From Streptomyces chromofuscus (lineage in GTDB: Bacteria > Actinomycetota > Actinomycetes > Streptomycetales > Streptomycetaceae): DNA of 64,000 nucleotides. Position 1 is the stretch's first letter, and every line of letters starts with the position of its first letter. Location of the stretch: assembly GCF_015160875.1 (NCBI RefSeq), contig NZ_CP063374.1, forward strand, positions 1,860,001 through 1,924,000, given 5' to 3'. Shown here piece by piece: positions 1 through 64,000 of the stretch. A program made the translations under genes and the position numbers. The notes beneath the pieces are model-generated. The model did not search any database. It had not been told where the DNA came from and was given only the letters and a program-made list of their open reading frames with translations.

Positions 1-33
1 CCGTGCGCAAGGGCTGTGTTGCAGGGGGCGTGC

Positions 34-1659
34 TCAGTGGGCTCCGGTGCCGGTCAGGGACCGGACCTCCAGCTCGGCGTACTTGCCGGCGTCCGGCTCG
101 TCCTTCGACAGGACGGTGCCGAGCCAGCCCATCAGGAAGCCGAACGGAATGGAGATGAGGCCCGGGTTCTTCAGCGGGAACCAGGCGAAGTCGACGCCGG
201 GGAACATCGCCTTCGGGTCGCCGGAGACCACGGGCGAGAACAGCACCAGGCCGACGGCGACGATCAGACCGCCGTAGATCGACCACAGCGCGCCCTGGGT
301 GGTGAACCGCTTCCAGAACAAGCTGTAGAGGATGGTCGGCAGGTTGGCGGACGCGGCGACCGCGAACGCCAGGGCCACCAGGCCGGCAACGTTGAGGTCG
401 CGGGCGAGGGCGCCCAGGGCGATGGAGACGATGCCGATGAAGACGGTCGCCCAGCGGGCCGCCCGGACCTCCTCCTCGCCGGTGGCCTGCCCCTTGCGGA
501 TGACGTTGGCGTAGATGTCGTGCGCGAAGGAGGACGACGAGGCGAGGGTGAGACCGGCGACCACGGCGAGGATCGTGGCGAAGGCCACCGCGGAGATCGT
601 GGCCAGCAGGATCGCGCCCCAGGCCGAGTCGACGCCGCCGAGGTGCAGGGCGAGCAGGGGCGCCGCCGTGTTGCCGGACGGGTTGGACTCGATGATCTCG
701 TCCTGGGAGATCAGCGCGGCGGCGCCGAAGCCGAGGGCGATGGTCATCAGGTAGAAGGCGCCGATGATGCCGATCGCCCAGTTCACGGACTTACGGGCGG
801 CCTTGGCGTTCGGCACCGTGTAGAAGCGGATCAGGATGTGCGGCAGGCCCGCGGTGCCCAGGACCAGGGCGATGCCGAGGGAGATGAAGTCGAGCTTGGA
901 GGTGCTGGTCGCGCCGTACTGCAGGCCGGGCTCCAGGAAGGCGGCGCCCTTGCCGCTGTTCTCGGCGGCGGTGCCGAGCAGGTCGGAGATGTTGAAGTTG
1001 AACTTCAGCAGCACCAGGAAGGTGATCAGGATCGTTCCGCCGATCAGCAGCACGGCCTTGATCATCTGGACCCAGGTGGTGCCCTTCATGCCGCCGATGG
1101 AGACGTACACGATCATCAGGACGCCGACGAGGGCCACGATGCCGATCTTGCCCGCGTCCGACGTGATGCCGAGCAGCAGCGAGACGAGCACGCCGGCGCC
1201 GGCCATCTGGGCGAGCAGGTAGAAGATCGACACGACGATCGTGGAGGTGCCGGCCGCGGTGCGCACCGGGCGCTGGCGCATGCGGTACGCGAGGACGTCG
1301 CCCATGGTGTACCGGCCGGAGTTCCTGAGCGGCTCGGCCACCAGCAGCAGGGCGACCAGCCAGGCGACCAGGAAGCCGATGGAGTACAGGAAGCCGTCGT
1401 AGCCGAACAGGGCGATCGCGCCGGCGATGCCGAGGAACGACGCGGCCGACATGTAGTCGCCGGAGACCGCGAGGCCGTTCTGGAAGGCGCTGAACTGGCG
1501 GCCGCCCGCGTAGAAGTCGGCCGCGTCCTTGGTCTGGCGGCCCGCCCAGACGGTGATGAACAGGGTCGCGACGACGAACACCGCGAACAGCGTGATGATG
1601 AGCGGGCGGTGCTCGCCGGCCTCGTTGGCCGCGAGAACGGTGTGCTGTACGGGGCTCAT
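34..1659 (-). CDS. actP: Cation/acetate symporter, sodium:solute symporter family
   Basis: A 541-residue integral membrane protein of the sodium:solute symporter (SSS) family. The N-terminus carries a membrane helix followed by the family-typical stretch GRQTKDAADFYAGGRQ, in which the DFY-GGR block precedes TM2, and about 12 further hydrophobic helices follow. Known ActP/MctC proteins couple sodium or proton entry to uptake of acetate, propionate or pyruvate; the exact substrate here is inferred. The ATG at 1659 was chosen because it overlaps the stop of the upstream DUF485 gene as ATGA, the usual yjcH-actP arrangement; the longer frame upstream lies inside that gene. Regulation probably comes from the promoter ahead of the DUF485 gene, which has a Crp-like palindrome. 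Family assignment is secure, substrate less so. Confidence 0.9.
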   Translation of the reverse strand: MSPVQHTVLAANEAGEHRPLIITLFAVFVVATLFITVWAGRQTKDAADFYAGGRQFSAFQNGLAVSGDYMSAASFLGIAGAIALFGYDGFLYSIGFLVAWLVALLLVAEPLRNSGRYTMGDVLAYRMRQRPVRTAAGTSTIVVSIFYLLAQMAGAGVLVSLLLGITSDAGKIGIVALVGVLMIVYVSIGGMKGTTWVQMIKAVLLIGGTILITFLVLLKFNFNISDLLGTAAENSGKGAAFLEPGLQYGATSTSKLDFISLGIALVLGTAGLPHILIRFYTVPNAKAARKSVNWAIGIIGAFYLMTIALGFGAAALISQDEIIESNPSGNTAAPLLALHLGGVDSAWGAILLATISAVAFATILAVVAGLTLASSSSFAHDIYANVIRKGQATGEEEVRAARWATVFIGIVSIALGALARDLNVAGLVALAFAVAASANLPTILYSLFWKRFTTQGALWSIYGGLIVAVGLVLFSPVVSGDPKAMFPGVDFAWFPLKNPGLISIPFGFLMGWLGTVLSKDEPDAGKYAELEVRSLTGTGAH

Positions 1660-2012
1660 GCGCCGCTCTCCATCCGGGACTTGATGGCCTCCGCCTTGGG
1701 GTCGAGCTTCGCGGCGGCGTGCCGCGAGTACCACCAGGCGATGAGGAACGTGGTGACGAACTGGGCGATGCCGAAGACGAAGGCGACGTTGATGTTGCCG
1801 AACAGCTTGGTACCCATGAAGCCGCCCGCGTAGTTGGACAGCAGGACGTACAGCAGGTACCAGGCGATGAAGGCGACGGTCAGCGGAAAGGCGAAGGAGC
1901 GGTAGGAGCGGCGCAGTTCACCGAACTCCGCGCTCTGCTGCACCTCGACGAACTCCTCGGTCGAGGGGAGTCGATGTTCTGTCTTCGCGTGGGGCGGTGA
2001 GTCGGTGGCCAC
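1656..2012 (-). CDS. DUF485 family membrane protein (YjcH-like)
   Basis: A 118-residue protein with a polar N-terminal tail (about 45 residues, containing the sequence EFVEVQQSAEFGELRRSYR typical of DUF485) and two transmembrane helices, around residues 48-67 and 78-100. DUF485 proteins are small inner-membrane companions of ActP-type symporters; their biochemical role is not established. The GTG at 2012 was chosen over longer in-frame starts because GAGGAG lies 6-7 bases upstream and the protein then begins where the family normally begins. The stop overlaps the actP start by four bases, so the two are probably co-translated. Confidence 0.88.
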   Translation of the reverse strand: MATDSPPHAKTEHRLPSTEEFVEVQQSAEFGELRRSYRSFAFPLTVAFIAWYLLYVLLSNYAGGFMGTKLFGNINVAFVFGIAQFVTTFLIAWWYSRHAAAKLDPKAEAIKSRMESGA

Positions 2013-2344
2013 GGGTTCTCCTCGCAATGCGGATGCGGTGCAGTTGGTAGTGATGTGGATCACGTGAACCGGGCGGCGATGGTAGTGGCCGGGAGCGCGA
2101 TCCGACAGGGGGCCTCGATCGTGCTCGGCTTCCCTGTTCAACGTCACGGCGCCACGCGAGGAGCGGTTCAACCTCGCCGCCTTCTTTCGGTAGTCACCGC
2201 CGGAAAACTCCGAAGTCGTCGCCGGAAGTGATTGCTGGCCCGCGAGGTCGGGAGATAGCTTCACCCTGCAACACCCGTCATGTACCTGCCCGAGCACCAC
2301 CTGTGCCTCGGGCCGGTTTCGTTTCCGGATGAAGTGGAGACCCC
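2013..2344. other. Divergent intergenic region between symporter operon and subtilase genes
   Basis: This 332-base gap holds the promoter of the minus-strand DUF485-actP pair and that of the plus-strand subtilase. The Crp-like palindrome at 2050-2063 is listed separately. The stretch 2150-2345 shows no clear -35/-10 pair for the subtilase. Minus-strand frames reaching into the gap have poor codon use and were not called. Confidence 0.5.
2050..2063. promoter_or_regulatory. Crp-like palindrome upstream of DUF485-actP
   Basis: GTGATGTGGATCAC has the form GTGA-N6-TCAC, the core of Crp/Fnr-family operators. It ends 38 bases upstream of the GTG start of the DUF485 gene, a normal distance for an activator or repressor site. 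acs-yjcH-actP is a classic cAMP-Crp target in E. coli and Streptomyces have a Crp; that it acts here is an inference from sequence alone. Confidence 0.45.
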
Positions 2345-3868
2345 ATGGCTCATCTGCGTTCCAGACGCCGGCTCGCCCTCGCCGTACCCGTCGTGCTGTC
2401 GCTGACCGCCTCGCTCGGCTTCCTGCCGGCGGCCGCCACGGCCGCCCCGGCCACCGCGTCCGCCGCCCAGTCGGCGGACGCCCCGAAGCTGGCGTACGTG
2501 GTCAACACCGCGACGGACGGCCGCACGATCGCCTCGGTGCAGCGGGCGATCGCCGCGGCCGGCGGCACCGTGGTGATCACGTACGACACGATCGGCGTGA
2601 TCGTCGCGCACTCGGCGAACCCGGACTTCGGCGCGCAGATACGTACCGTCCGCGGCGTGCAGTCGGCGGGCGCCACCCGCACCGCTCCCCTGGTCTCGGC
2701 GGGCACGACCGACCAGGGCGCGGCCGACTACCTGACCGCCGCCGAGGCGGCGAAGGTCGAGGCCGCCGCCACCGCCGGGAGCGAGCCCCTCGAGGCCGAC
2801 CAGTGGGACCTGCGGGCGATCGGCGCCGACAAGGCCGCGCAGATCAACCCGGGCAGCCGCAAGGTCACCGTCGCGGTGATCGACACCGGCGTCGACGACA
2901 CCCACCCGGACCTCGCCCCGAACTTCTCCGCCGGTCAGTCCGCCAACTGCGTCGGCGGCGTGGCGGACACCAGCGAGGGCGCCTGGCGGCCGTACACCGC
3001 GGACGACTACCACGGCACGCATGTCGCCGGCGAGATCGCGGCGGCCCGCAACGACATCGGCGTGGCCGGCGTGGCGCCGGGCGTGAAGGTCTCCAGCATC
3101 AAGGTGAGCGACCCGTACAACGGGCTGTTCTACCCGGAGAGCGTGGTGTGCGCGTTCGTGTTCGCGGCCGACCACGGCGTCGAGATCACGAACAACAGCT
3201 ACTACGTCGACCCGTGGCTGTACAACTGCATGGACGACCCGGACCAGCGGGCGATCGTGGACGCGGTCAACCGCGCCCAGCTGTACGCCCAGAGCAAGGG
3301 CACCCTGCACCTGGCGTCGGCGGGCAACTCCAACCACGACCTCGACGCCGACGCCATCGTCGACGACAGCAGCCCCGACGACTCCACCCCGGTCGAGCGC
3401 ACCATCGACCCGCACGAGTGCTTCGACGTGCCGACGCAGCTCCCGGGGATCGTCACGGTCAGCGCCACGGGCGTGCAGAACCTCAAGTCGTACTACTCCT
3501 CGTACGGCAAGGGCGTCGTCGACGTCGCGGCGCCGGGCGGCGACCGGCTCTACCAGATCCCGGACACGCCGTCGAAGAACGGCCGCATCCTGTCGACCAT
3601 GCCGAACAACCAGTACGCCTTCCTCCAGGGCACCTCGATGGCCTCGCCGCACGCCGCCGGTGTCGCCGCGCTGCTGAAGTCCGAGCACCCGTGGGCGAGT
3701 CCGCAGGAGCTCCAGCTGCTGCTCAAGGCCCAGGCGGACAGGACGGCCTGCCCGGAGTCGTACGACCAGAACGGTGACGGCACACAGGACGCGGTGTGCG
3801 AGGGCGGTACAAGCGTCAACGGTTTCTACGGACACGGCATCGTCAACGCGCTGCGCGCGGTCCAGTAG
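2345..3868 (+). CDS. Secreted S8 family serine peptidase (subtilase), copy 1
   Basis: A 507-residue exported subtilisin-like protease. It begins with an Arg-rich n-region (residues 4-9), a hydrophobic core and an Ala-rich cleavage zone near residue 40. A propeptide-like region follows (about 48-115, YVVNTATDGRTIASVQRAI). The catalytic domain shows Asp180 in AVIDTGVDDTHPD, His223 in HGTHVAGE, oxyanion Asn283/284 in ITNNSYY and Ser431 in GTSMASPH. The four triad/oxyanion elements are intact, so the enzyme should be active outside the cell. It has a close paralogue immediately downstream on the same strand; the tail DQNGDGTQDAVCEG in both resembles a Ca-binding DxNGDG loop. The ATG at 2345 follows GTGGAGACCCC, which supplies a GGAG Shine-Dalgarno. 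Physiological substrate unknown. Confidence 0.93.
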   Translation: MAHLRSRRRLALAVPVVLSLTASLGFLPAAATAAPATASAAQSADAPKLAYVVNTATDGRTIASVQRAIAAAGGTVVITYDTIGVIVAHSANPDFGAQIRTVRGVQSAGATRTAPLVSAGTTDQGAADYLTAAEAAKVEAAATAGSEPLEADQWDLRAIGADKAAQINPGSRKVTVAVIDTGVDDTHPDLAPNFSAGQSANCVGGVADTSEGAWRPYTADDYHGTHVAGEIAAARNDIGVAGVAPGVKVSSIKVSDPYNGLFYPESVVCAFVFAADHGVEITNNSYYVDPWLYNCMDDPDQRAIVDAVNRAQLYAQSKGTLHLASAGNSNHDLDADAIVDDSSPDDSTPVERTIDPHECFDVPTQLPGIVTVSATGVQNLKSYYSSYGKGVVDVAAPGGDRLYQIPDTPSKNGRILSTMPNNQYAFLQGTSMASPHAAGVAALLKSEHPWASPQELQLLLKAQADRTACPESYDQNGDGTQDAVCEGGTSVNGFYGHGIVNALRAVQ

Positions 3869-3898
3869 TCGCTCGGGCCGCGGCGCGGCCGGACCTTC

Positions 3899-3955
3899 GG
3901 CCGCCGCCCGCCGCCCGCCGCCCGCCGCCCGCCGCCCGCCGCCCGCCGCCCGCCC
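3899..3955. repeat. Heptanucleotide tandem repeat CCCGCCG between the two subtilase genes
   Basis: Six exact copies of CCCGCCG (3907-3948) are flanked by partial copies on both sides. The opposite strand has regularly spaced GGG runs separated by CGGC, so it could fold as a G-quadruplex. The array sits about 65 bases before the start of the second subtilase gene and could affect its expression; copy number is likely to vary between strains. Confidence 0.85.
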
Positions 3956-4019
3956 CATGAACTCCCGCACGGTCCGCCGCGTACCACCCGTACCGCGAAC
4001 GAACTGGAGACACGCACCC

Positions 4020-5537
4020 ATGACAGTGCCTCAGCCCCGCCACCGCCGTGCCCTGGTGATCCCGGTCGGGATGACCATGGCGACCGCCCTGGCGTTCCTG
4101 CCGAACGCCACGGCGTCGGCGGCGCAGCCCGCCGCCCAGGTGGCCGCCGACGCGACCTCGCTCAGCTACGTCGTCAACGTGCACCCCGGACAGGGCGCCC
4201 CCGCGCATGTGAAGAAGGCGATCACCGAGGCCGGCGGCACGATCGTCATGTCGTACGACCAGATCGGTGTGATCGTCGTGCACGCGGCGAACGGCGAGTT
4301 CGCGTCGACGATCAGGAAGGTACGAGGGGTCCAGTCGGCGGGCGCCACCCGGACGGCGCCGCTGCCCGCTCAGTCGACCACCGACGTGGGGACGCCGAAG
4401 GTGCTCACGGCCGAGGACCTGGCCGAGGTGGAGGCCGTCGAGGGGCAGGACCCGCTCCAGTCGCTCCAGTGGGACCTGCCGGCGATCAAGGCGGACAAGG
4501 CGCACGAGAAGTCGCTCGGCTCCGATCGGGTGACCGTCGCCGTGATCGACACCGGCGTGGACGACACCCATCCGGACATCGCCCCCAACTTCGATCGCGA
4601 GGCGTCCGTCAACTGCGTCACGGGCAAGCCGGACACCACCGACGGCGCCTGGCGGCCCGGCGCGGCGGAGAGCCCGCACGGCACCCACGTGGCCGGGGAG
4701 ATAGCGGCCGCCAAGAACGGCGTCGGCATGACGGGCGTGGCACCGGGCGTGAAGGTGTCCGGCATCAAGGTGTCGACCACCGCCGGCTACTTCTACACGG
4801 AGGCCGTCGTCTGCGGCTTCGTCTGGGCCGCCGAGCACGGCGTGGACGTCACGAACAACAGCTATTACACCGACCCCTGGTACTTCAACTGCAAGAACGA
4901 CCCGGACCAGAAGGCGCTCGTGGAGGCCATCACCCGGGCGTCGAAGTACGCGGAGAGGAAGGGCGCGGTGAACGTCGCCGCGGCCGGCAACGAGAACTAC
5001 GACCTCGCGGCCGACGAGATCACCGACCCGGTCTCCCCCAACGACTCCACGCCCACCGAGCGGGTGATCGACCCGTCCGAGTGCTACGACATACCGACCC
5101 AGTTGCCGGGCATCGTGACGGTGGCGGCGACCGGCGCGAAGGGCCTGAAGTCGTCCTTCTCCAACCACGGTCTGGGCGTCATCGACATCGCCGCGCCCGG
5201 CGGCGACTCGACGGCGTACCAGAAGCCGGAGCCGCCCGCGACCAGCGGTCTGATCCTGGGCACGCTGCCCGGCGGCAGGTGGGGTTACATGGCGGGTACG
5301 TCGATGGCCTCGCCGCACGTGGCGGGCGTCGCCGCCCTGATCAAGTCGACGCACCCGTACGCCCCGCCCGCCCTGGTGAAGGCCCTGCTGTACGCCGAGG
5401 CGGACGCCACGGCGTGCACGGACCCGTACGACATCAACGGTGACGGCAAGGTCGACGCCGTGTGCGAGGGGCCGAAGAACTACAACGGCTTCTACGGCTG
5501 GGGCACGGCGGACGCGCTGGACGCGGTGACCAAGTAG
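4020..5537 (+). CDS. Secreted S8 family serine peptidase (subtilase), copy 2
   Basis: A 505-residue paralogue of the preceding protease, colinear over its whole length: signal peptide (ending near residue 36, TASAA), propeptide-like segment (about 49-115), and catalytic residues Asp177 (VIDTGVDD), His220 (SPHGTHVAGE), Asn279/280 (VTNNSYY) and Ser428 (GTSMASPH). The C-terminal DINGDGKVDAVCEG loop matches that of copy 1. The ATG at 4020 was preferred to in-frame starts upstream (for example 3957) because it places the signal peptide at the N-terminus and because the leader ACTGGAGAC before it resembles the leader of copy 1. The pair most likely arose by tandem duplication. Both look functional; a strong terminator hairpin follows. 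Confidence 0.93.
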   Translation: MTVPQPRHRRALVIPVGMTMATALAFLPNATASAAQPAAQVAADATSLSYVVNVHPGQGAPAHVKKAITEAGGTIVMSYDQIGVIVVHAANGEFASTIRKVRGVQSAGATRTAPLPAQSTTDVGTPKVLTAEDLAEVEAVEGQDPLQSLQWDLPAIKADKAHEKSLGSDRVTVAVIDTGVDDTHPDIAPNFDREASVNCVTGKPDTTDGAWRPGAAESPHGTHVAGEIAAAKNGVGMTGVAPGVKVSGIKVSTTAGYFYTEAVVCGFVWAAEHGVDVTNNSYYTDPWYFNCKNDPDQKALVEAITRASKYAERKGAVNVAAAGNENYDLAADEITDPVSPNDSTPTERVIDPSECYDIPTQLPGIVTVAATGAKGLKSSFSNHGLGVIDIAAPGGDSTAYQKPEPPATSGLILGTLPGGRWGYMAGTSMASPHVAGVAALIKSTHPYAPPALVKALLYAEADATACTDPYDINGDGKVDAVCEGPKNYNGFYGWGTADALDAVTK

Positions 5538-5577
5538 GGACCGGGCGCGGACGACGCGCGACGGCGTACGTGACGGC

Positions 5578-5614
5578 CGGCCGGGCCGGACGGGTCATCC
5601 GTCCGGCCCGGCCG
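5578..5614. terminator. Strong stem-loop after the subtilase genes
   Basis: A perfect 16-bp inverted repeat, 5578-5593 with 5599-5614, flanks the 5-base loop GTCAT. There is no U tract, as usual in this genus. It lies between convergent genes and can serve both strands. Confidence 0.85.
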
Positions 5615-5672
5615 CCGTTCGTGGTCGCGGTGTTCGCCCTCCGCTGACGAGACGTCATGCCGTGCTGCTCGC

Positions 5673-6473
5673 TCACGCGATCGGCGTCGCGCCGGGGCGC
5701 GCCCCGGCGTCCGACGGCCGGAGCGCGCCGTCCGTGGCCCCCGGCGACGGCGGCGTCCGCCGCCCGCCGAGCGTGCCGCGGGTCAGCAGGAACTGCGCGG
5801 CGAGGTACGTGAGCATGATCCACAGGTCCGGCCGGGGCAGCTGCGGCCAGTCGGCCACGCCGGTGGCGATGAGCGTGTCGGAGAGCAGGAACAGCGCGCC
5901 GCCGAGCCCGGCGACGAGACCGAGCCGGGTGAGGGCGCCGTGGGCCATGGCGGCGAGCAGCGCGCTGTAGGCCGCCACGGGGACGCGCAGGTCGGCGGGC
6001 AGGTCGGGCCAGAGCAGGGCGACGGTCGCGGTGAGGGCGGCGGCGTAGCCGAGGGCGACCAGGCCCGCACGCGCGCGTGGAGCTGCCTCCTCGGGGTGCA
6101 CGTCGACGGCCGAGGCGTCAAAGCCCGCACGCGCGCGTGGTGCGGTCTCGCGCCGCCCGTGTGCCCGGAAGAGGGCGAGGTAGCACACGTGTCCCACGGC
6201 GAAGGAGGCCATCCCGGCGAGGAAGGCCGGCTCGGCGTCCGACAGGAGCAGCACGTCCCCGCCCCAGCCGAACAGCAGGGCGACGACGAGCAGCCGGGGC
6301 GCGCCGCGCAGGGCGGCCCAGGTGGCCAGGAGCGGCATCAGGAGCGGCTTGGCGACGGTGTGCCCGGCCTCGAAGCCGGTGGCGAGGGAGGCGAGGTCGA
6401 CGGCGGCGGCGACGCCGAAGGCGGCCAGGACCGCCGGAGCGGCGTCGGCGCGCGGGACGCGGAGGGCGCTCAC
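5673..6473 (-). CDS. Lysoplasmalogenase-like YhhN/TMEM86 family membrane protein
   Basis: A 266-residue, multi-pass membrane protein (about 8 hydrophobic helices) of the YhhN/TMEM86 family. Family landmarks are the early TKPL-like KPLLMPLLA, the FGWGGDVLLL segment, VGHVCYLALF and the late GALFLLSDTLIA. Characterised members hydrolyse the vinyl-ether bond of lysoplasmalogens to an aldehyde and a glycerophospho compound. The GTG at 6473 was chosen because it overlaps the stop of the upstream hydroxylase gene as GTGA, indicating coupled expression. A loop between helices contains two copies of a GC-palindromic repeat and hence the repeated peptide APRARAG, an apparent insertion. Bacterial function is inferred from the family. 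Confidence 0.85.
   Translation of the reverse strand: MSALRVPRADAAPAVLAAFGVAAAVDLASLATGFEAGHTVAKPLLMPLLATWAALRGAPRLLVVALLFGWGGDVLLLSDAEPAFLAGMASFAVGHVCYLALFRAHGRRETAPRARAGFDASAVDVHPEEAAPRARAGLVALGYAAALTATVALLWPDLPADLRVPVAAYSALLAAMAHGALTRLGLVAGLGGALFLLSDTLIATGVADWPQLPRPDLWIMLTYLAAQFLLTRGTLGGRRTPPSPGATDGALRPSDAGARPGATPIA
6063..6140. repeat. Two copies of an 18-bp palindromic element inside the YhhN gene
   Basis: GCCCGCACGCGCGCGTGG occurs at 6063-6080 and again, identically, at 6123-6140, exactly 60 bases apart, so the frame is kept and the protein gains two APRARAG blocks. Each copy contains the 12-bp palindrome CACGCGCGCGTG. A 16-bp relative, TGCACGCGCGCGTGCA, occurs at 19602-19617. Confidence 0.8.
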
Positions 6474-7354
6474 GCGGCCGCGCTCTCCCCGGCCGGTGCC
6501 CGCGGCGGCGCGGGCGACGGCGCCTGCGCCGGCTGCCAGCCCGGCCCGCGGAACAGCCGCCCCGCGCGCTCGCGCCAACCGCGGGCCGCCCTCAGGTCCC
6601 TGGCGATGGAGACGTATTCGTGGGTGGCGACCTTCAGCGGGTTGTACGTGTTGATGTTCTTGGTCAGTCCGTACACCGGCCGCTCGGTCTCGGCGACGAA
6701 GGAGCCGAAGAGGCGGTCCCAGACGATGAGGATCCCGCCGAAGTTGCGGTCAAGGTAGCCGCCTTGGGAGGCGTGGTGGACCCGGTGGTGGGAGGGCGTG
6801 TTGAACACGAACTCGAACCAGCGGGGCATCCTGTCGATCCGCTCGGTGTGGATCCAGAACTGGTAGACGAGGTTCGCGGAGGAGCAGAACGCCAGCGCGG
6901 CCGGGTGCACGCCGAGAGCGATCAGAGGCACGTAGAACGGCCACACGGTCAAGGACGTCCACGGCTGGCGCAGCGCGGTGGTCAGGTTGAACTTCTCACT
7001 CGAGTGGTGGACCACGTGACAGGCCCACAGGATGCGGACGACGTGGTGTCCCCGGTGCGACCAGTAGTAGAAGAAGTCCTGCGCGAGCAGCATCGGCAGG
7101 ACGGTCCACCACAGCACGGGCACACGCAGCGGCGTCAGCTCGTAGACCGCCGTGTAGATGGCGACGACCGGGATCTTCCACAGCAGGTCGAAGAAGAGGC
7201 TGCCGAGTCCCATGGTGACGCTCGTGGCGGCGTCCTTGGCCTCGTAGCCGGCCGCGTCCTCGTCCGGGTGGAGACGGACGCTGATCATCTCGATGACGGC
7301 GAGCAGCACGAAGGCCGGTATGGACCAGACCACGACATTGGGGAGGTTCGGCAT
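6470..7354 (-). CDS. Alkylglycerol monooxygenase-like membrane di-iron hydroxylase (sterol desaturase superfamily)
   Basis: A 294-residue member of the fatty-acid hydroxylase/sterol desaturase superfamily. It has N-terminal membrane helices and the eight-His di-iron motif in order: WSHRGHH, then CHVVHHSSEKFNLTTALRQ, then NTPSHHRVHH. The segments HHSSEKFNLTTALRQ, YQFWIHTERI and DRNFGGILIVWDRLFGSF closely resemble animal alkylglycerol monooxygenase (AGMO/TMEM195), which opens the O-alkyl bond of ether lipids with tetrahydrobiopterin; this comparison is from memory. The ATG at 7354 was chosen for its position at the first hydrophobic helix. The stop overlaps the start of the lysoplasmalogenase gene. 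Substrate and cofactor in this organism are unknown; a sterol or hopanoid substrate is possible but less supported by the motifs. Confidence 0.85.
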   Translation of the reverse strand: MPNLPNVVVWSIPAFVLLAVIEMISVRLHPDEDAAGYEAKDAATSVTMGLGSLFFDLLWKIPVVAIYTAVYELTPLRVPVLWWTVLPMLLAQDFFYYWSHRGHHVVRILWACHVVHHSSEKFNLTTALRQPWTSLTVWPFYVPLIALGVHPAALAFCSSANLVYQFWIHTERIDRMPRWFEFVFNTPSHHRVHHASQGGYLDRNFGGILIVWDRLFGSFVAETERPVYGLTKNINTYNPLKVATHEYVSIARDLRAARGWRERAGRLFRGPGWQPAQAPSPAPPRAPAGESAAA

Positions 7355-7396
7355 GGGTGCACCGTAGGACCCCCACACCGCCAGGGCTAGGGGTTG

Positions 7397-7410
7397 TTAC
7401 CGACAAGTAT
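7397..7410. promoter_or_regulatory. TTAC-N6-GTAT imperfect palindrome in the divergent promoter
   Basis: TTACCGACAAGTAT lies in the most AT-rich part of the 213-base gap between the hydroxylase (minus) and the exonuclease (plus), 43 bases before the hydroxylase start. TTAC-N6-GTAA type sites are bound by several TetR-like regulators of lipid genes. The match is one base short of symmetric, so this is tentative. Confidence 0.3.
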
Positions 7411-7567
7411 TACCGTGGGTACGCGCTTGCTTGTTGGCGATCTCCGCCAATGGCGCGCACCTGACCGGCCGTCACGCCCGCGGGGGTGGGGCGTCTCGCG
7501 AACGGCCGGGCGGGGCAGGAGACCTGACGGGCAGCGGTGTCGGTGCCGGCCCGTATCCTCAGTGACC

Positions 7568-8569
7568 ATGCTCGAAGACCGTACGACCGCAGCGCCCTCC
7601 CCGACAGTCTGGCCGGCCGCGTATCCGCGTGGATACGCGGTCGTTGACGTGGAGACCACGGGCCTGGCCCGGGACGACCGGATCATCTCCGCGGCGGTCT
7701 ACCGGCTGGACGGACGCGGTGAGGTCGAGGACCACTGGTACACGCTGGTGAATCCGGAGCGCGACCCGGGGCCGGTGTGGATCCACGGCCTGACGAGCGA
7801 GGCGCTCGAAGGGGCGCCGCTCTTCGCCGACGTCGCGGAGGAGTTCGCGACCCGGCTGGAGGGCCGGGTGCTCGTCGCGCACAACGCGGTGTTCGACTGG
7901 CAGATGATCGCCCGTGAGTACGCGCGCGTGCGGCGCGAGGCGCCGGTGCGTCAGCGGCTGTGCACCATCGCCCTGTCCAAGGCGCTGGAACTGCCGCTGC
8001 CCAACCACAAGCTGGAGTCGCTGGCCGCCCACTTCGGCGTCGTCCAGCGGCGGGCGCACCACGCGCTGGACGACGCGCGCGTGCTGGCGGAGGCGTTCCG
8101 GCCGAGCCTGCGGGCCGCGGCCGAGGGGTGCCTGCGGCTGCCGCTGCACGAGTGCCGGCCGCTGACCGAGTGGGTGGAGCGGCCCGCGGCCCGGATCGGG
8201 CAGCAGCCGGGCGGACACGGCGGTTACAGCGGCTACCGCCCGGGCGGTTGGCGTCCGTCGCGCAAGCGGCCCGCCTGCCCGTACCCCAACCCGGGGCGGT
8301 ACGAAGAGGGCAAACGCCTCAAGCAGGGCATGCGGATCGCCTTCTCCGGGGACACCTCCGTCGAACGCGAGCTGCTGGAGGACCGCGCCGTCGAGGCCGG
8401 TCTGCATGTCGCGACGAGCCTGTCCCGGCTGACGAGCCTGCTCGTCACGAACGACCCGGACTCGGGCACCTCGAAGGTCGTCAAGGCCCGGCAGTACGGC
8501 ACGCCGGTGGTCGACGAGGCGGCCTTCGGGCAGCTCCTGGGGGATGTGGAACCGGCGTCGGAGGCGTGA
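7568..8569 (+). CDS. DnaQ-like 3'-5' exonuclease with C-terminal BRCT domain
   Basis: A 333-residue protein. Residues about 20-185 form a DEDDh exonuclease domain: Exo I VVDVETTGL (Asp and Glu ligands), Exo II HNAVFDWQM, and Exo III HHALDDARVL with the DEDDh histidine and last Asp. After a Gly/Arg-rich linker, residues about 255-330 resemble a BRCT domain (MRIAFSGDTSVERELLEDRAVEAG split around the FSG core, and a LVTNDP segment), like those fused to exonucleases and ligases. Probable role: DNA proofreading or repair-associated 3' end trimming. Start is either the ATG at 7568 or the GTG two codons earlier. No polymerase domain is present, so this is not a polC-type subunit. Confidence 0.87.
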   Translation: MLEDRTTAAPSPTVWPAAYPRGYAVVDVETTGLARDDRIISAAVYRLDGRGEVEDHWYTLVNPERDPGPVWIHGLTSEALEGAPLFADVAEEFATRLEGRVLVAHNAVFDWQMIAREYARVRREAPVRQRLCTIALSKALELPLPNHKLESLAAHFGVVQRRAHHALDDARVLAEAFRPSLRAAAEGCLRLPLHECRPLTEWVERPAARIGQQPGGHGGYSGYRPGGWRPSRKRPACPYPNPGRYEEGKRLKQGMRIAFSGDTSVERELLEDRAVEAGLHVATSLSRLTSLLVTNDPDSGTSKVVKARQYGTPVVDEAAFGQLLGDVEPASEA

Positions 8570-8648
8570 CCGTACGGACGGGTGATTGGCACGCGACTCG
8601 CCCGGCGCCCGCTCGCCCGCGCCCCGGGGACGGCTCACCCTGTGGCGC

Positions 8649-8882
8649 ATGGCGACTTGCGAGGTTTGCGGCAACAACTACGGAATGACCTTCGAGGTCC
8701 ACGCGCAGGGCGCGGTGCACGTCTTCGACTGCTTCGCCTGCGCGATCCACCGCATGGCACCGATCTGCGAGCACTGCCGGGTCCAGATCATCGGACAGGG
8801 CGTCGAGGTCGAGGGCCACTGGTACTGCGGCGCCCACTGCGCCCGCGCGGAGGGGAGGGTGGGCATCGTCGACCGCGTCTGA
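8649..8882 (+). CDS. Small Cys/His-rich putative zinc-binding protein
   Basis: A 77-residue protein with eight cysteines arranged as knuckles: CEVC near the N-terminus, CFAC, CEHC, and CGAHC at the end of the HWYCGAHC segment. This spacing is LIM/treble-clef-like and suggests one or two structural zinc sites; no enzymatic motif is visible. Similar short proteins are common in actinomycetes, where they are annotated as hypothetical or metallothionein-like. It sits 79 bases after the exonuclease gene on the same strand. The ATG at 8649 is preferred to the upstream in-frame start because the first Cys knuckle follows directly. Confidence 0.75.
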   Translation: MATCEVCGNNYGMTFEVHAQGAVHVFDCFACAIHRMAPICEHCRVQIIGQGVEVEGHWYCGAHCARAEGRVGIVDRV

Positions 8883-8897
8883 GCCCCGGGGAGCCTG

Positions 8898-8926
8898 CCC
8901 CCACCCACCCCCACCCACCGCACCCC
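8898..8926. repeat. C-tract able to form a minus-strand G-quadruplex upstream of SURF1
   Basis: Five C runs of 5, 3, 5, 3 and (after a short gap) 4 bases are separated by single A residues in the first four. The minus strand therefore reads G5-T-G3 style runs with one-base loops, the most stable parallel G-quadruplex geometry. It lies 25-55 bases before the SURF1 start and covers its likely promoter or leader. Confidence 0.7.
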
Positions 8927-8951
8927 ACGGTCCGAGATGTACGGTCGTGGG

Positions 8952-9749
8952 GTGTACCGCTTCCTGTTGTCCCGGCAGTGGGTGATCCTCACCCTCGTCG
9001 TCCTCGCGCTGATCCCGACGATGATCGAGCTGGGCTTCTGGCAGCTGCACCGGCACGAGCGCAGGGTTGCGCTGAACCACGTGATCGCCGAGTCGCTGGC
9101 CGCCGAGCCCGTGCCGGTCGAGTCGCTGACCTCGCCCGGCGCCGCGGTCCAGGACGCGGACCTGTACCGGCGCGTGACCGCGCAGGGGCGTTTCGACACC
9201 GCGGACGAGGTCGTCGTACGCCGCCGTACCAACGCGGACGACAAGGTCGGCTACCACGTGCTGACCCCCTTCGTGCTCACCGACGGCAAGGTGCTGCTGG
9301 TCAACCGGGGCTGGGTGCCCTCCGACGGGCTCAGCCAGACGGCGTTCCCGAAGATCCCGGCGCCCCCGCGGGGTGAGATCACCGTCACCGGGCGGCTGAT
9401 GCCCGACCAGACGACGGCCGAGAGCGGCATCAAGAACGTCGAGGGCCTGCCGGACCGGCAGATCATGCTGATCGACAGCGAGCGGGAGGGCGAGCGCCTC
9501 GGCAGGCAGGTCCTCGGCGGGTACGTCGAACTGACCGAGCCCGAGCCGCAGGGCGACACACCCGAGCTGATCCCCGCGCCGGACCACGACAGCATCGGCA
9601 ACCACATGGCGTACGCCATCCAGTGGTGGCTGTTCTCCGCGGGCGTCCCCGTCGGCTGGGTGATCCTGGTCCGCCGCGAGGCCCGGGACCGCGCGCAGGC
9701 GGCGGCCGAGCAGCAGCGGCGACAGGAGACGGCGCCGGCGCCGGTGTAG
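8952..9749 (+). CDS. SURF1 family cytochrome oxidase biogenesis protein
   Basis: A 265-residue protein with the SURF1 layout: N-terminal membrane helix (about residues 8-28) ending in GFWQLHRHERR, a periplasmic-side domain with YRRVTAQGRFD and NRGWVPSDG, and a C-terminal helix after the signature HMAYAIQWWLF. SURF1 proteins assist insertion of heme a into cytochrome c oxidase (aa3 type). The GTG at 8952 gives the N-terminus usual for actinobacterial members; an ATG 15 bases upstream (8937) is the alternative, and neither has a good Shine-Dalgarno. Confidence 0.9.
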   Translation: MYRFLLSRQWVILTLVVLALIPTMIELGFWQLHRHERRVALNHVIAESLAAEPVPVESLTSPGAAVQDADLYRRVTAQGRFDTADEVVVRRRTNADDKVGYHVLTPFVLTDGKVLLVNRGWVPSDGLSQTAFPKIPAPPRGEITVTGRLMPDQTTAESGIKNVEGLPDRQIMLIDSEREGERLGRQVLGGYVELTEPEPQGDTPELIPAPDHDSIGNHMAYAIQWWLFSAGVPVGWVILVRREARDRAQAAAEQQRRQETAPAPV

Positions 9750-9847
9750 CCCGCGCGCCGTGCCGCACCACCGCCGGGACGGGTCGCGCGCCCCCCAACC
9801 CGGTCCTCGCCCGATTGTCCGGGCGGTCCTCCGGGAACCCGCACTCC

Positions 9848-11689
9848 GTGCACCAGCCCACCAGGATCTCCGCCGAGGACATCGCCAAGAGCCGCATCGA
9901 GGACTACGCCCTCATCGGTGACGAGCAGACCGCCGCACTCGTCGGCAGGGACGGCTCCGTCGACTGGCTGTGCCTGCCCCGCTTCGACTCGGCCGCCTGC
10001 TTCGCCAAGCTGCTCGGCGACGAGGAGAACGGCCACTGGCGCATCGGCCCCAGGGACGCCGAGGACGCCGACGGCACCCCACGCGGCTGCACACGGCGTG
10101 CCTACCGGCCCGGCACGCTGGTCCTGGACACCGAGTGGGACACCCCGGAGGGCTCCGTCCGGGTCACCGACCTGATGCCGCAGCGCGACCGCTCCCCCGA
10201 CCTGGTACGCGTCGTGGAGGGCCTCAGCGGTCGCGTGACCGTCCGCAGCACGCTGCGCCTGCGGTTCGACTACGGCTCGATCGTGCCGTGGATGCGCAGG
10301 TCGGACGGCCACCGGGTGGCCGTCGCCGGCCCGGACTCGGCGTGGCTGCGCAGCGAACCGCCCGTGCCCACCTGGGGCGAGAAGTTCGGAACGCACTCGG
10401 AGTTCACGATCGGCGCGGGCGAGAAGGTCGCGTTCGTGCTCACCTGGCACCCCTCCCACGAGCCGCGCCCGCCCCTCGTCGACCCGCACGAGGCACTGCG
10501 TCACAGCGTGGCGGACTGGCAGGCCTGGTCGGCCCGCTGCCGCTACGACGGCCCGCACCGGGACACCGTGCTCCGCTCGCTGATCACCCTGAAGGCCCTC
10601 ACCTACGCCCCGACCGGCGGCATCGTGGCGGCGCCCACCACCTCCCTGCCGGAGGAGATCGGCGGCGTGCGCAACTGGGACTACCGCTACTGCTGGCTGC
10701 GTGACTCCACCCTCAACCTGGGCGCCCTGCTGGCAGCCGGCTACCACGAGGAGGCCGAGGCCTGGCGCGACTGGCTGGTGCGCGCGGTCGCGGGCGCCCC
10801 GGCGGACCTGCAGATCATGTACGGGCTGGCCGGCGAGCGACGGCTGCCCGAGGCGGCGTTGCCCTGGCTGACCGGTTTCGCCGGTTCCGCCCCCGTCCGG
10901 ATCGGCAACGACGCCGTGCGGCAGCTCCAGCTGGACGTGTACGGCCAGGTGATGGACTCGCTGTCCCTGGCGCGGACGTCGGGGATGACGGTCAAGCCGC
11001 ACATGTGGCCACTCCAGTGCGCCCTGATGGACTGGCTGCGGTCGGCGTGGCGGCAGCCCGACGAGGGGGTGTGGGAGGTGCGCGGCGGCCGCCGGCAGTT
11101 CGTGCACTCCAAGGTGATGGTGTGGGTGGCCGCCGACCGCGCGGTGCGCACCATGGAACGGCATCCGGAGCTGAAGGGCGATCTGGAGGGCTGGCGGGAG
11201 ATGCGCGAGGAGGTGCACCGGGAGGTGTGCGAGCGGGGCTACGACCCCGGGCGGAACACCTTCACGCAGTTCTACGGCTCCCGTGAACTCGACGCCGCCA
11301 CACTGCTCATCCCGCGGGTGGGCTTCCTGCCACCGGACGACCCACGCGTGACGGGCACCATCGACGCGGTCCGCGCCGAGCTCTGCGAGGGCGGCTTCCT
11401 GCACCGCTACAGCGCCGACCGCACGGGCGTCGACGGCCTGCCCGGCGGCGAGGGCGCCTTCCTGGTGTGCTCGTTCTGGCTCGCGGACGCGCTGCACACT
11501 ACGGGCCGCGGGAAGGAGGCCCGCGAGTTGTTCGAACGGCTGGTGGGTCTGGCGAACGACGTGGGGCTGCTGGCCGAGGAGTACGACCCGGTGTCCGGCC
11601 GTCAGCTCGGCAACTTCCCGCAGGCGTTCAGCCACATCGGCCTGGTGAACACGGCCCTCGCCCTGTTCGGGGACGAGGGGGCAGGATAG
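9848..11689 (+). CDS. GH15-family glycoside hydrolase (trehalase / glucoamylase-like)
   Basis: A 613-residue cytosolic enzyme with no signal peptide. The N-terminal beta-sandwich begins with the GH15-typical RIEDYALIGDEQTAALV and GSVDWLCLPRFDS. The (alpha/alpha)6 barrel carries NWDYRYCWLRDSTL (substrate-binding Arg/Asp) and the catalytic Glu in LLAEEYDP near the C-terminus, followed by GNFPQAFSHIGLV. This is the architecture of mycobacterial trehalase and of many proteins annotated as glucoamylase; trehalose hydrolysis is the best-supported guess. The GTG at 9848 starts just before the conserved N-terminus; longer frames upstream overlap nothing conserved. Confidence 0.88.
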   Translation: MHQPTRISAEDIAKSRIEDYALIGDEQTAALVGRDGSVDWLCLPRFDSAACFAKLLGDEENGHWRIGPRDAEDADGTPRGCTRRAYRPGTLVLDTEWDTPEGSVRVTDLMPQRDRSPDLVRVVEGLSGRVTVRSTLRLRFDYGSIVPWMRRSDGHRVAVAGPDSAWLRSEPPVPTWGEKFGTHSEFTIGAGEKVAFVLTWHPSHEPRPPLVDPHEALRHSVADWQAWSARCRYDGPHRDTVLRSLITLKALTYAPTGGIVAAPTTSLPEEIGGVRNWDYRYCWLRDSTLNLGALLAAGYHEEAEAWRDWLVRAVAGAPADLQIMYGLAGERRLPEAALPWLTGFAGSAPVRIGNDAVRQLQLDVYGQVMDSLSLARTSGMTVKPHMWPLQCALMDWLRSAWRQPDEGVWEVRGGRRQFVHSKVMVWVAADRAVRTMERHPELKGDLEGWREMREEVHREVCERGYDPGRNTFTQFYGSRELDAATLLIPRVGFLPPDDPRVTGTIDAVRAELCEGGFLHRYSADRTGVDGLPGGEGAFLVCSFWLADALHTTGRGKEARELFERLVGLANDVGLLAEEYDPVSGRQLGNFPQAFSHIGLVNTALALFGDEGAG

Positions 11690-11694
11690 GGCCC

Positions 11695-12450
11695 ATGGAT
11701 CTTGGACTGAAGGACCGGGTGTACGTCGTCACCGGGGCCACCCGCGGGCTGGGCAACGCCTCCGCGCGTGCGCTGCTGGCCGACGGCGCGAAAGTCGTCG
11801 TCACGGGGCGGGACGAGGAGCGGGTCGCCGCGACGGCGGCGGAGCTGGGGCCGAACGCGCACGGGGTGGCCGTGGACAACGCCGACCCGGAGGCGGCGGC
11901 GCGGGTGATCGGTGCCGCGCGGGAACGGTTCGGCGGGTTCGACGGGATTCTCGTGAGCGTGGGCGGCCCGCCCGCGGGGTTCGTCGCCGACAACACCGAC
12001 GAGCAGTGGCAAGGGGCGTTCGAGTCGGTGTTCCTCGGCGCGGTGCGGCTGGCCCGTGCGGCGGCGGCGGAGCTGGAGGCCGGGGGCGTCATCGGGTTCG
12101 TGCTGTCGGGGTCGGTGTACGAGCCGATTCCGGGGCTGACGATCTCCAACGGGCTCAGGCCCGGGCTGGCCGGGTTCGCCAAGTCCCTGTCGGACGAGCT
12201 GGGTCCGCGGGGCATCCGGGTGGTGGGCCTGCTGCCGGGGCGGATCGACACGGACCGGGTCCGGGAGCTGGACGCGCTGTCGGCGGATCCCGAGGCCACC
12301 CGGGCGGCCAGTGAGTCACGCATTCCGCTGCGGCGGTACGGCGCGCCGGAGGAGTTCGGGCGCACGGCGGCCTTCCTGCTGTCGCCGGCCGCGTCGTACC
12401 TGACCGGGGTCATGGTGCCGGTGGACGGTGGGGCACGGCACGGCTTCTGA
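11695..12450 (+). CDS. SDR family oxidoreductase lacking the YxxxK pair
   Basis: A 251-residue Rossmann-fold short-chain dehydrogenase/reductase. The cofactor motif TGATRGLG is at residues 13-20, the NADP-type Arg in VTGRDEER follows, and the NNAG-equivalent is SVGGPP. Where classical SDRs have YxxxK, this protein reads SNGLR, so the catalytic Tyr is replaced by Ser and Lys by Arg; the preceding Ser strand (LSGSVYEPIPG) is kept. The same substitution pattern occurs in a small SDR subgroup known to me only as uncharacterised. It begins six bases after the GH15 stop, so they are probably cotranscribed. Either a non-classical reductase or a binding protein. Confidence 0.85.
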   Translation: MDLGLKDRVYVVTGATRGLGNASARALLADGAKVVVTGRDEERVAATAAELGPNAHGVAVDNADPEAAARVIGAARERFGGFDGILVSVGGPPAGFVADNTDEQWQGAFESVFLGAVRLARAAAAELEAGGVIGFVLSGSVYEPIPGLTISNGLRPGLAGFAKSLSDELGPRGIRVVGLLPGRIDTDRVRELDALSADPEATRAASESRIPLRRYGAPEEFGRTAAFLLSPAASYLTGVMVPVDGGARHGF

Positions 12451-12455
12451 GGCCG

Positions 12456-13043
12456 TCAACCGACCCTTTCCGCCGGGTGCCTGACGCCCTTCAGGCGCAC
12501 TTCCGCCGGCAGTGACGCCAGCCCCGCCGAGTTGCGGGCGTGGGCGAGCGCCCGGGTCGTCAGATGGTGCAGCGCCTCCCCCGGGTCCACATGGGGCTCC
12601 AGCAGGAGCCTCGTGCGGGCCGCGGGGGCGCTGCGGCGGCCCGTGAGGCGCACCTGGGCGCGGGAGACACCGTCGAGGGCGCCGGCCTCGTCGGCGAGTA
12701 CGTGCTCCAGGGCCCGGCCCCGCAGCAGCGCGCCCTCGCCGTCGCCGGTGTCGACCAGCACCTCCGCCAGCCGGCGCCGGCGCACCGCCGCGACCAGCCA
12801 CCACAGGGCCAGCAGGACGAGCACCGCGAGGGCGGCGAGCACGGCCGGCCACCACCAGCCGGCGTCCCGCCACCGGGTCCGCTCGGCGCCGCTGAGCAGG
12901 ACGTCGTCGCGGCTGTCGTGGATCCACCAGGACGGCGCCTCGACTCCCAGCCCGACGGCCAGCACCGCACCGCCGAGCGCGAGCAGCACGAGTCCCACGA
13001 GGCCGAGCAGTACCCGGTTGACGGTCCTGAGCACCGTCCTCAC
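12456..13043 (-). CDS. amaP: Alkaline-shock membrane anchor protein AmaP-like
   Basis: A 195-residue protein with two transmembrane helices near the N-terminus (about 11-31 and 58-80, LALWWLVAAVRRRR) and a C-terminal soluble region (about 90-180) resembling the AmaP domain, which anchors Asp23 to the membrane in Staphylococcus. It is the last gene of a minus-strand operon with two Asp23/Gls24 proteins; its ATG overlaps the preceding DUF6286 stop by four bases. Role in envelope stress is inferred from the family and neighbours. Confidence 0.78.
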   Translation of the reverse strand: MRTVLRTVNRVLLGLVGLVLLALGGAVLAVGLGVEAPSWWIHDSRDDVLLSGAERTRWRDAGWWWPAVLAALAVLVLLALWWLVAAVRRRRLAEVLVDTGDGEGALLRGRALEHVLADEAGALDGVSRAQVRLTGRRSAPAARTRLLLEPHVDPGEALHHLTTRALAHARNSAGLASLPAEVRLKGVRHPAERVG

Positions 13044-13711
13044 CCCTTCCGGCCGGGCCGCCGGACGTGCACCGACAGCGCGGGGCGGCGGGACAGGCCC
13101 AGCGCCCGGATCGCGTCGGCAAGCACGTCGTCCAGGTCGGCGCGTACGTCGTCCAGTTCACGGAAGTGCGACACCGCCCGCACGTCGGCCCGTCGGCGGC
13201 GCATCCGCACCCGTACCGACTGCACGCCGGACACCTCCATGGCCCGGTCGCGCAGGACGGTCGCGGCGGCCCCCCGGTGCAGTCCGGCGCGGACGTCGGG
13301 GTGCGTGCGCCGCATCGGCAGGACGTCGCGCAGTCCGGGTGTGGCGGCGAGCACGAGCAGCCACAGGCCGAGGGCCGCGGCGACGCCCGCGCCGACCAGG
13401 ACCCAGATGTCGTCGAGGGGGCGTTCGGCGAGCTGCCGGGCCAGTTCGCGGCGCCAGAACATGGCCGGGCGGCCGGCGCGCACGGCTGCGATGTCGTAGA
13501 GGAAGACACCGGCCAGGGCCAGGAGCAGTGCGGCGACGACGGCCGCGGGAACGCGGCGGGCGGACCAGAAGCGGTGGGTCCTGCCGTCGTCGCCGTCGAG
13601 TCCGGGCCGGGGCTCGTAGGCGGCCGCGGACGCGGACTGGCCCAGGTCCGGCTCGGTCTTCTCGATCACCGGCAGTCTCTGTGTGCCCTCGGAGCCCTGG
13701 GGCTCGCTCAT
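13040..13711 (-). CDS. DUF6286 / Asp23-associated membrane protein
   Basis: A 223-residue protein: a charged N-terminal region of about 60 residues, two membrane helices (about 64-82 and 115-135, ALGLWLLVLAATPG), then a cytosolic domain with the beta-alpha pattern of an AmaP-type fold (VSGVQSVRVRMRRRRADVRA). It follows the second Asp23 gene with an ATGA overlap and itself overlaps the AmaP gene. Similar proteins in Streptomyces carry the name DUF6286. Function not established; its position implies a structural part of the Asp23 membrane complex. Confidence 0.7.
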   Translation of the reverse strand: MSEPQGSEGTQRLPVIEKTEPDLGQSASAAAYEPRPGLDGDDGRTHRFWSARRVPAAVVAALLLALAGVFLYDIAAVRAGRPAMFWRRELARQLAERPLDDIWVLVGAGVAAALGLWLLVLAATPGLRDVLPMRRTHPDVRAGLHRGAAATVLRDRAMEVSGVQSVRVRMRRRRADVRAVSHFRELDDVRADLDDVLADAIRALGLSRRPALSVHVRRPGRKG

Positions 13712-14088
13712 CGCGTCCTCCCCTGTGCCGCGTACGCCGCCGCCAGGTGCAACCGCTCCACGTGGACGGCGACCTCCGGAACCTCCATTCCCACCAACGC
13801 GCCTACCCGCTCGACGACATGACGACGCACCTCCCCGCACCGGGAGCCGATGTCGCTGGGGTAGTCGAGTTCGAGATGGACACGGACGCGGGCGGTGTCG
13901 TGGTGGGTGACGACCGTGGCGTTCGGACGGGCCGCCTCGCGCGGGAGCCTTCCGACGGCCTCGCTCGCGGCCTGCGCGGCGATCTTCGCCACCACCCGGT
14001 CGGCGACCGTGGTCTGCCCGCGCTCGCCCGCCGGGATGACGGTGCCCGTCGCCCGGGGTTCGACGGCCCCGCTGCTCACCGACGTCAC
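13708..14088 (-). CDS. Asp23/Gls24 family envelope stress protein (second copy)
   Basis: A 126-residue Asp23/Gls24 domain protein. The conserved start GQTTVADRVVAKIAAQAASE corresponds to the usual TxIxxxVVxxIAxxAxxEVxGV, followed by the strand HLELDYPSDIG and the segment VGMEVPEVAVHVERLHL. Such proteins form membrane-bound assemblies in the cytoplasm and respond to cell-wall stress. It is the third gene of the operon, overlapping both neighbours by four bases. Confidence 0.85.
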   Translation of the reverse strand: MTSVSSGAVEPRATGTVIPAGERGQTTVADRVVAKIAAQAASEAVGRLPREAARPNATVVTHHDTARVRVHLELDYPSDIGSRCGEVRRHVVERVGALVGMEVPEVAVHVERLHLAAAYAAQGRTR

Positions 14089-14267
14089 CGCCGCCGGTCG
14101 CGGGTGCGGAAGAAGTCGCCGACTTCGAGGTCCCCTTCCAGGAACCGGCCGACGACGAACCCGACGGCGCCCAGCGCCGCCACCAGCACGAACGCGCCGA
14201 ACCCGCCGAAATACCCGGCGAAGCCCAGCGCCATTCCGGCGATCATGCCGACCACGGCCCTGCTCAT
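14085..14267 (-). CDS. Small membrane protein of the Asp23 operon (DUF2273-like)
   Basis: A 60-residue hydrophobic protein with two closely spaced helices (residues 3-21 and 24-43) and the C-terminal tail EGDLEVGDFFRTRDRRR. Small two-helix DUF2273 proteins accompany Asp23/AmaP genes in Gram-positive bacteria, and this one sits between the two Asp23 copies with an ATGA overlap on its downstream side. Too short for firm family assignment by eye. Confidence 0.65.
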   Translation of the reverse strand: MSRAVVGMIAGMALGFAGYFGGFGAFVLVAALGAVGFVVGRFLEGDLEVGDFFRTRDRRR

Positions 14268-14364
14268 CGTGCGCTCCTCAGCTCGTAGCCGTGCGGGTCG
14301 TTCGGGCCCGTTTGGGTGTATTCGCTGCTATTCTGACGCATTACGGCCTCTGGGTGACGGTACG

Positions 14365-14847
14365 TCACTGGATTCGGGGTTCCGGTTCCTCTTCCTCGTC
14401 CTCCGGGAGCTTGACGTCGCTCACCGCGATGTTGACCTCGACGACCTCCAGGCCGGTCATCCGCTCGACGGCCGCGACGACGTTCTCCCGCACGCCGCGT
14501 GCCACGTCCGCGATCGACACGCCGTACTCGACGACGATCTCCAGGTCGAGAGCGGTCTGCACCTCGCCGACCTCGGCCTTCACCCCGCGCGTCACGGACT
14601 TCGACCCGCCGGGCACCCGGTCCCGCACGGCCCCGAAGGTGCGGCTCAGTCCGCTGCCCATCGCGTGGACGCCCTCGACGTCGCGGGCGGCGAGCCCGGC
14701 GATCTTCTCCACGACCCCGTCGGCGATGGTGGTCCTGCCCCGGGTTCCCGGTTCCCCGCCGCCGCGCCTGACGGGCTTGCGGATCTGCGCCGGCGGCTCG
14801 GTCTCGCCTTCGGCCGTCTGCGTCCCGTTGGGGTCCATGTCGGTCAT
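14365..14847 (-). CDS. Asp23/Gls24 family envelope stress protein (first copy)
   Basis: A 160-residue protein and the first gene of the operon. After a polar N-terminus (about 45 residues) the Asp23 domain reads RTTIADGVVEKIAGLAARDV, EGVHAMGSGLSR, ALDLEIVVEYG and VARGVRENVVAAVERMTGLE, all typical of the family. It ends in an acidic tail (EDEEEEPEP). The ATG at 14847 is the start consistent with family length. A 97-base gap to the next gene, with less GC-rich sequence, may hold a second promoter. Confidence 0.88.
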   Translation of the reverse strand: MTDMDPNGTQTAEGETEPPAQIRKPVRRGGGEPGTRGRTTIADGVVEKIAGLAARDVEGVHAMGSGLSRTFGAVRDRVPGGSKSVTRGVKAEVGEVQTALDLEIVVEYGVSIADVARGVRENVVAAVERMTGLEVVEVNIAVSDVKLPEDEEEEPEPRIQ

Positions 14848-14929
14848 CGCCGTGCGTCCTTCCGTCGTCCTGCGACCACGGTAAGTGAGGCTCCGAGGTC
14901 CCGCGCCGGGAATGCGGCACGCTGGAGCA

Positions 14930-15649
14930 ATGACGGCGGACCGATGGACACAGGCAGTACAACAGCAGCTGGGCCTCGGCCGACTGCTCCCGCTGGGCGG
15001 GCCGCGCGACGGCGCGTGGATCTCCGAGGGGGCGGCCGGGACGGTCCTGCGGCGCGCGGCGGAGGCGGTGCCGGGGGTGCGCGTCGGCGCGCTCCGGATC
15101 GCCCTGGCCGACCCGGACGCCGCCCAGGCCCCCGCCGTACCCCCGCCACCGAGCGCCCTGCCGCCGGGTCCGCTCCGGCTGACGGCCGACTTCGCGGCCA
15201 CGGCGACCGAGCCGCTGCCGACGACGGCCGACCGGTTGCGTACGACGCTGTCGACGGCCGCGACGGAACGGCTCGGGCTGACGGTGACGGAGGTCGACCT
15301 GCGGGTGACGGCCCTGCTGGAGGACGAGACGGAACCCGGCGCCGCCCGACCGCCGCAACCGGCTCGGGCGCGGCGACCCGGGGAAGGCGAGGCGGGAGCG
15401 GTCGCCGCCGCGGCCCTCGCGGTGCCGGGCGTCACCTGCCTGACCGGCGTGCTGGGCGGGGCGGGCCGGGCGGTGCACATCGAGGAGAGCCCGGGTGGCG
15501 CCGCGCTGCCGCGTCGTCACGTCCGGGTGGAGCTGGCCGTCGACGCGGACCACCGGGCCGTCGAGGTGGCCCGCAAGGTCCGCACCAGGGTGGGCATCGC
15601 GCTCCGGGATCACCCGACCGTGGCGGTACTGATCACGGCGGTGGGGTGA
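14930..15649 (+). CDS. Divergent Asp23/Gls24-related protein of the stress locus
   Basis: A 239-residue soluble protein read divergently from the Asp23 operon, 82 bases away. It has two weak repeats of the Asp23-like pattern (EGAAGTVLRRAAEAVPGVRV near the start; a second after residue 155 with VPGVTCLTGVLGG and RHVRVELAVDADH), separated by a Pro/Ala-rich linker. Streptomyces homologues carry an uninformative name. A GGAG Shine-Dalgarno lies seven bases before the ATG at 14930. Shared regulation with the operon is likely from the divergent arrangement; the biochemical role is unknown. Confidence 0.65.
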   Translation: MTADRWTQAVQQQLGLGRLLPLGGPRDGAWISEGAAGTVLRRAAEAVPGVRVGALRIALADPDAAQAPAVPPPPSALPPGPLRLTADFAATATEPLPTTADRLRTTLSTAATERLGLTVTEVDLRVTALLEDETEPGAARPPQPARARRPGEGEAGAVAAAALAVPGVTCLTGVLGGAGRAVHIEESPGGAALPRRHVRVELAVDADHRAVEVARKVRTRVGIALRDHPTVAVLITAVG

Positions 15650-15653
15650 GGCG

Positions 15654-16445
15654 TCACTCGCCCAGGCCCGCGAGGTCCCGCAACCTCCGTGCCTGCGCGG
15701 CGCGTTCGGCGACGCGCTGTTCCTCGTACGTCCGCTCCCCCGCGCCGCGCAGCAACGCCTTGGTCTCGATCACCGCGTCGCGCGGCGCGGCGAGCAGCGC
15801 GGCCGTGAGATCGCGGACCGCGTCGTCGAGTTCGGCCGCCGGCACGGCGACGTTCGCCAGCCCGGTGGTCACGGCCTCGCCGGCCTGGACGAAGCGTCCC
15901 GTGGCGCAGATCTCCAGCGCACGGGCGTAGCCGACGAGCCCGACCAGCGGATGAGTGCCGGTCAGGTCCGGGACCAGGCCCAGGCTGGTCTCGCGCATGG
16001 CGAACTGCACATCGTCGGCGACGACGCGCAGGTCACAGGCGAGGGCGAGCTGGAAGCCCGCGCCGATGGCATGCCCCTGCACGGCGGCGACGGAGACGAT
16101 GTCGCTGCGCCGCCACCAGGTGAACGCCTCCTGGTACTCGGCGATGGTCGCGTCCAACTCCGCGTCGCTGCCGCGCGCGAGGTCGATGAAGGACGGCTCG
16201 CCGTCGAAGCCCTCGGGAGTGAAGGCCTGCCGGTCGAGGCCCGCCGAGAAGGACTTGCCCTCGGCACGCAGCACGACCACACGGACGGTTCCCGGCAGCA
16301 GCCGACCCGCCTCGCCCAGCGCCCGCCACAGAGCGGGGCTCTGCGCGTTGCGCTTGTCCGGGTTGGTCAGCGTCACCGTGGCGATCGCGTCGTCGACGGT
16401 GAGCCGTACGCCGTCCTTGTCGAGTACCGGGTCGAGCGAAGCCAT
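15654..16445 (-). CDS. Enoyl-CoA hydratase/isomerase (crotonase) family protein
   Basis: A 263-residue crotonase. The oxyanion-hole segments are present: KSFSAGLDRQAF (first) and QGHAIGAGFQLALACDLRV (second, the AxGxG-like motif). The position of the first catalytic Glu is filled (RETSLGLVPDL), while the second, normally in the PGxGGT loop, reads VPDLTGTH with Asp. The enzyme probably handles an acyl-CoA, as hydratase or isomerase; pathway undetermined. The ATG at 16445 fits family length; an inverted repeat upstream may be its operator. It converges with the divergent Asp23-like gene, only four bases apart. Confidence 0.88.
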   Translation of the reverse strand: MASLDPVLDKDGVRLTVDDAIATVTLTNPDKRNAQSPALWRALGEAGRLLPGTVRVVVLRAEGKSFSAGLDRQAFTPEGFDGEPSFIDLARGSDAELDATIAEYQEAFTWWRRSDIVSVAAVQGHAIGAGFQLALACDLRVVADDVQFAMRETSLGLVPDLTGTHPLVGLVGYARALEICATGRFVQAGEAVTTGLANVAVPAAELDDAVRDLTAALLAAPRDAVIETKALLRGAGERTYEEQRVAERAAQARRLRDLAGLGE

Positions 16446-16473
16446 GGGGCGCCTCCGATGGGTGCGGTCATCG

Positions 16474-16496
16474 TGAGTGCCGTACCGAGGCACTCA
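16474..16496. promoter_or_regulatory. Inverted repeat upstream of the crotonase gene
   Basis: Eight-base arms TGAGTGCC and GGCACTCA are separated by seven bases (GTACCGA). The repeat lies 29 bases before the start codon, within the expected promoter or leader, as expected for a TetR- or GntR-type operator. The regulator is not identifiable here. Confidence 0.5.
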
Positions 16497-16578
16497 TAAG
16501 TGACTGCACAGTAACCACCCAGCCGATCACCGGACCGACCGGGTGGCCACCGTCGAAGTCGAGGGGCGCACCCGGGGG

Positions 16579-16800
16579 TCAGGCCGAAGCGGCCTTCTTG
16601 CCCCGCGTCGCCCCGCCACGCCCACGGAGCGTGACGCCCGACTCGCTGAGCATGCGGTGCACGAAGCCATACGAGCGGCCGGTCTCCTCGGCCAACGCCC
16701 GGATGCTCGCACCGGCGTCGTACTTCTTCTTCAGGTCTGCCGCGAGCTTGTCGCGCGCGGCGCCGGTCACCCGGCTGCCCTTCTTCAGAGTCTCGGCCAC
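16579..16800 (-). CDS. Small helix-turn-helix DNA-binding protein
   Basis: A 73-residue basic protein with one clear helix-turn-helix: DLKKKYDAGASIRALAEE then TGRSYGFVHRMLSESG, in which the second helix is a recognition-type helix, followed by a basic tail (RGRGGATRGKKAASA). The GTG at 16800 is chosen because GAGGAGG stands at a good distance upstream; the ORF itself runs 15 residues further but without such a site. It is highly charged and resembles abundant small nucleoid-type or regulatory HTH proteins conserved in Streptomyces. Its target is unknown. Confidence 0.82.
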   Translation of the reverse strand: MAETLKKGSRVTGAARDKLAADLKKKYDAGASIRALAEETGRSYGFVHRMLSESGVTLRGRGGATRGKKAASA

Positions 16801-17105
16801 CCGTGCCTCCTCATGGGAAGTGCGCTCTGGTCCCCTCATGATCACCCCTCCGGGCCTTCATGGCCACCCATTCGGCAAGGTCCGTGGGACAGGGTTGTGA
16901 CGACAGGAGCGCATCCCCACAAGCGGAATCTGTGGTTCCTAGGAGTGGCGCGCATACGGCCGAACGGGTTGTCCCGTGAAGTGGCAGGTCAGGAACGCGG
17001 CACAGCCGAACTCTTGTCGATAAAGGGACGCACCGGAAATTCGGTGTAGGACACACCCGGGTACGAGGAGATCTCACACAGATGATGGATCACGGCTAGG
17101 CCGAA

Positions 17106-17126
17106 TGATCCATACGCAGTGGATCA
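17106..17126. promoter_or_regulatory. TGATCCA/TGGATCA inverted repeat, possible operator
   Basis: TGATCCA (17106-17112) and TGGATCA (17120-17126) form a 7-bp inverted repeat with a 7-base spacer. A further TGGATCA lies about 20 bases to the left (near 17085), so three half-sites fall within about 45 bases at roughly two-turn spacing. This lies upstream of the HTH gene; autoregulation is possible but unproven. Confidence 0.4.
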
Positions 17127-17149
17127 ACCATTCGAACACGCCGCGCTGA

Positions 17150-17173
17150 CCGGTTGATCAAGCGATCAACCGG
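17150..17173. terminator. Stem-loop downstream of the ABC-F gene
   Basis: A perfect 10-bp inverted repeat (CCGGTTGATC and GATCAACCGG) encloses the loop AAGC. It is about 42 bases past the stop of the minus-strand ABC-F gene, the right place for its terminator. Confidence 0.7.
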
Positions 17174-17214
17174 CAGGCGGGTGTGCGAGTGATCACCAGC
17201 GCGTGTGCGGGTGG

Positions 17215-18813
17215 TCAGGCGAGGGCGACCAGGTCCGCGTAGTCCGCGCCCCACAGATCCTCGACGCCGTCCGGCAGCAGGATGATCCGCTCCGGCTGGA
17301 GCGCCTCCACGGCGCCCTCGTCGTGGGTGACGAGGACGACCGCGCCCTTGTAGGTGCGCAGCGCACCGAGGATCTCCTCGCGGCTGGCCGGGTCGAGGTT
17401 GTTGGTCGGCTCGTCGAGGAGCAGCACGTTCGCCGACGACACCACCAGCGTGGCGAGGGCGAGCCGGGTCTTCTCACCGCCGGAGAGGACTCCGGCCGGC
17501 TTGTCGACGTCGTCGCCGGAGAACAGGAACGAGCCGAGCACCTTGCGGACCTCGACCAGGTCCATGTCGGGCGCGGCGGAGCGCATGTTCTCCAGGACCG
17601 TGCGGTCGGGGTCGAGGGTCTCGTGCTCCTGGGCGTAGTAGCCCAGCTTCAGGCCGTGGCCGGGGGTCACCTGGCCGGTGTCCGGCTTCTCCACCCCGGC
17701 GAGCAGACGCAGCAGGGTGGTCTTGCCGGCGCCGTTGAGGCCGAGGATGACCACGCGGGAGCCCTTGTCGATGGCCAGGTCGACGTCGGTGAAGATCTCC
17801 AGCGAGCCGTACGACTTGGACAGCCCCTCGGCGGTCAGCGGGGTCCTGCCGCAGGGCGCGGGCTCGGGGAAGCGCAGCTTGGCCACCTTGTCGGACTGGC
17901 GCACCGCTTCGAGACCGGCCAGCAGCTTGTCCGCGCGGCGGGCCATGTTCTGCGCGGCGACCGTCTTGGTGGCCTTGGCGCGCATCTTGTCGGCCTGCGA
18001 ATGCAGGGCGGCGGCCTTCTTCTCGGCATTGGCGCGCTCGCGCTTGCGGCGCTTCTCGTCGGCCTCGCGCTGCTGCTGGTAGAGCTTCCAGCCCATGTTG
18101 TAGATGTCGATCTGGGCGCGGTTGGCGTCCAGGTAGAACACCTTGTTGACGACCGTCTCGACCAGGTCGACGTCGTGCGAGATGACGATGAAGCCGCCGC
18201 GGTAGGTCTTGAGGTAGTCGCGCAGCCAGATGATCGAGTCCGCGTCGAGGTGGTTCGTTGGCTCGTCGAGCAGGAGTGTGTCCGCGTCCGAGAACAGGAT
18301 CCGGGCCAGCTCGATACGGCGGCGCTGACCGCCGGAGAGCGTGTGCAGGGGCTGGCCGAGCACCCGGTCGGGCAGGTTCAGCGCGGCGGCGATGGTGGCG
18401 GCCTCGGCCTCGGCGGCGTACCCGCCCTTGGTCAGGAACTCCGTCTCCTGCCGCTCGTACTGCTTCATCGCCTTCTCGCGGGTGGCGCCCTTGCCGCTGG
18501 CGATGCGCTGCTCGTTGTCGCGCATCTTGCGGATCAGCACGTCCAGACCGCGCGCGGAGAGGATGCGGTCACGGGCGAGTATGTCGAGGTCGCCGGTGCG
18601 GGGGTCCTGCGGGAGGTAGCCGACCTCGCCGGAGCGGGTGACGGCGCCCGCGGCGGGGATGCCCTCGCCCGCCAGCACCTTGGTGAGGGTGGTCTTGCCG
18701 GCGCCGTTGCGGCCGACCAGGCCGATGCGGTCGCCCTTGGCGACACGGAAAGTGGCGGACTCGATGAGGACGCGGGCACCGGCGCGCAGCTCGATACCGG
18801 AGGCGGAGATCAC
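17215..18813 (-). CDS. ABC-F family ATP-binding protein
   Basis: A 532-residue soluble protein with two ATPase domains and no membrane segments, as in the ABC-F translation factors/ribosome-protection proteins. Domain 1: Walker A GRNGAGKTT (about 34-42), signature LSGGQRRRIELARIL, Walker B LLLDEPTNHLD. A long charged interdomain linker follows (KLYQQQREADEKRRKRERA), the region that enters the ribosome in relatives. Domain 2: GLNGAGKTT, LSGGEKTRLALATLV, LLLDEPTNNLD. Both catalytic sites look intact. Start is a GTG at 18813 with GGAG eight bases upstream. Whether housekeeping or antibiotic-protective cannot be read from sequence. Confidence 0.92.
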   Translation of the reverse strand: MISASGIELRAGARVLIESATFRVAKGDRIGLVGRNGAGKTTLTKVLAGEGIPAAGAVTRSGEVGYLPQDPRTGDLDILARDRILSARGLDVLIRKMRDNEQRIASGKGATREKAMKQYERQETEFLTKGGYAAEAEAATIAAALNLPDRVLGQPLHTLSGGQRRRIELARILFSDADTLLLDEPTNHLDADSIIWLRDYLKTYRGGFIVISHDVDLVETVVNKVFYLDANRAQIDIYNMGWKLYQQQREADEKRRKRERANAEKKAAALHSQADKMRAKATKTVAAQNMARRADKLLAGLEAVRQSDKVAKLRFPEPAPCGRTPLTAEGLSKSYGSLEIFTDVDLAIDKGSRVVILGLNGAGKTTLLRLLAGVEKPDTGQVTPGHGLKLGYYAQEHETLDPDRTVLENMRSAAPDMDLVEVRKVLGSFLFSGDDVDKPAGVLSGGEKTRLALATLVVSSANVLLLDEPTNNLDPASREEILGALRTYKGAVVLVTHDEGAVEALQPERIILLPDGVEDLWGADYADLVALA

Positions 18814-18973
18814 GGACAGACTCCAGGGCGGGTTGGTGGCGGGACAGGCGGCTGAGGACGTTCCCGCCGTCTAATGCGCGAGGAGAATGGCCATAGGGCC
18901 AGTCTAACGGGGTGCTGCAACCAGTTTTCGCGGGTTCGTTCGTTCGTCCGGGCCGCCGGGGTGGGTGTTCGGG

Positions 18974-19780
18974 TCATGGGGGGGTGATGTCCGGAGTCGG
19001 GTGCGGGCCTTCGGGACCTGCGAGCGAGGCTTCCGTGTGCGGGGGCGGCGGGGCCTCGGTCTGCGAGGGCGGCGGGCTTTGCGGGCGGTGGCCCGGTGCG
19101 GCGTTGCCCAGGGGGGGGCGTTGCGGGGTGACGCGGCCCAGGTCGTCGACGGCGACGAGCTGGGCGGTCCAGGCGGCGCGTGCGCAGGGCTGGGCGATCA
19201 GCAGGACCCCGCCGCGGCGGAGCGCGCGTTCGGGCCGGAAGACGCACCCCCGGCGGGCGGGCAGCACCCAGCGCAGGTCGCCGTCGGCCGTGCGGTACGC
19301 CGCGACGCGGCGCGGGGTGACGGCGGCGAGGATGCCGCGTCCCAGGGGGCGCAGGACGCCGGTGCCGCCGTGCGCCGGAAGCCAGTCGGCGGCCGCCGGC
19401 AGCGCGCGGTGCCAGCGGACGGAGGTGCCGTCGGTGTCGGTGACCAGCCCGTCGTCCCAGAGCGTGAGCACCTCCCCGCGTGTGAGGAGCACGCTCAGGG
19501 GGCGGCGGGCCTCGCGGGTGTAGCGCCAGCGCACCGCGCCGGTGGCCCGGTCGTACGCCTCGACGGCCGCCCTGCGGATGCGCAGGTGCGGCGCGGAGTG
19601 CTGCACGCGCGCGTGCACGGTGAGGCGGTCGCCGTAAGGAGCCGGCCGGGACTGGTGGGCCGTGGCGAGGAGCGGGGCCGTGAGGACCAGGGCGGCGACG
19701 GTCGTCAGGAGGCGGCGGGCGCGCGCAGCGGCCGGGAGGACGGCGGGTGCCGTGTCCGGGCGGAGGGGATCGTTCGGCAT
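18974..19780 (-). CDS. Exported PQQ-like beta-propeller protein
   Basis: A 268-residue protein with a short N-terminal hydrophobic segment (about residues 24-42, TTVAALVLTAPLLATA) that may be a signal peptide or anchor. Tandem WD/PQQ-type blades follow: YDRATGAVRWRYTREARR, LTLWDDGLVTDTDG and AYRTADGDLRWVLPARRG, each with the W/G-rich pattern of PQQ-binding-like propellers. The C-terminal 45 residues are Pro-rich and disordered. Ligand unknown; such proteins often act in the envelope. The ATG at 19780 was chosen to place the hydrophobic segment near the N-terminus. Confidence 0.7.
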   Translation of the reverse strand: MPNDPLRPDTAPAVLPAAARARRLLTTVAALVLTAPLLATAHQSRPAPYGDRLTVHARVQHSAPHLRIRRAAVEAYDRATGAVRWRYTREARRPLSVLLTRGEVLTLWDDGLVTDTDGTSVRWHRALPAAADWLPAHGGTGVLRPLGRGILAAVTPRRVAAYRTADGDLRWVLPARRGCVFRPERALRRGGVLLIAQPCARAAWTAQLVAVDDLGRVTPQRPPLGNAAPGHRPQSPPPSQTEAPPPPHTEASLAGPEGPHPTPDITPP

Positions 19781-20051
19781 CGCCTCGGCCGGCAGGACGA
19801 CCACCGGGCTCCCTTCGACGACCGTGCTCGCGGACAGGCGCAGAGCGTAGCCAGGGGTGCGCGGCGCCGCCGGGAGGTGACGGGCCCGCGGTGGGCGCGT
19901 CGCCCGTTCGGCCGCTCGTCCGGCGCCGGACGGGCGGAGGCCCGGTGAGAGCGGTGCCTGGGGGCGGTGGCCGAGGGTGGTGTCTCTGTCAGTGGCGGAT
20001 GCCAGGATGAGTCCACGGTTCGCGGTCCCGACACACGAAGGAGTGATCGGC

Positions 20052-20465
20052 ATGGCAGGCACGAGCGGTGGTGGACCGAGCATCTACCCGACGGTGCTCT
20101 ACGCGGACGCGAAGGCGGCGATCAAACAGCTGACGGAGGCCCTGGGCTTCACGGAACTGGCCGTGTACGAGGGCGAGGGCGGCACCGTGACCCACGCCGA
20201 GCTGGCGCAGGGCAACGGCGCGGTGATGATCGGCTCGAAGGGGAGCGGCGGGCTCTACGACACGGTGATGAAGGACGCGGGTCCGGCCGGGGTGTACGTC
20301 GTGGTGGACGACGTCGACGCACACCACCAGCGGGCCCTGGACCACGGCGTGGAGATCCTGATGCCCCCGACGGACCAGGACTACGGGTCGCGCGACTACA
20401 TGGCCCGGGACGCCGAGGGCAACGTCTGGAGCTTCGGCACGTACGCACCCCGGACAGGCGACTGA
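20052..20465 (+). CDS. VOC superfamily (glyoxalase/bleomycin-resistance-like) protein
   Basis: A 137-residue vicinal-oxygen-chelate protein. The two beta-alpha-beta-beta-beta repeats are visible: PSIYPTVLYADAKAAIKQLT with LGFTELAVYEGEGG, and GVYVVVDDVDAHHQRALDHG with RDYMARDAEGNVWSFGTY. The second repeat ends in the GN(V)WSFG pattern common to VOC subgroups. The ATG at 20052 follows AAGGAG with an eight-base spacer. Substrate unknown: could be metabolite binding, resistance or isomerisation. Transcribed away from the PQQ-like gene. Confidence 0.83.
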   Translation: MAGTSGGGPSIYPTVLYADAKAAIKQLTEALGFTELAVYEGEGGTVTHAELAQGNGAVMIGSKGSGGLYDTVMKDAGPAGVYVVVDDVDAHHQRALDHGVEILMPPTDQDYGSRDYMARDAEGNVWSFGTYAPRTGD

Positions 20466-20491
20466 CCTCGCCCACCCGGCGACCGAGCGGC

Positions 20492-21862
20492 TCAACTGCC
20501 CCCGGTGTGCACCTGGAAGGCCGCGCGGCGCACGGCCTTGGCCAGGGCGGGGTCGGGGTGCGCCGCGGCCAGCGCGACCAGGACCTGCACGGTGCGCGGG
20601 TGGCCGACCGCCCGCACCTCGTCGAGCAGGGCGGGCACGGTCGGCTGCACGGCTGACTCCAGATGCCGCACCAGCAGCGGGGCCTCGCCGTGGTCGGCGA
20701 CGGCTGCGGCGGTGTCGACCCACAGCCAGGTGGCCTCCTCACGGGTGAGCACCTCGTGGGCGTCCTCGGGGTCGGCGCCGTCGTGCTCGGCGAGCCACAG
20801 CAGGGCGTACGGCCGCAGGGTCGGCTCGTCGAGCACGGCCCGCACGTCGGGCTCGGCGGGGGCGCCGACGACGCGCAGGGCCTCGAAGGCCAGGCCGCGC
20901 AGCAGGGCGTCCTCGCCGCGTGCGGCGTCGAGCAGTTCGGTGACGGCGCTGCCGACGGGGCGGGCCGCGAGCCAGGCGCGGTACTCCGCGCGGGCCGCGT
21001 TGGGCCGCAGCTGGGCGCAGCCGCGCAGCATGTCCTCGGCGGCGGCCTCGATGTTGCCGGCGGGGCTCTGCGCGGCGACGCAGATCTGCTCCAGCTTGAC
21101 CCAGACCGCCCAGCTGCCCAGCGGGGTCAGGGTGGCCTGTGCCTCGCCGTAGGTGAGGGCGCCGACCGAGGCGAGGGCGTGCAGGGCCCAGTCGAGGAGC
21201 GGGGCGAGCTCGGCATCCTCGGGCGCGGTGTCACCGGACGCGGCGTCGTGGGCGGACGCGGTGCCGGGCTCCGGAGGGCTCGCGGGTTCGCGCTGGGGGC
21301 CGTAGGGGACCTCGCAGCGTTCGGTGCGCAGTTCCTGCACGCGCTGCTGGAGGAGGTCGAGGAGTTGCTCGACGGGGACCGGGCCGGCCGAGAGCTGGAG
21401 GAAGGAGAGCACCTGCGGCATCGCGGACACGACCTCGGCGACGGCGGCGGGCTCGTGCTCGGCGGGCTCGGGATGGGCGAGCGACCAGGCGTCGAAGAGG
21501 GCGACCCAGCCGCGCAGGACGGCGGTGTCGTCACGGTCCCAGGCACGCAGCCGCCAGCCGGGGCGGGCGCTGCCGCCGTGCACCTCGACGAGCCCGGCGA
21601 GGCGGGCGGTGTCCCAGTCGGCCCGGACCTGGGCCGGTGTCAGGCCGAGGTCCACGGCTGCGCGTTGGGTGGTGGCGTCGGCGAGGGTGGCCTTGCCGTC
21701 GGAGGTCGCGTTGCCCCTGCCGGGGCGCAGCGCGGCGTCGGCCCAGCGGGCGACGCGGGCCGCGCCGGCGAGCCTGGAGCGTGCCATTCCGGCCAGCTCC
21801 GCCGGGGCCGGTGTGCCCTCCGGCGGGCGGGGGGCGGGGCGGCGCGAGCGCCGCTGGTTCAT
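20492..21862 (-). CDS. Unrecognised cytosolic protein with helical repeats
   Basis: A 456-residue soluble protein without signal peptide or membrane segments; I do not recognise its family. Residues about 45-115 (ATTQRAAVDLGLTPAQVRAD, then WRLRAWDRDD) resemble a winged-helix region. A middle part is helical with an acidic stretch. The C-terminal half has repeating helical pairs of the HEAT/Armadillo sort (VTELLDAARGEDALLRGLA, TVPALLDEVRAVGHPRTVQ, LVALAAAHPDPALAKAVRR). Codon use is normal. The ATG at 21862 was chosen because upstream codons read into Pro/Arg-rich noncoding-like sequence. It converges with the VOC gene. Confidence 0.6.
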   Translation of the reverse strand: MNQRRSRRPAPRPPEGTPAPAELAGMARSRLAGAARVARWADAALRPGRGNATSDGKATLADATTQRAAVDLGLTPAQVRADWDTARLAGLVEVHGGSARPGWRLRAWDRDDTAVLRGWVALFDAWSLAHPEPAEHEPAAVAEVVSAMPQVLSFLQLSAGPVPVEQLLDLLQQRVQELRTERCEVPYGPQREPASPPEPGTASAHDAASGDTAPEDAELAPLLDWALHALASVGALTYGEAQATLTPLGSWAVWVKLEQICVAAQSPAGNIEAAAEDMLRGCAQLRPNAARAEYRAWLAARPVGSAVTELLDAARGEDALLRGLAFEALRVVGAPAEPDVRAVLDEPTLRPYALLWLAEHDGADPEDAHEVLTREEATWLWVDTAAAVADHGEAPLLVRHLESAVQPTVPALLDEVRAVGHPRTVQVLVALAAAHPDPALAKAVRRAAFQVHTGGS

Positions 21863-22277
21863 CGCTCGGGGGGCGGCGGCCAGGGGTCGCGGGCGGACGA
21901 GTCGGAGCCTGGAGTCGCGCGGGATACGGGACGTCACGGGTGCAGTCTTCCGGTTGACGGTCCGAAAACCCAAACGGAATGTCACGGGGGGCGACGGGAG
22001 TGGCCAAGGGACGGGCGTTGGGAGGAGGTGCCGGACGGAATCCGGACAGTGGTACGGCGTTAAACGGAACCGTGGAGTGGGGTGGCGGGCGTGGGCGGTG
22101 AGTCGTGGGGCGAGGGGGTTGGAGGGGGGTTCCCGGTGGTCGGTGGTCGGTGCTTGGCGCTTGGCGCTTGGTGCTTGGTGCTTGGTGCTTGGTGCGACGT
22201 TCGCACGCCGGCCGTCGGCAGGCCCCGTGAGGTGGTCGCGGCAGGCCCTGTGAGAAACACCCCCGTAAGAGAGGGCG
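21863..22277. other. Gap with heptamer repeat between two minus-strand genes
   Basis: This 415-base stretch contains the leader of the preceding minus-strand gene, the GCTTGG heptamer array (listed separately) and G-rich low-complexity sequence around 22075-22150. No convincing ORF or terminator hairpin was found. Confidence 0.5.
22151..22192. repeat. Six-copy heptanucleotide tandem repeat YGCTTGG
   Basis: The units are TGCTTGG, CGCTTGG, CGCTTGG, TGCTTGG, TGCTTGG, TGCTTGG, perfect except for the first base. The preceding 15 bases are a related GGTGGTCGGTGGTCGG pattern. The array is intergenic and not explained by coding. Confidence 0.85.
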
Positions 22278-23405
22278 TCACATCAGGGGTGTCAGGAAGC
22301 GGCGGAGGGCTTCTTCGTATCCGGCCGGGTCGGCGTTCCACATGGCGTTGTGCGGGGCCTGCCGGACGGTGCGGAGAGCGACCAGGTCGGGACGGCGTTC
22401 GGCCAGGCGGCGCGAGAACACCCAGGGGGACACCATGTCGTCGGGGCCGTGGAAGATCAGGGTCGGGACCCTCAGCCGCTCGGGGTGCGCGGCCTCGTCG
22501 ATGCCGTCGCCGTACAGACCGGTGCGCCCCTGGGCGGCGCGGACGGCCAGCGGCAACAGGGGTCCCGGGGTCCGCCGGGCGGCGGCGAGGGCACGCAGGG
22601 TCGCCTCCCAGTTGAGGACCGGTGAGTCGAGGACGAGTCCGCGGATGCGGGCCCGCACCGTGGAGTGCGCGGCGGCCCGCAGGGCCATGGTGGCGCCGGT
22701 GGACCAGCCGTAGAGGACGACGCGCGCGGCGCCGTGGCTCATGGCGTACCGGATCGCCGCGTCCACGTCGCGCCACTCGGTCTCGCCGAGATGACTGAGG
22801 CCGTCCGGGGGGCGCGGGGCGCCGAGGTCGCCGCGGTAGGAGAGGTCGAGCACCGGGAAGCGCAGGTCGTGCAGGAACTCCATGAAGTTCATGGGGTGTT
22901 CCCGGGTGGTGCCCAGACCGTGCGCGGTGATGACCCAGGTGTCCCGGGCGCCGGGCACGAACCAGGCGGGCAGGGGCCCGAGTTCGCCGGGTACCTCGAC
23001 GTCCCTGTGGTCCAGGCCGAGGGCCGCTCCGGGGTCGCCGGTGTACAGGCTCGGGGTGAACCAGACCTTGTCGCCGGGCTCGAGGGTGCCGTGGGTGACG
23101 CGTTCGAGGCGGCGTACCACCGAGTCCGCGGGGTGCGGGGCGGAGTCCAGGACGGGGCCGACGACCGCGTGGGAGGCGGCGCCGGCGAGGCCGTAGGTGC
23201 CGGGGCGCAGGGAGGCGAGCGCGCGGGTGAGGGTGACGCGGCCCGCGGCGGTGCCGTGCACGGTGAGCCGGGGTTCGGTGGGCAGGGGCCGACCGGGCGG
23301 TGCCTTCAGCGCGGCGTCACTGGCGAACCGGCCGGCGGCCACGGCTGCGGCGCCGGCCACCGTCATGGCGGTGACGGCAGCGGCCGTCGCTTTGACAGTG
23401 CGCAC
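22278..23405 (-). CDS. Alpha/beta hydrolase (membrane-anchored or exported)
   Basis: A 375-residue alpha/beta-hydrolase. The N-terminal 25 residues (MRTVKATAAAVTAMTVAGAA) form a hydrophobic signal or anchor. The hydrolase fold shows the oxyanion segment THGLG near WVITAHGLGTTREHP, nucleophile Ser in LYGWSTGATMAL (GxSxG), Asp in FHGPDDMVSP and the catalytic His in APHNAMWN, so the triad is complete. Substrate unknown; esterase or lipase-like activity is likely. The start is a GTG. Confidence 0.87.
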   Translation of the reverse strand: MRTVKATAAAVTAMTVAGAAAVAAGRFASDAALKAPPGRPLPTEPRLTVHGTAAGRVTLTRALASLRPGTYGLAGAASHAVVGPVLDSAPHPADSVVRRLERVTHGTLEPGDKVWFTPSLYTGDPGAALGLDHRDVEVPGELGPLPAWFVPGARDTWVITAHGLGTTREHPMNFMEFLHDLRFPVLDLSYRGDLGAPRPPDGLSHLGETEWRDVDAAIRYAMSHGAARVVLYGWSTGATMALRAAAHSTVRARIRGLVLDSPVLNWEATLRALAAARRTPGPLLPLAVRAAQGRTGLYGDGIDEAAHPERLRVPTLIFHGPDDMVSPWVFSRRLAERRPDLVALRTVRQAPHNAMWNADPAGYEEALRRFLTPLM

Positions 23406-23617
23406 GGGTCCAGTGTCCAGTCCGACCCGCCCGGCGGCCAGCGGAAGGACAGGGCGGTGTGATGCGACTCGGCGCGTGCGGGGGTGGTTCCGGGTGGTAC
23501 GGGCGGGTTCGACGCCGCGGGCGGGAGAACGGCACCGGGGAGGTACGCCGACGAACGGTCACTCCGCCACCTGGCCGCGCACCGCCGGCACCCCCGCACC
23601 CAGCGCCCGGCGCCCAC

Positions 23618-23653
23618 ACCGGCACCGGCACCGGCACCGGCACCGGCACCGGC
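23618..23653. repeat. Six-copy hexanucleotide repeat ACCGGC
   Basis: Six perfect ACCGGC units occupy the gap between the hydrolase and aldolase genes. The 283-base gap (23406-23688) is otherwise GC-rich with short duplications such as GGCAGTCACGCC and no plausible gene. Confidence 0.85.
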
Positions 23654-23688
23654 AGTCACGCCCCCTCACCCCCGGCAGTCACGCCCGG

Positions 23689-24438
23689 TCACCCCCGCTG
23701 CCCGTACCCCCGCAGCCGTTCCGCCGCCTCCTGCAGCTGCTCCTCCGACAGCAGGGACGGCGACAGGCCCGGTACGGAGGACGCCGTCAGCCACAGGCGG
23801 CACATCCACTCCAGCTGGGCCGTGCGGTCGTAGGCCTGGGCCAGGGTCGTGCCGTAGGTGATGGTGCCGTGGTTCTGGAGGAGGCAGCCGGAACGGTCGG
23901 CCAGGGCGCGCAGCATGTTCTCGGCCAACTCGTCGGTGCCGTAGGTCGCGTACGGGGCGACTCGGACGGGTCCGCCGAGCGCGCCGGCCATGTAGTGGAT
24001 CACCGGGAGCTCCGGGACGAGCGTGGAGACGGCGGTGGCGTGCACGGCGTGGGTGTGGACGACGGCGCGGGCGTCGGTGACGCGGTAGACGGCGAGGTGC
24101 ATGGGCAGCTCGCTGGTCGGGACGAGTGTGCCGCGCACCTGCCGGCCGTCGAGGTCGACACCGGTCAGGTCGTCCGGGGTGAGGCGGTCGTACGGGACGC
24201 CCGACGGGGTGAGCAGGACCGTGTCCCCGACACGGACGGAGACGTTGCCGGACGTACCGACGACCAGTCCCTCGGAAACGGTCCGGCGCGCCGTGGCCAC
24301 GAGCTCCTCCCAGGCCCGGGCCTCCTCCGCCACCCCGCCGCTCCCCGGCGACTCGCGCACCTCCCGGGCGTCGCCGGGGACGCCCCGCGCTTCCCGCTCT
24401 TCCCGCTCTTCCCGCTCTTCCCACCGCTGTTCGGCCAT
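23689..24438 (-). CDS. Class II aldolase/adducin family protein
   Basis: A 249-residue class II aldolase, similar to L-fuculose- or L-ribulose-phosphate aldolases/epimerases. Typical elements: EGLVVGTSGNVSVR (phosphate binding GNxS), TPSGVPYDRL, metal ligands in VVHTHAVHATAV, and the later LLQNHGTITYG. An unusual charged N-terminal extension, EREEREERE, is encoded by a 9-bp tandem repeat (TTCCCGCTC, about 24391-24420). The ATG at 24438 includes that extension; the next in-frame candidates do not improve the fit. Sugar substrate unknown. Confidence 0.87.
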   Translation of the reverse strand: MAEQRWEEREEREEREARGVPGDAREVRESPGSGGVAEEARAWEELVATARRTVSEGLVVGTSGNVSVRVGDTVLLTPSGVPYDRLTPDDLTGVDLDGRQVRGTLVPTSELPMHLAVYRVTDARAVVHTHAVHATAVSTLVPELPVIHYMAGALGGPVRVAPYATYGTDELAENMLRALADRSGCLLQNHGTITYGTTLAQAYDRTAQLEWMCRLWLTASSVPGLSPSLLSEEQLQEAAERLRGYGQRG

Positions 24439-24834
24439 GCCGCGATCCTGCCAGCCGAACCGCAGGAGCGTCCCGGCGCGGGCGCGCCGCAGGGGGAACT
24501 CTCCCCCTCCGGCAGGGCGCGCATCGCCGTCCCGCCCCGCTGCCCCGATTGGCCGGGGATCGATCAGGGCGCCCCACTTCGTCCGCGACGGCGGACGCAC
24601 GGCAGGCGGACGGCAGGACGCCGCCGCCGGCGCTGGACATCGCATACAACCCGTACGACGACGGCGGCAGCGTGCCGGGTGACCAGAATCTCTTCACCGG
24701 GTCGACGACCCGGCTGAGGCGGTTCGCGAAGGGCGTCCAGCCGTGTGGGGCAAGGCCCGTGGCCCCGTCCGGGGAACCGTCGATTCCCCGGGCTGTGTCC
24801 ACCCTCACTTCAGGACATCGGGAAGCCCCCCTCA
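24439..24834. other. Gap upstream of the PHO box with a protein-like fragment
   Basis: This 396-base gap lies between the aldolase gene and the pho-regulated phosphate transporter. The subsegment about 24620-24770 keeps G/C at nearly every third position in one frame on each strand; the minus-strand reading includes PFANRLSRVVDPVKRFW and TLPPSSYGLYAM. No start, Shine-Dalgarno or recognised domain supports a gene, so none is called. It may be a decayed fragment. Confidence 0.35.
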
Positions 24835-24875
24835 GTTCACCTTTCGTTCATCTAGGTTACCTACGTTCATCCAGC
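24835..24875 (+). promoter_or_regulatory. PHO box (PhoP-binding direct repeats) upstream of pit
   Basis: Two adjacent 11-bp units, GTTCACCTTTC (24835) and GTTCATCTAGG (24846), match the Streptomyces PHO-box direct-repeat unit GTTCAYYYRGG. A weaker GTTACCTACG and a further GTTCATCCAGC (24865) follow. The box lies 29-69 bases before the phosphate-transporter start. In S. coelicolor PhoP-controlled genes carry such boxes; control by phosphate limitation is inferred. Confidence 0.85.
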
Positions 24876-24903
24876 CAATGACCTCGAACGATTGCCTGGG
24901 TAA

Positions 24904-26166
24904 ATGGAAGGCATCTCGCTGATCCTCGCGATTGTGGTGGTAACCGCACTCGCGTTCGATTTCACGAACGGTTTCCACGACACCGCGAACGCGATGGCCA
25001 CCACCATCTCGACAGGTGCCCTCAGACCCAAGGTCGCGGTGGCCATGTCCGCCGTCCTCAACCTGGTCGGCGCCTTCCTCTCCGTGGAAGTCGCCAACAC
25101 GATCTCCAAGGGCCTGGTGGACGAGAGCGGCATGCGTCCCGAGGTCATCTTCGCCGCGCTGGTCGGCGCGATCCTGTGGAACCTGATGACCTGGCTGGTC
25201 GGCCTGCCGTCCTCCTCCTCGCACGCCCTGCTGGGCGGCCTGATCGGCGCCACCGTCGCCTCGGCCGGTGTCGGCGCGGTCCACGGCGACGTGCTGGTCA
25301 CCAAGGTGCTGATCCCGGCGATCGCCGCTCCGCTGGTCGCGGGCATCGCGGCGATGATCGCGACGCGGCTGACGTACACGCTCGGCAGGAAGGCCGACGG
25401 CAAGGCCGCCGCGAAGGGCTACCGCGCCGGGCAGATCGCCTCCGCGGGCCTGGTCTCCCTGGCCCACGGCACCAACGACGCGCAGAAGACCATGGGCATC
25501 ATCACCCTCGCCCTGGTCGCCGGCGGCACCCTCGCCCCCGACTCCGACCCGCCGATGTGGGTCATCCTCTCCGCGGGCCTGGCCATCGCGCTCGGCACCT
25601 ACCTCGGCGGCTGGCGCATCATCCGCACGATGGGCAAGGGCCTGACCGACCTCCAGCCGCAGCAGGGCTTCGCCACGCAGACCAGCGCCGCCACCGTCAT
25701 CCTGGCCTCCTCACACCTGGGCTTCTCCCTCTCCACCACGCACTCGGTCTCCGGCGCGGTGATGGGCGCGGGCCTGGGCCGCAAGGGCGGCGTGGTCCGC
25801 TGGTCGACGGCGACCCGGATGTTCGTCGCCTGGGGCCTGACGCTCCCGGCCGCCGCGCTGGTCGGCGCGATCGCCGAGTGGGTGACCGGCTTCGGCTCCT
25901 GGGGCACCGCCCTCGTCGCGGTCTTCCTGGTCGCCTCCAGCGCCGCGATCTGGAAGATCTCCCGCCGTGAGGTCGTCGACCACACGAACGTCAACGACAC
26001 GGACGAGGAACCGGCCGGCGTGGTGACCGCGGCGATGGCCGCGGTGACGCCGCCCCCGGTCGGCACCCCGGCGGAGGGCCCGGCGGCGCAGGTCACCATC
26101 CCCTCCCCCGCCGCGGGCCCCGAATCCCCGGCCGCGGAGCCGACGCCCTCTCAGGCCAGCGTCTGA
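24904..26166 (+). CDS. pitH2: PiT-type low-affinity inorganic phosphate transporter
   Basis: A 420-residue membrane protein of the PiT family (phosphate/metal:proton symporter). The two inverted family signatures are visible: FTNGFHDTANAMATTISTGAL near the N-terminus (split over the first helix) and VSLAHGTNDAQKTMGIITLAL in the centre. About 10 membrane helices follow, and the last 50 residues are a cytosolic Pro/Ala tail. The PHO box in front fits the pho-regulated PitH2 of S. coelicolor; the symbol is assigned on that basis. ATG at 24904; a PHO-box-driven leader of about 30-60 bases is likely. A short membrane protein follows at 31 bases. Confidence 0.92.
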   Translation: MEGISLILAIVVVTALAFDFTNGFHDTANAMATTISTGALRPKVAVAMSAVLNLVGAFLSVEVANTISKGLVDESGMRPEVIFAALVGAILWNLMTWLVGLPSSSSHALLGGLIGATVASAGVGAVHGDVLVTKVLIPAIAAPLVAGIAAMIATRLTYTLGRKADGKAAAKGYRAGQIASAGLVSLAHGTNDAQKTMGIITLALVAGGTLAPDSDPPMWVILSAGLAIALGTYLGGWRIIRTMGKGLTDLQPQQGFATQTSAATVILASSHLGFSLSTTHSVSGAVMGAGLGRKGGVVRWSTATRMFVAWGLTLPAAALVGAIAEWVTGFGSWGTALVAVFLVASSAAIWKISRREVVDHTNVNDTDEEPAGVVTAAMAAVTPPPVGTPAEGPAAQVTIPSPAAGPESPAAEPTPSQASV

Positions 26167-26197
26167 GCACCCGGTTACTGAAGGAAGCAGCAGCAAC

Positions 26198-26419
26198 ATG
26201 AAGATCGACTGGGCGGCCCTCGGCTCCGTCTTCGGCGTCAGCCTCGTGGTCACGGTGGCTCTGGTGGGCCTGTTCACCCTCGGTATCACCGGCCTGTCGC
26301 GGCGCGAACGCGCCGCGGAGCGGGGTGAGTCGGCGGCGCTGGCCGTCACCGGCGCGTACACCGCGTTCGCGGCCTGCGCGGCGGCCGTGGGATACGGCAT
26401 CTATCTGATCGTCGCCTGA
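26198..26419 (+). CDS. Small two-helix membrane protein next to pit
   Basis: A 73-residue protein with two hydrophobic helices (about 10-30 and 49-71) joined by a charged loop, SRRERAAERGESAAL. GAAGGAAG precedes the ATG by about ten bases. Its 31-base spacing from the transporter suggests co-transcription and perhaps an accessory role. Family not recognised. Confidence 0.75.
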   Translation: MKIDWAALGSVFGVSLVVTVALVGLFTLGITGLSRRERAAERGESAALAVTGAYTAFAACAAAVGYGIYLIVA

Positions 26420-26444
26420 CGGTCGTCACAAGGTCGTGCCCGAC

Positions 26445-26465
26445 GGCCGCCACCTCTTGGCGGCC
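26445..26465. terminator. Stem-loop behind the phosphate transporter operon
   Basis: GGCCGCCA and TGGCGGCC form an 8-bp stem with the loop CCTCT, 26 bases past the stop of the small membrane gene. Confidence 0.6.
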
Positions 26466-26545
26466 TGACGGCAGTTACGTCTTGGCGGCCCGACGGCCGT
26501 CACATTGTCCCTGAGGGCACTCACTGACGGCCTTCGGTGCTGTCG

Positions 26546-26584
26546 CGCCCTGCGCGGGCCCTCGACGAGGGCTCCGGCAGGGCG
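26546..26584. terminator. Long stem-loop upstream of the B12 riboswitch
   Basis: Outer arms CGCCCTGC (26546-26553) and GCAGGGCG (26577-26584) enclose a second hairpin GCCCTC-GAC-GAGGGC, giving a long, strong stem. It insulates the phosphate operon from the cobalamin operon. Confidence 0.75.
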
Positions 26585-26689
26585 CTTCGTCGTGCGGCGC
26601 GACGGACGGGCGCGGACGTGCGGGAGACCCGTGCCGCCCGTGCCGTGTGGGCCTCAGCACACTTGCCCCGTCGCAGGTCAACGGCAAGT

Positions 26690-26865
26690 TGACGGGTGTT
26701 CCGGCCCCATGGTGGACTGCCGGAGCCATGTACGGCGGCAGGAGAGGAAGCCCGGTGCGAATCCGGCGCGGTCCCGCCACTGTGACCGGGGAGGAAACCC
26801 CCGGGAGCCAGGAACTCTCACCGCCGGTCTCGTCGAACCAGGGCGTGGACACCCTGAGTGAGGAC
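26690..26865 (+). promoter_or_regulatory. Cobalamin (B12, adenosylcobalamin) riboswitch
   Basis: The conserved core is recognisable: GAAGCCCGGTGCGAATCC followed by GCGGTCCCGCCACTGTGA (containing the B12 box GCCACTG at 26776-26782) and then GGGAGCCAGGAACTC. This order and spacing are diagnostic of the cobalamin riboswitch; the boundaries given are approximate. It is the leader of the cobalamin operon starting with cobD. A CAGGGCGT..ACACCCTG hairpin behind it may belong to the expression platform. High adenosylcobalamin is expected to reduce expression, as in other actinobacteria. Confidence 0.95.
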
Positions 26866-26873
26866 ATAACGCG

Positions 26874-26933
26874 ATGCTCGGCTGCCCAGTCAGGTCCCGT
26901 ACCAGGTCTCTGCCCGACCCCACGGCCGGCTGA
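26874..26933 (+). CDS. Possible 19-residue leader peptide between riboswitch and cobD
   Basis: An ATG preceded by GTGAGGA at good spacing opens a 19-codon frame (MLGCPVRSRTRSLPDPTAG) that stops with TGA at 26931-26933, five bases before the cobD ATG. This leader start has a better Shine-Dalgarno than cobD itself, so translational reinitiation could carry riboswitch control to cobD. It is too short to judge codon bias; it may be fortuitous. Confidence 0.35.
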   Translation: MLGCPVRSRTRSLPDPTAG

Positions 26934-26938
26934 GCCGC

Positions 26939-27889
26939 ATGCGTGCCGGTCGCGTCTTCGCGTACGGCGCCGCCGCCGGCCTCCTCGGCGACCTCCTGCT
27001 CGGCGATCCACGCCGCGGGCATCCGGTCGCCGCGTTCGGGCACGCCGCCGGGGCCGTGGAGCGGGTGCTGTGGCGGGACCACCGCGGGTGGGGCGTGCTG
27101 CACACCGTCGTGTGCGCCGGTGGCGCCGTCGCGCTGGGCGCCGCGGCCCGTCGGTCCGTACGCTCCTCCCCCGCCGCTTCCGTCGCGCTGACCGGCGTCG
27201 CCACCTGGGCCGTCGTCGGCGGGACTTCGCTCGGCCGGGAGGCCCGGGCCGTCGGGCGTGCCCTGGAGGCGGGGGACGTCGAGGGGGCGCGGGCGCGGCT
27301 GCCGCACCTGTGCGGGCGGGATCCTCAGGCGCTGGACGCGGACGGGATCGCGCGGGCGGTGGTGGAGTCCGTCGCGGAGAACACCTCCGACGCCGTGGTG
27401 GGGGCGTTGGTGTGGGGGGCCGTCGGCGGGGTGCCGGGGCTGCTCGGGTTCCGGGCCGTCAACACGCTGGACGCGATGGTGGGGCACAGGTCGCCCGCGT
27501 ACCGGAAGTACGGGTGGGCTTCGGCGCGGCTCGACGACCTCGCGGGGTGGCCGGGGGCCCGGTTGACCGCAGTCCTCGCCGTGCTGGCGGGTGGTGACCC
27601 GCGGGGCGCCGTGCGGGCGTGGCGGGCTGATGCCGCGAAGCACCCGAGTCCCAACGCGGGGCCCGTGGAGGCGTCGTTCGCCGGGGCGTTGGGGGTGCGG
27701 CTCGGGGGGACGTTGTCGTATGCGGGCCGGGTCGAGCACCGGCCCGTACTGAACGGTGGGGGGCGTGCGGTGCAAGTGGCCGACATCGAGCGGGCCGTCC
27801 GGTTGTCCCGGCGGGTCGGCGGGCTGGCGTTCGGGGTGACCGCGGCGGGGGCGCTGCTGTGGGCGCGGCTGTCGGGGAGGCCCGCGTGA
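26939..27889 (+). CDS. cobD: Adenosylcobinamide-phosphate synthase CobD/CbiB
   Basis: A 316-residue membrane protein that attaches the aminopropanol arm to adenosylcobyric acid. Family signatures: [16 protein letters not shown] at the N-terminus, [16 protein letters not shown], then [19 protein letters not shown], and [20 protein letters not shown]. About five hydrophobic segments occur. No strong Shine-Dalgarno precedes the ATG, which is near the end of the short leader ORF. Its stop overlaps the cobQ start (GTGA). First full gene of the riboswitch-controlled cobalamin operon. Confidence 0.94.
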
Positions 27890-29393
27890 CCGGCCGTGGG
27901 CTGCTGGTCGCCGGCACCACCTCCGATGCCGGCAAGAGCGTCGTCACCGCCGGGATCTGCCGGTGGCTGGTGCGGCAGGGGGTCAAGGTCGCGCCGTTCA
28001 AGGCGCAGAACATGTCGCTCAACTCGTTCGTCACCCGCGAGGGCGCCGAGATCGGGCGGGCGCAGGCCATGCAGGCGCAGGCGTGCCGGGTGGAGCCGAC
28101 CGCGCTGATGAACCCGGTGCTGCTCAAGCCGGGCGGGGAGCGGCGCAGCCAGGTGGTGCTGCTGGGCAAACCCGTCGGGGAGATGAGCGCGCGCGGGTAC
28201 CACGGCGGACGGCAGCAGCGGCTGCTGGGGACGGTTCTCGACTGCCTCGCCGAACTGCGGGGCACGTATGACGCGGTGATCTGTGAGGGGGCCGGCAGTC
28301 CGGCCGAGATCAACCTGCGGCGGACCGACATCGTGAACATGGGGATCGCCCGGGGCGCCGGGCTTCCCGTGCTCGTCGTCGGCGACATCGACCGCGGCGG
28401 GGTCTTCGCCTCCTTCTTCGGGACGGTGGCGCTGCTGTCGCCCGAGGACCAGGCCCTGGTCGCCGGGTTCCTCGTCAACAAGTTCCGCGGGGACGTCAGC
28501 CTCCTCGCACCCGGCCTCGACATGCTGCGCGACCTCACCGGTCGGCCCGCGTACGGCGTGCTGCCGTACCGGCACGGTCTCGGCATCGACGAGGAGGACG
28601 GTCTGAGGGTGTCGCTGCGTGGCACCGTGCGGGAGTCGGCCGTCGCCCCGCCCGTCGGTGAGGACGTGCTGCGGGTCGCCGTGTGCGCGATCCCCCTGAT
28701 GTCCAACTTCACCGACGTCGACGCGCTGGCCGCCGAACCCGGAGTCGTCGTCCGGTTCGTGGACCGCCCGGAGGAGCTGGCCGACGCCGACCTCGTGGTC
28801 GTCCCGGGCACGCGCGGCACCGTCCGGGCCCTGGAGTGGCTGCGGGAGCGGGGGCTGGCGGACGCCCTCGCCCGCAGAGCCGCCGAGGGCCGGCCGGTGC
28901 TGGGCGTCTGCGGGGGCTTCCAGATCCTCGGCGGGCACATCGAGGACGACGTCGAGAGCCGCCGCGGCCACGTCGACGGCCTCGGGATCCTGCCCGTGCG
29001 GGTGCGCTTCGCCCGCGAGAAGACCCTCACCCGGCCCGTCGGCGAGGCCCTCGGGGAGCCGGTCGAGGGCTACGAGATCCACCACGGCGTCGCCGACGTC
29101 CACGGCGGTGAACCCTTCCTGGACGGCTGCCGGGTCGGCCAGACCTGGGGCACCCACTGGCACGGTTCCCTGGAGTCGGACGGCTTCCGGCGCGCCTTCC
29201 TGCGCGAGGTGGCCGCCGCCGCGGGCCGCCGCTTCGTGCCCGCGCCGGACACCTCCTTCGCCGCGCTGCGCGAGGAGCAGCTGGACCGGCTCGGCGACCT
29301 GATCGAACAGCACGCGGACACGGACGCGCTGTGGCGGCTCATCGAGTCCGGCGCGCCGCAAGGACTGCCCTTCATCCCACCGGGAGCGCCCGC

Positions 29394-29397
<4 letters not shown>
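27886..29397 (+). CDS. cobQ: Cobyric acid synthase CobQ
   Basis: A 503-residue glutamine-dependent amidase that amidates four side chains of adenosylcobyrinic a,c-diamide. The N-terminal dethiobiotin-synthetase-like domain has the P-loop TTSDAGKS (about residues 11-18) and the [12 protein letters not shown] motif; the C-terminal glutamine amidotransferase domain carries the catalytic Cys in [12 protein letters not shown] and the His in GTHWHGSLE. The GTG at 27886 overlaps the cobD stop; the stop overlaps the cobN ATG. Confidence 0.95.
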
Positions 29398-33043
<3,646 letters not shown>

Positions 33044-33047
<4 letters not shown>

Positions 33048-35035
33048 TCACCCCGTTCCCGTTCACGGCCGTCGTAGGCCAGGACGACCTGCGGCTCGCG
33101 CTGCTGCTGAACGCCGTGTCCCCGGCCGTCGGCGGAGTGCTGGTGCGCGGCGAGAAGGGCACCGCCAAGTCGACGGCGGTGCGGGCGCTGTCGGCGCTGC
33201 TGCCGGAGGTCGCCGTGGTCCCCGGGTGCCGCTTCTCCTGCGACCCGGACGCCGCCGATCCCGCGTGCCCCGACGGGCCGCACGAGGCGGGCACGCGCGC
33301 CCAGCGGCCGGCCCGCATGGTCGAACTGCCCGTCGGTGCCTCGGAGGACCGGCTCGTCGGCGCGCTCGACATCGAGCGGGCGCTCGCCGAGGGGGTCAAG
33401 GCCTTCGAGCCCGGGCTGCTCGCCGACGCGCACCGCGGCATCCTCTACGTGGACGAGGTCAACCTCCTCCACGACCACCTGGTCGACCTGCTGCTGGACG
33501 CCGCCGCGATGGGCGCCTCGTACGTGGAGCGCGAGGGTGTCTCCGTACGGCACGCCGCCCGTTTCCTGCTCGTCGGGACCATGAACCCGGAGGAGGGCGA
33601 GCTGCGGCCGCAGCTGCTCGACCGGTTCGGGCTGACCGTCGAGGTGACGGCCTCACGGGAGCCCGACCAGCGGGTCGAGGTGGTCCGCAGGCGCCTGGCA
33701 CACGACGACGACCCGGCCGCCTTCGCCGCCCGCTGGGCCGACGAGGAGGCCGCCGTACGGCAGCGGATCGTCGCCGCGCGGAAGCTGCTGCCCTCGGTGC
33801 GCCTCGGCGACGGCGCGCTCCGGCAGATCGCGGCGACCTGCGCGGCGTTCGAGGTGGACGGCATGCGCGCCGACATCGTGATGGCCCGTACGGCGACCGC
33901 GCTGGCCGCGTGGGCGGGCCGCACCGACGTGCTCGCCGAGGACGTGCGGCAGGCCGCGCTGCTGGCGCTGCCGCACCGGCGCCGCCGGAACCCCTTCGAC
34001 GCGCCCGGCCTCGACGAGGACAAGCTCGACGAGACCCTCGAGGAGTTCGCCGGGCCCGACGACGATCCCGATCCCGATCCCGGTCCGGACGGACCCGGCG
34101 GGGGCGGTGGGCAGCCGGCCCCGGACGCACCGCCGCGGGGCGGGGACACCGGGGCCCGTCCCGAGGCGGGCGAGGACGGCGAACCGCAGCCGTCCGGGGC
34201 CGGTGAGCAGTCCGCCGTAGGGGCCGCCGAGCCCTTCCGGACGAAGGTGCTGAGCGTCCCGGGCCTCGGCGAGGGCTCCGCCGGGCGGCGTTCGCGCGCC
34301 CGGACCGAGCACGGGCGGACCACGGGCGCCCGGCGTCCGCGGGGCGCCCTGACCAGGCTGCACCTGGCGGCGACCGTGCAGGCGGCGGCGCCGCACCAGC
34401 GGGCGCGGGGCCGGTCGGGCCCGGGACTGGTCGTGCGCCGGGACGATCTGCGCCAGGCGACCCGGGAGGGGCGCGAGGGCAACCTGGTGCTGTTCGTGGT
34501 CGACGCCTCCGGGTCGATGGCCGCGCGGCAGCGCATGAGCGCCGTGAAGGGCGCCGTGCTGTCGCTGCTGCTCGACGCCTACCAGCGGCGGGACAAGGTG
34601 GGGCTGGTGACCTTCCGGGGTGCGGCGGCCGATGTCGCGCTGCCGCCGACCTCCTCCGTGGACGCCGCCGCCGCGCGGCTGGAGTCGCTGCCGACGGGCG
34701 GGCGCACGCCGCTGGCGGCGGGGCTGCTGAAGGCGCACGAGGTGCTGCGGGTGGAGCGGCTGCGGGATCCGGCGCGCCGGCCGCTCGTCGTGGTGGTGAC
34801 GGACGGCCGGGCCACCGGCGGTCCGGAGCCGGTCGCGCTCGCCGCCCGCGCCGCGCGGCTGTTCGCGGCCGACGGGGTCGCGTCGGTGGTCGTGGACTGC
34901 GAGTCCGGGCCGGTGCGGCTGGGGCTCGCCGCCCAGCTCGCGGGCGAGCTGGGCGGGACGGCCGTGACGCTGGACGAGCTGCGGGCGGACGCGATCGCCG
35001 GGCTGGTGAAGGACGTACGGAGGAGGGCCGCGTAA
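33044..35035 (+). CDS. Fused ChlI/ChlD-type magnesium-chelatase subunit, presumed cobalt-chelatase motor
   Basis: A 663-residue protein combining an AAA+ ATPase and a von Willebrand A domain. N-terminal half (about 1-330): Walker A GEKGTAKST (about 32-40), Walker B ILYVDEVNLLH, sensor GTMNPEEGELRPQLLDRFG. A low-complexity acidic/Gly-Pro linker follows (about 340-420). The C-terminal VWA domain has the MIDAS motif VVDASGSMA and TDGRATGG. In many actinobacteria such a ChlID protein stands beside cobN in place of CobS and CobT; partnership with CobN is inferred from the operon and overlap. Start GTG at 33044. Confidence 0.92.
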
Positions 35036-35634
35036 TGCCGCAGGGACAGCCGAGTGTCATCCCGGACGACGGGCTGACGACGCGTCAGCGACGCAACCGG
35101 CCGCTGGTCGTCGTGCACACGGGCGTCGGCAAGGGCAAGTCGACGGCCGCCTTCGGGCTGGCGCTGCGGGCCTGGAACCAGGGCTGGCCGATCGGGGTGT
35201 TCCAGTTCGTCAAGTCGGCGAAGTGGAAGGTCGGCGAGGAGCGGGCACTGCGCGTGCTCGGCGACTCCGGTGAGGGCGGGACCGTCGCCTGGCACAAGAT
35301 GGGCGAGGGCTGGTCCTGGGTGCAGCGGGACGCCCAGATGGACAACGAGGAGAAGGCCCGGGAGGGCTGGGAGCAGGTCAAGCGGGACCTGGCCGCCGAG
35401 ACGTACCGGCTGTACGTGCTCGACGAGTTCGCCTACCCGATGCACTGGGGGTGGGTGGACGTCGGCGAGGTCGTGTCCGTGCTGCGGGACCGGCCGGGCA
35501 CCCAGCACGTGGTGATCACCGGGCGGAACGCGCCGCGGGAGCTCGTCGACGTCGCCGATCTCGTGACCGACATGTCCAAGGTCAAGCATCCGATGGACGT
35601 CGGGCAGAAGGGGCAGAGGGGCATCGAGTGGTGA
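35035..35634 (+). CDS. cobO: Cob(I)yrinic acid a,c-diamide adenosyltransferase CobO/BtuR
   Basis: A 199-residue ATP:corrinoid adenosyltransferase of the CobO/BtuR type. P-loop GVGKGKSTAAFGLALRAWNQ at about residues 28-47, followed by GVFQFVKSAKWKVGEE and the Walker-B-like VLDEFAYP. It adenosylates the cobalt of cobyrinic acid diamide. The ATG shares one base with the preceding TAA stop (TAATG), and the stop overlaps the cobB GTG. Confidence 0.96.
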   Translation: MPQGQPSVIPDDGLTTRQRRNRPLVVVHTGVGKGKSTAAFGLALRAWNQGWPIGVFQFVKSAKWKVGEERALRVLGDSGEGGTVAWHKMGEGWSWVQRDAQMDNEEKAREGWEQVKRDLAAETYRLYVLDEFAYPMHWGWVDVGEVVSVLRDRPGTQHVVITGRNAPRELVDVADLVTDMSKVKHPMDVGQKGQRGIEW

Positions 35635-37115
35635 CGTCCGTGCCCCGGCTGGTGATCGCCGCGCCCGCCTCGGGGAGCGGCAAGACCACCGTCGCCACGG
35701 GGCTGATGGCCGCGCTCGCCGCGCGGGGGCTCGCCGTGTCGGCGCACAAGGTCGGGCCGGACTACATCGACCCCGGCTACCACGCGCTCGCGACCGGGCG
35801 GGTGGGCCGCAACCTCGACGCGTACCTGTGCGGCCCGGAGCTGATCGGGCCGCTGTTCGCGCACGGGGCGCGCGGGTGCGACGTCGCTGTCGTCGAGGGG
35901 GTGATGGGGCTGTACGACGGGGCCGCGGGGCAGGGCGAACTGGCGTCCACCGCGCAGGTGGCGAAGGTGCTGCGGGCGCCGGTGGTGCTGGTGGTCGACG
36001 CGTCGTCGCAGTCCCGCTCGGTGGCGGCGCTGGTGCACGGGTTCGTGTCGTGGGACCCGGAGGTGCGGGTCGGGGGCGTGATCCTGAACAAGGTCGCGTC
36101 GGACCGGCACGAGGAGCTGTTGCGGGAGGCGCTGGAGTCGGTCGGGGTGCCGGTGCTGGGGGTGCTGCGGCGGGCGCCGCAGGTGGACACTCCCTCGCGG
36201 CATCTGGGGCTCGTGCCGGTCGCGGAGCGGCGGGGTGCGGCGGTGGAGGCCGTCGCAGCGATGGCCTCGCAGGTGCGTGAAGGGTGCGATGTGGAAGGGC
36301 TGCTGGGGCTGGCGCGTACTGCGGGGGCGTTGTCATGTGCGGCCTGGGACGCGGGCGAGGCCTTGGTTTCCTCGCCCCCGCCGCCCCTGCCCGTTCCCGT
36401 CCCCGGGCGCACCGCCCCTTCGCATCCACCGGAGGGCTCTGCCCCCTGGACCCCCGATCGGCCTGAACGGGCTCGTCCTCGCACGCCGGACGGGCTGATG
36501 GGTGCCGGGGCGCGTGTGAGGGTCGCCGTTGCCGGTGGGGCCGCGTTCACCTTTTCCTACGCCGAGCATGCCGAGTTGCTCGCCGCTGCCGGGGCCGAGG
36601 TCGTCGTGTTCGATCCGCTGCGGGACGAAGAGCTGCCCGAGGGCACGGACGGGCTGGTCGTCGGGGGTGGGTTCCCCGAGGTGTACGCCGGGGAGTTGTC
36701 GGCCAACGAGCCGCTGCGCAAGGCCGTTGCCGCCCTAGCGGAGACCGGCGCGCCCGTCGCCGCCGAATGTGCGGGACTACTGTATCTGTGCCGGGAGCTG
36801 GACGGGCGGCCGATGTGCGGCGTGCTGGACGCGGTCGCGCGGATGTCGGAGCGGCTGACCCTCGGATACCGGGACGCCGTGACCGTGAGCGACAGTGTGC
36901 TCGCCGGCGTGGGGACGCGGATGCGGGGCCACGAGTTCCACCGGACGGTCGTCGAGCCGGGTGCCGGGGCGGCACCGGCGTGGGGGGTGCGTGCGCCCCG
37001 GCCGCGCGTCGAGGGTTTCGTACAGCGCGGTGTGCACGCGAGTTATCTGCACACGCACTGGGCGTCCGCGCCCGGTGTCGCCCGTCGGTTCGTGGAGAGG
37101 TGCCGGACGTCATGA
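35631..37115 (+). CDS. cobB: Cobyrinate/hydrogenobyrinate a,c-diamide synthase CobB/CbiA
   Basis: A 494-residue enzyme amidating carboxylates a and c. The synthetase domain starts with the P-loop APASGSGKTTVATGL (about 10-25) and contains KVGPDYIDPGYH. The amidotransferase domain (from about residue 297) contains the nucleophilic Cys in AAECAGLLYLCRELDG and HEFHRT. Between them a Pro/Ser-rich linker (about 247-290) is encoded by a DNA stretch that resembles an interspersed Streptomyces repeat (see the repeat entry). GTG at 35631 overlaps the cobO stop; the stop overlaps cobI. Confidence 0.94.
   Translation: MTSVPRLVIAAPASGSGKTTVATGLMAALAARGLAVSAHKVGPDYIDPGYHALATGRVGRNLDAYLCGPELIGPLFAHGARGCDVAVVEGVMGLYDGAAGQGELASTAQVAKVLRAPVVLVVDASSQSRSVAALVHGFVSWDPEVRVGGVILNKVASDRHEELLREALESVGVPVLGVLRRAPQVDTPSRHLGLVPVAERRGAAVEAVAAMASQVREGCDVEGLLGLARTAGALSCAAWDAGEALVSSPPPPLPVPVPGRTAPSHPPEGSAPWTPDRPERARPRTPDGLMGAGARVRVAVAGGAAFTFSYAEHAELLAAAGAEVVVFDPLRDEELPEGTDGLVVGGGFPEVYAGELSANEPLRKAVAALAETGAPVAAECAGLLYLCRELDGRPMCGVLDAVARMSERLTLGYRDAVTVSDSVLAGVGTRMRGHEFHRTVVEPGAGAAPAWGVRAPRPRVEGFVQRGVHASYLHTHWASAPGVARRFVERCRTS
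36371..36498. repeat. Interspersed Streptomyces repeat-like element inside cobB linker
   Basis: The stretch beginning CTCGCCCCCGCCGCCCC, with GGGCTCTGCCCCCTGGACCC in the middle and GGCCTGAACGGGCTCGTCCT then CGCCGGACGGGCTGA at the end, matches from memory a short palindromic repeat common between Streptomyces genes. Here it lies inside an ORF and reads through as the disordered linker of CobB. The identification as that repeat needs a genome search. Confidence 0.55.
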
Positions 37116-37861
37116 GCAGCAGGCTGATCGGGGTGGGGGTCGGGCCGGGCGATCCGGAACTGGTGACCGTGAAGGGCGTCAACGCCCTGCGCGCCGCCGA
37201 CGTCGTCGTCGTGCCGGTGATGGCCGCGGCCGACGGGACGGACGGCGGGGAGCGGGGACGCGCCGAGGCGACCGTGCTGCACTACGTGCCCGGGGAGAAG
37301 GTCGTCCGGGTCGTGTTCGCGCTGAACGAGCGGAGCGACCGGGCCCGCCGGGAGGCGGCGTGGGACGCGGCGGGCGAGCGGGTCGCCGGGCTGCTGCGAC
37401 GGCACGCCTCCGTCGCCTTCGCCACCATCGGCGACCCGAACGTGTACTCCACGTTCACCTATCTCGCCCAGACCGTCGGCGAGCTGGTCCCGGGCACCGT
37501 CGTCGAGACCGTGCCCGGCATCACCGCCATGCAGGACCTCGCCGCCCGGTCGGGTGCCGTGCTGACGGAGGGGACCGAGCCGCTGACGCTGGTGCCGGTG
37601 ACCGCCGGGACCACGGTGCTGAAGGAGGCGCTGAACGGGCCCGGGACCGTCGTCGCCTACAAGTTCGGGCGGCAGGCCGCCGAGGTCGCCGAGGCGCTGC
37701 GGGACAGCGGGCGGCTGGAGGGCGCCGTGTGGGGCTCGGCGCTCGGGCTGCCGGAGCAGTCCGTCCAGCCCGCCGGTGAACTCGACGGGGCGCCGCTGCC
37801 GTACCTGTCCACGCTCATCGCGCCCCCGCGGCGCGACGGCGGGCGGGGCGGCAAGCTGTGA
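37112..37861 (+). CDS. cobI: Precorrin-2 C20-methyltransferase CobI
   Basis: A 249-residue SAM-dependent tetrapyrrole methylase. The family fold shows GVGVGPGDPELVTVKGVNAL at the start, the GDPNVYSTF motif in the middle, and VETVPGITAMQ. These are typical of CobI/CbiL (precorrin-2 C20). ATG at 37112 overlaps the cobB stop (ATGA). It is the last gene of the first plus-strand block; a convergent ZIP gene follows 11 bases on. Confidence 0.93.
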   Translation: MSSRLIGVGVGPGDPELVTVKGVNALRAADVVVVPVMAAADGTDGGERGRAEATVLHYVPGEKVVRVVFALNERSDRARREAAWDAAGERVAGLLRRHASVAFATIGDPNVYSTFTYLAQTVGELVPGTVVETVPGITAMQDLAARSGAVLTEGTEPLTLVPVTAGTTVLKEALNGPGTVVAYKFGRQAAEVAEALRDSGRLEGAVWGSALGLPEQSVQPAGELDGAPLPYLSTLIAPPRRDGGRGGKL

Positions 37862-37872
37862 GGACCGGCGGA

Positions 37873-38598
37873 TCACTCGGCGACGCCCACCACCAGCCAG
37901 ACGAACGCCGCTCCTGCGAGGGTGCACAGCAGCGTCGGGCCGGCGGGGTGCCGGTGGTGGGCCTCGGGGAGGATCTCGGCGGCGGCCAGGTAGAGCAGTG
38001 CTCCGCCGAAGAGGCCGAGGTAGGCGCCGAGCGCCTGTTCCGGGACGGTGACCAACAGGGTGGAGGCGGCGCCCACGACGGGAGCCGCCGCGTCGCCGAA
38101 CAGCATGGCGAGTGCGCGGCGGCGGTCGTTGCCGTACAGGGTCGTGATCGTGAAGGTGTTGAAGCCGTCCGCGAAGTCGTGGGCGACGACGGCCAGCGCG
38201 ACCGCCAGGCCCATGCCGTCGCCGATCTGGAAGGCCGCGCCGATCGCCACCCCGTCCATGACGCTGTGCACGACCATCGCGGCGGCGGCCGTCAGGCCCA
38301 CCTGGGGCGTGCGCCGGTGGTCGTCGGCGCCGTGCGCCGCGCGCCGCGCGCCGAGCAGGCGTTCCACCCCGTGGGCCAGCAGGAAGCCGACCACGAACAG
38401 GAGCAGCGCGGCCGGGACTCCGTGCACCTCGGTGCCGGCCGCCGCGAGCGCCTCCGGCAGCAGGTCGAGGCCGACCACGCCCAGCATCAGGCCGCCGGCC
38501 AGGCCCAGCACGAGGTGACGGCGGTCCGTCACGCGCTGTGCCGTCCAGCCACCCGCCAGCGTCATCAGGAACGCGCCCAGCGCGACGAAGACCGCCAT
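37873..38598 (-). CDS. ZIP family metal transporter, divergent within the cobalamin locus
   Basis: A 241-residue membrane protein with about eight helices. The ZIP signatures are HSVMDGVAIGAAF (helix IV) and AHDFADGFNTFT (helix V; the His and Asp/Glu residues form the metal site), with EILPEAHH at the C-terminal side. ZIP proteins import divalent metal ions. It is read against the cob genes and separates cobI from cobM; its position suggests metal supply (Co, Zn or Ni) for cobalamin synthesis, but that is inference. Confidence 0.9.
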   Translation of the reverse strand: MAVFVALGAFLMTLAGGWTAQRVTDRRHLVLGLAGGLMLGVVGLDLLPEALAAAGTEVHGVPAALLLFVVGFLLAHGVERLLGARRAAHGADDHRRTPQVGLTAAAAMVVHSVMDGVAIGAAFQIGDGMGLAVALAVVAHDFADGFNTFTITTLYGNDRRRALAMLFGDAAAPVVGAASTLLVTVPEQALGAYLGLFGGALLYLAAAEILPEAHHRHPAGPTLLCTLAGAAFVWLVVGVAE

Positions 38599-38643
38599 GT
38601 GCCCTTGCTATCCGATCAGCCCGCGGTCGCGCACATCCGGCCG

Positions 38644-38689
38644 CACGCGCGTTGACAGCCGTACGCCACGCACGTTGACATCCCGTACG
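38644..38689. promoter_or_regulatory. Imperfect direct repeat with TTGACA in the ZIP/cobM divergent promoter
   Basis: Two copies of CACGCRCGTTGACAKCCCGTACG-like sequence (38644-38665 and 38667-38689) lie back to back; each contains TTGACA and GTACG. They fall in the 106-base gap between the divergent ZIP and cobM starts and could be a promoter plus operator. TTGACA is -35-like but neither copy has a clear -10 at the right distance. Confidence 0.4.
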
Positions 38690-38704
38690 AGAGGACCCGA
38701 ACCC

Positions 38705-39523
38705 ATGGCCGAAGCCCTCACCGGCAAGGTGACCTTCGTCGGTGCCGGCCCCGGCGCCGCCGATCTGCTGACGTTCCGCGCCGCGCGAGCCATCGCCGAG
38801 GCCGACGTCGTGATCTGGGCCGCGAGCCTGGTCCAGGCGGAGGTCCTCGAACACGCCCGTGAGGGCGCCGAGATCCTCGACTCGGCGACGATGTCGCTGG
38901 AGGACGTCGTCGCCGTGTACGAGCGGGCCCGCGCCGAGGGCCTGAGGGTCGCCCGCATCCACTCCGGCGACCCGGCCCTGTGGGGCGGGACGCAGGAGCA
39001 GCTCGACCGGTGTGACGAGATCGGGATCGCGACGGAGGTCGTGCCCGGTGTCTCCTCGTTCTCGGCGGTCGCCGCGCTCGCCCGGCGGGAGCTGACGATT
39101 CCTGAGGTGGCCCAGTCCGTGGTGCTCACCCGGCTCGGCGGCGGCAAGACGCCGATGCCGCCCGGTGAGGAGGTGCGCGAGTTCGCCCGGCACGGCACGA
39201 CCATGGCGGTCTTCCTGTCGGCGGCCCGCAGCGGGCAGTTGGTGCGGGAGCTGCTGGAGGGCGGCTATCCCACGACCACACCGGTCGTCGTCGCCCACCA
39301 GGCGACCTGGCCGGAGGAGCTCGTCGTGAAGTGCACCGTCGGAACGCTGGAGGAGACGGTGAAGGAGCACAAGCTCTGGAAGCACACCCTCTTCCTGGTC
39401 GGCCCGGCCCTCGACGCCCACGGCACCCGCTCGCACCTCTACCACCCGGGTCACTTCCACGGCTACCGCAGGGCCGACCCCGAGGCCCGCCGGGCCCTGC
39501 GCGAGCGCGGTGCGAGCACGTGA
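38705..39523 (+). CDS. cobM: Precorrin-4 C11-methyltransferase CobM
   Basis: A 272-residue tetrapyrrole methylase. It begins TGKVTFVGAGPGAADLLTFRAA, contains the CobM/CbiF-typical WAASLVQAEVLEHA, the SGDPALWGGTQEQLDRC segment and YPTTTPVVVAHQATWPEE, all characteristic of precorrin-4 C11 methylation. ATG at 38705 opens a second plus-strand block; GAGAGGA precedes it. The stop overlaps the cobL GTG. Confidence 0.94.
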   Translation: MAEALTGKVTFVGAGPGAADLLTFRAARAIAEADVVIWAASLVQAEVLEHAREGAEILDSATMSLEDVVAVYERARAEGLRVARIHSGDPALWGGTQEQLDRCDEIGIATEVVPGVSSFSAVAALARRELTIPEVAQSVVLTRLGGGKTPMPPGEEVREFARHGTTMAVFLSAARSGQLVRELLEGGYPTTTPVVVAHQATWPEELVVKCTVGTLEETVKEHKLWKHTLFLVGPALDAHGTRSHLYHPGHFHGYRRADPEARRALRERGAST

Positions 39524-40755
39524 TCACGGTCGTCGGTGCGGGGACGGGGGCGCCGCTGCCGGACGACGTGGCCGCCGGCGCGGAACTCGTCGTCGGCGGG
39601 CGGCGCCATCTGGAGGCGGTGCGGGTGCCCGAGACGGCCGAGCGGCTCGTACTCGGGCCGCTGGCGCCCGCCCTGGACACCATCGGGGAGTACGTCGCGA
39701 AGGACCGGCCGGTCGTGGTGCTGGCGTCGGGCGATCCCGGGTTCTTCGGGATCGTGCGGGCGCTCGCCGAGCGGTTCGGGCCGCAGCGGCTCCGGGTCCG
39801 CGCGGGTGTGTCGTCCGTGGCCGCCGCGTTCGCGCGCGTCGGGCTGCCCTGGGACGACGCGGTGGTCGTCAGCGCGCACGGGCGTGCGCTGCGGACAGCG
39901 GTGAACGTGTGCCGGGCGCACCCGAAGGTCGCCGTGCTGACCGGGCCCGGCGCCGGTCCGGCGGAGCTGGGGGCGGCGCTGCGGCACAGCGCGCGCGTTC
40001 TCGTGGTCGCCTCCGCGCTGGGCGACCCGGCGCGGGAGCGGGTGGAGCGGGTGACGCCCGCGGAGGCCGCGGTCCGGGACTGGGGCTCGGCGGTGAGTGT
40101 CGTGCTGTGCCTCGACGAGCGGCGGGCCCTCGGCGCCGTGCGGACCGTCGCGGGCCCTGCCGGGGTGCCCGCCGGATGGGCGCTCGACGAGGCCGAGTTC
40201 ACGCACCGGGACTCGATGATCACCAAGTTCGAGGTCCGGGCGCTGGCCCTGGCCCGGCTCGGGCCGCGACCGGGGGATCTGGTGTGGGACGTCGGGGCGG
40301 GCTCCGGCTCGGTGGCCGTCGAGTGCGCGCGGCTGGGCGCCGCCGTCGTCGCCGTGGAGAAGGCGGCGGACGGCGTGGAGCGCGTCCGCGCCAACGCCGG
40401 TGCGCACGGCGTCGACGTGCGGGTGGTGCACGGTGCGGCGCCGTCCGCGCTGGCCGGGCTGGACGATCCCGACGCGGTGTTCGTCGGGGGCGGGGGGCGT
40501 GACCTGCCCGCCGTCGTCACCGCGTGCGCGCGGCGGGCGCGGCGGACGGTGGTCGTCGCCCTGGCCGCGCTGGACCGGGTGCCGGGGGTGCGCGAGGCCC
40601 TCACCGGGGCCGGGTTCACGTGCGACGGCGTGCTGTTGCAGTCGTCGCGGCTCGCGCCGCTGCCGGGCGAGGTGAGCCGGCTGGCGGCCACCAACCCAGT
40701 TTTCCTGCTGTGGGGCGTCCGGCCTCCGGCACGTACCGAAGGAGGTGCTCAGTGA
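39520..40755 (+). CDS. cobL: Precorrin-6Y C5,15-methyltransferase (decarboxylating) CobL
   Basis: A 411-residue bifunctional protein (CbiE plus CbiT). The N-terminal methylase domain (about 1-200) has VVGAGTGAPL and ASGDPGFFGIVRALAERFG. The C-terminal CbiT domain (about 225-400) has a Rossmann-type SAM site VWDVGAGSGSVAVECARLG after ITKFEVRALALARL. It methylates C5 and C15 and decarboxylates the acetate at C12. GTG at 39520 overlaps the cobM stop; near its end GGAGGTG serves as the Shine-Dalgarno for the next gene. Confidence 0.94.
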   Translation: MITVVGAGTGAPLPDDVAAGAELVVGGRRHLEAVRVPETAERLVLGPLAPALDTIGEYVAKDRPVVVLASGDPGFFGIVRALAERFGPQRLRVRAGVSSVAAAFARVGLPWDDAVVVSAHGRALRTAVNVCRAHPKVAVLTGPGAGPAELGAALRHSARVLVVASALGDPARERVERVTPAEAAVRDWGSAVSVVLCLDERRALGAVRTVAGPAGVPAGWALDEAEFTHRDSMITKFEVRALALARLGPRPGDLVWDVGAGSGSVAVECARLGAAVVAVEKAADGVERVRANAGAHGVDVRVVHGAAPSALAGLDDPDAVFVGGGGRDLPAVVTACARRARRTVVVALAALDRVPGVREALTGAGFTCDGVLLQSSRLAPLPGEVSRLAATNPVFLLWGVRPPARTEGGAQ

Positions 40756-42428
40756 TCGGCCTCATCTCCGCCACGGCGGCGGGAGCGGCGGCGCGGGACC
40801 GGCTGGCCGCGGCGTGGCCGGACCGGACGCGGGTGTACGAGGGTGCGGTGGCGGACGCCGTGCGGGCCGCGTTCGCCGAGTGCGAGCAGCTCGTGTGCTT
40901 CCTGGCCACGGGAGCCGTGGTGCGGCTGGTCGCTCCGCTGCTGGGCGACAAGGCGTCCGACCCCGGCGTGGTGTGCGTCGACGAGGGCGGCCGGTTCGCG
41001 GTGTCCCTGGTGGGCGGGCACGGCGGCGGCGCCAACGAACTCGCCCGTGAGGTGGGCGCGTTGCTGGGCGCCGAGCCGGTGGTGACCACGGCGACGGACT
41101 CCGTCGGGCTGGCGGGCCTGGACACGCTGGGCCTGCCGGTGGAGGGCGACGTGGCCGCGGTGTCCCGGGCGCTGCTGGACGGCGAACCGGTCGCGCTGCG
41201 GGCCGAGTCGGCGTGGCCGCTGCCCGCGCTGCCGGTCGCGGCGGACGGCTCGTACACCGTCCGCGTCACCGACCGGGCCGTGGAGCCCGCGGCGCGCGAG
41301 GTCGTCCTGCGTCCGCCGACGCTCGTCGTCGGAGTCGGCGCGTCCAGGGGCGCCCCCGCCGACGAGGTGCTCGCGCTGATCGAGGGCGCCCTGCGGGAGG
41401 CGGGCCTGTCGGCGCGCAACATCGCCCACCTCGCCACCGTCGACGCCAAGGCCGGGGAGGCCGGGATCGTGGCCGCCGCCGAACGCCTCGGCGTCCCGCT
41501 GGTGACCCACCCCTCCGAGCGGCTGGCGGCCGTGGAGGTCCCCAACCCCTCCGACGCCCCCCTCGCCGCCGTCGGCACCCCGTCCGTCGCGGAGGCGTCG
41601 GCACTCGTCGGCGGTGGCGAACTCCTCGTGCCCAAACGGAAGTCCGCCATGGCGACCTGTGCCGTCGTACGGCGGCCCGCGCGCGGCCGGCTCGCGGTCG
41701 TCGGACTGGGGCCCGGGGCCCGCGATCTGCTCACCCCGCGTGCCGAGGCGGAGTTGCGCCGCGCGTCCGTGCTGGTCGGACTCGACCAGTACGTCGACCA
41801 GATCCGCGATCTGCTGCGCCCCGGCACCCGGGTGTTGGAGTCCGGGCTGGGGGCCGAGGAGGAACGGGCCCGCACCGCGGTCGAGGAGGCGCGCAAGGGC
41901 CGTGCGGTCGCGCTGATCGGCAGTGGCGACGCGGGCGTCTACGCGATGGCCTCACCGGCGCTGGCGGAGGCGGGCGACGACATCGACGTCGTGGGCGTGC
42001 CCGGAGTCACCGCCGCGCTCGCGGCCGGCGCGATCCTCGGGGCGCCGCTCGGGCACGACCACGTGTCGATCAGCCTGTCCGACCTGCACACGCCGTGGGA
42101 GGTCATCGAACGGCGGGTGCGGGCCGCCGCCGAGGCGGACATCGTCGTGACGTTCTACAACCCGCGCAGCCGGGGCCGTGACTGGCAGCTGCCCAAGGCG
42201 CTGGCGGTCCTCGCCGGGCACCGCGCGCCGACGACGCCCGTCGGCGTCGTGCGCAACGCGTCCCGGCCGGACGAGTCCAGCCGGCTGACGACCCTGGCCG
42301 AACTCGACCCGGCGACGGTCGACATGATGACGGTCGTGACCGTGGGCAACACGGCCACCCGCGCGATCGCGGGGCGCATGGTGACGCCGCGCGGCTACCG
42401 CTGGCAGGAGCAGGAGGAGGCCCGGTGA
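40752..42428 (+). CDS. cobJ: CbiG-CobJ fusion: cobalt-precorrin-5A hydrolase / precorrin-3B C17-methyltransferase
   Basis: A 558-residue fusion. The N-terminal part (about 1-315) is CbiG-like: CFLATGAVVRLVAPLLGDKA, VSLVGGHGGGANELAREVG and the C-terminal CbiG segment IAHLATVDAKAGEAGI. The C-terminal part (about 320-555) is a CobJ/CbiH methylase: VVGLGPGARDLLTPRAEAEL, GSGDAGVYAMAS, SISLSDLHTPWEVIERR, VTFYNPRSRGR. CbiG opens the lactone in the anaerobic route, so its presence beside CobN-type enzymes is notable. GTG at 40752 overlaps the cobL stop; Shine-Dalgarno GGAGG lies six bases upstream. Confidence 0.93.
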   Translation: MIGLISATAAGAAARDRLAAAWPDRTRVYEGAVADAVRAAFAECEQLVCFLATGAVVRLVAPLLGDKASDPGVVCVDEGGRFAVSLVGGHGGGANELAREVGALLGAEPVVTTATDSVGLAGLDTLGLPVEGDVAAVSRALLDGEPVALRAESAWPLPALPVAADGSYTVRVTDRAVEPAAREVVLRPPTLVVGVGASRGAPADEVLALIEGALREAGLSARNIAHLATVDAKAGEAGIVAAAERLGVPLVTHPSERLAAVEVPNPSDAPLAAVGTPSVAEASALVGGGELLVPKRKSAMATCAVVRRPARGRLAVVGLGPGARDLLTPRAEAELRRASVLVGLDQYVDQIRDLLRPGTRVLESGLGAEEERARTAVEEARKGRAVALIGSGDAGVYAMASPALAEAGDDIDVVGVPGVTAALAAGAILGAPLGHDHVSISLSDLHTPWEVIERRVRAAAEADIVVTFYNPRSRGRDWQLPKALAVLAGHRAPTTPVGVVRNASRPDESSRLTTLAELDPATVDMMTVVTVGNTATRAIAGRMVTPRGYRWQEQEEAR

Positions 42429-43012
42429 ACCGTGTGGTGCATCCCATCGAGCAGGAGTCCTTCCGGCGGCTGCGCGCCCGCCTGGACACCTCCCGCTTCC
42501 CGGCGCTGACCCGGGCCGTGGTCGAGCGGGTGATCCACTCCGCGGCCGACCTCGACTACGCGAGCGACCTGGTCCTGCGTGAGCAGGACCTGGAACCGGC
42601 CCACCGGGCGCTGCACTCCGGCACGCCCGTCGTCGTGGACGTCGAGATGGTCGCCGCCGGCATCACCCGCCGCGACACGGTCTGCCGGCTGAGGGACGCC
42701 CGGCCCGGGCCGGGTCTGACGCGTTCGGCGCACGCCGTGCGGCTGGCGTACGAGGACGTCGGTCCCGGCGCGATCTGGGTGATCGGCTGTGCCCCGACCG
42801 CGCTGGAGGAGCTGCTGACCCTGGACGCCGACCCCGCGCTGGTGATCGGGCTGCCCGTCGGTTTCGTCGGTGCGGCCGAGTCCAAGGCGGCCCTGCGGGA
42901 GAGCGGACTGCCCGCCGTGAGCAACGTGTCCGAGAAGGGCGGTTCGGCGGTCGCCGCGGCCGCGCTCAACGCCCTGCTGTACCACCCCACTTCGTACGAG
43001 GAGAACCCGTGA
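42425..43012 (+). CDS. cobH: Precorrin-8X methylmutase CobH/CbiC
   Basis: A 195-residue enzyme that moves the methyl group from C11 to C12. The conserved catalytic His is in ERVIHSAADLDYAS (about residue 42); VVDVEMVAAGI and GCAPTALEELL, then LVIGLPVGFVGAAESKAAL are further family landmarks. Start is a GTG overlapping the CbiG-CobJ stop; the stop overlaps the cbiX GTG. Length is slightly below the usual 205-210. Confidence 0.95.
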   Translation: MNRVVHPIEQESFRRLRARLDTSRFPALTRAVVERVIHSAADLDYASDLVLREQDLEPAHRALHSGTPVVVDVEMVAAGITRRDTVCRLRDARPGPGLTRSAHAVRLAYEDVGPGAIWVIGCAPTALEELLTLDADPALVIGLPVGFVGAAESKAALRESGLPAVSNVSEKGGSAVAAAALNALLYHPTSYEENP

Positions 43013-43929
43013 CCACCCCGCCGCCCGCCCTGCTCATCGCCGGCCACGGCACCCGGGACGACGCCGGAGCCGAGGCGTTCCGCGCCTTCGTACGGGAGCT
43101 GGGGCGCCGCCACCCCGACCTGCCCGTCGCGGGCGGCTTCATCGAGTTGTCCCCGCCGCCGCTGGGCGAGGCCGTCGCCGAGCTGGTCGAGCGGGGCGTG
43201 CGCCGCTTCGCCGCCGTGCCGCTGATGCTGGTGTCCGCCGGACACGCCAAGGGCGACATCCCGGCCGCGCTGGCCCGCGAGAAGGAACGGCACCCCGGGA
43301 TCTCGTACGCCTACGGCCGTCCGCTGGGCCCGCACCCGGCGCTGTTGTCCGTGCTGGAGCGGCGGCTGGACGAGGCGCTCGGCACCGGGGGGCGCACGCC
43401 CGGGGACCGTTCCGACGTGACCGTGCTGCTGGTCGGGCGCGGCTCCACCGACCCCGACGCCAACGCCGAGGTGCACAAGGCCGCCCGGCTGCTGTGGGAG
43501 GGGCGCGGGTTCGCCGGGGTGGAGACGGCGTTCGTGTCGCTGGCGGCGCCGGACGTGCCGAGCGGGCTGGACCGCTGTGTGCGGCTGGGCGCGCGGCGGA
43601 TCGTCGTGCTGCCCTACTTCCTGTTCACCGGCATCCTGCCGGACCGGGTGCGGATGCAGACCGAGGGCTGGGCGGCCGCTCACCCCGAGGTCGAGGTGCG
43701 TTCGGCGGAGGTCATCGGCCCGGAGCCGGAACTGCTCGATCTGGTGATGGAGCGGTACGAGGAGGCGGTGCGGGGCGATCTGCGGATGAACTGCGACTCG
43801 TGCGTGTACCGCGTCGCGCTGCCCGGCTTCGAGGACAAGGTGGGCCTGCCGCAGCAGCCGCACCACCACCCCGACGACGACGGCCACCACCACGGGCACC
43901 ACCACGGCGCGCACACCCATGCCCACTGA
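43009..43929 (+). CDS. cbiX: CbiX-type sirohydrochlorin chelatase/ferrochelatase-like protein with C-terminal Cys and His-rich tail
   Basis: A 306-residue class II chelatase with two CbiX-like domains. The first keeps the metal/catalytic His residues (LIAGHGTRDDAG and VSAGHAKGDIP). The second half aligns but the equivalents read VGRGSTDPDANAE and FTGILPDRVR, so its active-site His residues are lost. After about residue 260 come MNCDSCVYR (a CxxC) and a tail HHHPDDDGHHHGHHHGAH, likely a metal-holding segment. It probably chelates Co2+ into sirohydrochlorin. GTG start; its end overlaps the next gene by 11 bases. Confidence 0.9.
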   Translation: MTTPPPALLIAGHGTRDDAGAEAFRAFVRELGRRHPDLPVAGGFIELSPPPLGEAVAELVERGVRRFAAVPLMLVSAGHAKGDIPAALAREKERHPGISYAYGRPLGPHPALLSVLERRLDEALGTGGRTPGDRSDVTVLLVGRGSTDPDANAEVHKAARLLWEGRGFAGVETAFVSLAAPDVPSGLDRCVRLGARRIVVLPYFLFTGILPDRVRMQTEGWAAAHPEVEVRSAEVIGPEPELLDLVMERYEEAVRGDLRMNCDSCVYRVALPGFEDKVGLPQQPHHHPDDDGHHHGHHHGAHTHAH

Positions 43930-44974
43930 CGCGCACGACCTGCGGCACCACGGCGACGCCGAGGTCCGCGACGACGGTGCGGCACTCGTCGACCTGGCCG
44001 TGAACGTCCGTGCGGACACTCCCCCGGCCTGGCTGCGGGAGGTGATCGCCGACTCGCTGGGCGGGCTCGCCGCGTATCCGGACGGGCGGCGCGCGCGGGC
44101 GGCGGTGGCGGCACGGCACGGAGTCGGCGTGGAGCGGGTGCTGCTGACGGCGGGGGCCGCCGAGGCGTTCGTGCTGCTGGCGCGGTCGTTGAAGGTACGT
44201 CACCCCGTGGTGGTGCACCCGCAGTTCACCGAGCCGGAGGCGGCGCTGCGCGACGCGGGGCACTCCGTCGACCGGGTGCTGCTGCGCGAGGAGGACGGTT
44301 TCCGGCTGGATGCGGCGGCCGTACCGGAGGACGCCGACCTGGTGGTGATCGGCAATCCGACGAACCCGACGTCGGTGCTGCACCCGGCGGCCGCCGTCGC
44401 CCGACTGGCCCGGCCGGGCCGGACGCTGGTCGTGGACGAGGCGTTCATGGACGCCGTGCCGGGTGAGCGGGAGGCGCTGGCCGGACGGACGGACGTCCCC
44501 GGGCTGGTCGTGCTGCGCAGCCTGACCAAGACGTGGGGCCTGGCCGGGCTGCGCGTCGGCTACGTCCTCGCCGCGCCGGAGACCGTGGCGGACCTCGAAC
44601 GCGCCCAGCCGCTGTGGCCCGTGTCCACGCCCGCGCTGGCCGCCACCGAGGCGTGCGTCGGGCCGCGGGCGCTGGCGGAGGCGGCGCACGCCGCGCACCG
44701 CGTCGCCGCCGACCGGGCCCACCTGGTAGCGGGCCTGTCGCGGATCACCGGGCTGCGGGTCGTGGAACCGGCCGAGGGTCCGTTCGTCCTCGTACGGCTG
44801 CCCCGGGCCGCCGACGTGCGCCGACGGCTGCGCGACCTGGGGTTCGCGGTGCGGCGCGGGGACACCTTCCCGGGGCTGGGTGGGGAGTGGCTGCGACTGG
44901 CGGTGCGGGACCGGGCGACGGCCGACTCGTTCCTGCGGGCGCTGGAACGGGCGGTGGCGTCGGCGGACGGCTGA
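43919..44974 (+). CDS. cobC: CobC/CobD-like PLP aminotransferase (threonine-phosphate decarboxylase family)
   Basis: A 351-residue fold-type I aminotransferase-like protein, similar to Rv2231c CobC. Landmarks: DLAVNVRADTPPAWLREV, GAAEAFVLLARSL, VIGNPTNPTSVLHP (Asn/Asp binding PLP), VVDEAFMD, and the PLP Lys in LRSLTKTWGLAGLRVGY (about residue 203). Homologues make (R)-1-amino-2-propanol phosphate or are annotated CobC; activity here is not assured. The gene overlaps cbiX by 11 bases and ends the cobalamin block. Confidence 0.86.
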   Translation: MPTDAHDLRHHGDAEVRDDGAALVDLAVNVRADTPPAWLREVIADSLGGLAAYPDGRRARAAVAARHGVGVERVLLTAGAAEAFVLLARSLKVRHPVVVHPQFTEPEAALRDAGHSVDRVLLREEDGFRLDAAAVPEDADLVVIGNPTNPTSVLHPAAAVARLARPGRTLVVDEAFMDAVPGEREALAGRTDVPGLVVLRSLTKTWGLAGLRVGYVLAAPETVADLERAQPLWPVSTPALAATEACVGPRALAEAAHAAHRVAADRAHLVAGLSRITGLRVVEPAEGPFVLVRLPRAADVRRRLRDLGFAVRRGDTFPGLGGEWLRLAVRDRATADSFLRALERAVASADG

Positions 44975-45012
44975 TCCGCCGGCGGGTGCGGCGAGGGCGG
45001 CCGGGAGCCGCC
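44961..45012. terminator. Stem-loops between cobC and the cell-wall protein gene
   Basis: CGGCGGA and TCCGCCG (44961-44981) form a 7-bp stem overlapping the cobC stop, and GGCGGC-CGGGA-GCCGCC follows (44996-45012). They lie between convergent genes and are moderate in strength. Confidence 0.5.
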
Positions 45013-45088
45013 GGTCCATGGCGCGCGGGCCCATGTCGTCGTCCGGCGTCGACACGGGCCACCGGGTGGCGCCTTCGCGCGCCTGCCC

Positions 45089-46018
45089 TCAGCCCCGGTT
45101 GCGGCGGGCCACGGCGACCGCTCCCCCGCCGGCCACGAGCAGCGCCAGGGCGCCGCCCACGACGTACGGCGTCATGGCGTTCCCGCCGGTCTTCGCGAGG
45201 CCGGCCTGTGCGGGAGCGCCCTGGGGCCGCACGTCGGTGACGGGGTCGGTGCCCGTGCCGGCGCTCGGGGCGGGGGACTCGGCGGCCGGCCCGGTCGGCG
45301 CCGGGGGTGCCTCGCAGGTCGCCTTCGCCAGGGTCACCGTGCCCCGCACCTCGGCGACGTTCAGCTTCAACGGGTCGACGGACACGGTCAGTTCGAGGGC
45401 GGTGGCGGCGGCCGTGCGGGTGGTCGTCTCCCGCTTCGACAGGTCCAGGCGCACCTCGCCCACGCCCGGCACCGTCACGTTCGTCGTCCCGCCGGCGGTG
45501 AGCGTGACCTTCTTGCCGAGCACGGTGGCGCCGGCCACGCTCGACTCGGCGACGGGCGCTTCGCCCGCGGCACAGGTCGCGGTCGACGTGACGGCCCCGA
45601 CCTCGATGAGCGACAGCAGTGGCAGTCCGGGCACGTGCAGCCGGGCGTTGGCCAGCCGGGTGCTGCCCTCCGCCTTCTCGGGCGTCACGGTCGCCTTCGC
45701 CTGCGCCACGTCGGCGCGCAGCACGCTGAACGGCTTTCCGCCGTCCACGCCTTCCAGTTGTGCGGTGAGCACGGTCTTCTCGGCGTTGCCGGGTGCCGAC
45801 ACCTCGTTGAGGGTGACGGCGAGCGGGACGTTGACGGTCTTGTTGAGCAGGGAGACGTCCAGCCCGGTGCGCAGGACGAGCGCGCTCGCGCGCCCCTGGT
45901 CGGGGGTCGCGTGCGCGGAGCCCGCGCCGGCCAGGGCCGCGGGACCGGCGGCGAGGACGGCGGCGGCCGCGAGCGCGACCGGACGACGTGCGGGCATACG
46001 GGAGTTGGTGCCGTTCAC
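45089..46018 (-). CDS. SCO1860-type LAxTG cell-wall anchored protein
   Basis: A 309-residue exported protein. A signal peptide (PVALAAAAVLAAGPAALAGA, then HA-T cleavage zone) is followed by a beta-rich body and a Thr/Pro/Ala stalk. The C-terminus has the sortase motif LAKTG, a hydrophobic helix (YVVGGALALLVAGGGAVAVA) and the basic tail RRNRG. Streptomyces sortases normally prefer LAxTG; here Lys replaces the more common Glu. The GTG at 46018 is chosen for the GGGGGG about nine bases upstream; an ATG at 45997 is the alternative but has no Shine-Dalgarno. Function of the body unknown. Confidence 0.83.
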   Translation of the reverse strand: MNGTNSRMPARRPVALAAAAVLAAGPAALAGAGSAHATPDQGRASALVLRTGLDVSLLNKTVNVPLAVTLNEVSAPGNAEKTVLTAQLEGVDGGKPFSVLRADVAQAKATVTPEKAEGSTRLANARLHVPGLPLLSLIEVGAVTSTATCAAGEAPVAESSVAGATVLGKKVTLTAGGTTNVTVPGVGEVRLDLSKRETTTRTAAATALELTVSVDPLKLNVAEVRGTVTLAKATCEAPPAPTGPAAESPAPSAGTGTDPVTDVRPQGAPAQAGLAKTGGNAMTPYVVGGALALLVAGGGAVAVARRNRG

Positions 46019-46299
46019 GGTGGTGGGACCCCCCAGAAGAGTGACGCTTGGGACCCAGAAAGAATTACGCACTGAGAGTGAACGGGAAGCGATCCTGCGT
46101 CACTTCACCCCATCGGGGGGTTTCTGTGAACGAGTTCGATTTCCCGGCACAGATGTCCCCCCCGACCGTCGCTCGTTCAACGACCCCGGCCCGCACGCCG
46201 GCCCTCCGACGGGCGACGGGCCACGAGCGCTCCTATGCTGAGGTAAAGGGCCTTGCGGCCCAGGTCGCGGGCCTCTCCTCGTCGTGCTGGGAGCAGTCC

Positions 46300-47547
46300 A
46301 TGAGGCGATCGTGCCGACGACTGCGCAGGGGGGCCGTCACCGCGGCGGCGGTGGGGGCACTCGTGGTGCCCCTCGCGGGCGGACCCGCCCTCGGGGCGCC
46401 CGACTCCGCACCGGCCGTCGCCGGACAACCCTCGCCCTCCCCGTCGCCCTCGGACGGTTTCCGCGCGCTGACCCCCGAGGTGAAACAGCAGGTCGACCGG
46501 GCCGTGCAGCAGGTCATGCGCGACGCGGACATCCCCGGCGTGACCGTGGGCATCTGGACCCCCGACAAGGGCAGCCACGTACGGTCGTTCGGCGTCGCCG
46601 ACAAGGAGACCGGCCGGCCGATGTCGCCCAACCTGTACATGCGGATCGGCAGCGAGACCAAGACCTTCACCGTGACGGCCCTGCTGAAGCTGGTCGACGA
46701 GGGCAAGGTCGGCCTCGACGACACCATCGGCGAGTACGTCGACGGCGTGCCCAACGGTGACGAGATCACCCTGCGCCAGCTGGCCGGGATGCGCAGCGGG
46801 CTCTTCAACTACTCCGAGGACCCGGACTTCTTCAAGGCGCTGACGTCCGATCCCGAGCGGCCGTTCACCCCGCAACAGCTGCTCGACTACGCCTTCGAGC
46901 ACCCGGTGCTGTTCCAGCCGGGCGAGGAGTTCTCCTACTCCAACACCAACCTGATCCTGCTCGGACTGGTCGTCGAACAGGTCGGGGGCCGGCCGCTGCA
47001 GGACTACATCCGGGACAACGTGCTGCGGCCGGCCGGCATGGACCGCACGGTCTTCCCGACCGACGCGGCGTTCCCGCGCCCGCACGCCCAGGGCTACACG
47101 AACCAGACCGCGGACGGGAAGGTCGCCGACAGCACCGACTGGAACCCCTCCTGGGGCTGGGCGGCCGGCGCGATGATCTCCACGCTGGAGGACCTGCGCG
47201 TCTGGGCGCCGACCGTCGCCACCGGCGTCCTGCCCGACGGCGAGACCCTGATCAGCCCCGACACGCAGAAGCAGCGGCTCGACACCCCGCCCACCTCGAT
47301 CCCGGGCACCGGGTACGGACTGGGCGTCTTCGACGTCCAGGGCTGGATCGGGCACAACGGCTCCCTGCCGGGCTACGAGTCCCTGACCATCTACCTGCCG
47401 TCGGCCCGGGCCACCCTGGTGGTGCTGCTGAACACGGACATCGGCAAGGACAACGAGGAGCCCAGCACGCTCCTGGGCGACGCGATCACGAGGATCGTCA
47501 GCCCGCGGAACGTGTTCGACCTGCCGGCGCAGCCCGCCGCTCGATGA
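46300..47547 (+). CDS. Secreted serine hydrolase of the beta-lactamase/D-Ala-D-Ala carboxypeptidase family
   Basis: A 415-residue exported protein: signal peptide (residues 1-32, cleavage near GAPDS), Ser/Pro linker, then a penicillin-binding-type fold. Catalytic motifs are SETK (Ser118 and Lys121), YSN (213-215) and HNGSLPGY, the latter at the KTG position. The sequence resembles Streptomyces D-alanyl-D-alanine carboxypeptidases and class C beta-lactamase relatives; which reaction it performs is not certain. ATG at 46300 with GGGAG nine bases upstream. Divergent from the cell-wall protein gene. Confidence 0.88.
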   Translation: MRRSCRRLRRGAVTAAAVGALVVPLAGGPALGAPDSAPAVAGQPSPSPSPSDGFRALTPEVKQQVDRAVQQVMRDADIPGVTVGIWTPDKGSHVRSFGVADKETGRPMSPNLYMRIGSETKTFTVTALLKLVDEGKVGLDDTIGEYVDGVPNGDEITLRQLAGMRSGLFNYSEDPDFFKALTSDPERPFTPQQLLDYAFEHPVLFQPGEEFSYSNTNLILLGLVVEQVGGRPLQDYIRDNVLRPAGMDRTVFPTDAAFPRPHAQGYTNQTADGKVADSTDWNPSWGWAAGAMISTLEDLRVWAPTVATGVLPDGETLISPDTQKQRLDTPPTSIPGTGYGLGVFDVQGWIGHNGSLPGYESLTIYLPSARATLVVLLNTDIGKDNEEPSTLLGDAITRIVSPRNVFDLPAQPAAR

Positions 47548-47565
47548 CCGCTCGGCGCGGCCGTC

Positions 47566-48651
47566 TCAGCCGACGACGCGCCCGTTCAGCACCACCGCCC
47601 GCGGCGCCGCGAGTGCCCGTACGTCCGCCCGTGGGTCGTTCCCGTACACCACCAGGTCGGCCGGTGCGCCCTCGTCGAGGCCGGGGCGCCCCAGCCACGT
47701 GCGGGCCGCCCAGGTCGCCGCCGACAGGGCCTCGAGCGGCGGGATGCCGGCGGTGACCAGTTCCGCCACCTCGGCCGCCGCCAGACCGTGCGCCAGCGAG
47801 CCGCCCGCGTCCGTGCCGACGTACACCGCGATCCCCGCGTCGTGGGCGTTGCGGACGGTGTCGTAGCGGCGTTCGTGGAGCCGGCGCATATGGGCCGACC
47901 AGCGGGGGAACCTGGCCTCGCCGCCGGCGGCCAGCTGCGGGAAGGTGGCGATGTTCACCAGGGTCGGGACGATCGCGACGCCGCGCGCGGCGAAGAGGGG
48001 GATCAGGTCGTCCGTGAGGCCGGTGGCGTGCTCGACGCAGTCGATGCCCGCCTCGACCAGGTCCCTCAGGGAGTCCTCGGCGAAGCAGTGCGCGGTCACG
48101 CGGGCGCCCAGGCGGTGGGCCTCGGCGATCGCCGCCTCGACCGCGTCCCTGGGCCAGCAGGCCGACAGATCGCCGAGGTCCCGGTCGATCCAGTCGCCGA
48201 CCAGCTTGACCCAGCCGTCGCCGCGGCGGGCCTCCCGGGCGACGTGGGCGACCAGCTCCTCCGGCTCGATCTCGTGGGCGTAGTTGCGGATGTAGCGGCG
48301 GGTGCGGGCGATGTGGCGTCCGGCACGGATGATCTTCGGCAGGTCCTCGCGGTCGTCGACCCAGCGGGTGTCCGAGGGCGAGCCCGCGTCGCGGATCAGC
48401 AGGGTGCCGGCGTCGCGGTCGGTGAGGGCCTGTTTCTCCGCGACGTCCCGTGGGACCGCGCCGTGCGCGTCGAGGCCCACGTGGCAGTGCGCGTCGACCA
48501 GGCCGGGGAGGGCCCAGCCGTGGAGGGTCTGCACGTCGTGGGCGCCCACGGGGCGGTCGTGGGAGATCCGTCCGTCGATCAGCCACAGTTCGTCGCGGAC
48601 GTCCTCGGGGCCCACGAGGACGCGGCCCTTCACGTGCAGCACTTCGCTCAT
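47566..48651 (-). CDS. Amidohydrolase family protein
   Basis: A 361-residue metal-dependent hydrolase with a composite beta-sandwich and TIM barrel. Metal ligands: DAHCHVGL (His55, His57), a carboxylated-Lys candidate in WVKLVGDWID, His in TAHCFAEDS, His in CVEHATG, and Asp in VYVGTDAGGS. These define a binuclear imidazolonepropionase/prolidase-like amidohydrolase. Substrate unknown. Start chosen at the second in-frame ATG (48651), which begins MSEVLHVKG, the family-like N-terminal strand. Confidence 0.88.
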   Translation of the reverse strand: MSEVLHVKGRVLVGPEDVRDELWLIDGRISHDRPVGAHDVQTLHGWALPGLVDAHCHVGLDAHGAVPRDVAEKQALTDRDAGTLLIRDAGSPSDTRWVDDREDLPKIIRAGRHIARTRRYIRNYAHEIEPEELVAHVAREARRGDGWVKLVGDWIDRDLGDLSACWPRDAVEAAIAEAHRLGARVTAHCFAEDSLRDLVEAGIDCVEHATGLTDDLIPLFAARGVAIVPTLVNIATFPQLAAGGEARFPRWSAHMRRLHERRYDTVRNAHDAGIAVYVGTDAGGSLAHGLAAAEVAELVTAGIPPLEALSAATWAARTWLGRPGLDEGAPADLVVYGNDPRADVRALAAPRAVVLNGRVVG

Positions 48652-48758
48652 GTACCGCACCCTAACGCCGCCCGCCGGACCGGTTTCCGGGTACGGGGCG
48701 TACGAGGCCGCCCGCGCCCACGTCGCGTGAGCCGCACCGTGTCACGGCCCCGCGCCGC

Positions 48759-49532
48759 TCAACCGGCGTTGTTCTCCTCCACGTCCGCCATGGCCGGATC
48801 GAGGAGCCGGGACAGGAAGTGGCGCGTGCGCTCGTGCCGCGGGTTGGCGATCACCTGCTCGGGCGTGCCGTCCTCGACGATCACGCCCCCGTCCATGAAG
48901 ACGACGCGGTCGGCCACCTCGCGCGCGAACGTCATCTCGTGGGTGACGACCATCATCGTCATGCCCTCCTGGGCGAGCATGCGCATGACGGCCAGGACGT
49001 CCCCGACCAGCTCCGGGTCGAGGGCGGAGGTCGGCTCGTCGAACAGCATGACCTCCGGGCCCATCGCCAGGGCGCGGGCGATGGCGACGCGCTGCTGCTG
49101 ACCGCCGGAGAGTGACGAGGGGTACGCGTTCGCCTTCTCGGCGAGGCCCACCCGCCGCAGGTTCTCCGCGGCCACCTGCGCGGCCCGCGCCTTGTCCCGC
49201 CGCAGCACGCGGCGCTGCGGCAGCGTGAGGTTCTCGGTCACCGTGAGGTGCGGGAAGAGGTTGAAATGCTGGAAGACCATGCCGATGCGGCGGCGTACGG
49301 CGTCGATGTCGACGTCGGGGTCGGTGACCTCGGTGCCGCCGACGAGGACCTGCCCCTTGGTCGGCTCCTCCAGCAGGTTCACGCAGCGCAGCAGCGTCGA
49401 CTTGCCGGAGCCGGAGGGGCCGATGACGCAGACGACCTCGCCCTGGCCGATCTCCAGGTCGATGCCGCGCAGGACGTGGTTGTCGCCGAAGGACTTGTGC
49501 AGGTCGCGGATCTGGATCTCGGGTCGGCTCAT
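48759..49532 (-). CDS. Polar amino-acid ABC transporter, ATP-binding protein
   Basis: A 257-residue ABC ATPase of the GlnQ/HisP type. Walker [10 protein letters not shown] (38-46), Q-loop [12 protein letters not shown], signature [15 protein letters not shown], Walker [15 protein letters not shown] and switch His in VVTHEMTFA are all intact. The ATG at 49532 overlaps the permease stop by four bases. It is the last gene of a binding protein-permease-ATPase operon. Confidence 0.93.
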
Positions 49533-50365
49533 TTCACGGCCTCCTGGGCCTTCGCCTCCATGCGGCGTACGACGAAGCCGAGCGGGACCGTCACCAGCAG
49601 GTAGCACAGGCCGGCGACCAGGATCGGCGTGGAGTTGGCGGTCTGGCTGGCCAGGTCACGGCCGAACTTGGACAGCTCCCGCTCCGCCAGGGTGACACCG
49701 AGGAAGAGCACCAGCGAGGAGTCCTTGAACAGCAGGACGAGTTCGTTGGTGAGCGGCGGCAGGATGATCCGGAAGGCCTGCGGGAGGATGATCGAGACCA
49801 TCGCGCGGGCCGGTGAGAAGCCCAGCGAACGGGCGGCCTCCATCTGCCCCTTGGGCACCGCCTGGATGCCCGCGCGGAACGTCTCCGCCATGTACGCCGC
49901 CGCCACGAGGCCGAGCGCGAGGGCGACCTTGCCGTAGGTGCCGCCGGGGATCTCCACGCCCGGGAAGGCGAGCGGCACGGCCACGCCGATGAAGATGAAG
50001 ATCAGCAGGGCGGGCAGGCCGCGGAAGATCTCGATGTAGACGCCCGCGACCCAGCGGTAGGGGCCGACGGACGACAGCCGCATCAGCGCGAGGACCATGC
50101 CGAGCACCAGGCCGACGGCGAAGCCGGAGACGGTGTAGAGCACCGTGTTCTTCAGCGCCAGCGTGATGACGTCGGGGAACATCTGCCGGGCGATGTCGCC
50201 CTGGGCGAACTGGTTGGCCAGCCGGTCCCAGTCGGCGCCGACCGCGAGTGCGATCAGGGCGCCGACGAAGACGACGTACTGGGCCCCCCGGGACAGGCTG
50301 CGCTTCTGGCGCCGCGTCAGCCCCTTCTTCCGGGGCTGGACCCCGGCCTTGGAGGCGTCGGTCAT
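49529..50365 (-). CDS. Polar amino-acid ABC transporter, permease
   Basis: A 278-residue membrane protein of the HisM/GlnP type with about five to six helices. The ABC-coupling EAA motif is present: [21 protein letters not shown] charged cytosolic N-terminus ([14 protein letters not shown]) precedes the first helix. A single permease gene suggests a homodimer. ATGA overlaps on both sides. Substrate uptake (Glu/Gln/His or similar) cannot be fixed by sequence. Confidence 0.92.
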
Positions 50366-51213
50366 GAGGCGGTGGGCGACGGGGAGGCGGCGGACTCCTC
50401 GTACGGGCCGATCCACTGCTCGTACAGCTTCTTGTAGGTGCCGTCGGCCTTGGCGTCGGCGAGCGCCTTGTTGACGGCCGCGAGGAGCTCGCTGTTGCCC
50501 TTCTTCACCGTGATGCCGTACTGCTCACCGGTGTTGACCTGCTCGGCGACCTGGAACGCGGCCGCGTTGGCCTTGTCCTTCAGCCAGCCCTGCACGACCG
50601 GGTAGTCGATGACGACGGCCTCGACCTGGCCGGTGCGCAGGCCGTTGAGCACGGCGTCGGAGGACTCGAAGGAGACCGGGTCGAGGCCCTGGCTCTTGGC
50701 GTAGTCCTCGCCGGTGGTCTGCGCCTGGGCGCCGACCTTCTTGCCCTTGAGGCCGTCGAACGACGTGATGCCGCTGTTCTTGTCGACCAGCACGGCCTGG
50801 GTGGCCTCGAAGTACGGGTCGGAGAAGTCGACGTTCTTCTTGCGCTCCTCGGTGATGGTCATGCCGGCGGCGGCCAGGTCGCACTCGCCGGAGTTGAGGA
50901 ACGCGCCGGTCTTGAAGTTCTCGAACGGCGTGTCGAGGATCTGCTGTTTGACCCCGAGGTCCTCGGCGACCAGGTCGACGAGGGCGACGTCGAAGCCCTG
51001 CACCTTGCCGTCGATCTCCGACTGGAAGGGCGGGTAGGGCAGGTGGGTGCAGGTGGTGAGCTGACCGGCCTTGACGAGTTCGACCCCGCCGGCGGCGGTC
51101 TTCGCAGCGCTGCCGCCGTCGCCGTCCGACGAGCAGCCGGCGACCAGCACCAGCCCGGCCGTCGCGGTGGTGGCGGCCAGTATGCGGGCCCGGCGCCCGA
51201 GGACCGTGTTCAC
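50362..51213 (-). CDS. Amino-acid ABC transporter, substrate-binding lipoprotein
   Basis: A 283-residue extracellular binding protein of family 3 (SBP_bac_3). The signal peptide ends in the lipobox LVAGC (Cys27), and the mature part shows typical elements: FQSEIDGKVQGFDVALVDLV, CDLAAAGMTITEERKKNVDFS, GKKVGAQAQTTGEDYA. A GTG start preceded by AGGAGG at seven bases. First gene of the operon; a consensus-like promoter lies just upstream. Confidence 0.93.
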   Translation of the reverse strand: MNTVLGRRARILAATTATAGLVLVAGCSSDGDGGSAAKTAAGGVELVKAGQLTTCTHLPYPPFQSEIDGKVQGFDVALVDLVAEDLGVKQQILDTPFENFKTGAFLNSGECDLAAAGMTITEERKKNVDFSDPYFEATQAVLVDKNSGITSFDGLKGKKVGAQAQTTGEDYAKSQGLDPVSFESSDAVLNGLRTGQVEAVVIDYPVVQGWLKDKANAAAFQVAEQVNTGEQYGITVKKGNSELLAAVNKALADAKADGTYKKLYEQWIGPYEESAASPSPTAS

Positions 51214-51246
51214 GGGGAACCTCCTGTGAGGGAACTTTGGGATCCG

Positions 51247-51274
51247 ATTATAAGGAGACCTTTGGGGTGCTCAA
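51247..51274 (-). promoter_or_regulatory. Near-consensus promoter of the amino-acid ABC transporter operon
   Basis: On the minus strand TTGAGC (-35, plus-strand 51269-51274) is separated by 16 bases from a perfect TATAAT (-10, plus-strand 51247-51252). Transcription would start near 51240, giving a leader of about 27 bases to the GTG. A perfect -10 hexamer in this AT-poor genome is noteworthy. Confidence 0.65.
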
Positions 51275-51366
51275 AACAAACCCATGGCCATGGAGGGGGT
51301 GCGGCCTGAGAAGTCGCCGGTGATCGTGGGCGACCGCGCGGAGTTAGGCTCGACGGCGTCGATCCC

Positions 51367-52488
51367 GTGACCGAAGAGAGCACCGCCGTGACCCACCCCT
51401 TCCTGGACCTGCCCCCGCTGAGCGCCGCGCACTTCGCCTCGATCGAGGACCGGGTGGCCCGGCTGCTGGACACCCGGCAGGACGTCGTGATCATGCAGGG
51501 CGAGGCGCTGCTGCCACTGGAGGGCGCGATCCGCGCCACGGCGGGTCCGGGAACGGTGGCGCTGAACGTGATCACGGGTCCGTACGGGCAGACCTTCGGC
51601 GACTGGCTGCGGGACTGCGGGGCCACGGTGCACGACCTCGCGGTGCCGTTCCACACCGCGGTCACGGCGGCGCAGATCCGGCAGGCCTTCGCCGAGCACC
51701 CGGGGATCGACTTCGTGTCGCTGGTGCACGCGGAGGCGGCGACCGGCAACACCAACCCGGTCGCGGAGATCGGTGCGGCGGTACGGGAGCAGGGTGCGCT
51801 GTTCTACCTCGACGCCGTCGCCTCCGTGGGCGCCGAGCCGGTGCTGCCCGACGCGTGGGGCGTGGACCTGTGCGTGATCGGGGCGCAGAAGGCGATGGGC
51901 GGGCCCGCCGGGGTGTCGGCGGTGTCGGTGAGCGAGCGGGCGTGGGCCCGGATGGCGGCGAACCCGCGGGCGCCGCGCCGCTCGTACCTGTCGCTGCTGG
52001 ACTGGAAGGAGCGCTGGGTCGACGCCGGCCGCAAGGCGCTGCTGCACGCGCCCGCCCAGTTGGAGATGCTGGCCCTCGAGGCGTGCGTCGAGCGCATCGA
52101 GGCGGAGGGGCTGCGGACGGTGATGTCCCGCCACGCGTCCGCGGCGGCGGCGACCCGCGCGGGGGCGCTCGCGCTGGGCGGGGGCCTGGAGCCGTACGTC
52201 CACGAGGCCTCGGAGGCGGCGCCGGTGGCGACGACCCTGCGGGCCCCGGCCGGCGTCGTGGCCTCCGAGCTGGTCGCCCGTGCCCTGGCCACCGATCCCG
52301 CGCTGCCGCTGGCCGCGGGCGGTGGGGCGTTGGCCGGGGAGATGATCCGCGTCAACCACTACGGCCCTGACGCGACGCCGGGCGCGGTCCAGGCGAGCCT
52401 GGCGGCGCTGGGGGCGGCCCTGTCGGAGAAGGGGCTGACGGTGGACCTGGAAGCGGGACGCGGGGCGGCGGAGCGGGCCTGGCGCTGA
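51367..52488 (+). CDS. Class V PLP-dependent aminotransferase (serine/alanine-glyoxylate-like)
   Basis: A 373-residue fold-type I enzyme. The PLP Lys is Lys175 in [19 protein letters not shown], with the upstream Asp in [15 protein letters not shown] and the early [15 protein letters not shown] loop. It resembles serine-glyoxylate or pyridoxamine-pyruvate aminotransferases; the substrate is unknown. Start is a GTG at 51367. It diverges from the amino-acid ABC transporter and could act in the catabolism of the imported compound (inference). Confidence 0.87.
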
Positions 52489-52539
52489 GGGCTTCGCGGG
52501 GGGCGGGGGGGGCTCTGCAGGGTGCGGGTCGTTCTGCGG

Positions 52540-52959
52540 GTGCGGGTCGTCGGTGGTCGGTCGCACAGTTCCCCGCGCCCCCGAGGACACGGGCGCGGGC
52601 CGCTTTTCGGGTGCGGGTCGTCGGTGGCCGGTCGCGCAGTTCCCCGCGCCCCCGAGGACACGGGCGCGGCCGCTTTTCGGGTGCCGGCCGTCCGTGGTCT
52701 GTCGCGCAGTTCCCCGCGCCCCGAGGACACGGGCGCGGCCGCTTTTCGGGTGCCGGCCGTCCGTGGTCTGTCGCGCAGTTCCCCGCGCCCCCGAGGACAC
52801 GGGCGCGGACCGCATTTCGGGTGCCGGCCGTCCGTGGCCGGTCGCACAGTTCCCCGCGCCCCCGAGGACACGGGCGCGGACCGCATTTCGGGTGCCGGCC
52901 GTCCGAGGCCGGTCGCACAGTTCCCCGCGCCCCCGAGGACACGGGCGCGGGCCGTCCGT
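52540..52959. repeat. Six tandem copies of a ~71-bp GC-rich repeat
   Basis: Units begin GTGCSGGYCGTCSGTGG and contain CAGTTCCCCGCGCCCCCGAG, followed by GACACGGGCGCGG and TTTTCGG or ATTTCGG. Start positions are 52540, 52611, 52681, 52750, 52821 and 52892; unit lengths are 71, 70, 69, 71, 71 and a partial last unit. Each contains CGCGCCC-N10-GGGCGCG, able to form a hairpin. Because the length is not a multiple of three, ORFs across the array are artefacts. It fills the gap between the aminotransferase and the DinB gene. Confidence 0.92.
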
Positions 52960-53033
52960 TGTCGGGCGTGCCGTTTCCCGCGTTCCTGAGGGGGGCGGGC
53001 GGTGTTGTCGGTGGGCGCTGGCATGCTCGGCGT

Positions 53034-53570
53034 ATGACTTCGCATCCTTCCGACAGTCGTCCGGTGCTTCCCGACGGGCGTGAAGTGCCGTACATGACCG
53101 GCGACGAGCGGGCCATGCTGGAGAGCTGGCTCGACTTCCACCGCTCCACGCTGGAGTTGAAGTGCCGCGGGCTGGACGACGTCCAGGTGCGCCTCGCCTC
53201 GGCCGAACCGTCGTCGCTCACCCTGCTCGGGCTCGTGCAGCACCTTGCGGAGGTCGAGCGGAACTGGTTCCAGCGGGTGTTCGCCGGCCTCGACGTGCCG
53301 CCGGTGCACGAGGACGAGACCGGCTACGCCCTGCACCCGGACCGCGGCCTGGACGAGGCGCTCACGATCTGGCACCGGGAGATCGCGCGTGGCCGGGAGA
53401 TCTGCGCCGGGCGGTCGCTGGACGACACCGGACGCCTCGTCGACGGCCCGGTGGCCGGCATGGAGGTGAGTCTGCGCTGGGTGCTCATCCATCTGATCGA
53501 GGAGTACGCCCGGCACAACGGTCACGCCGACATCCTCCGCGAGCGTATCGACGGTGTGACCGGAACCTGA
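53034..53570 (+). CDS. DinB/DUF664-like protein
   Basis: A 178-residue protein with a DinB-type four-helix bundle: [35 protein letters not shown] with the metal-ligand His (HLAEVE), and the C-terminal [20 protein letters not shown], the last two His being the usual metal site. Actinobacterial relatives include mycothiol-dependent enzymes; no specific activity can be assigned. ATG at 53034. Separated from ectA by a regulatory gap. Confidence 0.8.
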
Positions 53571-53731
53571 ATTCCACGCGATAAGCGGGCATTCTCCGGC
53601 CCCCAATTTCCATAACGTTATCCGATGCGGCTATCCCGTCTTCTTCTGCCCGGTTTTCTTCGCCCTAAACGCAAAGGTTTCGCGAACGCCGAGTGGTGCG
53701 TTCCGGGTGGATCTCGTGAGGGTTACACGGC

Positions 53732-53747
53732 TGTGACGCGTTACACA
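53732..53747. promoter_or_regulatory. Crp-like site TGTGA-N6-ACACA upstream of ectA
   Basis: TGTGACGCGTTACACA differs from the Crp consensus TGTGA-N6-TCACA at one base. It lies 22 bases before the proposed -35. It overlaps the second of two GTTACAC repeats, so another regulator is an alternative. Confidence 0.4.
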
Positions 53748-53768
53748 TCACGGCCGTTTCGCCTCCTT

Positions 53769-53796
53769 TGACCTGCAGGAAACGGTGCATATCACC
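53769..53796 (+). promoter_or_regulatory. Candidate ectA promoter
   Basis: TTGACC (53769-53774) and TATCAC (53791-53796) are separated by 16 bases; transcription from near 53803 would give a leader of about 100 bases. The -10 matches the consensus only moderately. Confidence 0.45.
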
Positions 53797-53872
53797 CAAC
53801 TCTCACGCGAACGCCCGCGCCCGCGCGATAACACACGGCGCGGCCCCACAGAAGACCTCGCGGCCATGCATT

Positions 53873-53897
53873 TTCAATTCGCGATCGGTAAATTGAA
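53873..53897. promoter_or_regulatory. AT-rich inverted repeat abutting the ectA start
   Basis: TTCAATT and AATTGAA form a 7-bp inverted repeat with an 11-base spacer, ending five bases before the ectA ATG. It occupies the place where the Shine-Dalgarno should be. It could be an operator or an RNA hairpin affecting initiation. Confidence 0.5.
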
Positions 53898-53902
53898 TTC
53901 GC

Positions 53903-54427
53903 ATGACTGCCGCTCAAGCAGACCTGCGCATAGACCGCCCGAAGGTGGCCGACGGAGCCGCTTTCTGGCGGATCGCCAAGGAATCGGGAACTCTCGACCT
54001 CAACTCCGCGTACAGCTATCTGCTCTGGTGCCGTGACTTCGCCGGCACGTCGGCCGTTGCACGGACGGCCGACGGCGAGGCCGTCGGGTTCGTCACCGGG
54101 TTTCTGCGGCCGGACCGCCCGGGGACCCTGCTCGTCTGGCAGGTGGCCGTCGACCCCGCGCACCGCGGACGCGGGCTGGCGGCACGCATGCTCGACGGGC
54201 TGACGGCCCGGCTCGCCGCCGAGCACGGACTGACCTCCGTCGAGACCACGATCACACCGGGCAACACCGCCTCCGAGCGGCTGTTCACCTCGTACGCCGC
54301 CCGCCACGGGGCCCGCGTCGAGCGAGAGGTGCTGTTCGGCACGGACCTGTTCCCGGACGGCCCCCACGACCCCGAGGTCCTCTACCGCATCGGCCCGCTG
54401 ACCCACCCGCCCCGGACGACGGACTGA
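53903..54427 (+). CDS. ectA: L-2,4-diaminobutyrate acetyltransferase EctA
   Basis: A 174-residue GNAT-family enzyme that acetylates L-2,4-diaminobutyrate at N-gamma. Family features: LDLNSAYSYLLWCRDF near the N-terminus, the acetyl-CoA motif VDPAHRGRGLAARML, and TITPGNTASERLF. Length is typical. The ATG at 53903 has no recognisable Shine-Dalgarno; an AT-rich inverted repeat lies there instead. First gene of ectABCD, 104 bases before ectB. Confidence 0.95.
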   Translation: MTAAQADLRIDRPKVADGAAFWRIAKESGTLDLNSAYSYLLWCRDFAGTSAVARTADGEAVGFVTGFLRPDRPGTLLVWQVAVDPAHRGRGLAARMLDGLTARLAAEHGLTSVETTITPGNTASERLFTSYAARHGARVEREVLFGTDLFPDGPHDPEVLYRIGPLTHPPRTTD

Positions 54428-54531
54428 CGCACACGGACTCCGGGTCCTCCAACGGGCCCCGGGCCCGCCACGCCTCCGCCCTGCTCTCGCCACGCCCCAC
54501 ATTGATCAGTCGCACAGAGGAGCGAATCCCC

Positions 54532-55818
54532 GTGACCATCACCCAGCCCGACCTCAGCGTCTTCGAAACCCTGGAGTCCGAGGTGCGCAGCTACTGCCGC
54601 GGCTGGCCCACCGTCTTCGACCGTGCGCGCGGCAGCCGGATGTACGACGAGGACGGCCACGAGTACCTCGACTTCTTCGCCGGCGCCGGCTCGCTCAACT
54701 ACGGACACAACAACCCCGTGCTGAAACGGGCCCTGCTCGACTATCTGGAGCGGGACGGCGTCACCCACGGTCTCGACATGTCGACCACCGCCAAACGCGC
54801 CTTCCTGCAGACCTTCCAGGACCTGGTGCTGCGGCCGCGCGACCTGCCGTACAAGGTCATGTTCCCGGGACCGACGGGCACCAACGCCGTGGAGTCCGCG
54901 CTGAAGCTGGCGCGGAAGGTGAAGGGACGGGAGGCGATCGTGTCGTTCACCAACGCCTTCCACGGCATGTCCCTGGGGTCCCTCGCCGTGACCGGCAACG
55001 CCTTCAAGCGAGCCGGTGCCGGTATCCCGCTGGTGCACGGCACGCCGATGCCGTTCGACAACTACTTCGACGGCAAGGTCCCGGACTTCCTGTGGTTCGA
55101 GCGCCTGCTGGAAGACCAGGGTTCCGGCCTGAACAAGCCCGCCGCCGTGATCGTCGAGACGGTGCAGGGCGAGGGCGGCATCAACGTGGCCCGCCCCGAG
55201 TGGCTGCGCGCGCTGGCCGATCTGTGCGAGCGCCAGGACATGCTGCTGATCGTCGACGACATCCAGATGGGCTGCGGCCGTACCGGCGCCTTCTTCTCGT
55301 TCGAGGAGGCCGGTGTCGTCCCCGACATCGTGACGGTGTCGAAGTCCATCAGCGGGTACGGGCTGCCCATGTCGCTGTGCCTGTTCAAGCCCGAGCTGGA
55401 CGTGTGGGAGCCGGGCGAGCACAACGGCACGTTCCGGGGCAACAACCCGGCGTTCGTCACCGCGACGGCCGCGCTGGAGACGTACTGGACGGACGGCTCG
55501 GCGATGGAGAAGCAGACCCGCAGCCGCGGTGAGCAGGTCGAGCAGGCACTGATCGCCATCACCGAGGAGAACCTGGCCGACGTGAAGGAGTACCGGGGCC
55601 GCGGCCTGGTCTGGGGCATGGAGTTCCACGACAAGGCGCGGGCCGAGCGGGTCGCCCGACGCGCCTTCGAACTGGGCCTGCTCATCGAGACGTCCGGCCC
55701 GGAGAGCGAGGTCGTCAAGCTGCTGCCCGCGCTGACCATCACCCCCGAGGAGCTGGACGAGGGCCTACGCGTCCTCGCCCGCGCGGTCCGGGAGACCTCC
55801 CCGCTCGTGACCGTCTGA
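54532..55818 (+). CDS. ectB: Diaminobutyrate-2-oxoglutarate aminotransferase EctB
   Basis: A 428-residue class III aminotransferase making L-2,4-diaminobutyrate from aspartate semialdehyde. PLP Lys271 is in [10 protein letters not shown]; the Asp binding the pyridine ring lies in [31 protein letters not shown] is the phosphate-binding segment. The GTG at 54532 follows GAGGAGCGAATCCCC and was preferred to the upstream ATG at 54502, which lacks a ribosome site. Second gene of the operon. Confidence 0.96.
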
Positions 55819-55883
55819 GAGTCGTCACCTCACCACCCCACCCCGGCACCAGGACCCCGATACCCAGGAGGCATCGCACCACC

Positions 55884-56288
55884 GTGATCGTCCGTTCGTT
55901 CAAGGAACTCGAAGGCACCGACCGGCACGTGAAGGCCGCGTCCGGCACCTGGGAGAGCAAGCGCATCGTCCTCGCCAAGGAGAAGGTCGGCTTCTCCCTG
56001 CACGAGACCGTCCTCTACGCCGGCACCGAGACGTCGATGTGGTACGCCAACCACATCGAGGCCGTGGTGTGCGTCGAGGGCGAGGCCGAACTGACCGACC
56101 ACGAGACCTCCCGGACGTACACCATCACGCCCGGGACCATGTACCTCCTCGACGGCCACGAGCGGCACACGCTCCGCGTCAAGGAGAACTTCCGCTGCGT
56201 CTGCGTGTTCAACCCGCCCGTGACCGGACGGGAGGACCACGACGAGAACGGCGTCTACCCCCTGCTCACCGAACCCGAGGAGGTGTGA
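55884..56288 (+). CDS. ectC: L-ectoine synthase EctC
   Basis: A 134-residue cupin that closes N-gamma-acetyl-diaminobutyrate to ectoine. Conserved stretches are [36 protein letters not shown] and [16 protein letters not shown] (iron-binding cupin histidine). Start is a GTG preceded by AGGAGG. It lies 65 bases after ectB and six bases before ectD. Confidence 0.97.
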
Positions 56289-56294
56289 CCGACC

Positions 56295-57188
56295 ATGACC
56301 ACCACCACCGTCACCGATCTGTATCCCAGCCGCGGCACCACCGAGGTGACCACCCCCCGCCAGGACCCCGTCGTCTGGGGCGCGCCCGGCACGCCGGGCC
56401 CCGTCGACGTCGCCGGTCTCCAGGCGTACGAGCGTGACGGCTTCCTCGCCGTCGAGGAACTCATCGGCGAGGACGAGGTCGCCGTCTACCGGCAGGAGCT
56501 CGACCGGCTGGTGAACGACCCGGTGATCCGGGCCGACGAGCGGTCGGTCGTCGAACCGAAGTCCAAGGAGATCCGGTCCGTCTTCGAAGTGCACCGGATC
56601 AGCGAGGTGTTCGCCGCGCTCGTGCGCGACGAGCGGGTCGTCGGACGGGCACGGCAGATCCTCGGCTCGGACGTGTACGTCCACCAGTCGCGGATCAACG
56701 TCAAGCCCGGTTTCGGGGCGAGCGGCTTCTACTGGCACTCGGACTTCGAGACCTGGCACGCCGAGGACGGGCTGCCGAACATGCGGACGGTGTCCGTCTC
56801 GATCGCACTGACCGAGAACTACGACACCAACGGCGGTCTCATGATCATGCCGGGGTCGCACAAGACGTTCCTCGGGTGCGCGGGGGCCACGCCGAAGGAC
56901 AACTACAAGAAGTCGCTGCAGATGCAGGACGCGGGCACGCCGTCGGACGAGGCGCTGACCGCGATGGCCTCGCAGTACGGCATCAAGCTGTTCACCGGCA
57001 AGGCCGGTTCGGCGACCTGGTTCGACTGCAACTGCATGCACGGGTCGGGCGACAACATCACGCCGTTCCCACGCAGCAACGTCTTCATCGTGTTCAACAG
57101 CGTGGAGAACGCGGCGGTCGAGCCGTTCGCGGCACCGGTGCGCCGGCCGTCGTTCGTCGGCGCGCGGGACTTCACGCCGGTGAGGTGA
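56295..57188 (+). CDS. ectD: Ectoine hydroxylase EctD
   Basis: A 297-residue non-heme Fe(II)/2-oxoglutarate dioxygenase that hydroxylates ectoine to 5-hydroxyectoine. The iron triad is His148 and Asp150 (FYWHSDFETWHAEDG) and His249 (CNCMHGSGDN); FGASGFYWHSDFETWH is a signature block of EctD. All catalytic elements are intact, so the strain should make 5-hydroxyectoine. ATG six bases after the ectC stop, Shine-Dalgarno in GAGGTGTGA. Followed by a terminator. Confidence 0.96.
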   Translation: MTTTTVTDLYPSRGTTEVTTPRQDPVVWGAPGTPGPVDVAGLQAYERDGFLAVEELIGEDEVAVYRQELDRLVNDPVIRADERSVVEPKSKEIRSVFEVHRISEVFAALVRDERVVGRARQILGSDVYVHQSRINVKPGFGASGFYWHSDFETWHAEDGLPNMRTVSVSIALTENYDTNGGLMIMPGSHKTFLGCAGATPKDNYKKSLQMQDAGTPSDEALTAMASQYGIKLFTGKAGSATWFDCNCMHGSGDNITPFPRSNVFIVFNSVENAAVEPFAAPVRRPSFVGARDFTPVR

Positions 57189-57216
57189 GCCGTCGCGCCT
57201 GAGCCGGAGCCGTCGG

Positions 57217-57243
57217 GCCCGGGCCCCTTCGCGGGGCCCGGGC
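57217..57243. terminator. Stem-loop after ectD
   Basis: GCCCGGGCCCC and GGGGCCCGGGC form a perfect 11-bp stem with the loop TTCGC, 29 bases past the ectD stop. It lies between convergent genes. Confidence 0.8.
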
Positions 57244-57260
57244 TCCGCTCGTGCGGCGGG

Positions 57261-58313
57261 TCAGGCGGACAGCACGTCCAGGACGCGATCCACGTCGGCG
57301 GGCGTGTTGTACAGGTGGAACGACGCCCGCAGATTGCCCGCGCGGCTGGAGACCTGGACGTCCGCGCGCGCCAGCTCCTCCGCCCGGTGCCCGAGTCCCG
57401 GCACGGAGACGATCGCGGAGCCGGGCGCGGGGACGGCCTCGTGGCCCAGTTCGCCGAGACCCGCGCGGAAGCGGTCGGCGAGCGCGAGGTCATGGGCGTG
57501 CACGGCGTCCACGCCGAGTTCCTCGATCAGTTCGAGCGAGCGGCGCAGCCCGGCGTAGGTGAACAGGGCCGGGGTGAGGTCGAAGCGCCGTGCGGAGTGG
57601 GCGAGTTCGGTGACCGGGCCGTAGCAGCTGTCCATGGGGATCTCCCCGGCGACCCAGCCCGCCAGCACCGGCGTCAGTCCGCCGAAGTCCTCCGGCACGA
57701 CGAAGAAGGCCGCCCCGTGCGGGCCGAGCAGCCACTTGTAGCAGGTGACGGTGGTGAAGTCGTACGCGTCGGCGTCCATCGGCAGCCAGCCGGCGGCCTG
57801 CGAGAAGTCGATGTAGGTACGGGCCCCGTGCTCCCGGGCCGCCTCGCGCAGCGCGGGTAGGTCGGCGACGCGGCCGTCGGCGGACTGGGCGGCGCTGACC
57901 GCGACCAGCGCGGTGCCCGGGCGGACGGCCTCGGCGATCCGCTCCAGCGGCACGGCCCGCACCTTGAGGTCGCCGCGCACGTGGAACGGGTTGAGGACGG
58001 AGGTGAAGTCGTCCTCGGCGGTGAGGACCTCGGCGCCCGCGGGCAGTGAGGCGGCGATCACGCCGGTGTGCGCGGCGACCGAGGCCCCCGCCGCCACCCG
58101 GCCGACCGGGACTCCGGCCAACCGGGCGAAGACCGCGCGAGCGGCTTCCACGTCGTCGAACAGCGGGTCCAGGGATCGGCCCTCGACCCGCAGCCGCACC
58201 GCCTCGTGCAACGCGGTCACGGTGCGGGCCGGCAGCAGCCCGTTGCTCGCGGTGTTCAGGTAGGTGTTCTGCGGGGCGAACTCGGCACGGACCAGACTCT
58301 CGAAGGTCTCCAT
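57261..58313 (-). CDS. Class V aminotransferase / cysteine-desulfurase-like PLP protein
   Basis: A 350-residue fold-type I PLP enzyme. It begins with the segment FAPQNTYLNTASNGLLPART, contains VSAAQSADGRVADL, the cofactor Asp in ARTYIDFSQAAGWLP and the PLP Lys in TTVTCYKWLLGPHGAAFF. The GG-like FTYAGLRRSLELIEELG region completes the small domain. It resembles cysteine desulfurases and isopenicillin N epimerase-type enzymes; substrate unknown. The ATG at 58313 has GTGGAG about three bases upstream and fits family length. It faces ectD. Confidence 0.84.
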   Translation of the reverse strand: METFESLVRAEFAPQNTYLNTASNGLLPARTVTALHEAVRLRVEGRSLDPLFDDVEAARAVFARLAGVPVGRVAAGASVAAHTGVIAASLPAGAEVLTAEDDFTSVLNPFHVRGDLKVRAVPLERIAEAVRPGTALVAVSAAQSADGRVADLPALREAAREHGARTYIDFSQAAGWLPMDADAYDFTTVTCYKWLLGPHGAAFFVVPEDFGGLTPVLAGWVAGEIPMDSCYGPVTELAHSARRFDLTPALFTYAGLRRSLELIEELGVDAVHAHDLALADRFRAGLGELGHEAVPAPGSAIVSVPGLGHRAEELARADVQVSSRAGNLRASFHLYNTPADVDRVLDVLSA

Positions 58314-58408
58314 GGCTCCACTCTGCGACCGGAGAGTCCCCAAGTCCATCGCGTATTTCTACGGGGAACCCCTAAGAGACGCTTATGCACGCCGTCCGAC
58401 CAGCGCGT

Positions 58409-59131
58409 TCACTGCCGGGGCGGCACCGCGCACCCGTCGGGGCCGCACGCGTCCGCGCCGCCGTCCTCGATCAGCGTCAGCGGCGACCGCTCGCCCCAGG
58501 CCTGCGTCAGCGCCCGCTCGAACACCTCCGCGGGCTGGGCTCCCGACACCCCGTACTTCCGGTCGAGCACGAAGAACGGCACCCCGGTCGCCCCGAGCTG
58601 CGCGGCCTCCCGCTCATCGGCGCGGACCTCGTCGGCGTAGGCCCGCGGGTCGGCGAGCACCCCGCGCACCTCGGCCTCGTCGAGCCCGGCGCCGACGGCG
58701 ATCTCCACGAGCCGCTCGTCGTCGTTGAAGACGGACCGCTCCTCGGCGAAGTTCGCCCGGTACAGCCGCTGGATCAGCTCGTCCTGCCGCCCGTGCTCCT
58801 TGGCGAGGTGGAGCAGGCGGTGCATGTCGAAGGTGTTGCCGTGGTCGCGGTCCCGCGTGCGGTACTCCAGCCCCTCGGCCGCGGCCTGCGCGCCCAGGTT
58901 GTCCTCGCCCGCCCGCGCCTGCGCCTCGCTCATGCCGTACTTCTTCGCGAGCATCGTCAGCACGGGCTGCACGTCGTCCTTGGCCCGTCCGGGGTCCAGC
59001 TCGAAGGACCGGTGCACCACCTCGACCTGGTCGCGCTGCGGGAAGGCCGCGAGCGCCCTCTCGAAGCGGGCCTTGCCCACATAGCACCAGGGGCAGGCGA
59101 TGTCGCTCCAGATCTCGACGCGCAGGGTCAC
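58409..59131 (-). CDS. DsbA family oxidoreductase (FrnE-like)
   Basis: A 240-residue cytosolic thioredoxin-fold protein of the FrnE/2-hydroxychromene-2-carboxylate isomerase type. The active CPWC lies in IWSDIACPWCYVGKARFE near the N-terminus (Cys13, Cys16), the cis-Pro in GATGVPFFVLDRKYGVSGAQ, and a C-terminal CGPDGC adds a second Cys pair. FrnE-like proteins act as disulfide isomerases and protect from oxidative stress. Start is a GTG with GAGAG upstream. Confidence 0.9.
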   Translation of the reverse strand: MTLRVEIWSDIACPWCYVGKARFERALAAFPQRDQVEVVHRSFELDPGRAKDDVQPVLTMLAKKYGMSEAQARAGEDNLGAQAAAEGLEYRTRDRDHGNTFDMHRLLHLAKEHGRQDELIQRLYRANFAEERSVFNDDERLVEIAVGAGLDEAEVRGVLADPRAYADEVRADEREAAQLGATGVPFFVLDRKYGVSGAQPAEVFERALTQAWGERSPLTLIEDGGADACGPDGCAVPPRQ

Positions 59132-59252
59132 AGCTCTCTCCAGGTCGTACGGCGGCGGAGGCCCTCTCCGCCGGTACGTGAACGTTCAAGAGCTCCCGTT
59201 CATTCCCGAGGGCGCCTCGGCCGGCCCGCGCGCTCAGCTGCCGTCGCGCAGC

Positions 59253-59837
59253 TCACGCGGCCAGAAGGGCCGGAACTCGATCGTAGGTCACCACACACCC
59301 CTCCCCCGTCGGCGACTGCGTCATGAACCCGACCAGGGCGGCGCCCGTCTCCGTCTCCCCGCCCAGCGTGAACAGCCGGACGAAGGTCCACCGCTCGCCG
59401 TCCCGGGAGGCGTGGAAGGCGAACGCGCGGCCGGTGCGGCTGACCCGCAGCCAGACGGAACTGCCCTCCACGGTGAAGGAGTTGGCGTCGTCGGAGTGGC
59501 CGCGGGTGACCACCGTGCAGACGGTCGGCACGTCCGGAGAGTACTCCAGGCAGAGCTTGGCCCACTCCCGCGCGCCGACGTGGACGTAGAGCACCCCGGC
59601 GTCGAAGGCCGCGTTGAAGCCGACCGTCACCCGGGCGATCAGCTGGAAGTCCCCTTCGGGCGCCCCCAGCAGCCGGGGCGCGTCGGCGGCGGGCTCCAGC
59701 GCCTCCCCGGTGGGCGGCACGAACCGGTCCTGCCGCGCCCCGGCCCATCCGGTGAGCACACCGTCCTCAAAGGCCCAGTTGCCGTCGGGCCCGTAACTGC
59801 GCAGGGGGAAGGACACCTCGGGAAGTTCCATGTCCAT
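59253..59837 (-). CDS. DUF1349 domain protein (concanavalin-like fold)
   Basis: A 194-residue protein of the DUF1349 type, a beta-sandwich with family landmarks FDAGVLYVHVGAREWAKLCLE, DDANSFTVEGSSVWLRVSRTG and RDGERWTFVRLFTLG. No signal peptide. Relatives are thought to be lectin-like sugar-binding or unknown. Start at 59837 or two codons later. The function cannot be inferred further. Confidence 0.83.
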   Translation of the reverse strand: MDMELPEVSFPLRSYGPDGNWAFEDGVLTGWAGARQDRFVPPTGEALEPAADAPRLLGAPEGDFQLIARVTVGFNAAFDAGVLYVHVGAREWAKLCLEYSPDVPTVCTVVTRGHSDDANSFTVEGSSVWLRVSRTGRAFAFHASRDGERWTFVRLFTLGGETETGAALVGFMTQSPTGEGCVVTYDRVPALLAA

Positions 59838-59867
59838 GGCCAGGTCTTCTCAGAGCCCGGGCGTCCC

Positions 59868-60908
59868 CTACTGAACCAGCTCGATGTGGGGGTGGGACGG
59901 GTCGGCCGGGCAGACATGGAGCTGAAGGTCGTAGCCGCCGACGATGTCGATCAGGGTGAAGTTGCCGTCCCGGGCGCCCAGGGGAGGCGGGGCCGGGGCC
60001 GTCCCTTCCTCCTCGGCGATCCAGGTCACGCCGACGGAGTCCCATTCCGACGAGGCGATGGTGAGCAGCGGGACCGCCTCCGTCCCGCACTCGGGGCAGG
60101 AGCGGTCGACGGGGTCGGTCAGGCCCCAGCGGGTCCAGCCGCCGGTCTTCCAGCCGGGGGCGTGGCAGAGGTTGGTGAAGTAGAGCTCCTGCGGATCTTC
60201 CGCGTACGAGCTGTACAGCACGGGGTCGACCGACTCCCAGCGGCTCATGTCGTCCACCTGGTCGCGCAGTTCCTTGCCCAGCTCCATGGGGTTGGGGAAA
60301 TCGGTGACCTGCTCCGGTGAGAGCAGGCACGGCTCCGGGAGGTAGTGGCCGAGCTGGATGACCGGCGGCTCGGGCGGTGCGTCGAGGACATCGGTGACGG
60401 TGGCGGAGGAGCGCCACAAGAGGGCGGTCCGGGGGTGCGCCATCGCGTGGTCGAAGGGGCACCACAGGACCTGGAGGAGATCCGCGTCGGGCGGGCAGGG
60501 GAAGGGCACGTCGCGGGCGTACAGCTGGGCGACGGGAAGCAGGGGGATCGGGCCGTCGAACCACGGGCGGCCCGCGCCGATCCGCTCCAGCGTCTCCCGT
60601 TCCTCGGGGGTCCACCGGGGTGCCTCGGGGTCGAGGTGCAGCCGCTCGGCCGACGCGGCGCAGACACGCCGGTGGAGCCGGATGTCGTCCGGTGAGTGGA
60701 CCACCGGCGCCACGCGCCTGTCGTGCGGCTCGTCGCAGTACGGCCACGGCTCGTCGGCGGGCCACAGCAGCGGCCCGCCGACGGAGCTGTCGGAGACGGT
60801 CGGCGACCCGGGACGCGGATGCAGCCGGGTCGCCGTGCGTGCCAGCGGGGCCAGTTGAGGGAAGAGCGCGGTCACGTCGACCGGCCTCGGTGGGGTGGTG
60901 AAACTCAT
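59868..60908 (-). CDS. DUF1963-like protein behind the nuclease gene
   Basis: A 346-residue soluble protein with a DUF1963/YwqG-like pattern: SDSSVGGPLLWPADEPWPYC near the N-terminus, LPVAQLYARDVPFPCPPDAD, LLQVLWCPFDH, and a C-terminal WTRWGLTDPVDRSCPECG. The Trp/Pro/Cys-rich composition is typical. It begins 39 bases after the nuclease-like gene on the same strand, so it could act with it; DUF1963 proteins occur among immunity proteins of polymorphic toxins, but this is inference. Not otherwise recognised. Confidence 0.7.
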   Translation of the reverse strand: MSFTTPPRPVDVTALFPQLAPLARTATRLHPRPGSPTVSDSSVGGPLLWPADEPWPYCDEPHDRRVAPVVHSPDDIRLHRRVCAASAERLHLDPEAPRWTPEERETLERIGAGRPWFDGPIPLLPVAQLYARDVPFPCPPDADLLQVLWCPFDHAMAHPRTALLWRSSATVTDVLDAPPEPPVIQLGHYLPEPCLLSPEQVTDFPNPMELGKELRDQVDDMSRWESVDPVLYSSYAEDPQELYFTNLCHAPGWKTGGWTRWGLTDPVDRSCPECGTEAVPLLTIASSEWDSVGVTWIAEEEGTAPAPPPLGARDGNFTLIDIVGGYDLQLHVCPADPSHPHIELVQ

Positions 60909-60947
60909 TCGGGCTCCCGTTGGCGTGCGCTGGTGAGGAACGGTCGG

Positions 60948-62903
60948 TCAGTTACCGAGGTTGTACTGCAGGGTGTCCGCCAGGGTGTTGGGGATGAAGA
61001 CGTTGGGGAACAGTTGCTCGGTCGCCCCGTTCACCCGTTCGACGGTGGCGTTCATCGTGACCCCCACCGGGATGGTGCTGTTGGCGTCCCTGTACACGGG
61101 TGTCACCTGGTAGAAGATCGCGTCGTCGACTCCGAGACTCGAGGCGGGGTCCTTGACCATGCTCTGCGCCATGGACTCGTAGGTCCGCATGCTGGGCGTG
61201 CCCGTGTTCATCCCCGACTGCCAGCAGGGGACGAGGTTGTACTTGGTCACCAGGGTCGTCCCCTTTCCGCCGAGGATGCTCGCGATGAGATGACACCGGG
61301 ACAGCCCGGAAGTGACATTGTTCGCCGCCTTGAAGGCCTCCGCGTCCTTCCAGCCGGTGATCTCCTTCTGGGTTCCGGTACCCCTCCCGATCCCCTTCCC
61401 GAGGCAGGCCTGCGCCTGGGTCGGCCGCAGGCCCGCCCCGTCCGCCGGGACGGTCTGCTGGATGAGGGGAACCGGCTCGGTGGTGTTCTTGAACCAGCCG
61501 TCGCCGTTGGGAATCGAGCCGGCCGGCGGGGGGTCGTTCAGGCAGCGGGCCTGCGGGCCGGTGTCCGGCGTCGAGACCGCCAGCTCGAACTGGTCGGCCT
61601 CGATGACCCGTTGGTCCCTGAAGCCGTCGGCGAGCTGCGCGTCGGCGAACTGCTTCTCGGCAGGGGTGACATGGGACTGCACGCAGGGAGCGGCGGGGTC
61701 CATGTCACGGCTGTCGTTGAAGATGTAGGTGTCCCATTCGCCGTTGCCGAGGTTGGGGATCACCTCGACGCACCGGTCGCCGGGGGCACCACCCTCTTTC
61801 GCCTCCCCGAAGGGGAAGTCGGCGCAGGTGTCGGTGTCGACGAGCTCCGGCTGGGCCGTGAAGCCCCCGCAGGTGGCGGCGGTGCGGCCGGCCACGCCGC
61901 TCGTCGACCGGGTCAGTGGCCTGCCCGTCTTCCCCCAGGCGCCGTCGAGGTGGTTCTGGGCCCAGCCGTAGGCGGCCACGGCGCCGCCCGCGTCCGCGCT
62001 CGTCGCCTTCATCGGCACGACGGCCATGACGGAGGGCACGGCACAGCCCGCCACCGACGTGCCGCCGACCGCGTCGTCGCACCTGATCTGACGCGCGTTC
62101 CTCCACGACGCGTTCGGGTCGGTCGCCGTCGCGCCCGGGGACGTCACGTACATCGCGTAGGACGTGAAGAAGGAGGCGGAGGAACCCGTCGTCCGGGGTG
62201 AGGAGTAGGTGACGGTACCGGTCAGGGTCTGGCCGAGGGCGATGCCGCCGCCGTACCAGGGGGCGGACTTGGTGGCCGTGCAGCCGGCGTCGCAGGAGGC
62301 GCGGAACTTGGCGTTCAGCGCGGTGACCTGGCCGGTCGCGCCGACCATGGTGACGGAGACCTGCTCGCTCCAGGTCGTGGCCGTCGCCGAGAGGTCACCG
62401 CCGGTGGAGACCTCCAGGACGCCGCGGCCCAGCTCCGCGCCGTTGGTGTCGCGGAGGACGTAGGTGACGTTGATGCCGGTCACGCAGTAGGAGAAGCGCT
62501 CGTAGCTGTAGCTGCCGGGGTGGGTGAGGTCGCAGCTGCCGGCGTCGGCGGCCGCGGCGAGGGTCTTCTGTCGTGTCGCCGTGCTCCTGGCCGGGGCGGG
62601 GCTCACGCTCACACATGCCTCGGCGGCACCCGCCCGGCGTTCCTTCGAGCGTGCCGGCGTGGGCTCGCACTGCTCCCCGGAGTCCACCGCAAGAGCGCTG
62701 GTCCCGATGAGGGGCGCGGTCGCCGACGGGTCCGCCGCGTCGATCCTGCCCACCTGCGGCGGCTGCGCTTCCCCCCTCTGCTGCGCATGGCTCACGCCGG
62801 GCGTGGCGAGCCCCGCCGCCACCACGGTCAGCAGGGTCAGTACGACCGATCTGACGCGTCTGCGTCCAGGCCGTCCAGGTCGTCTCGCATGCTTGATCGT
62901 CAT
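60948..62903 (-). CDS. Large secreted protein with C-terminal DNA/RNA non-specific endonuclease-like domain
   Basis: A 651-residue exported protein. The N-terminus is basic (MTIKHARRPGRPGRRR) followed by a hydrophobic signal and an AQQ cleavage zone near residue 41. The middle is Cys-containing and beta-rich (pairs such as CDLTHPGSY and FRASCDAGCT) with no recognised domain. The C-terminal ~120 residues (536 onward) carry SRCHLIASILGGKG, NLVPCWQSGMN and MRTYESMAQS, the order of the NUC/Endonuclease-NS fold, with His538 at the catalytic position and Cys where the DRGH Gly usually is. Length and context suggest a secreted nuclease or toxin. ATG at 62903. Confidence 0.72.
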   Translation of the reverse strand: MTIKHARRPGRPGRRRVRSVVLTLLTVVAAGLATPGVSHAQQRGEAQPPQVGRIDAADPSATAPLIGTSALAVDSGEQCEPTPARSKERRAGAAEACVSVSPAPARSTATRQKTLAAAADAGSCDLTHPGSYSYERFSYCVTGINVTYVLRDTNGAELGRGVLEVSTGGDLSATATTWSEQVSVTMVGATGQVTALNAKFRASCDAGCTATKSAPWYGGGIALGQTLTGTVTYSSPRTTGSSASFFTSYAMYVTSPGATATDPNASWRNARQIRCDDAVGGTSVAGCAVPSVMAVVPMKATSADAGGAVAAYGWAQNHLDGAWGKTGRPLTRSTSGVAGRTAATCGGFTAQPELVDTDTCADFPFGEAKEGGAPGDRCVEVIPNLGNGEWDTYIFNDSRDMDPAAPCVQSHVTPAEKQFADAQLADGFRDQRVIEADQFELAVSTPDTGPQARCLNDPPPAGSIPNGDGWFKNTTEPVPLIQQTVPADGAGLRPTQAQACLGKGIGRGTGTQKEITGWKDAEAFKAANNVTSGLSRCHLIASILGGKGTTLVTKYNLVPCWQSGMNTGTPSMRTYESMAQSMVKDPASSLGVDDAIFYQVTPVYRDANSTIPVGVTMNATVERVNGATEQLFPNVFIPNTLADTLQYNLGN

Positions 62904-62966
62904 ACCTCTCCTCGCAGGGGGCACCAGACAACGGGCGGTGTCTCAGGGGAACTTGACCAGCCATGA

Positions 62967-63009
62967 CGGCGGCACCACCCCGACGCCGAGCGCCGGGGTG
63001 GTGCCGCCG
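62967..63009. terminator. Stem-loop between the FG-GAP and nuclease-like genes
   Basis: A perfect 16-bp inverted repeat (62967-62982 and 62994-63009) encloses an 11-base loop. It stands just downstream of the minus-strand FG-GAP gene and is its probable terminator. Confidence 0.85.
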
Positions 63010-63016
63010 GAGTGGG

Positions 63017-64000
63017 TTACCGCGCCGCGTAGCCGAAGCGGTCGCCGGCTGCCGGGAGGCCGCCCGCGCCGGGCTGGTAGGTCGTGACGGGGGCGACGGC
63101 GCCGCCGGCGGTCACGTTCGACAGGGGCAGGGCGTACAGGGTGCCGTAGGTGCTGGGGCCCAGCGGCAGGCCGACGTACAGCTTGGTGCCGGTGTAGCGG
63201 ATGCTCGAACCCAGCTGCTGGTCGGCGCCGGGCGCGGTGGGAATGCCGTCGCCGTCACCCGCCTCCAGCCACCGGTCGTTGGCGCCCGGGGCGCCCAGCA
63301 GGGAGAAGGTGTGCACCGCGCCGGCCTTGGCCGCCGTGCCGATGGCCTCGCCGGGGGCGCCCACGGCCAGCTTCATCGTGGCGGTGGTGCTCAGGGCCCG
63401 CGGGGCGGTGTTGATCGCGGTCACGGTGGTGCCCATGCGGTCGCCGTCCTCCCCGGTGCCGGTCACGTCGTCCTCGCCGGTGCCCTGGGAGATGCCGTAG
63501 AGCTGGGTGACGGTGCCCGCGGCGGTGACACGGAAGGTCAGGGCGGTGCCGGCATCGGCCTTGGAGACGCCGTCGACGTCGAGGTCCTCGCCGGGGGCGC
63601 CGACCGCGAGGATCGAGTCGGTGGCGGCGGCCGCGCCGGAGGGGCGGTACGGGGCCAGGGCCAGGGAGTAGCCGAACTGGTCGCCCGCCTCCGCGCCGCC
63701 GGAGACGGTGTCGAGGTCCTGGTCGAGCCCGAACTTCGGGGTGGGCAGGCCCGCGGAGGTCAGGGTGTGGCTGAACACCGCCAGGTTGCCGGCGCCGGCG
63801 TCCTCGCCGATGGCCTCACCGGGAGCGCCGACGGCGAAGAAGTTGGGGTCGGCCGCGACCGAGCCGCCGAAGCCGTCGTTCGCCTCCGCGCCGCCGGGCA
63901 CATCGGCGCTGTCCTGGTGGAAGACGATGCTGGTGGTGCCGTGGAGGTAGAAGGCGGCGCCGGCCTTCGCCAGGCCGCCGACGGCCTCCCCGGGCGCGCC
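63017..64000 (-). CDS. FG-GAP repeat (integrin-like beta-propeller) protein, N-terminus outside the window
   Basis: The C-terminal 327 residues of a longer protein whose 5' end lies beyond base 64000; the open frame runs unbroken to the edge, so an ATG near 63900 would be false. The sequence is built of blades with repeated LAVGAPGEAIG-type motifs (VGAPGEAIG three or more times, VGAPGEDLDVDG once), each followed by AGAxxxF and a Ca-binding-like D.D.DG region, the FG-GAP/integrin alpha signature. Such proteins are extracellular in Streptomyces. The last blade ends GGLPAAGDRFGYAAR. Confidence 0.88.
   Translation of the reverse strand, partial: GAPGEAVGGLAKAGAAFYLHGTTSIVFHQDSADVPGGAEANDGFGGSVAADPNFFAVGAPGEAIGEDAGAGNLAVFSHTLTSAGLPTPKFGLDQDLDTVSGGAEAGDQFGYSLALAPYRPSGAAAATDSILAVGAPGEDLDVDGVSKADAGTALTFRVTAAGTVTQLYGISQGTGEDDVTGTGEDGDRMGTTVTAINTAPRALSTTATMKLAVGAPGEAIGTAAKAGAVHTFSLLGAPGANDRWLEAGDGDGIPTAPGADQQLGSSIRYTGTKLYVGLPLGPSTYGTLYALPLSNVTAGGAVAPVTTYQPGAGGLPAAGDRFGYAAR

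Follow-up and report, generated by a model that had tools for sequence, protein, structure and literature searches.

A conserved Streptomyces gene pair encoding an AGMO-like hydroxylase and a lysoplasmalogenase-family protein, with an operator also found at beta-oxidation genes

The closest described relative of the first protein considered here is animal alkylglycerol monooxygenase (AGMO; TMEM195, EC 1.14.16.5), a tetrahydropterin-dependent enzyme that splits alkyl-ether lipids and in humans has 445 amino acids and nine transmembrane segments. Mutagenesis of the human enzyme showed that nine histidines and the residues Q162, D233, N235, Y236, W243 and D244 are essential, and that E137, described as peculiar to AGMO, is required for binding of tetrahydrobiopterin (BH4) (PMC7911779, PMC3617469). 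A Y236A substitution kills the enzyme, and no result for Y236F is given in the available text of these papers (PMC7911779, PMC3617469). The E137A substitution raises the Km 18-fold but does not abolish activity, and tetrahydrofolate is a weak support for the activity of animal AGMO (PMC3617469). Bacterial AGMO-like proteins are widespread. The open-access papers searched yielded no assigned function for any of them and no report of the gene pair described below.

The second protein belongs to the YhhN family, whose human, Legionella and Mycobacterium tuberculosis members are lysoplasmalogenases; M. tuberculosis itself lacks plasmalogens (PMC9052158). Eight residues have been proposed as catalytic in TMEM86A/B, and mutation of seven of these affected activity (PMC11994398). 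A third point of comparison is regulatory: the promoter of the SCO6027-SCO6026 operon (fadAB_1) of Streptomyces coelicolor is induced by oleate (PMC5539140).

The window analysed is a stretch of 64,000 nucleotides of the Streptomyces chromofuscus genome (GCF_015160875.1, contig NZ_CP063374.1, positions 1,860,001–1,924,000), and coordinates below are counted from its first base. A preliminary description had placed two coupled minus-strand genes here, one for an AGMO-like hydroxylase and one for a TMEM86/YhhN protein, under one promoter with a lipid-type operator candidate, and had suggested that both act on ether lipids. Both ORFs, their coordinates and their four-base overlap were verified in the sequence. 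The features of the locus are:

7354..6470, minus strand: AGMO-like FA_hydroxylase (di-iron membrane hydroxylase), 294 aa, PF04116, first gene of the predicted operon
6473..5673, minus strand: YhhN/TMEM86-family lysoplasmalogenase-like membrane protein, 266 aa, PF07947, second gene
6470..6473, minus strand: GTGA stop/start overlap joining the two genes
7396..7409, minus strand: predicted operator TACTTGTCGGTAAC, an imperfect palindrome that lies 55 bp before the start codon of the hydroxylase
7434..7450, plus strand: inverted repeat TTGGCG-ATCTC-CGCCAA in the space separating the divergent genes, kept in 20 of the 39 upstream regions compared among orthologues
7568..8569, plus strand: divergent neighbour, an exonuclease with Pfam RNase_T and BRCT domains

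Within the GTGA overlap, the TGA stop codon of the hydroxylase gene shares bases with the GTG start codon of the YhhN gene. This arrangement supports a translationally coupled two-gene operon that is conserved in Streptomyces. The divergent exonuclease is probably not part of an ether-lipid module. The inverted repeat in front of it is perfect, with a 5-nt spacer, and could be a site for another regulator or for the exonuclease gene.

An orthologue of the hydroxylase is present in 79 of 121 Streptomyces genomes, and in 69 of these 79 a YhhN gene lies within 2.5 kb, so that the pair is conserved as neighbours. The co-occurrence of the two genes in the genus has a Fisher p-value of 1.7e-17, which is indicative only, because the genomes are related and not independent. 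Outside Streptomyces, 14 genera have both genes against 4.5 expected, though the genes are mostly unlinked there, and in most actinobacteria that have both, such as mycobacteria, they are not neighbours. Linked pairs were found within the same clade of hydroxylases (the window clade) in Nonomuraea and Streptacidiphilus. The linkage also recurs in a second AGMO clade that is separate in the tree, in Micromonospora and other Streptomyces (L074–L078, L032, L033). The gene order in this second clade is a GntR/FCD regulator, the AGMO-like gene and YhhN, with the regulator confirmed by Pfam in three loci (L033, L074, L077). The operator of the window is absent from these pairs, and the GntR/FCD gene is found there instead.

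Some genomes depart from this arrangement. In Streptomyces genome G076 (L065, about 5650–5770) the hydroxylase gene has been almost completely deleted, with its promoter, operator and start codon still in place, as is the GTGA at which YhhN begins. Since YhhN is kept there under the same promoter without the hydroxylase, the two proteins can act apart. In G069 (L215) the operator beside the exonuclease gene is kept and the hydroxylase gene is reduced to a short remnant. A fused hydroxylase–YhhN ORF in Streptomyces sp. DHE7-1 (L078) was rejected as a true fusion: the frame shifts near the end of the hydroxylase while the usual stop and start are kept, which indicates a frameshift or sequencing artefact. 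In Mycobacterium pinniadriaticum (L124, 2264–4870) a carboxylesterase gene is followed by an AGMO-like gene, and TACCCGTCGGTAAC stands directly before the carboxylesterase gene.

The hydroxylase matches Pfam FA_hydroxylase with 101.3 bits (cut-off 31), and no domains other than FA_hydroxylase and YhhN were found in the two proteins with Pfam at E <= 0.001. Its residues were matched to those of human AGMO by means of conserved motifs and the positions given in the literature, with one additional residue admitted after H169. The eight-histidine motif of the FA_hydroxylases and the ninth histidine (human H201) are all kept, as H100, H104, H113, H116, H117, H169, H190, H193 and H194. Five of the six further essential residues are also kept (Q130, D202, N204, W212 and D213, corresponding to human Q162, D233, N235, W243 and D244), and the sixth, Y236, is F205; phenylalanine occupies this position in nearly all orthologues of the window clade. 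The position of E137 is V105, with valine in almost all Streptomyces orthologues and never glutamate in the window clade. The protein stops after its GPGW segment and lacks the C-terminal membrane region found in animal AGMO. Thus the metal ligands and flanking motifs cited in favour of AGMO are present, and the pterin residue specific to AGMO is not.

Fourteen FA_hydroxylase paralogues from related actinobacteria have neither Q162 nor the HHSSxxxNLSTALRQ signature, which places the window protein in the AGMO-type branch rather than in another branch of the FA_hydroxylases. In an NCBIfam search the sole match was OlsE, an ornithine-lipid hydroxylase of the same superfamily, at 49.6 bits against a cut-off of 475; no desaturase or carotene-hydroxylase model, either of which would have spoken for a different enzyme, scored better. 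The AlphaFold2 model has a mean pLDDT of 92, and neither a sequence search of the PDB nor a fold search with two models gave a significant relative. A tree built from 63 sequences of five phyla shows E137 in scattered places, in Acidobacteriota, Pseudomonadota, Myxococcota, Bacteroidota and part of the Actinomycetota. This glutamate is missing throughout the window clade, which consists of Streptomycetaceae, Nonomuraea and some Micromonosporaceae (support 100/99). The simplest reading, in a tree whose root is not fixed, is that an ancestral glutamate was lost in the window clade. The AGMO assignment is thus supported at the level of the subfamily only: while the nine histidines, Q162, D233, N235, W243, D244, the surrounding motifs and the Pfam family are those of animal AGMO, the window protein is shorter, is encoded in a bacterial operon and has valine and phenylalanine for E137 and Y236. 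Because of these two replacements and the missing C-terminal membrane part, it is by its residues an AGMO-like protein and not AGMO.

The placement of the second protein in the TMEM86/YhhN family was borne out by a match to PF07947 of 120.6 bits (cut-off 25.6). All eight candidate catalytic residues are kept, with K42, G72, D73, H95, G191, S198, D199 and Y223 corresponding by motif and spacing to TMEM86A K43, G81, D82, H104, G182, S189, D190 and Y213. The protein has these residues and its Pfam family in common with human TMEM86A/B, Legionella Lpg1991 and M. tuberculosis Rv1401, and differs from them in its operon partner, in the beta-oxidation operator and in a strain-specific loop insertion. 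Since family members have lysoplasmalogenase activity, including that of M. tuberculosis, the window protein is likely to have it as well.

The operator had been placed one base away, at 7397–7410, and its suspected tie to lipid metabolism can now be made specific. ATACTTGTCGGTAACAAC or a close variant is found upstream of most hydroxylase orthologues: the core is perfect in 46 of the 79, at 55–68 bp before the start codon, and 32 of the 39 upstream regions compared among orthologues have the operator with at most one mismatch. This conserved upstream operator and the adjacency of the genes bear out a shared promoter and a conserved pairing. The core, TACTNGTNGGTAAC, has two perfect copies in the 7.48-Mb genome, while a reversed control pattern has none. 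The other copy stands in front of a thiolase gene, the orthologue of SCO6027 (fadAB); the start of this protein, MPRTVR, agrees with the S. coelicolor SCO6027 cloning primer (PMC5539140). The oleate-induced fadAB_1 operon of S. coelicolor thus has an orthologue with the same operator core in S. chromofuscus, although, unlike the window operon, it is a core fatty-acid-oxidation operon without ether-lipid enzymes.

Across the 121 Streptomyces genomes there are 131 core sites, compared to 7 for the reversed pattern. The 71 site loci examined lie at genes for DUF4442 hotdog/thioesterase-like proteins (15), AGMO-like proteins (14), the acyl-CoA synthetase FadD (13), FadA (12) and TetR regulators of the TetR_C_32 type (5), and at 12 others that include EtfB, enoyl-CoA hydratase, an acyl-CoA thioesterase and a MIP-family channel. 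In the S. chromofuscus genome, the DUF4442 gene is preceded by a copy with one mismatch, and a copy with two mismatches separates the gene of the TetR_C_32-type regulator from that of an acyl-CoA dehydrogenase, which points the opposite way. Two-mismatch sites in this genome are near background (157 versus 126), so only sites backed by perfect sites at orthologues were used. Because the operator is common to beta-oxidation genes (fadA, fadD, thioesterases, EtfB, enoyl-CoA hydratase, TetR), membership of the hydroxylase/YhhN operon in a beta-oxidation regulon is a well-supported in silico prediction.

The sites at its own gene suggest that the TetR_C_32 regulator is the protein that binds the predicted operator. 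The TetR gene divergent from the acyl-CoA dehydrogenase is at G000:C1:1168459 (L248); its product is FasR-like, with 86.6 bits against mycobacterial FasR, below the cut-off of 330. A paralogue at G000:C1:5244112 (L227) has a one-mismatch site of its own. Both are candidates for regulating the degradation of fatty acids in Streptomyces.

The explanation we favour, at close to even probability, is that the operon scavenges and cleaves ether-linked (lyso)lipids and that the resulting fatty aldehydes enter beta-oxidation; the substrate of the hydroxylase is an inferred part of it. The histidine-ligated di-iron centre of the hydroxylase would hydroxylate the alkyl carbon beside the ether oxygen, and the product would break into a fatty aldehyde and the glycerol head. 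YhhN would hydrolyse the vinyl-ether bond of lysoplasmalogens, again giving a fatty aldehyde. Oxidation of these aldehydes would yield fatty acids, which FadD would activate and FadE and FadAB would break down. The FasR-like TetR, probably sensing acyl-CoA, would bind TACTNGTNGGTAAC over the operon promoter, and its release would switch on the operon along with the beta-oxidation genes. A more far-reaching version is tentative: that a BH4-independent bacterial O-alkyl ether monooxygenase and a lysoplasmalogenase in one operon, co-induced with beta-oxidation, amount to a complete aerobic pathway of ether-lipid catabolism in streptomycetes.

The strongest alternative, which we consider possible but somewhat doubtful, is that the substrate of the hydroxylase is some other lipid (a fatty acyl chain, a lysolipid or another lipid of the membrane), that the enzyme serves the catabolism of fatty acids or the adaptation of membranes, and that YhhN clears toxic lysolipids, so that ether bonds are not the common theme. 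FA_hydroxylase enzymes are diverse, almost all members of the window clade have other residues in place of the pterin residue and Y236 of AGMO, the regulon is one of general beta-oxidation and not specific to ethers, and OlsE, the one bacterial relative that NCBIfam has curated, scores far below its cut-off. Against this, the AGMO-essential Q162, D233 and N235 are kept while other FA_hydroxylase paralogues are without Q162, and the family with which the hydroxylase is repeatedly paired is known to cleave ether lipids.

Another possibility, improbable on present evidence, keeps the ether substrate and differs in the cofactor. The protein would be a true tetrahydropterin-dependent bacterial AGMO in spite of the missing glutamate, perhaps using tetrahydrofolate or tetrahydromonapterin recycled by pterin-4a-carbinolamine dehydratase. 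A gene of the Pterin_4a family, that of this dehydratase, is indeed in the genome, and human E137A stays active at a raised Km, with tetrahydrofolate working weakly in the animal enzyme. However, valine stands at the E137 position in almost all Streptomyces orthologues, with residues other than glutamate across the clade, and no BH4 route is evident. The genome has two genes of the PTPS family. One adjoins QueE, of the 7-deazaguanine route, and the other, tried as a sign of BH4 synthesis and rejected, is a weak QueD/PTPS match; no PTPS of the BH4 type was recognised in the genome. The preliminary description had proposed looking for a pterin cofactor, and the replaced E137 and Y236, the missing C-terminal membrane part and the PTPS genes all speak against one. 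Because E137 is valine and no BH4-type PTPS was recognised, a non-pterin reductant for the hydroxylase is likelier.

The ether lipids could in principle be made by the strain itself, with the operon recycling endogenous plasmanyl or plasmenyl lipids. In animals, such lipids are substrates of both protein families, but this reading is very unlikely: the plasmalogen desaturase PEDS1/CarF (PF10520) is absent from the S. chromofuscus genome and the other Streptomyces listed, compared to matches in 11 other actinobacterial genomes, and no Streptomyces plasmalogen pathway was found in the open-access literature. Since no such desaturase was found in the genome, the substrates are probably exogenous, and ether lipids of other soil organisms are the natural guess. 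Finally, that the genes are chance neighbours is hardly credible: although they are unlinked in mycobacteria and most other actinobacteria, they are linked in 69 of 79 cases in the genus, overlap in reading frame, recur as a pair in a second clade and have a single promoter.

A conserved operon with a control site of fatty-acid degradation suggests a little-studied way of bacterial feeding on ether lipids. It offers a concrete hypothesis for aerobic ether-lipid catabolism, with a predicted operator and regulator and with long-chain fatty acids or their CoA esters as the predicted inducer. The natural variation at E137 lets one ask whether cleavage of ether bonds requires a pterin, and the operon may explain why YhhN lysoplasmalogenases are kept by bacteria without plasmalogens.

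Two further features were seen in and beside the YhhN gene. A 17-bp repeat, CCCGCACGCGCGCGTGG, occurs in it twice, 60 bp apart (6064–6080 and 6124–6140), and the two copies frame an inserted loop of some 20 residues that most relatives lack. Downstream of the gene pair, at 2345–5537, there are two similar tandem plus-strand ORFs with S8-type subtilase motifs.
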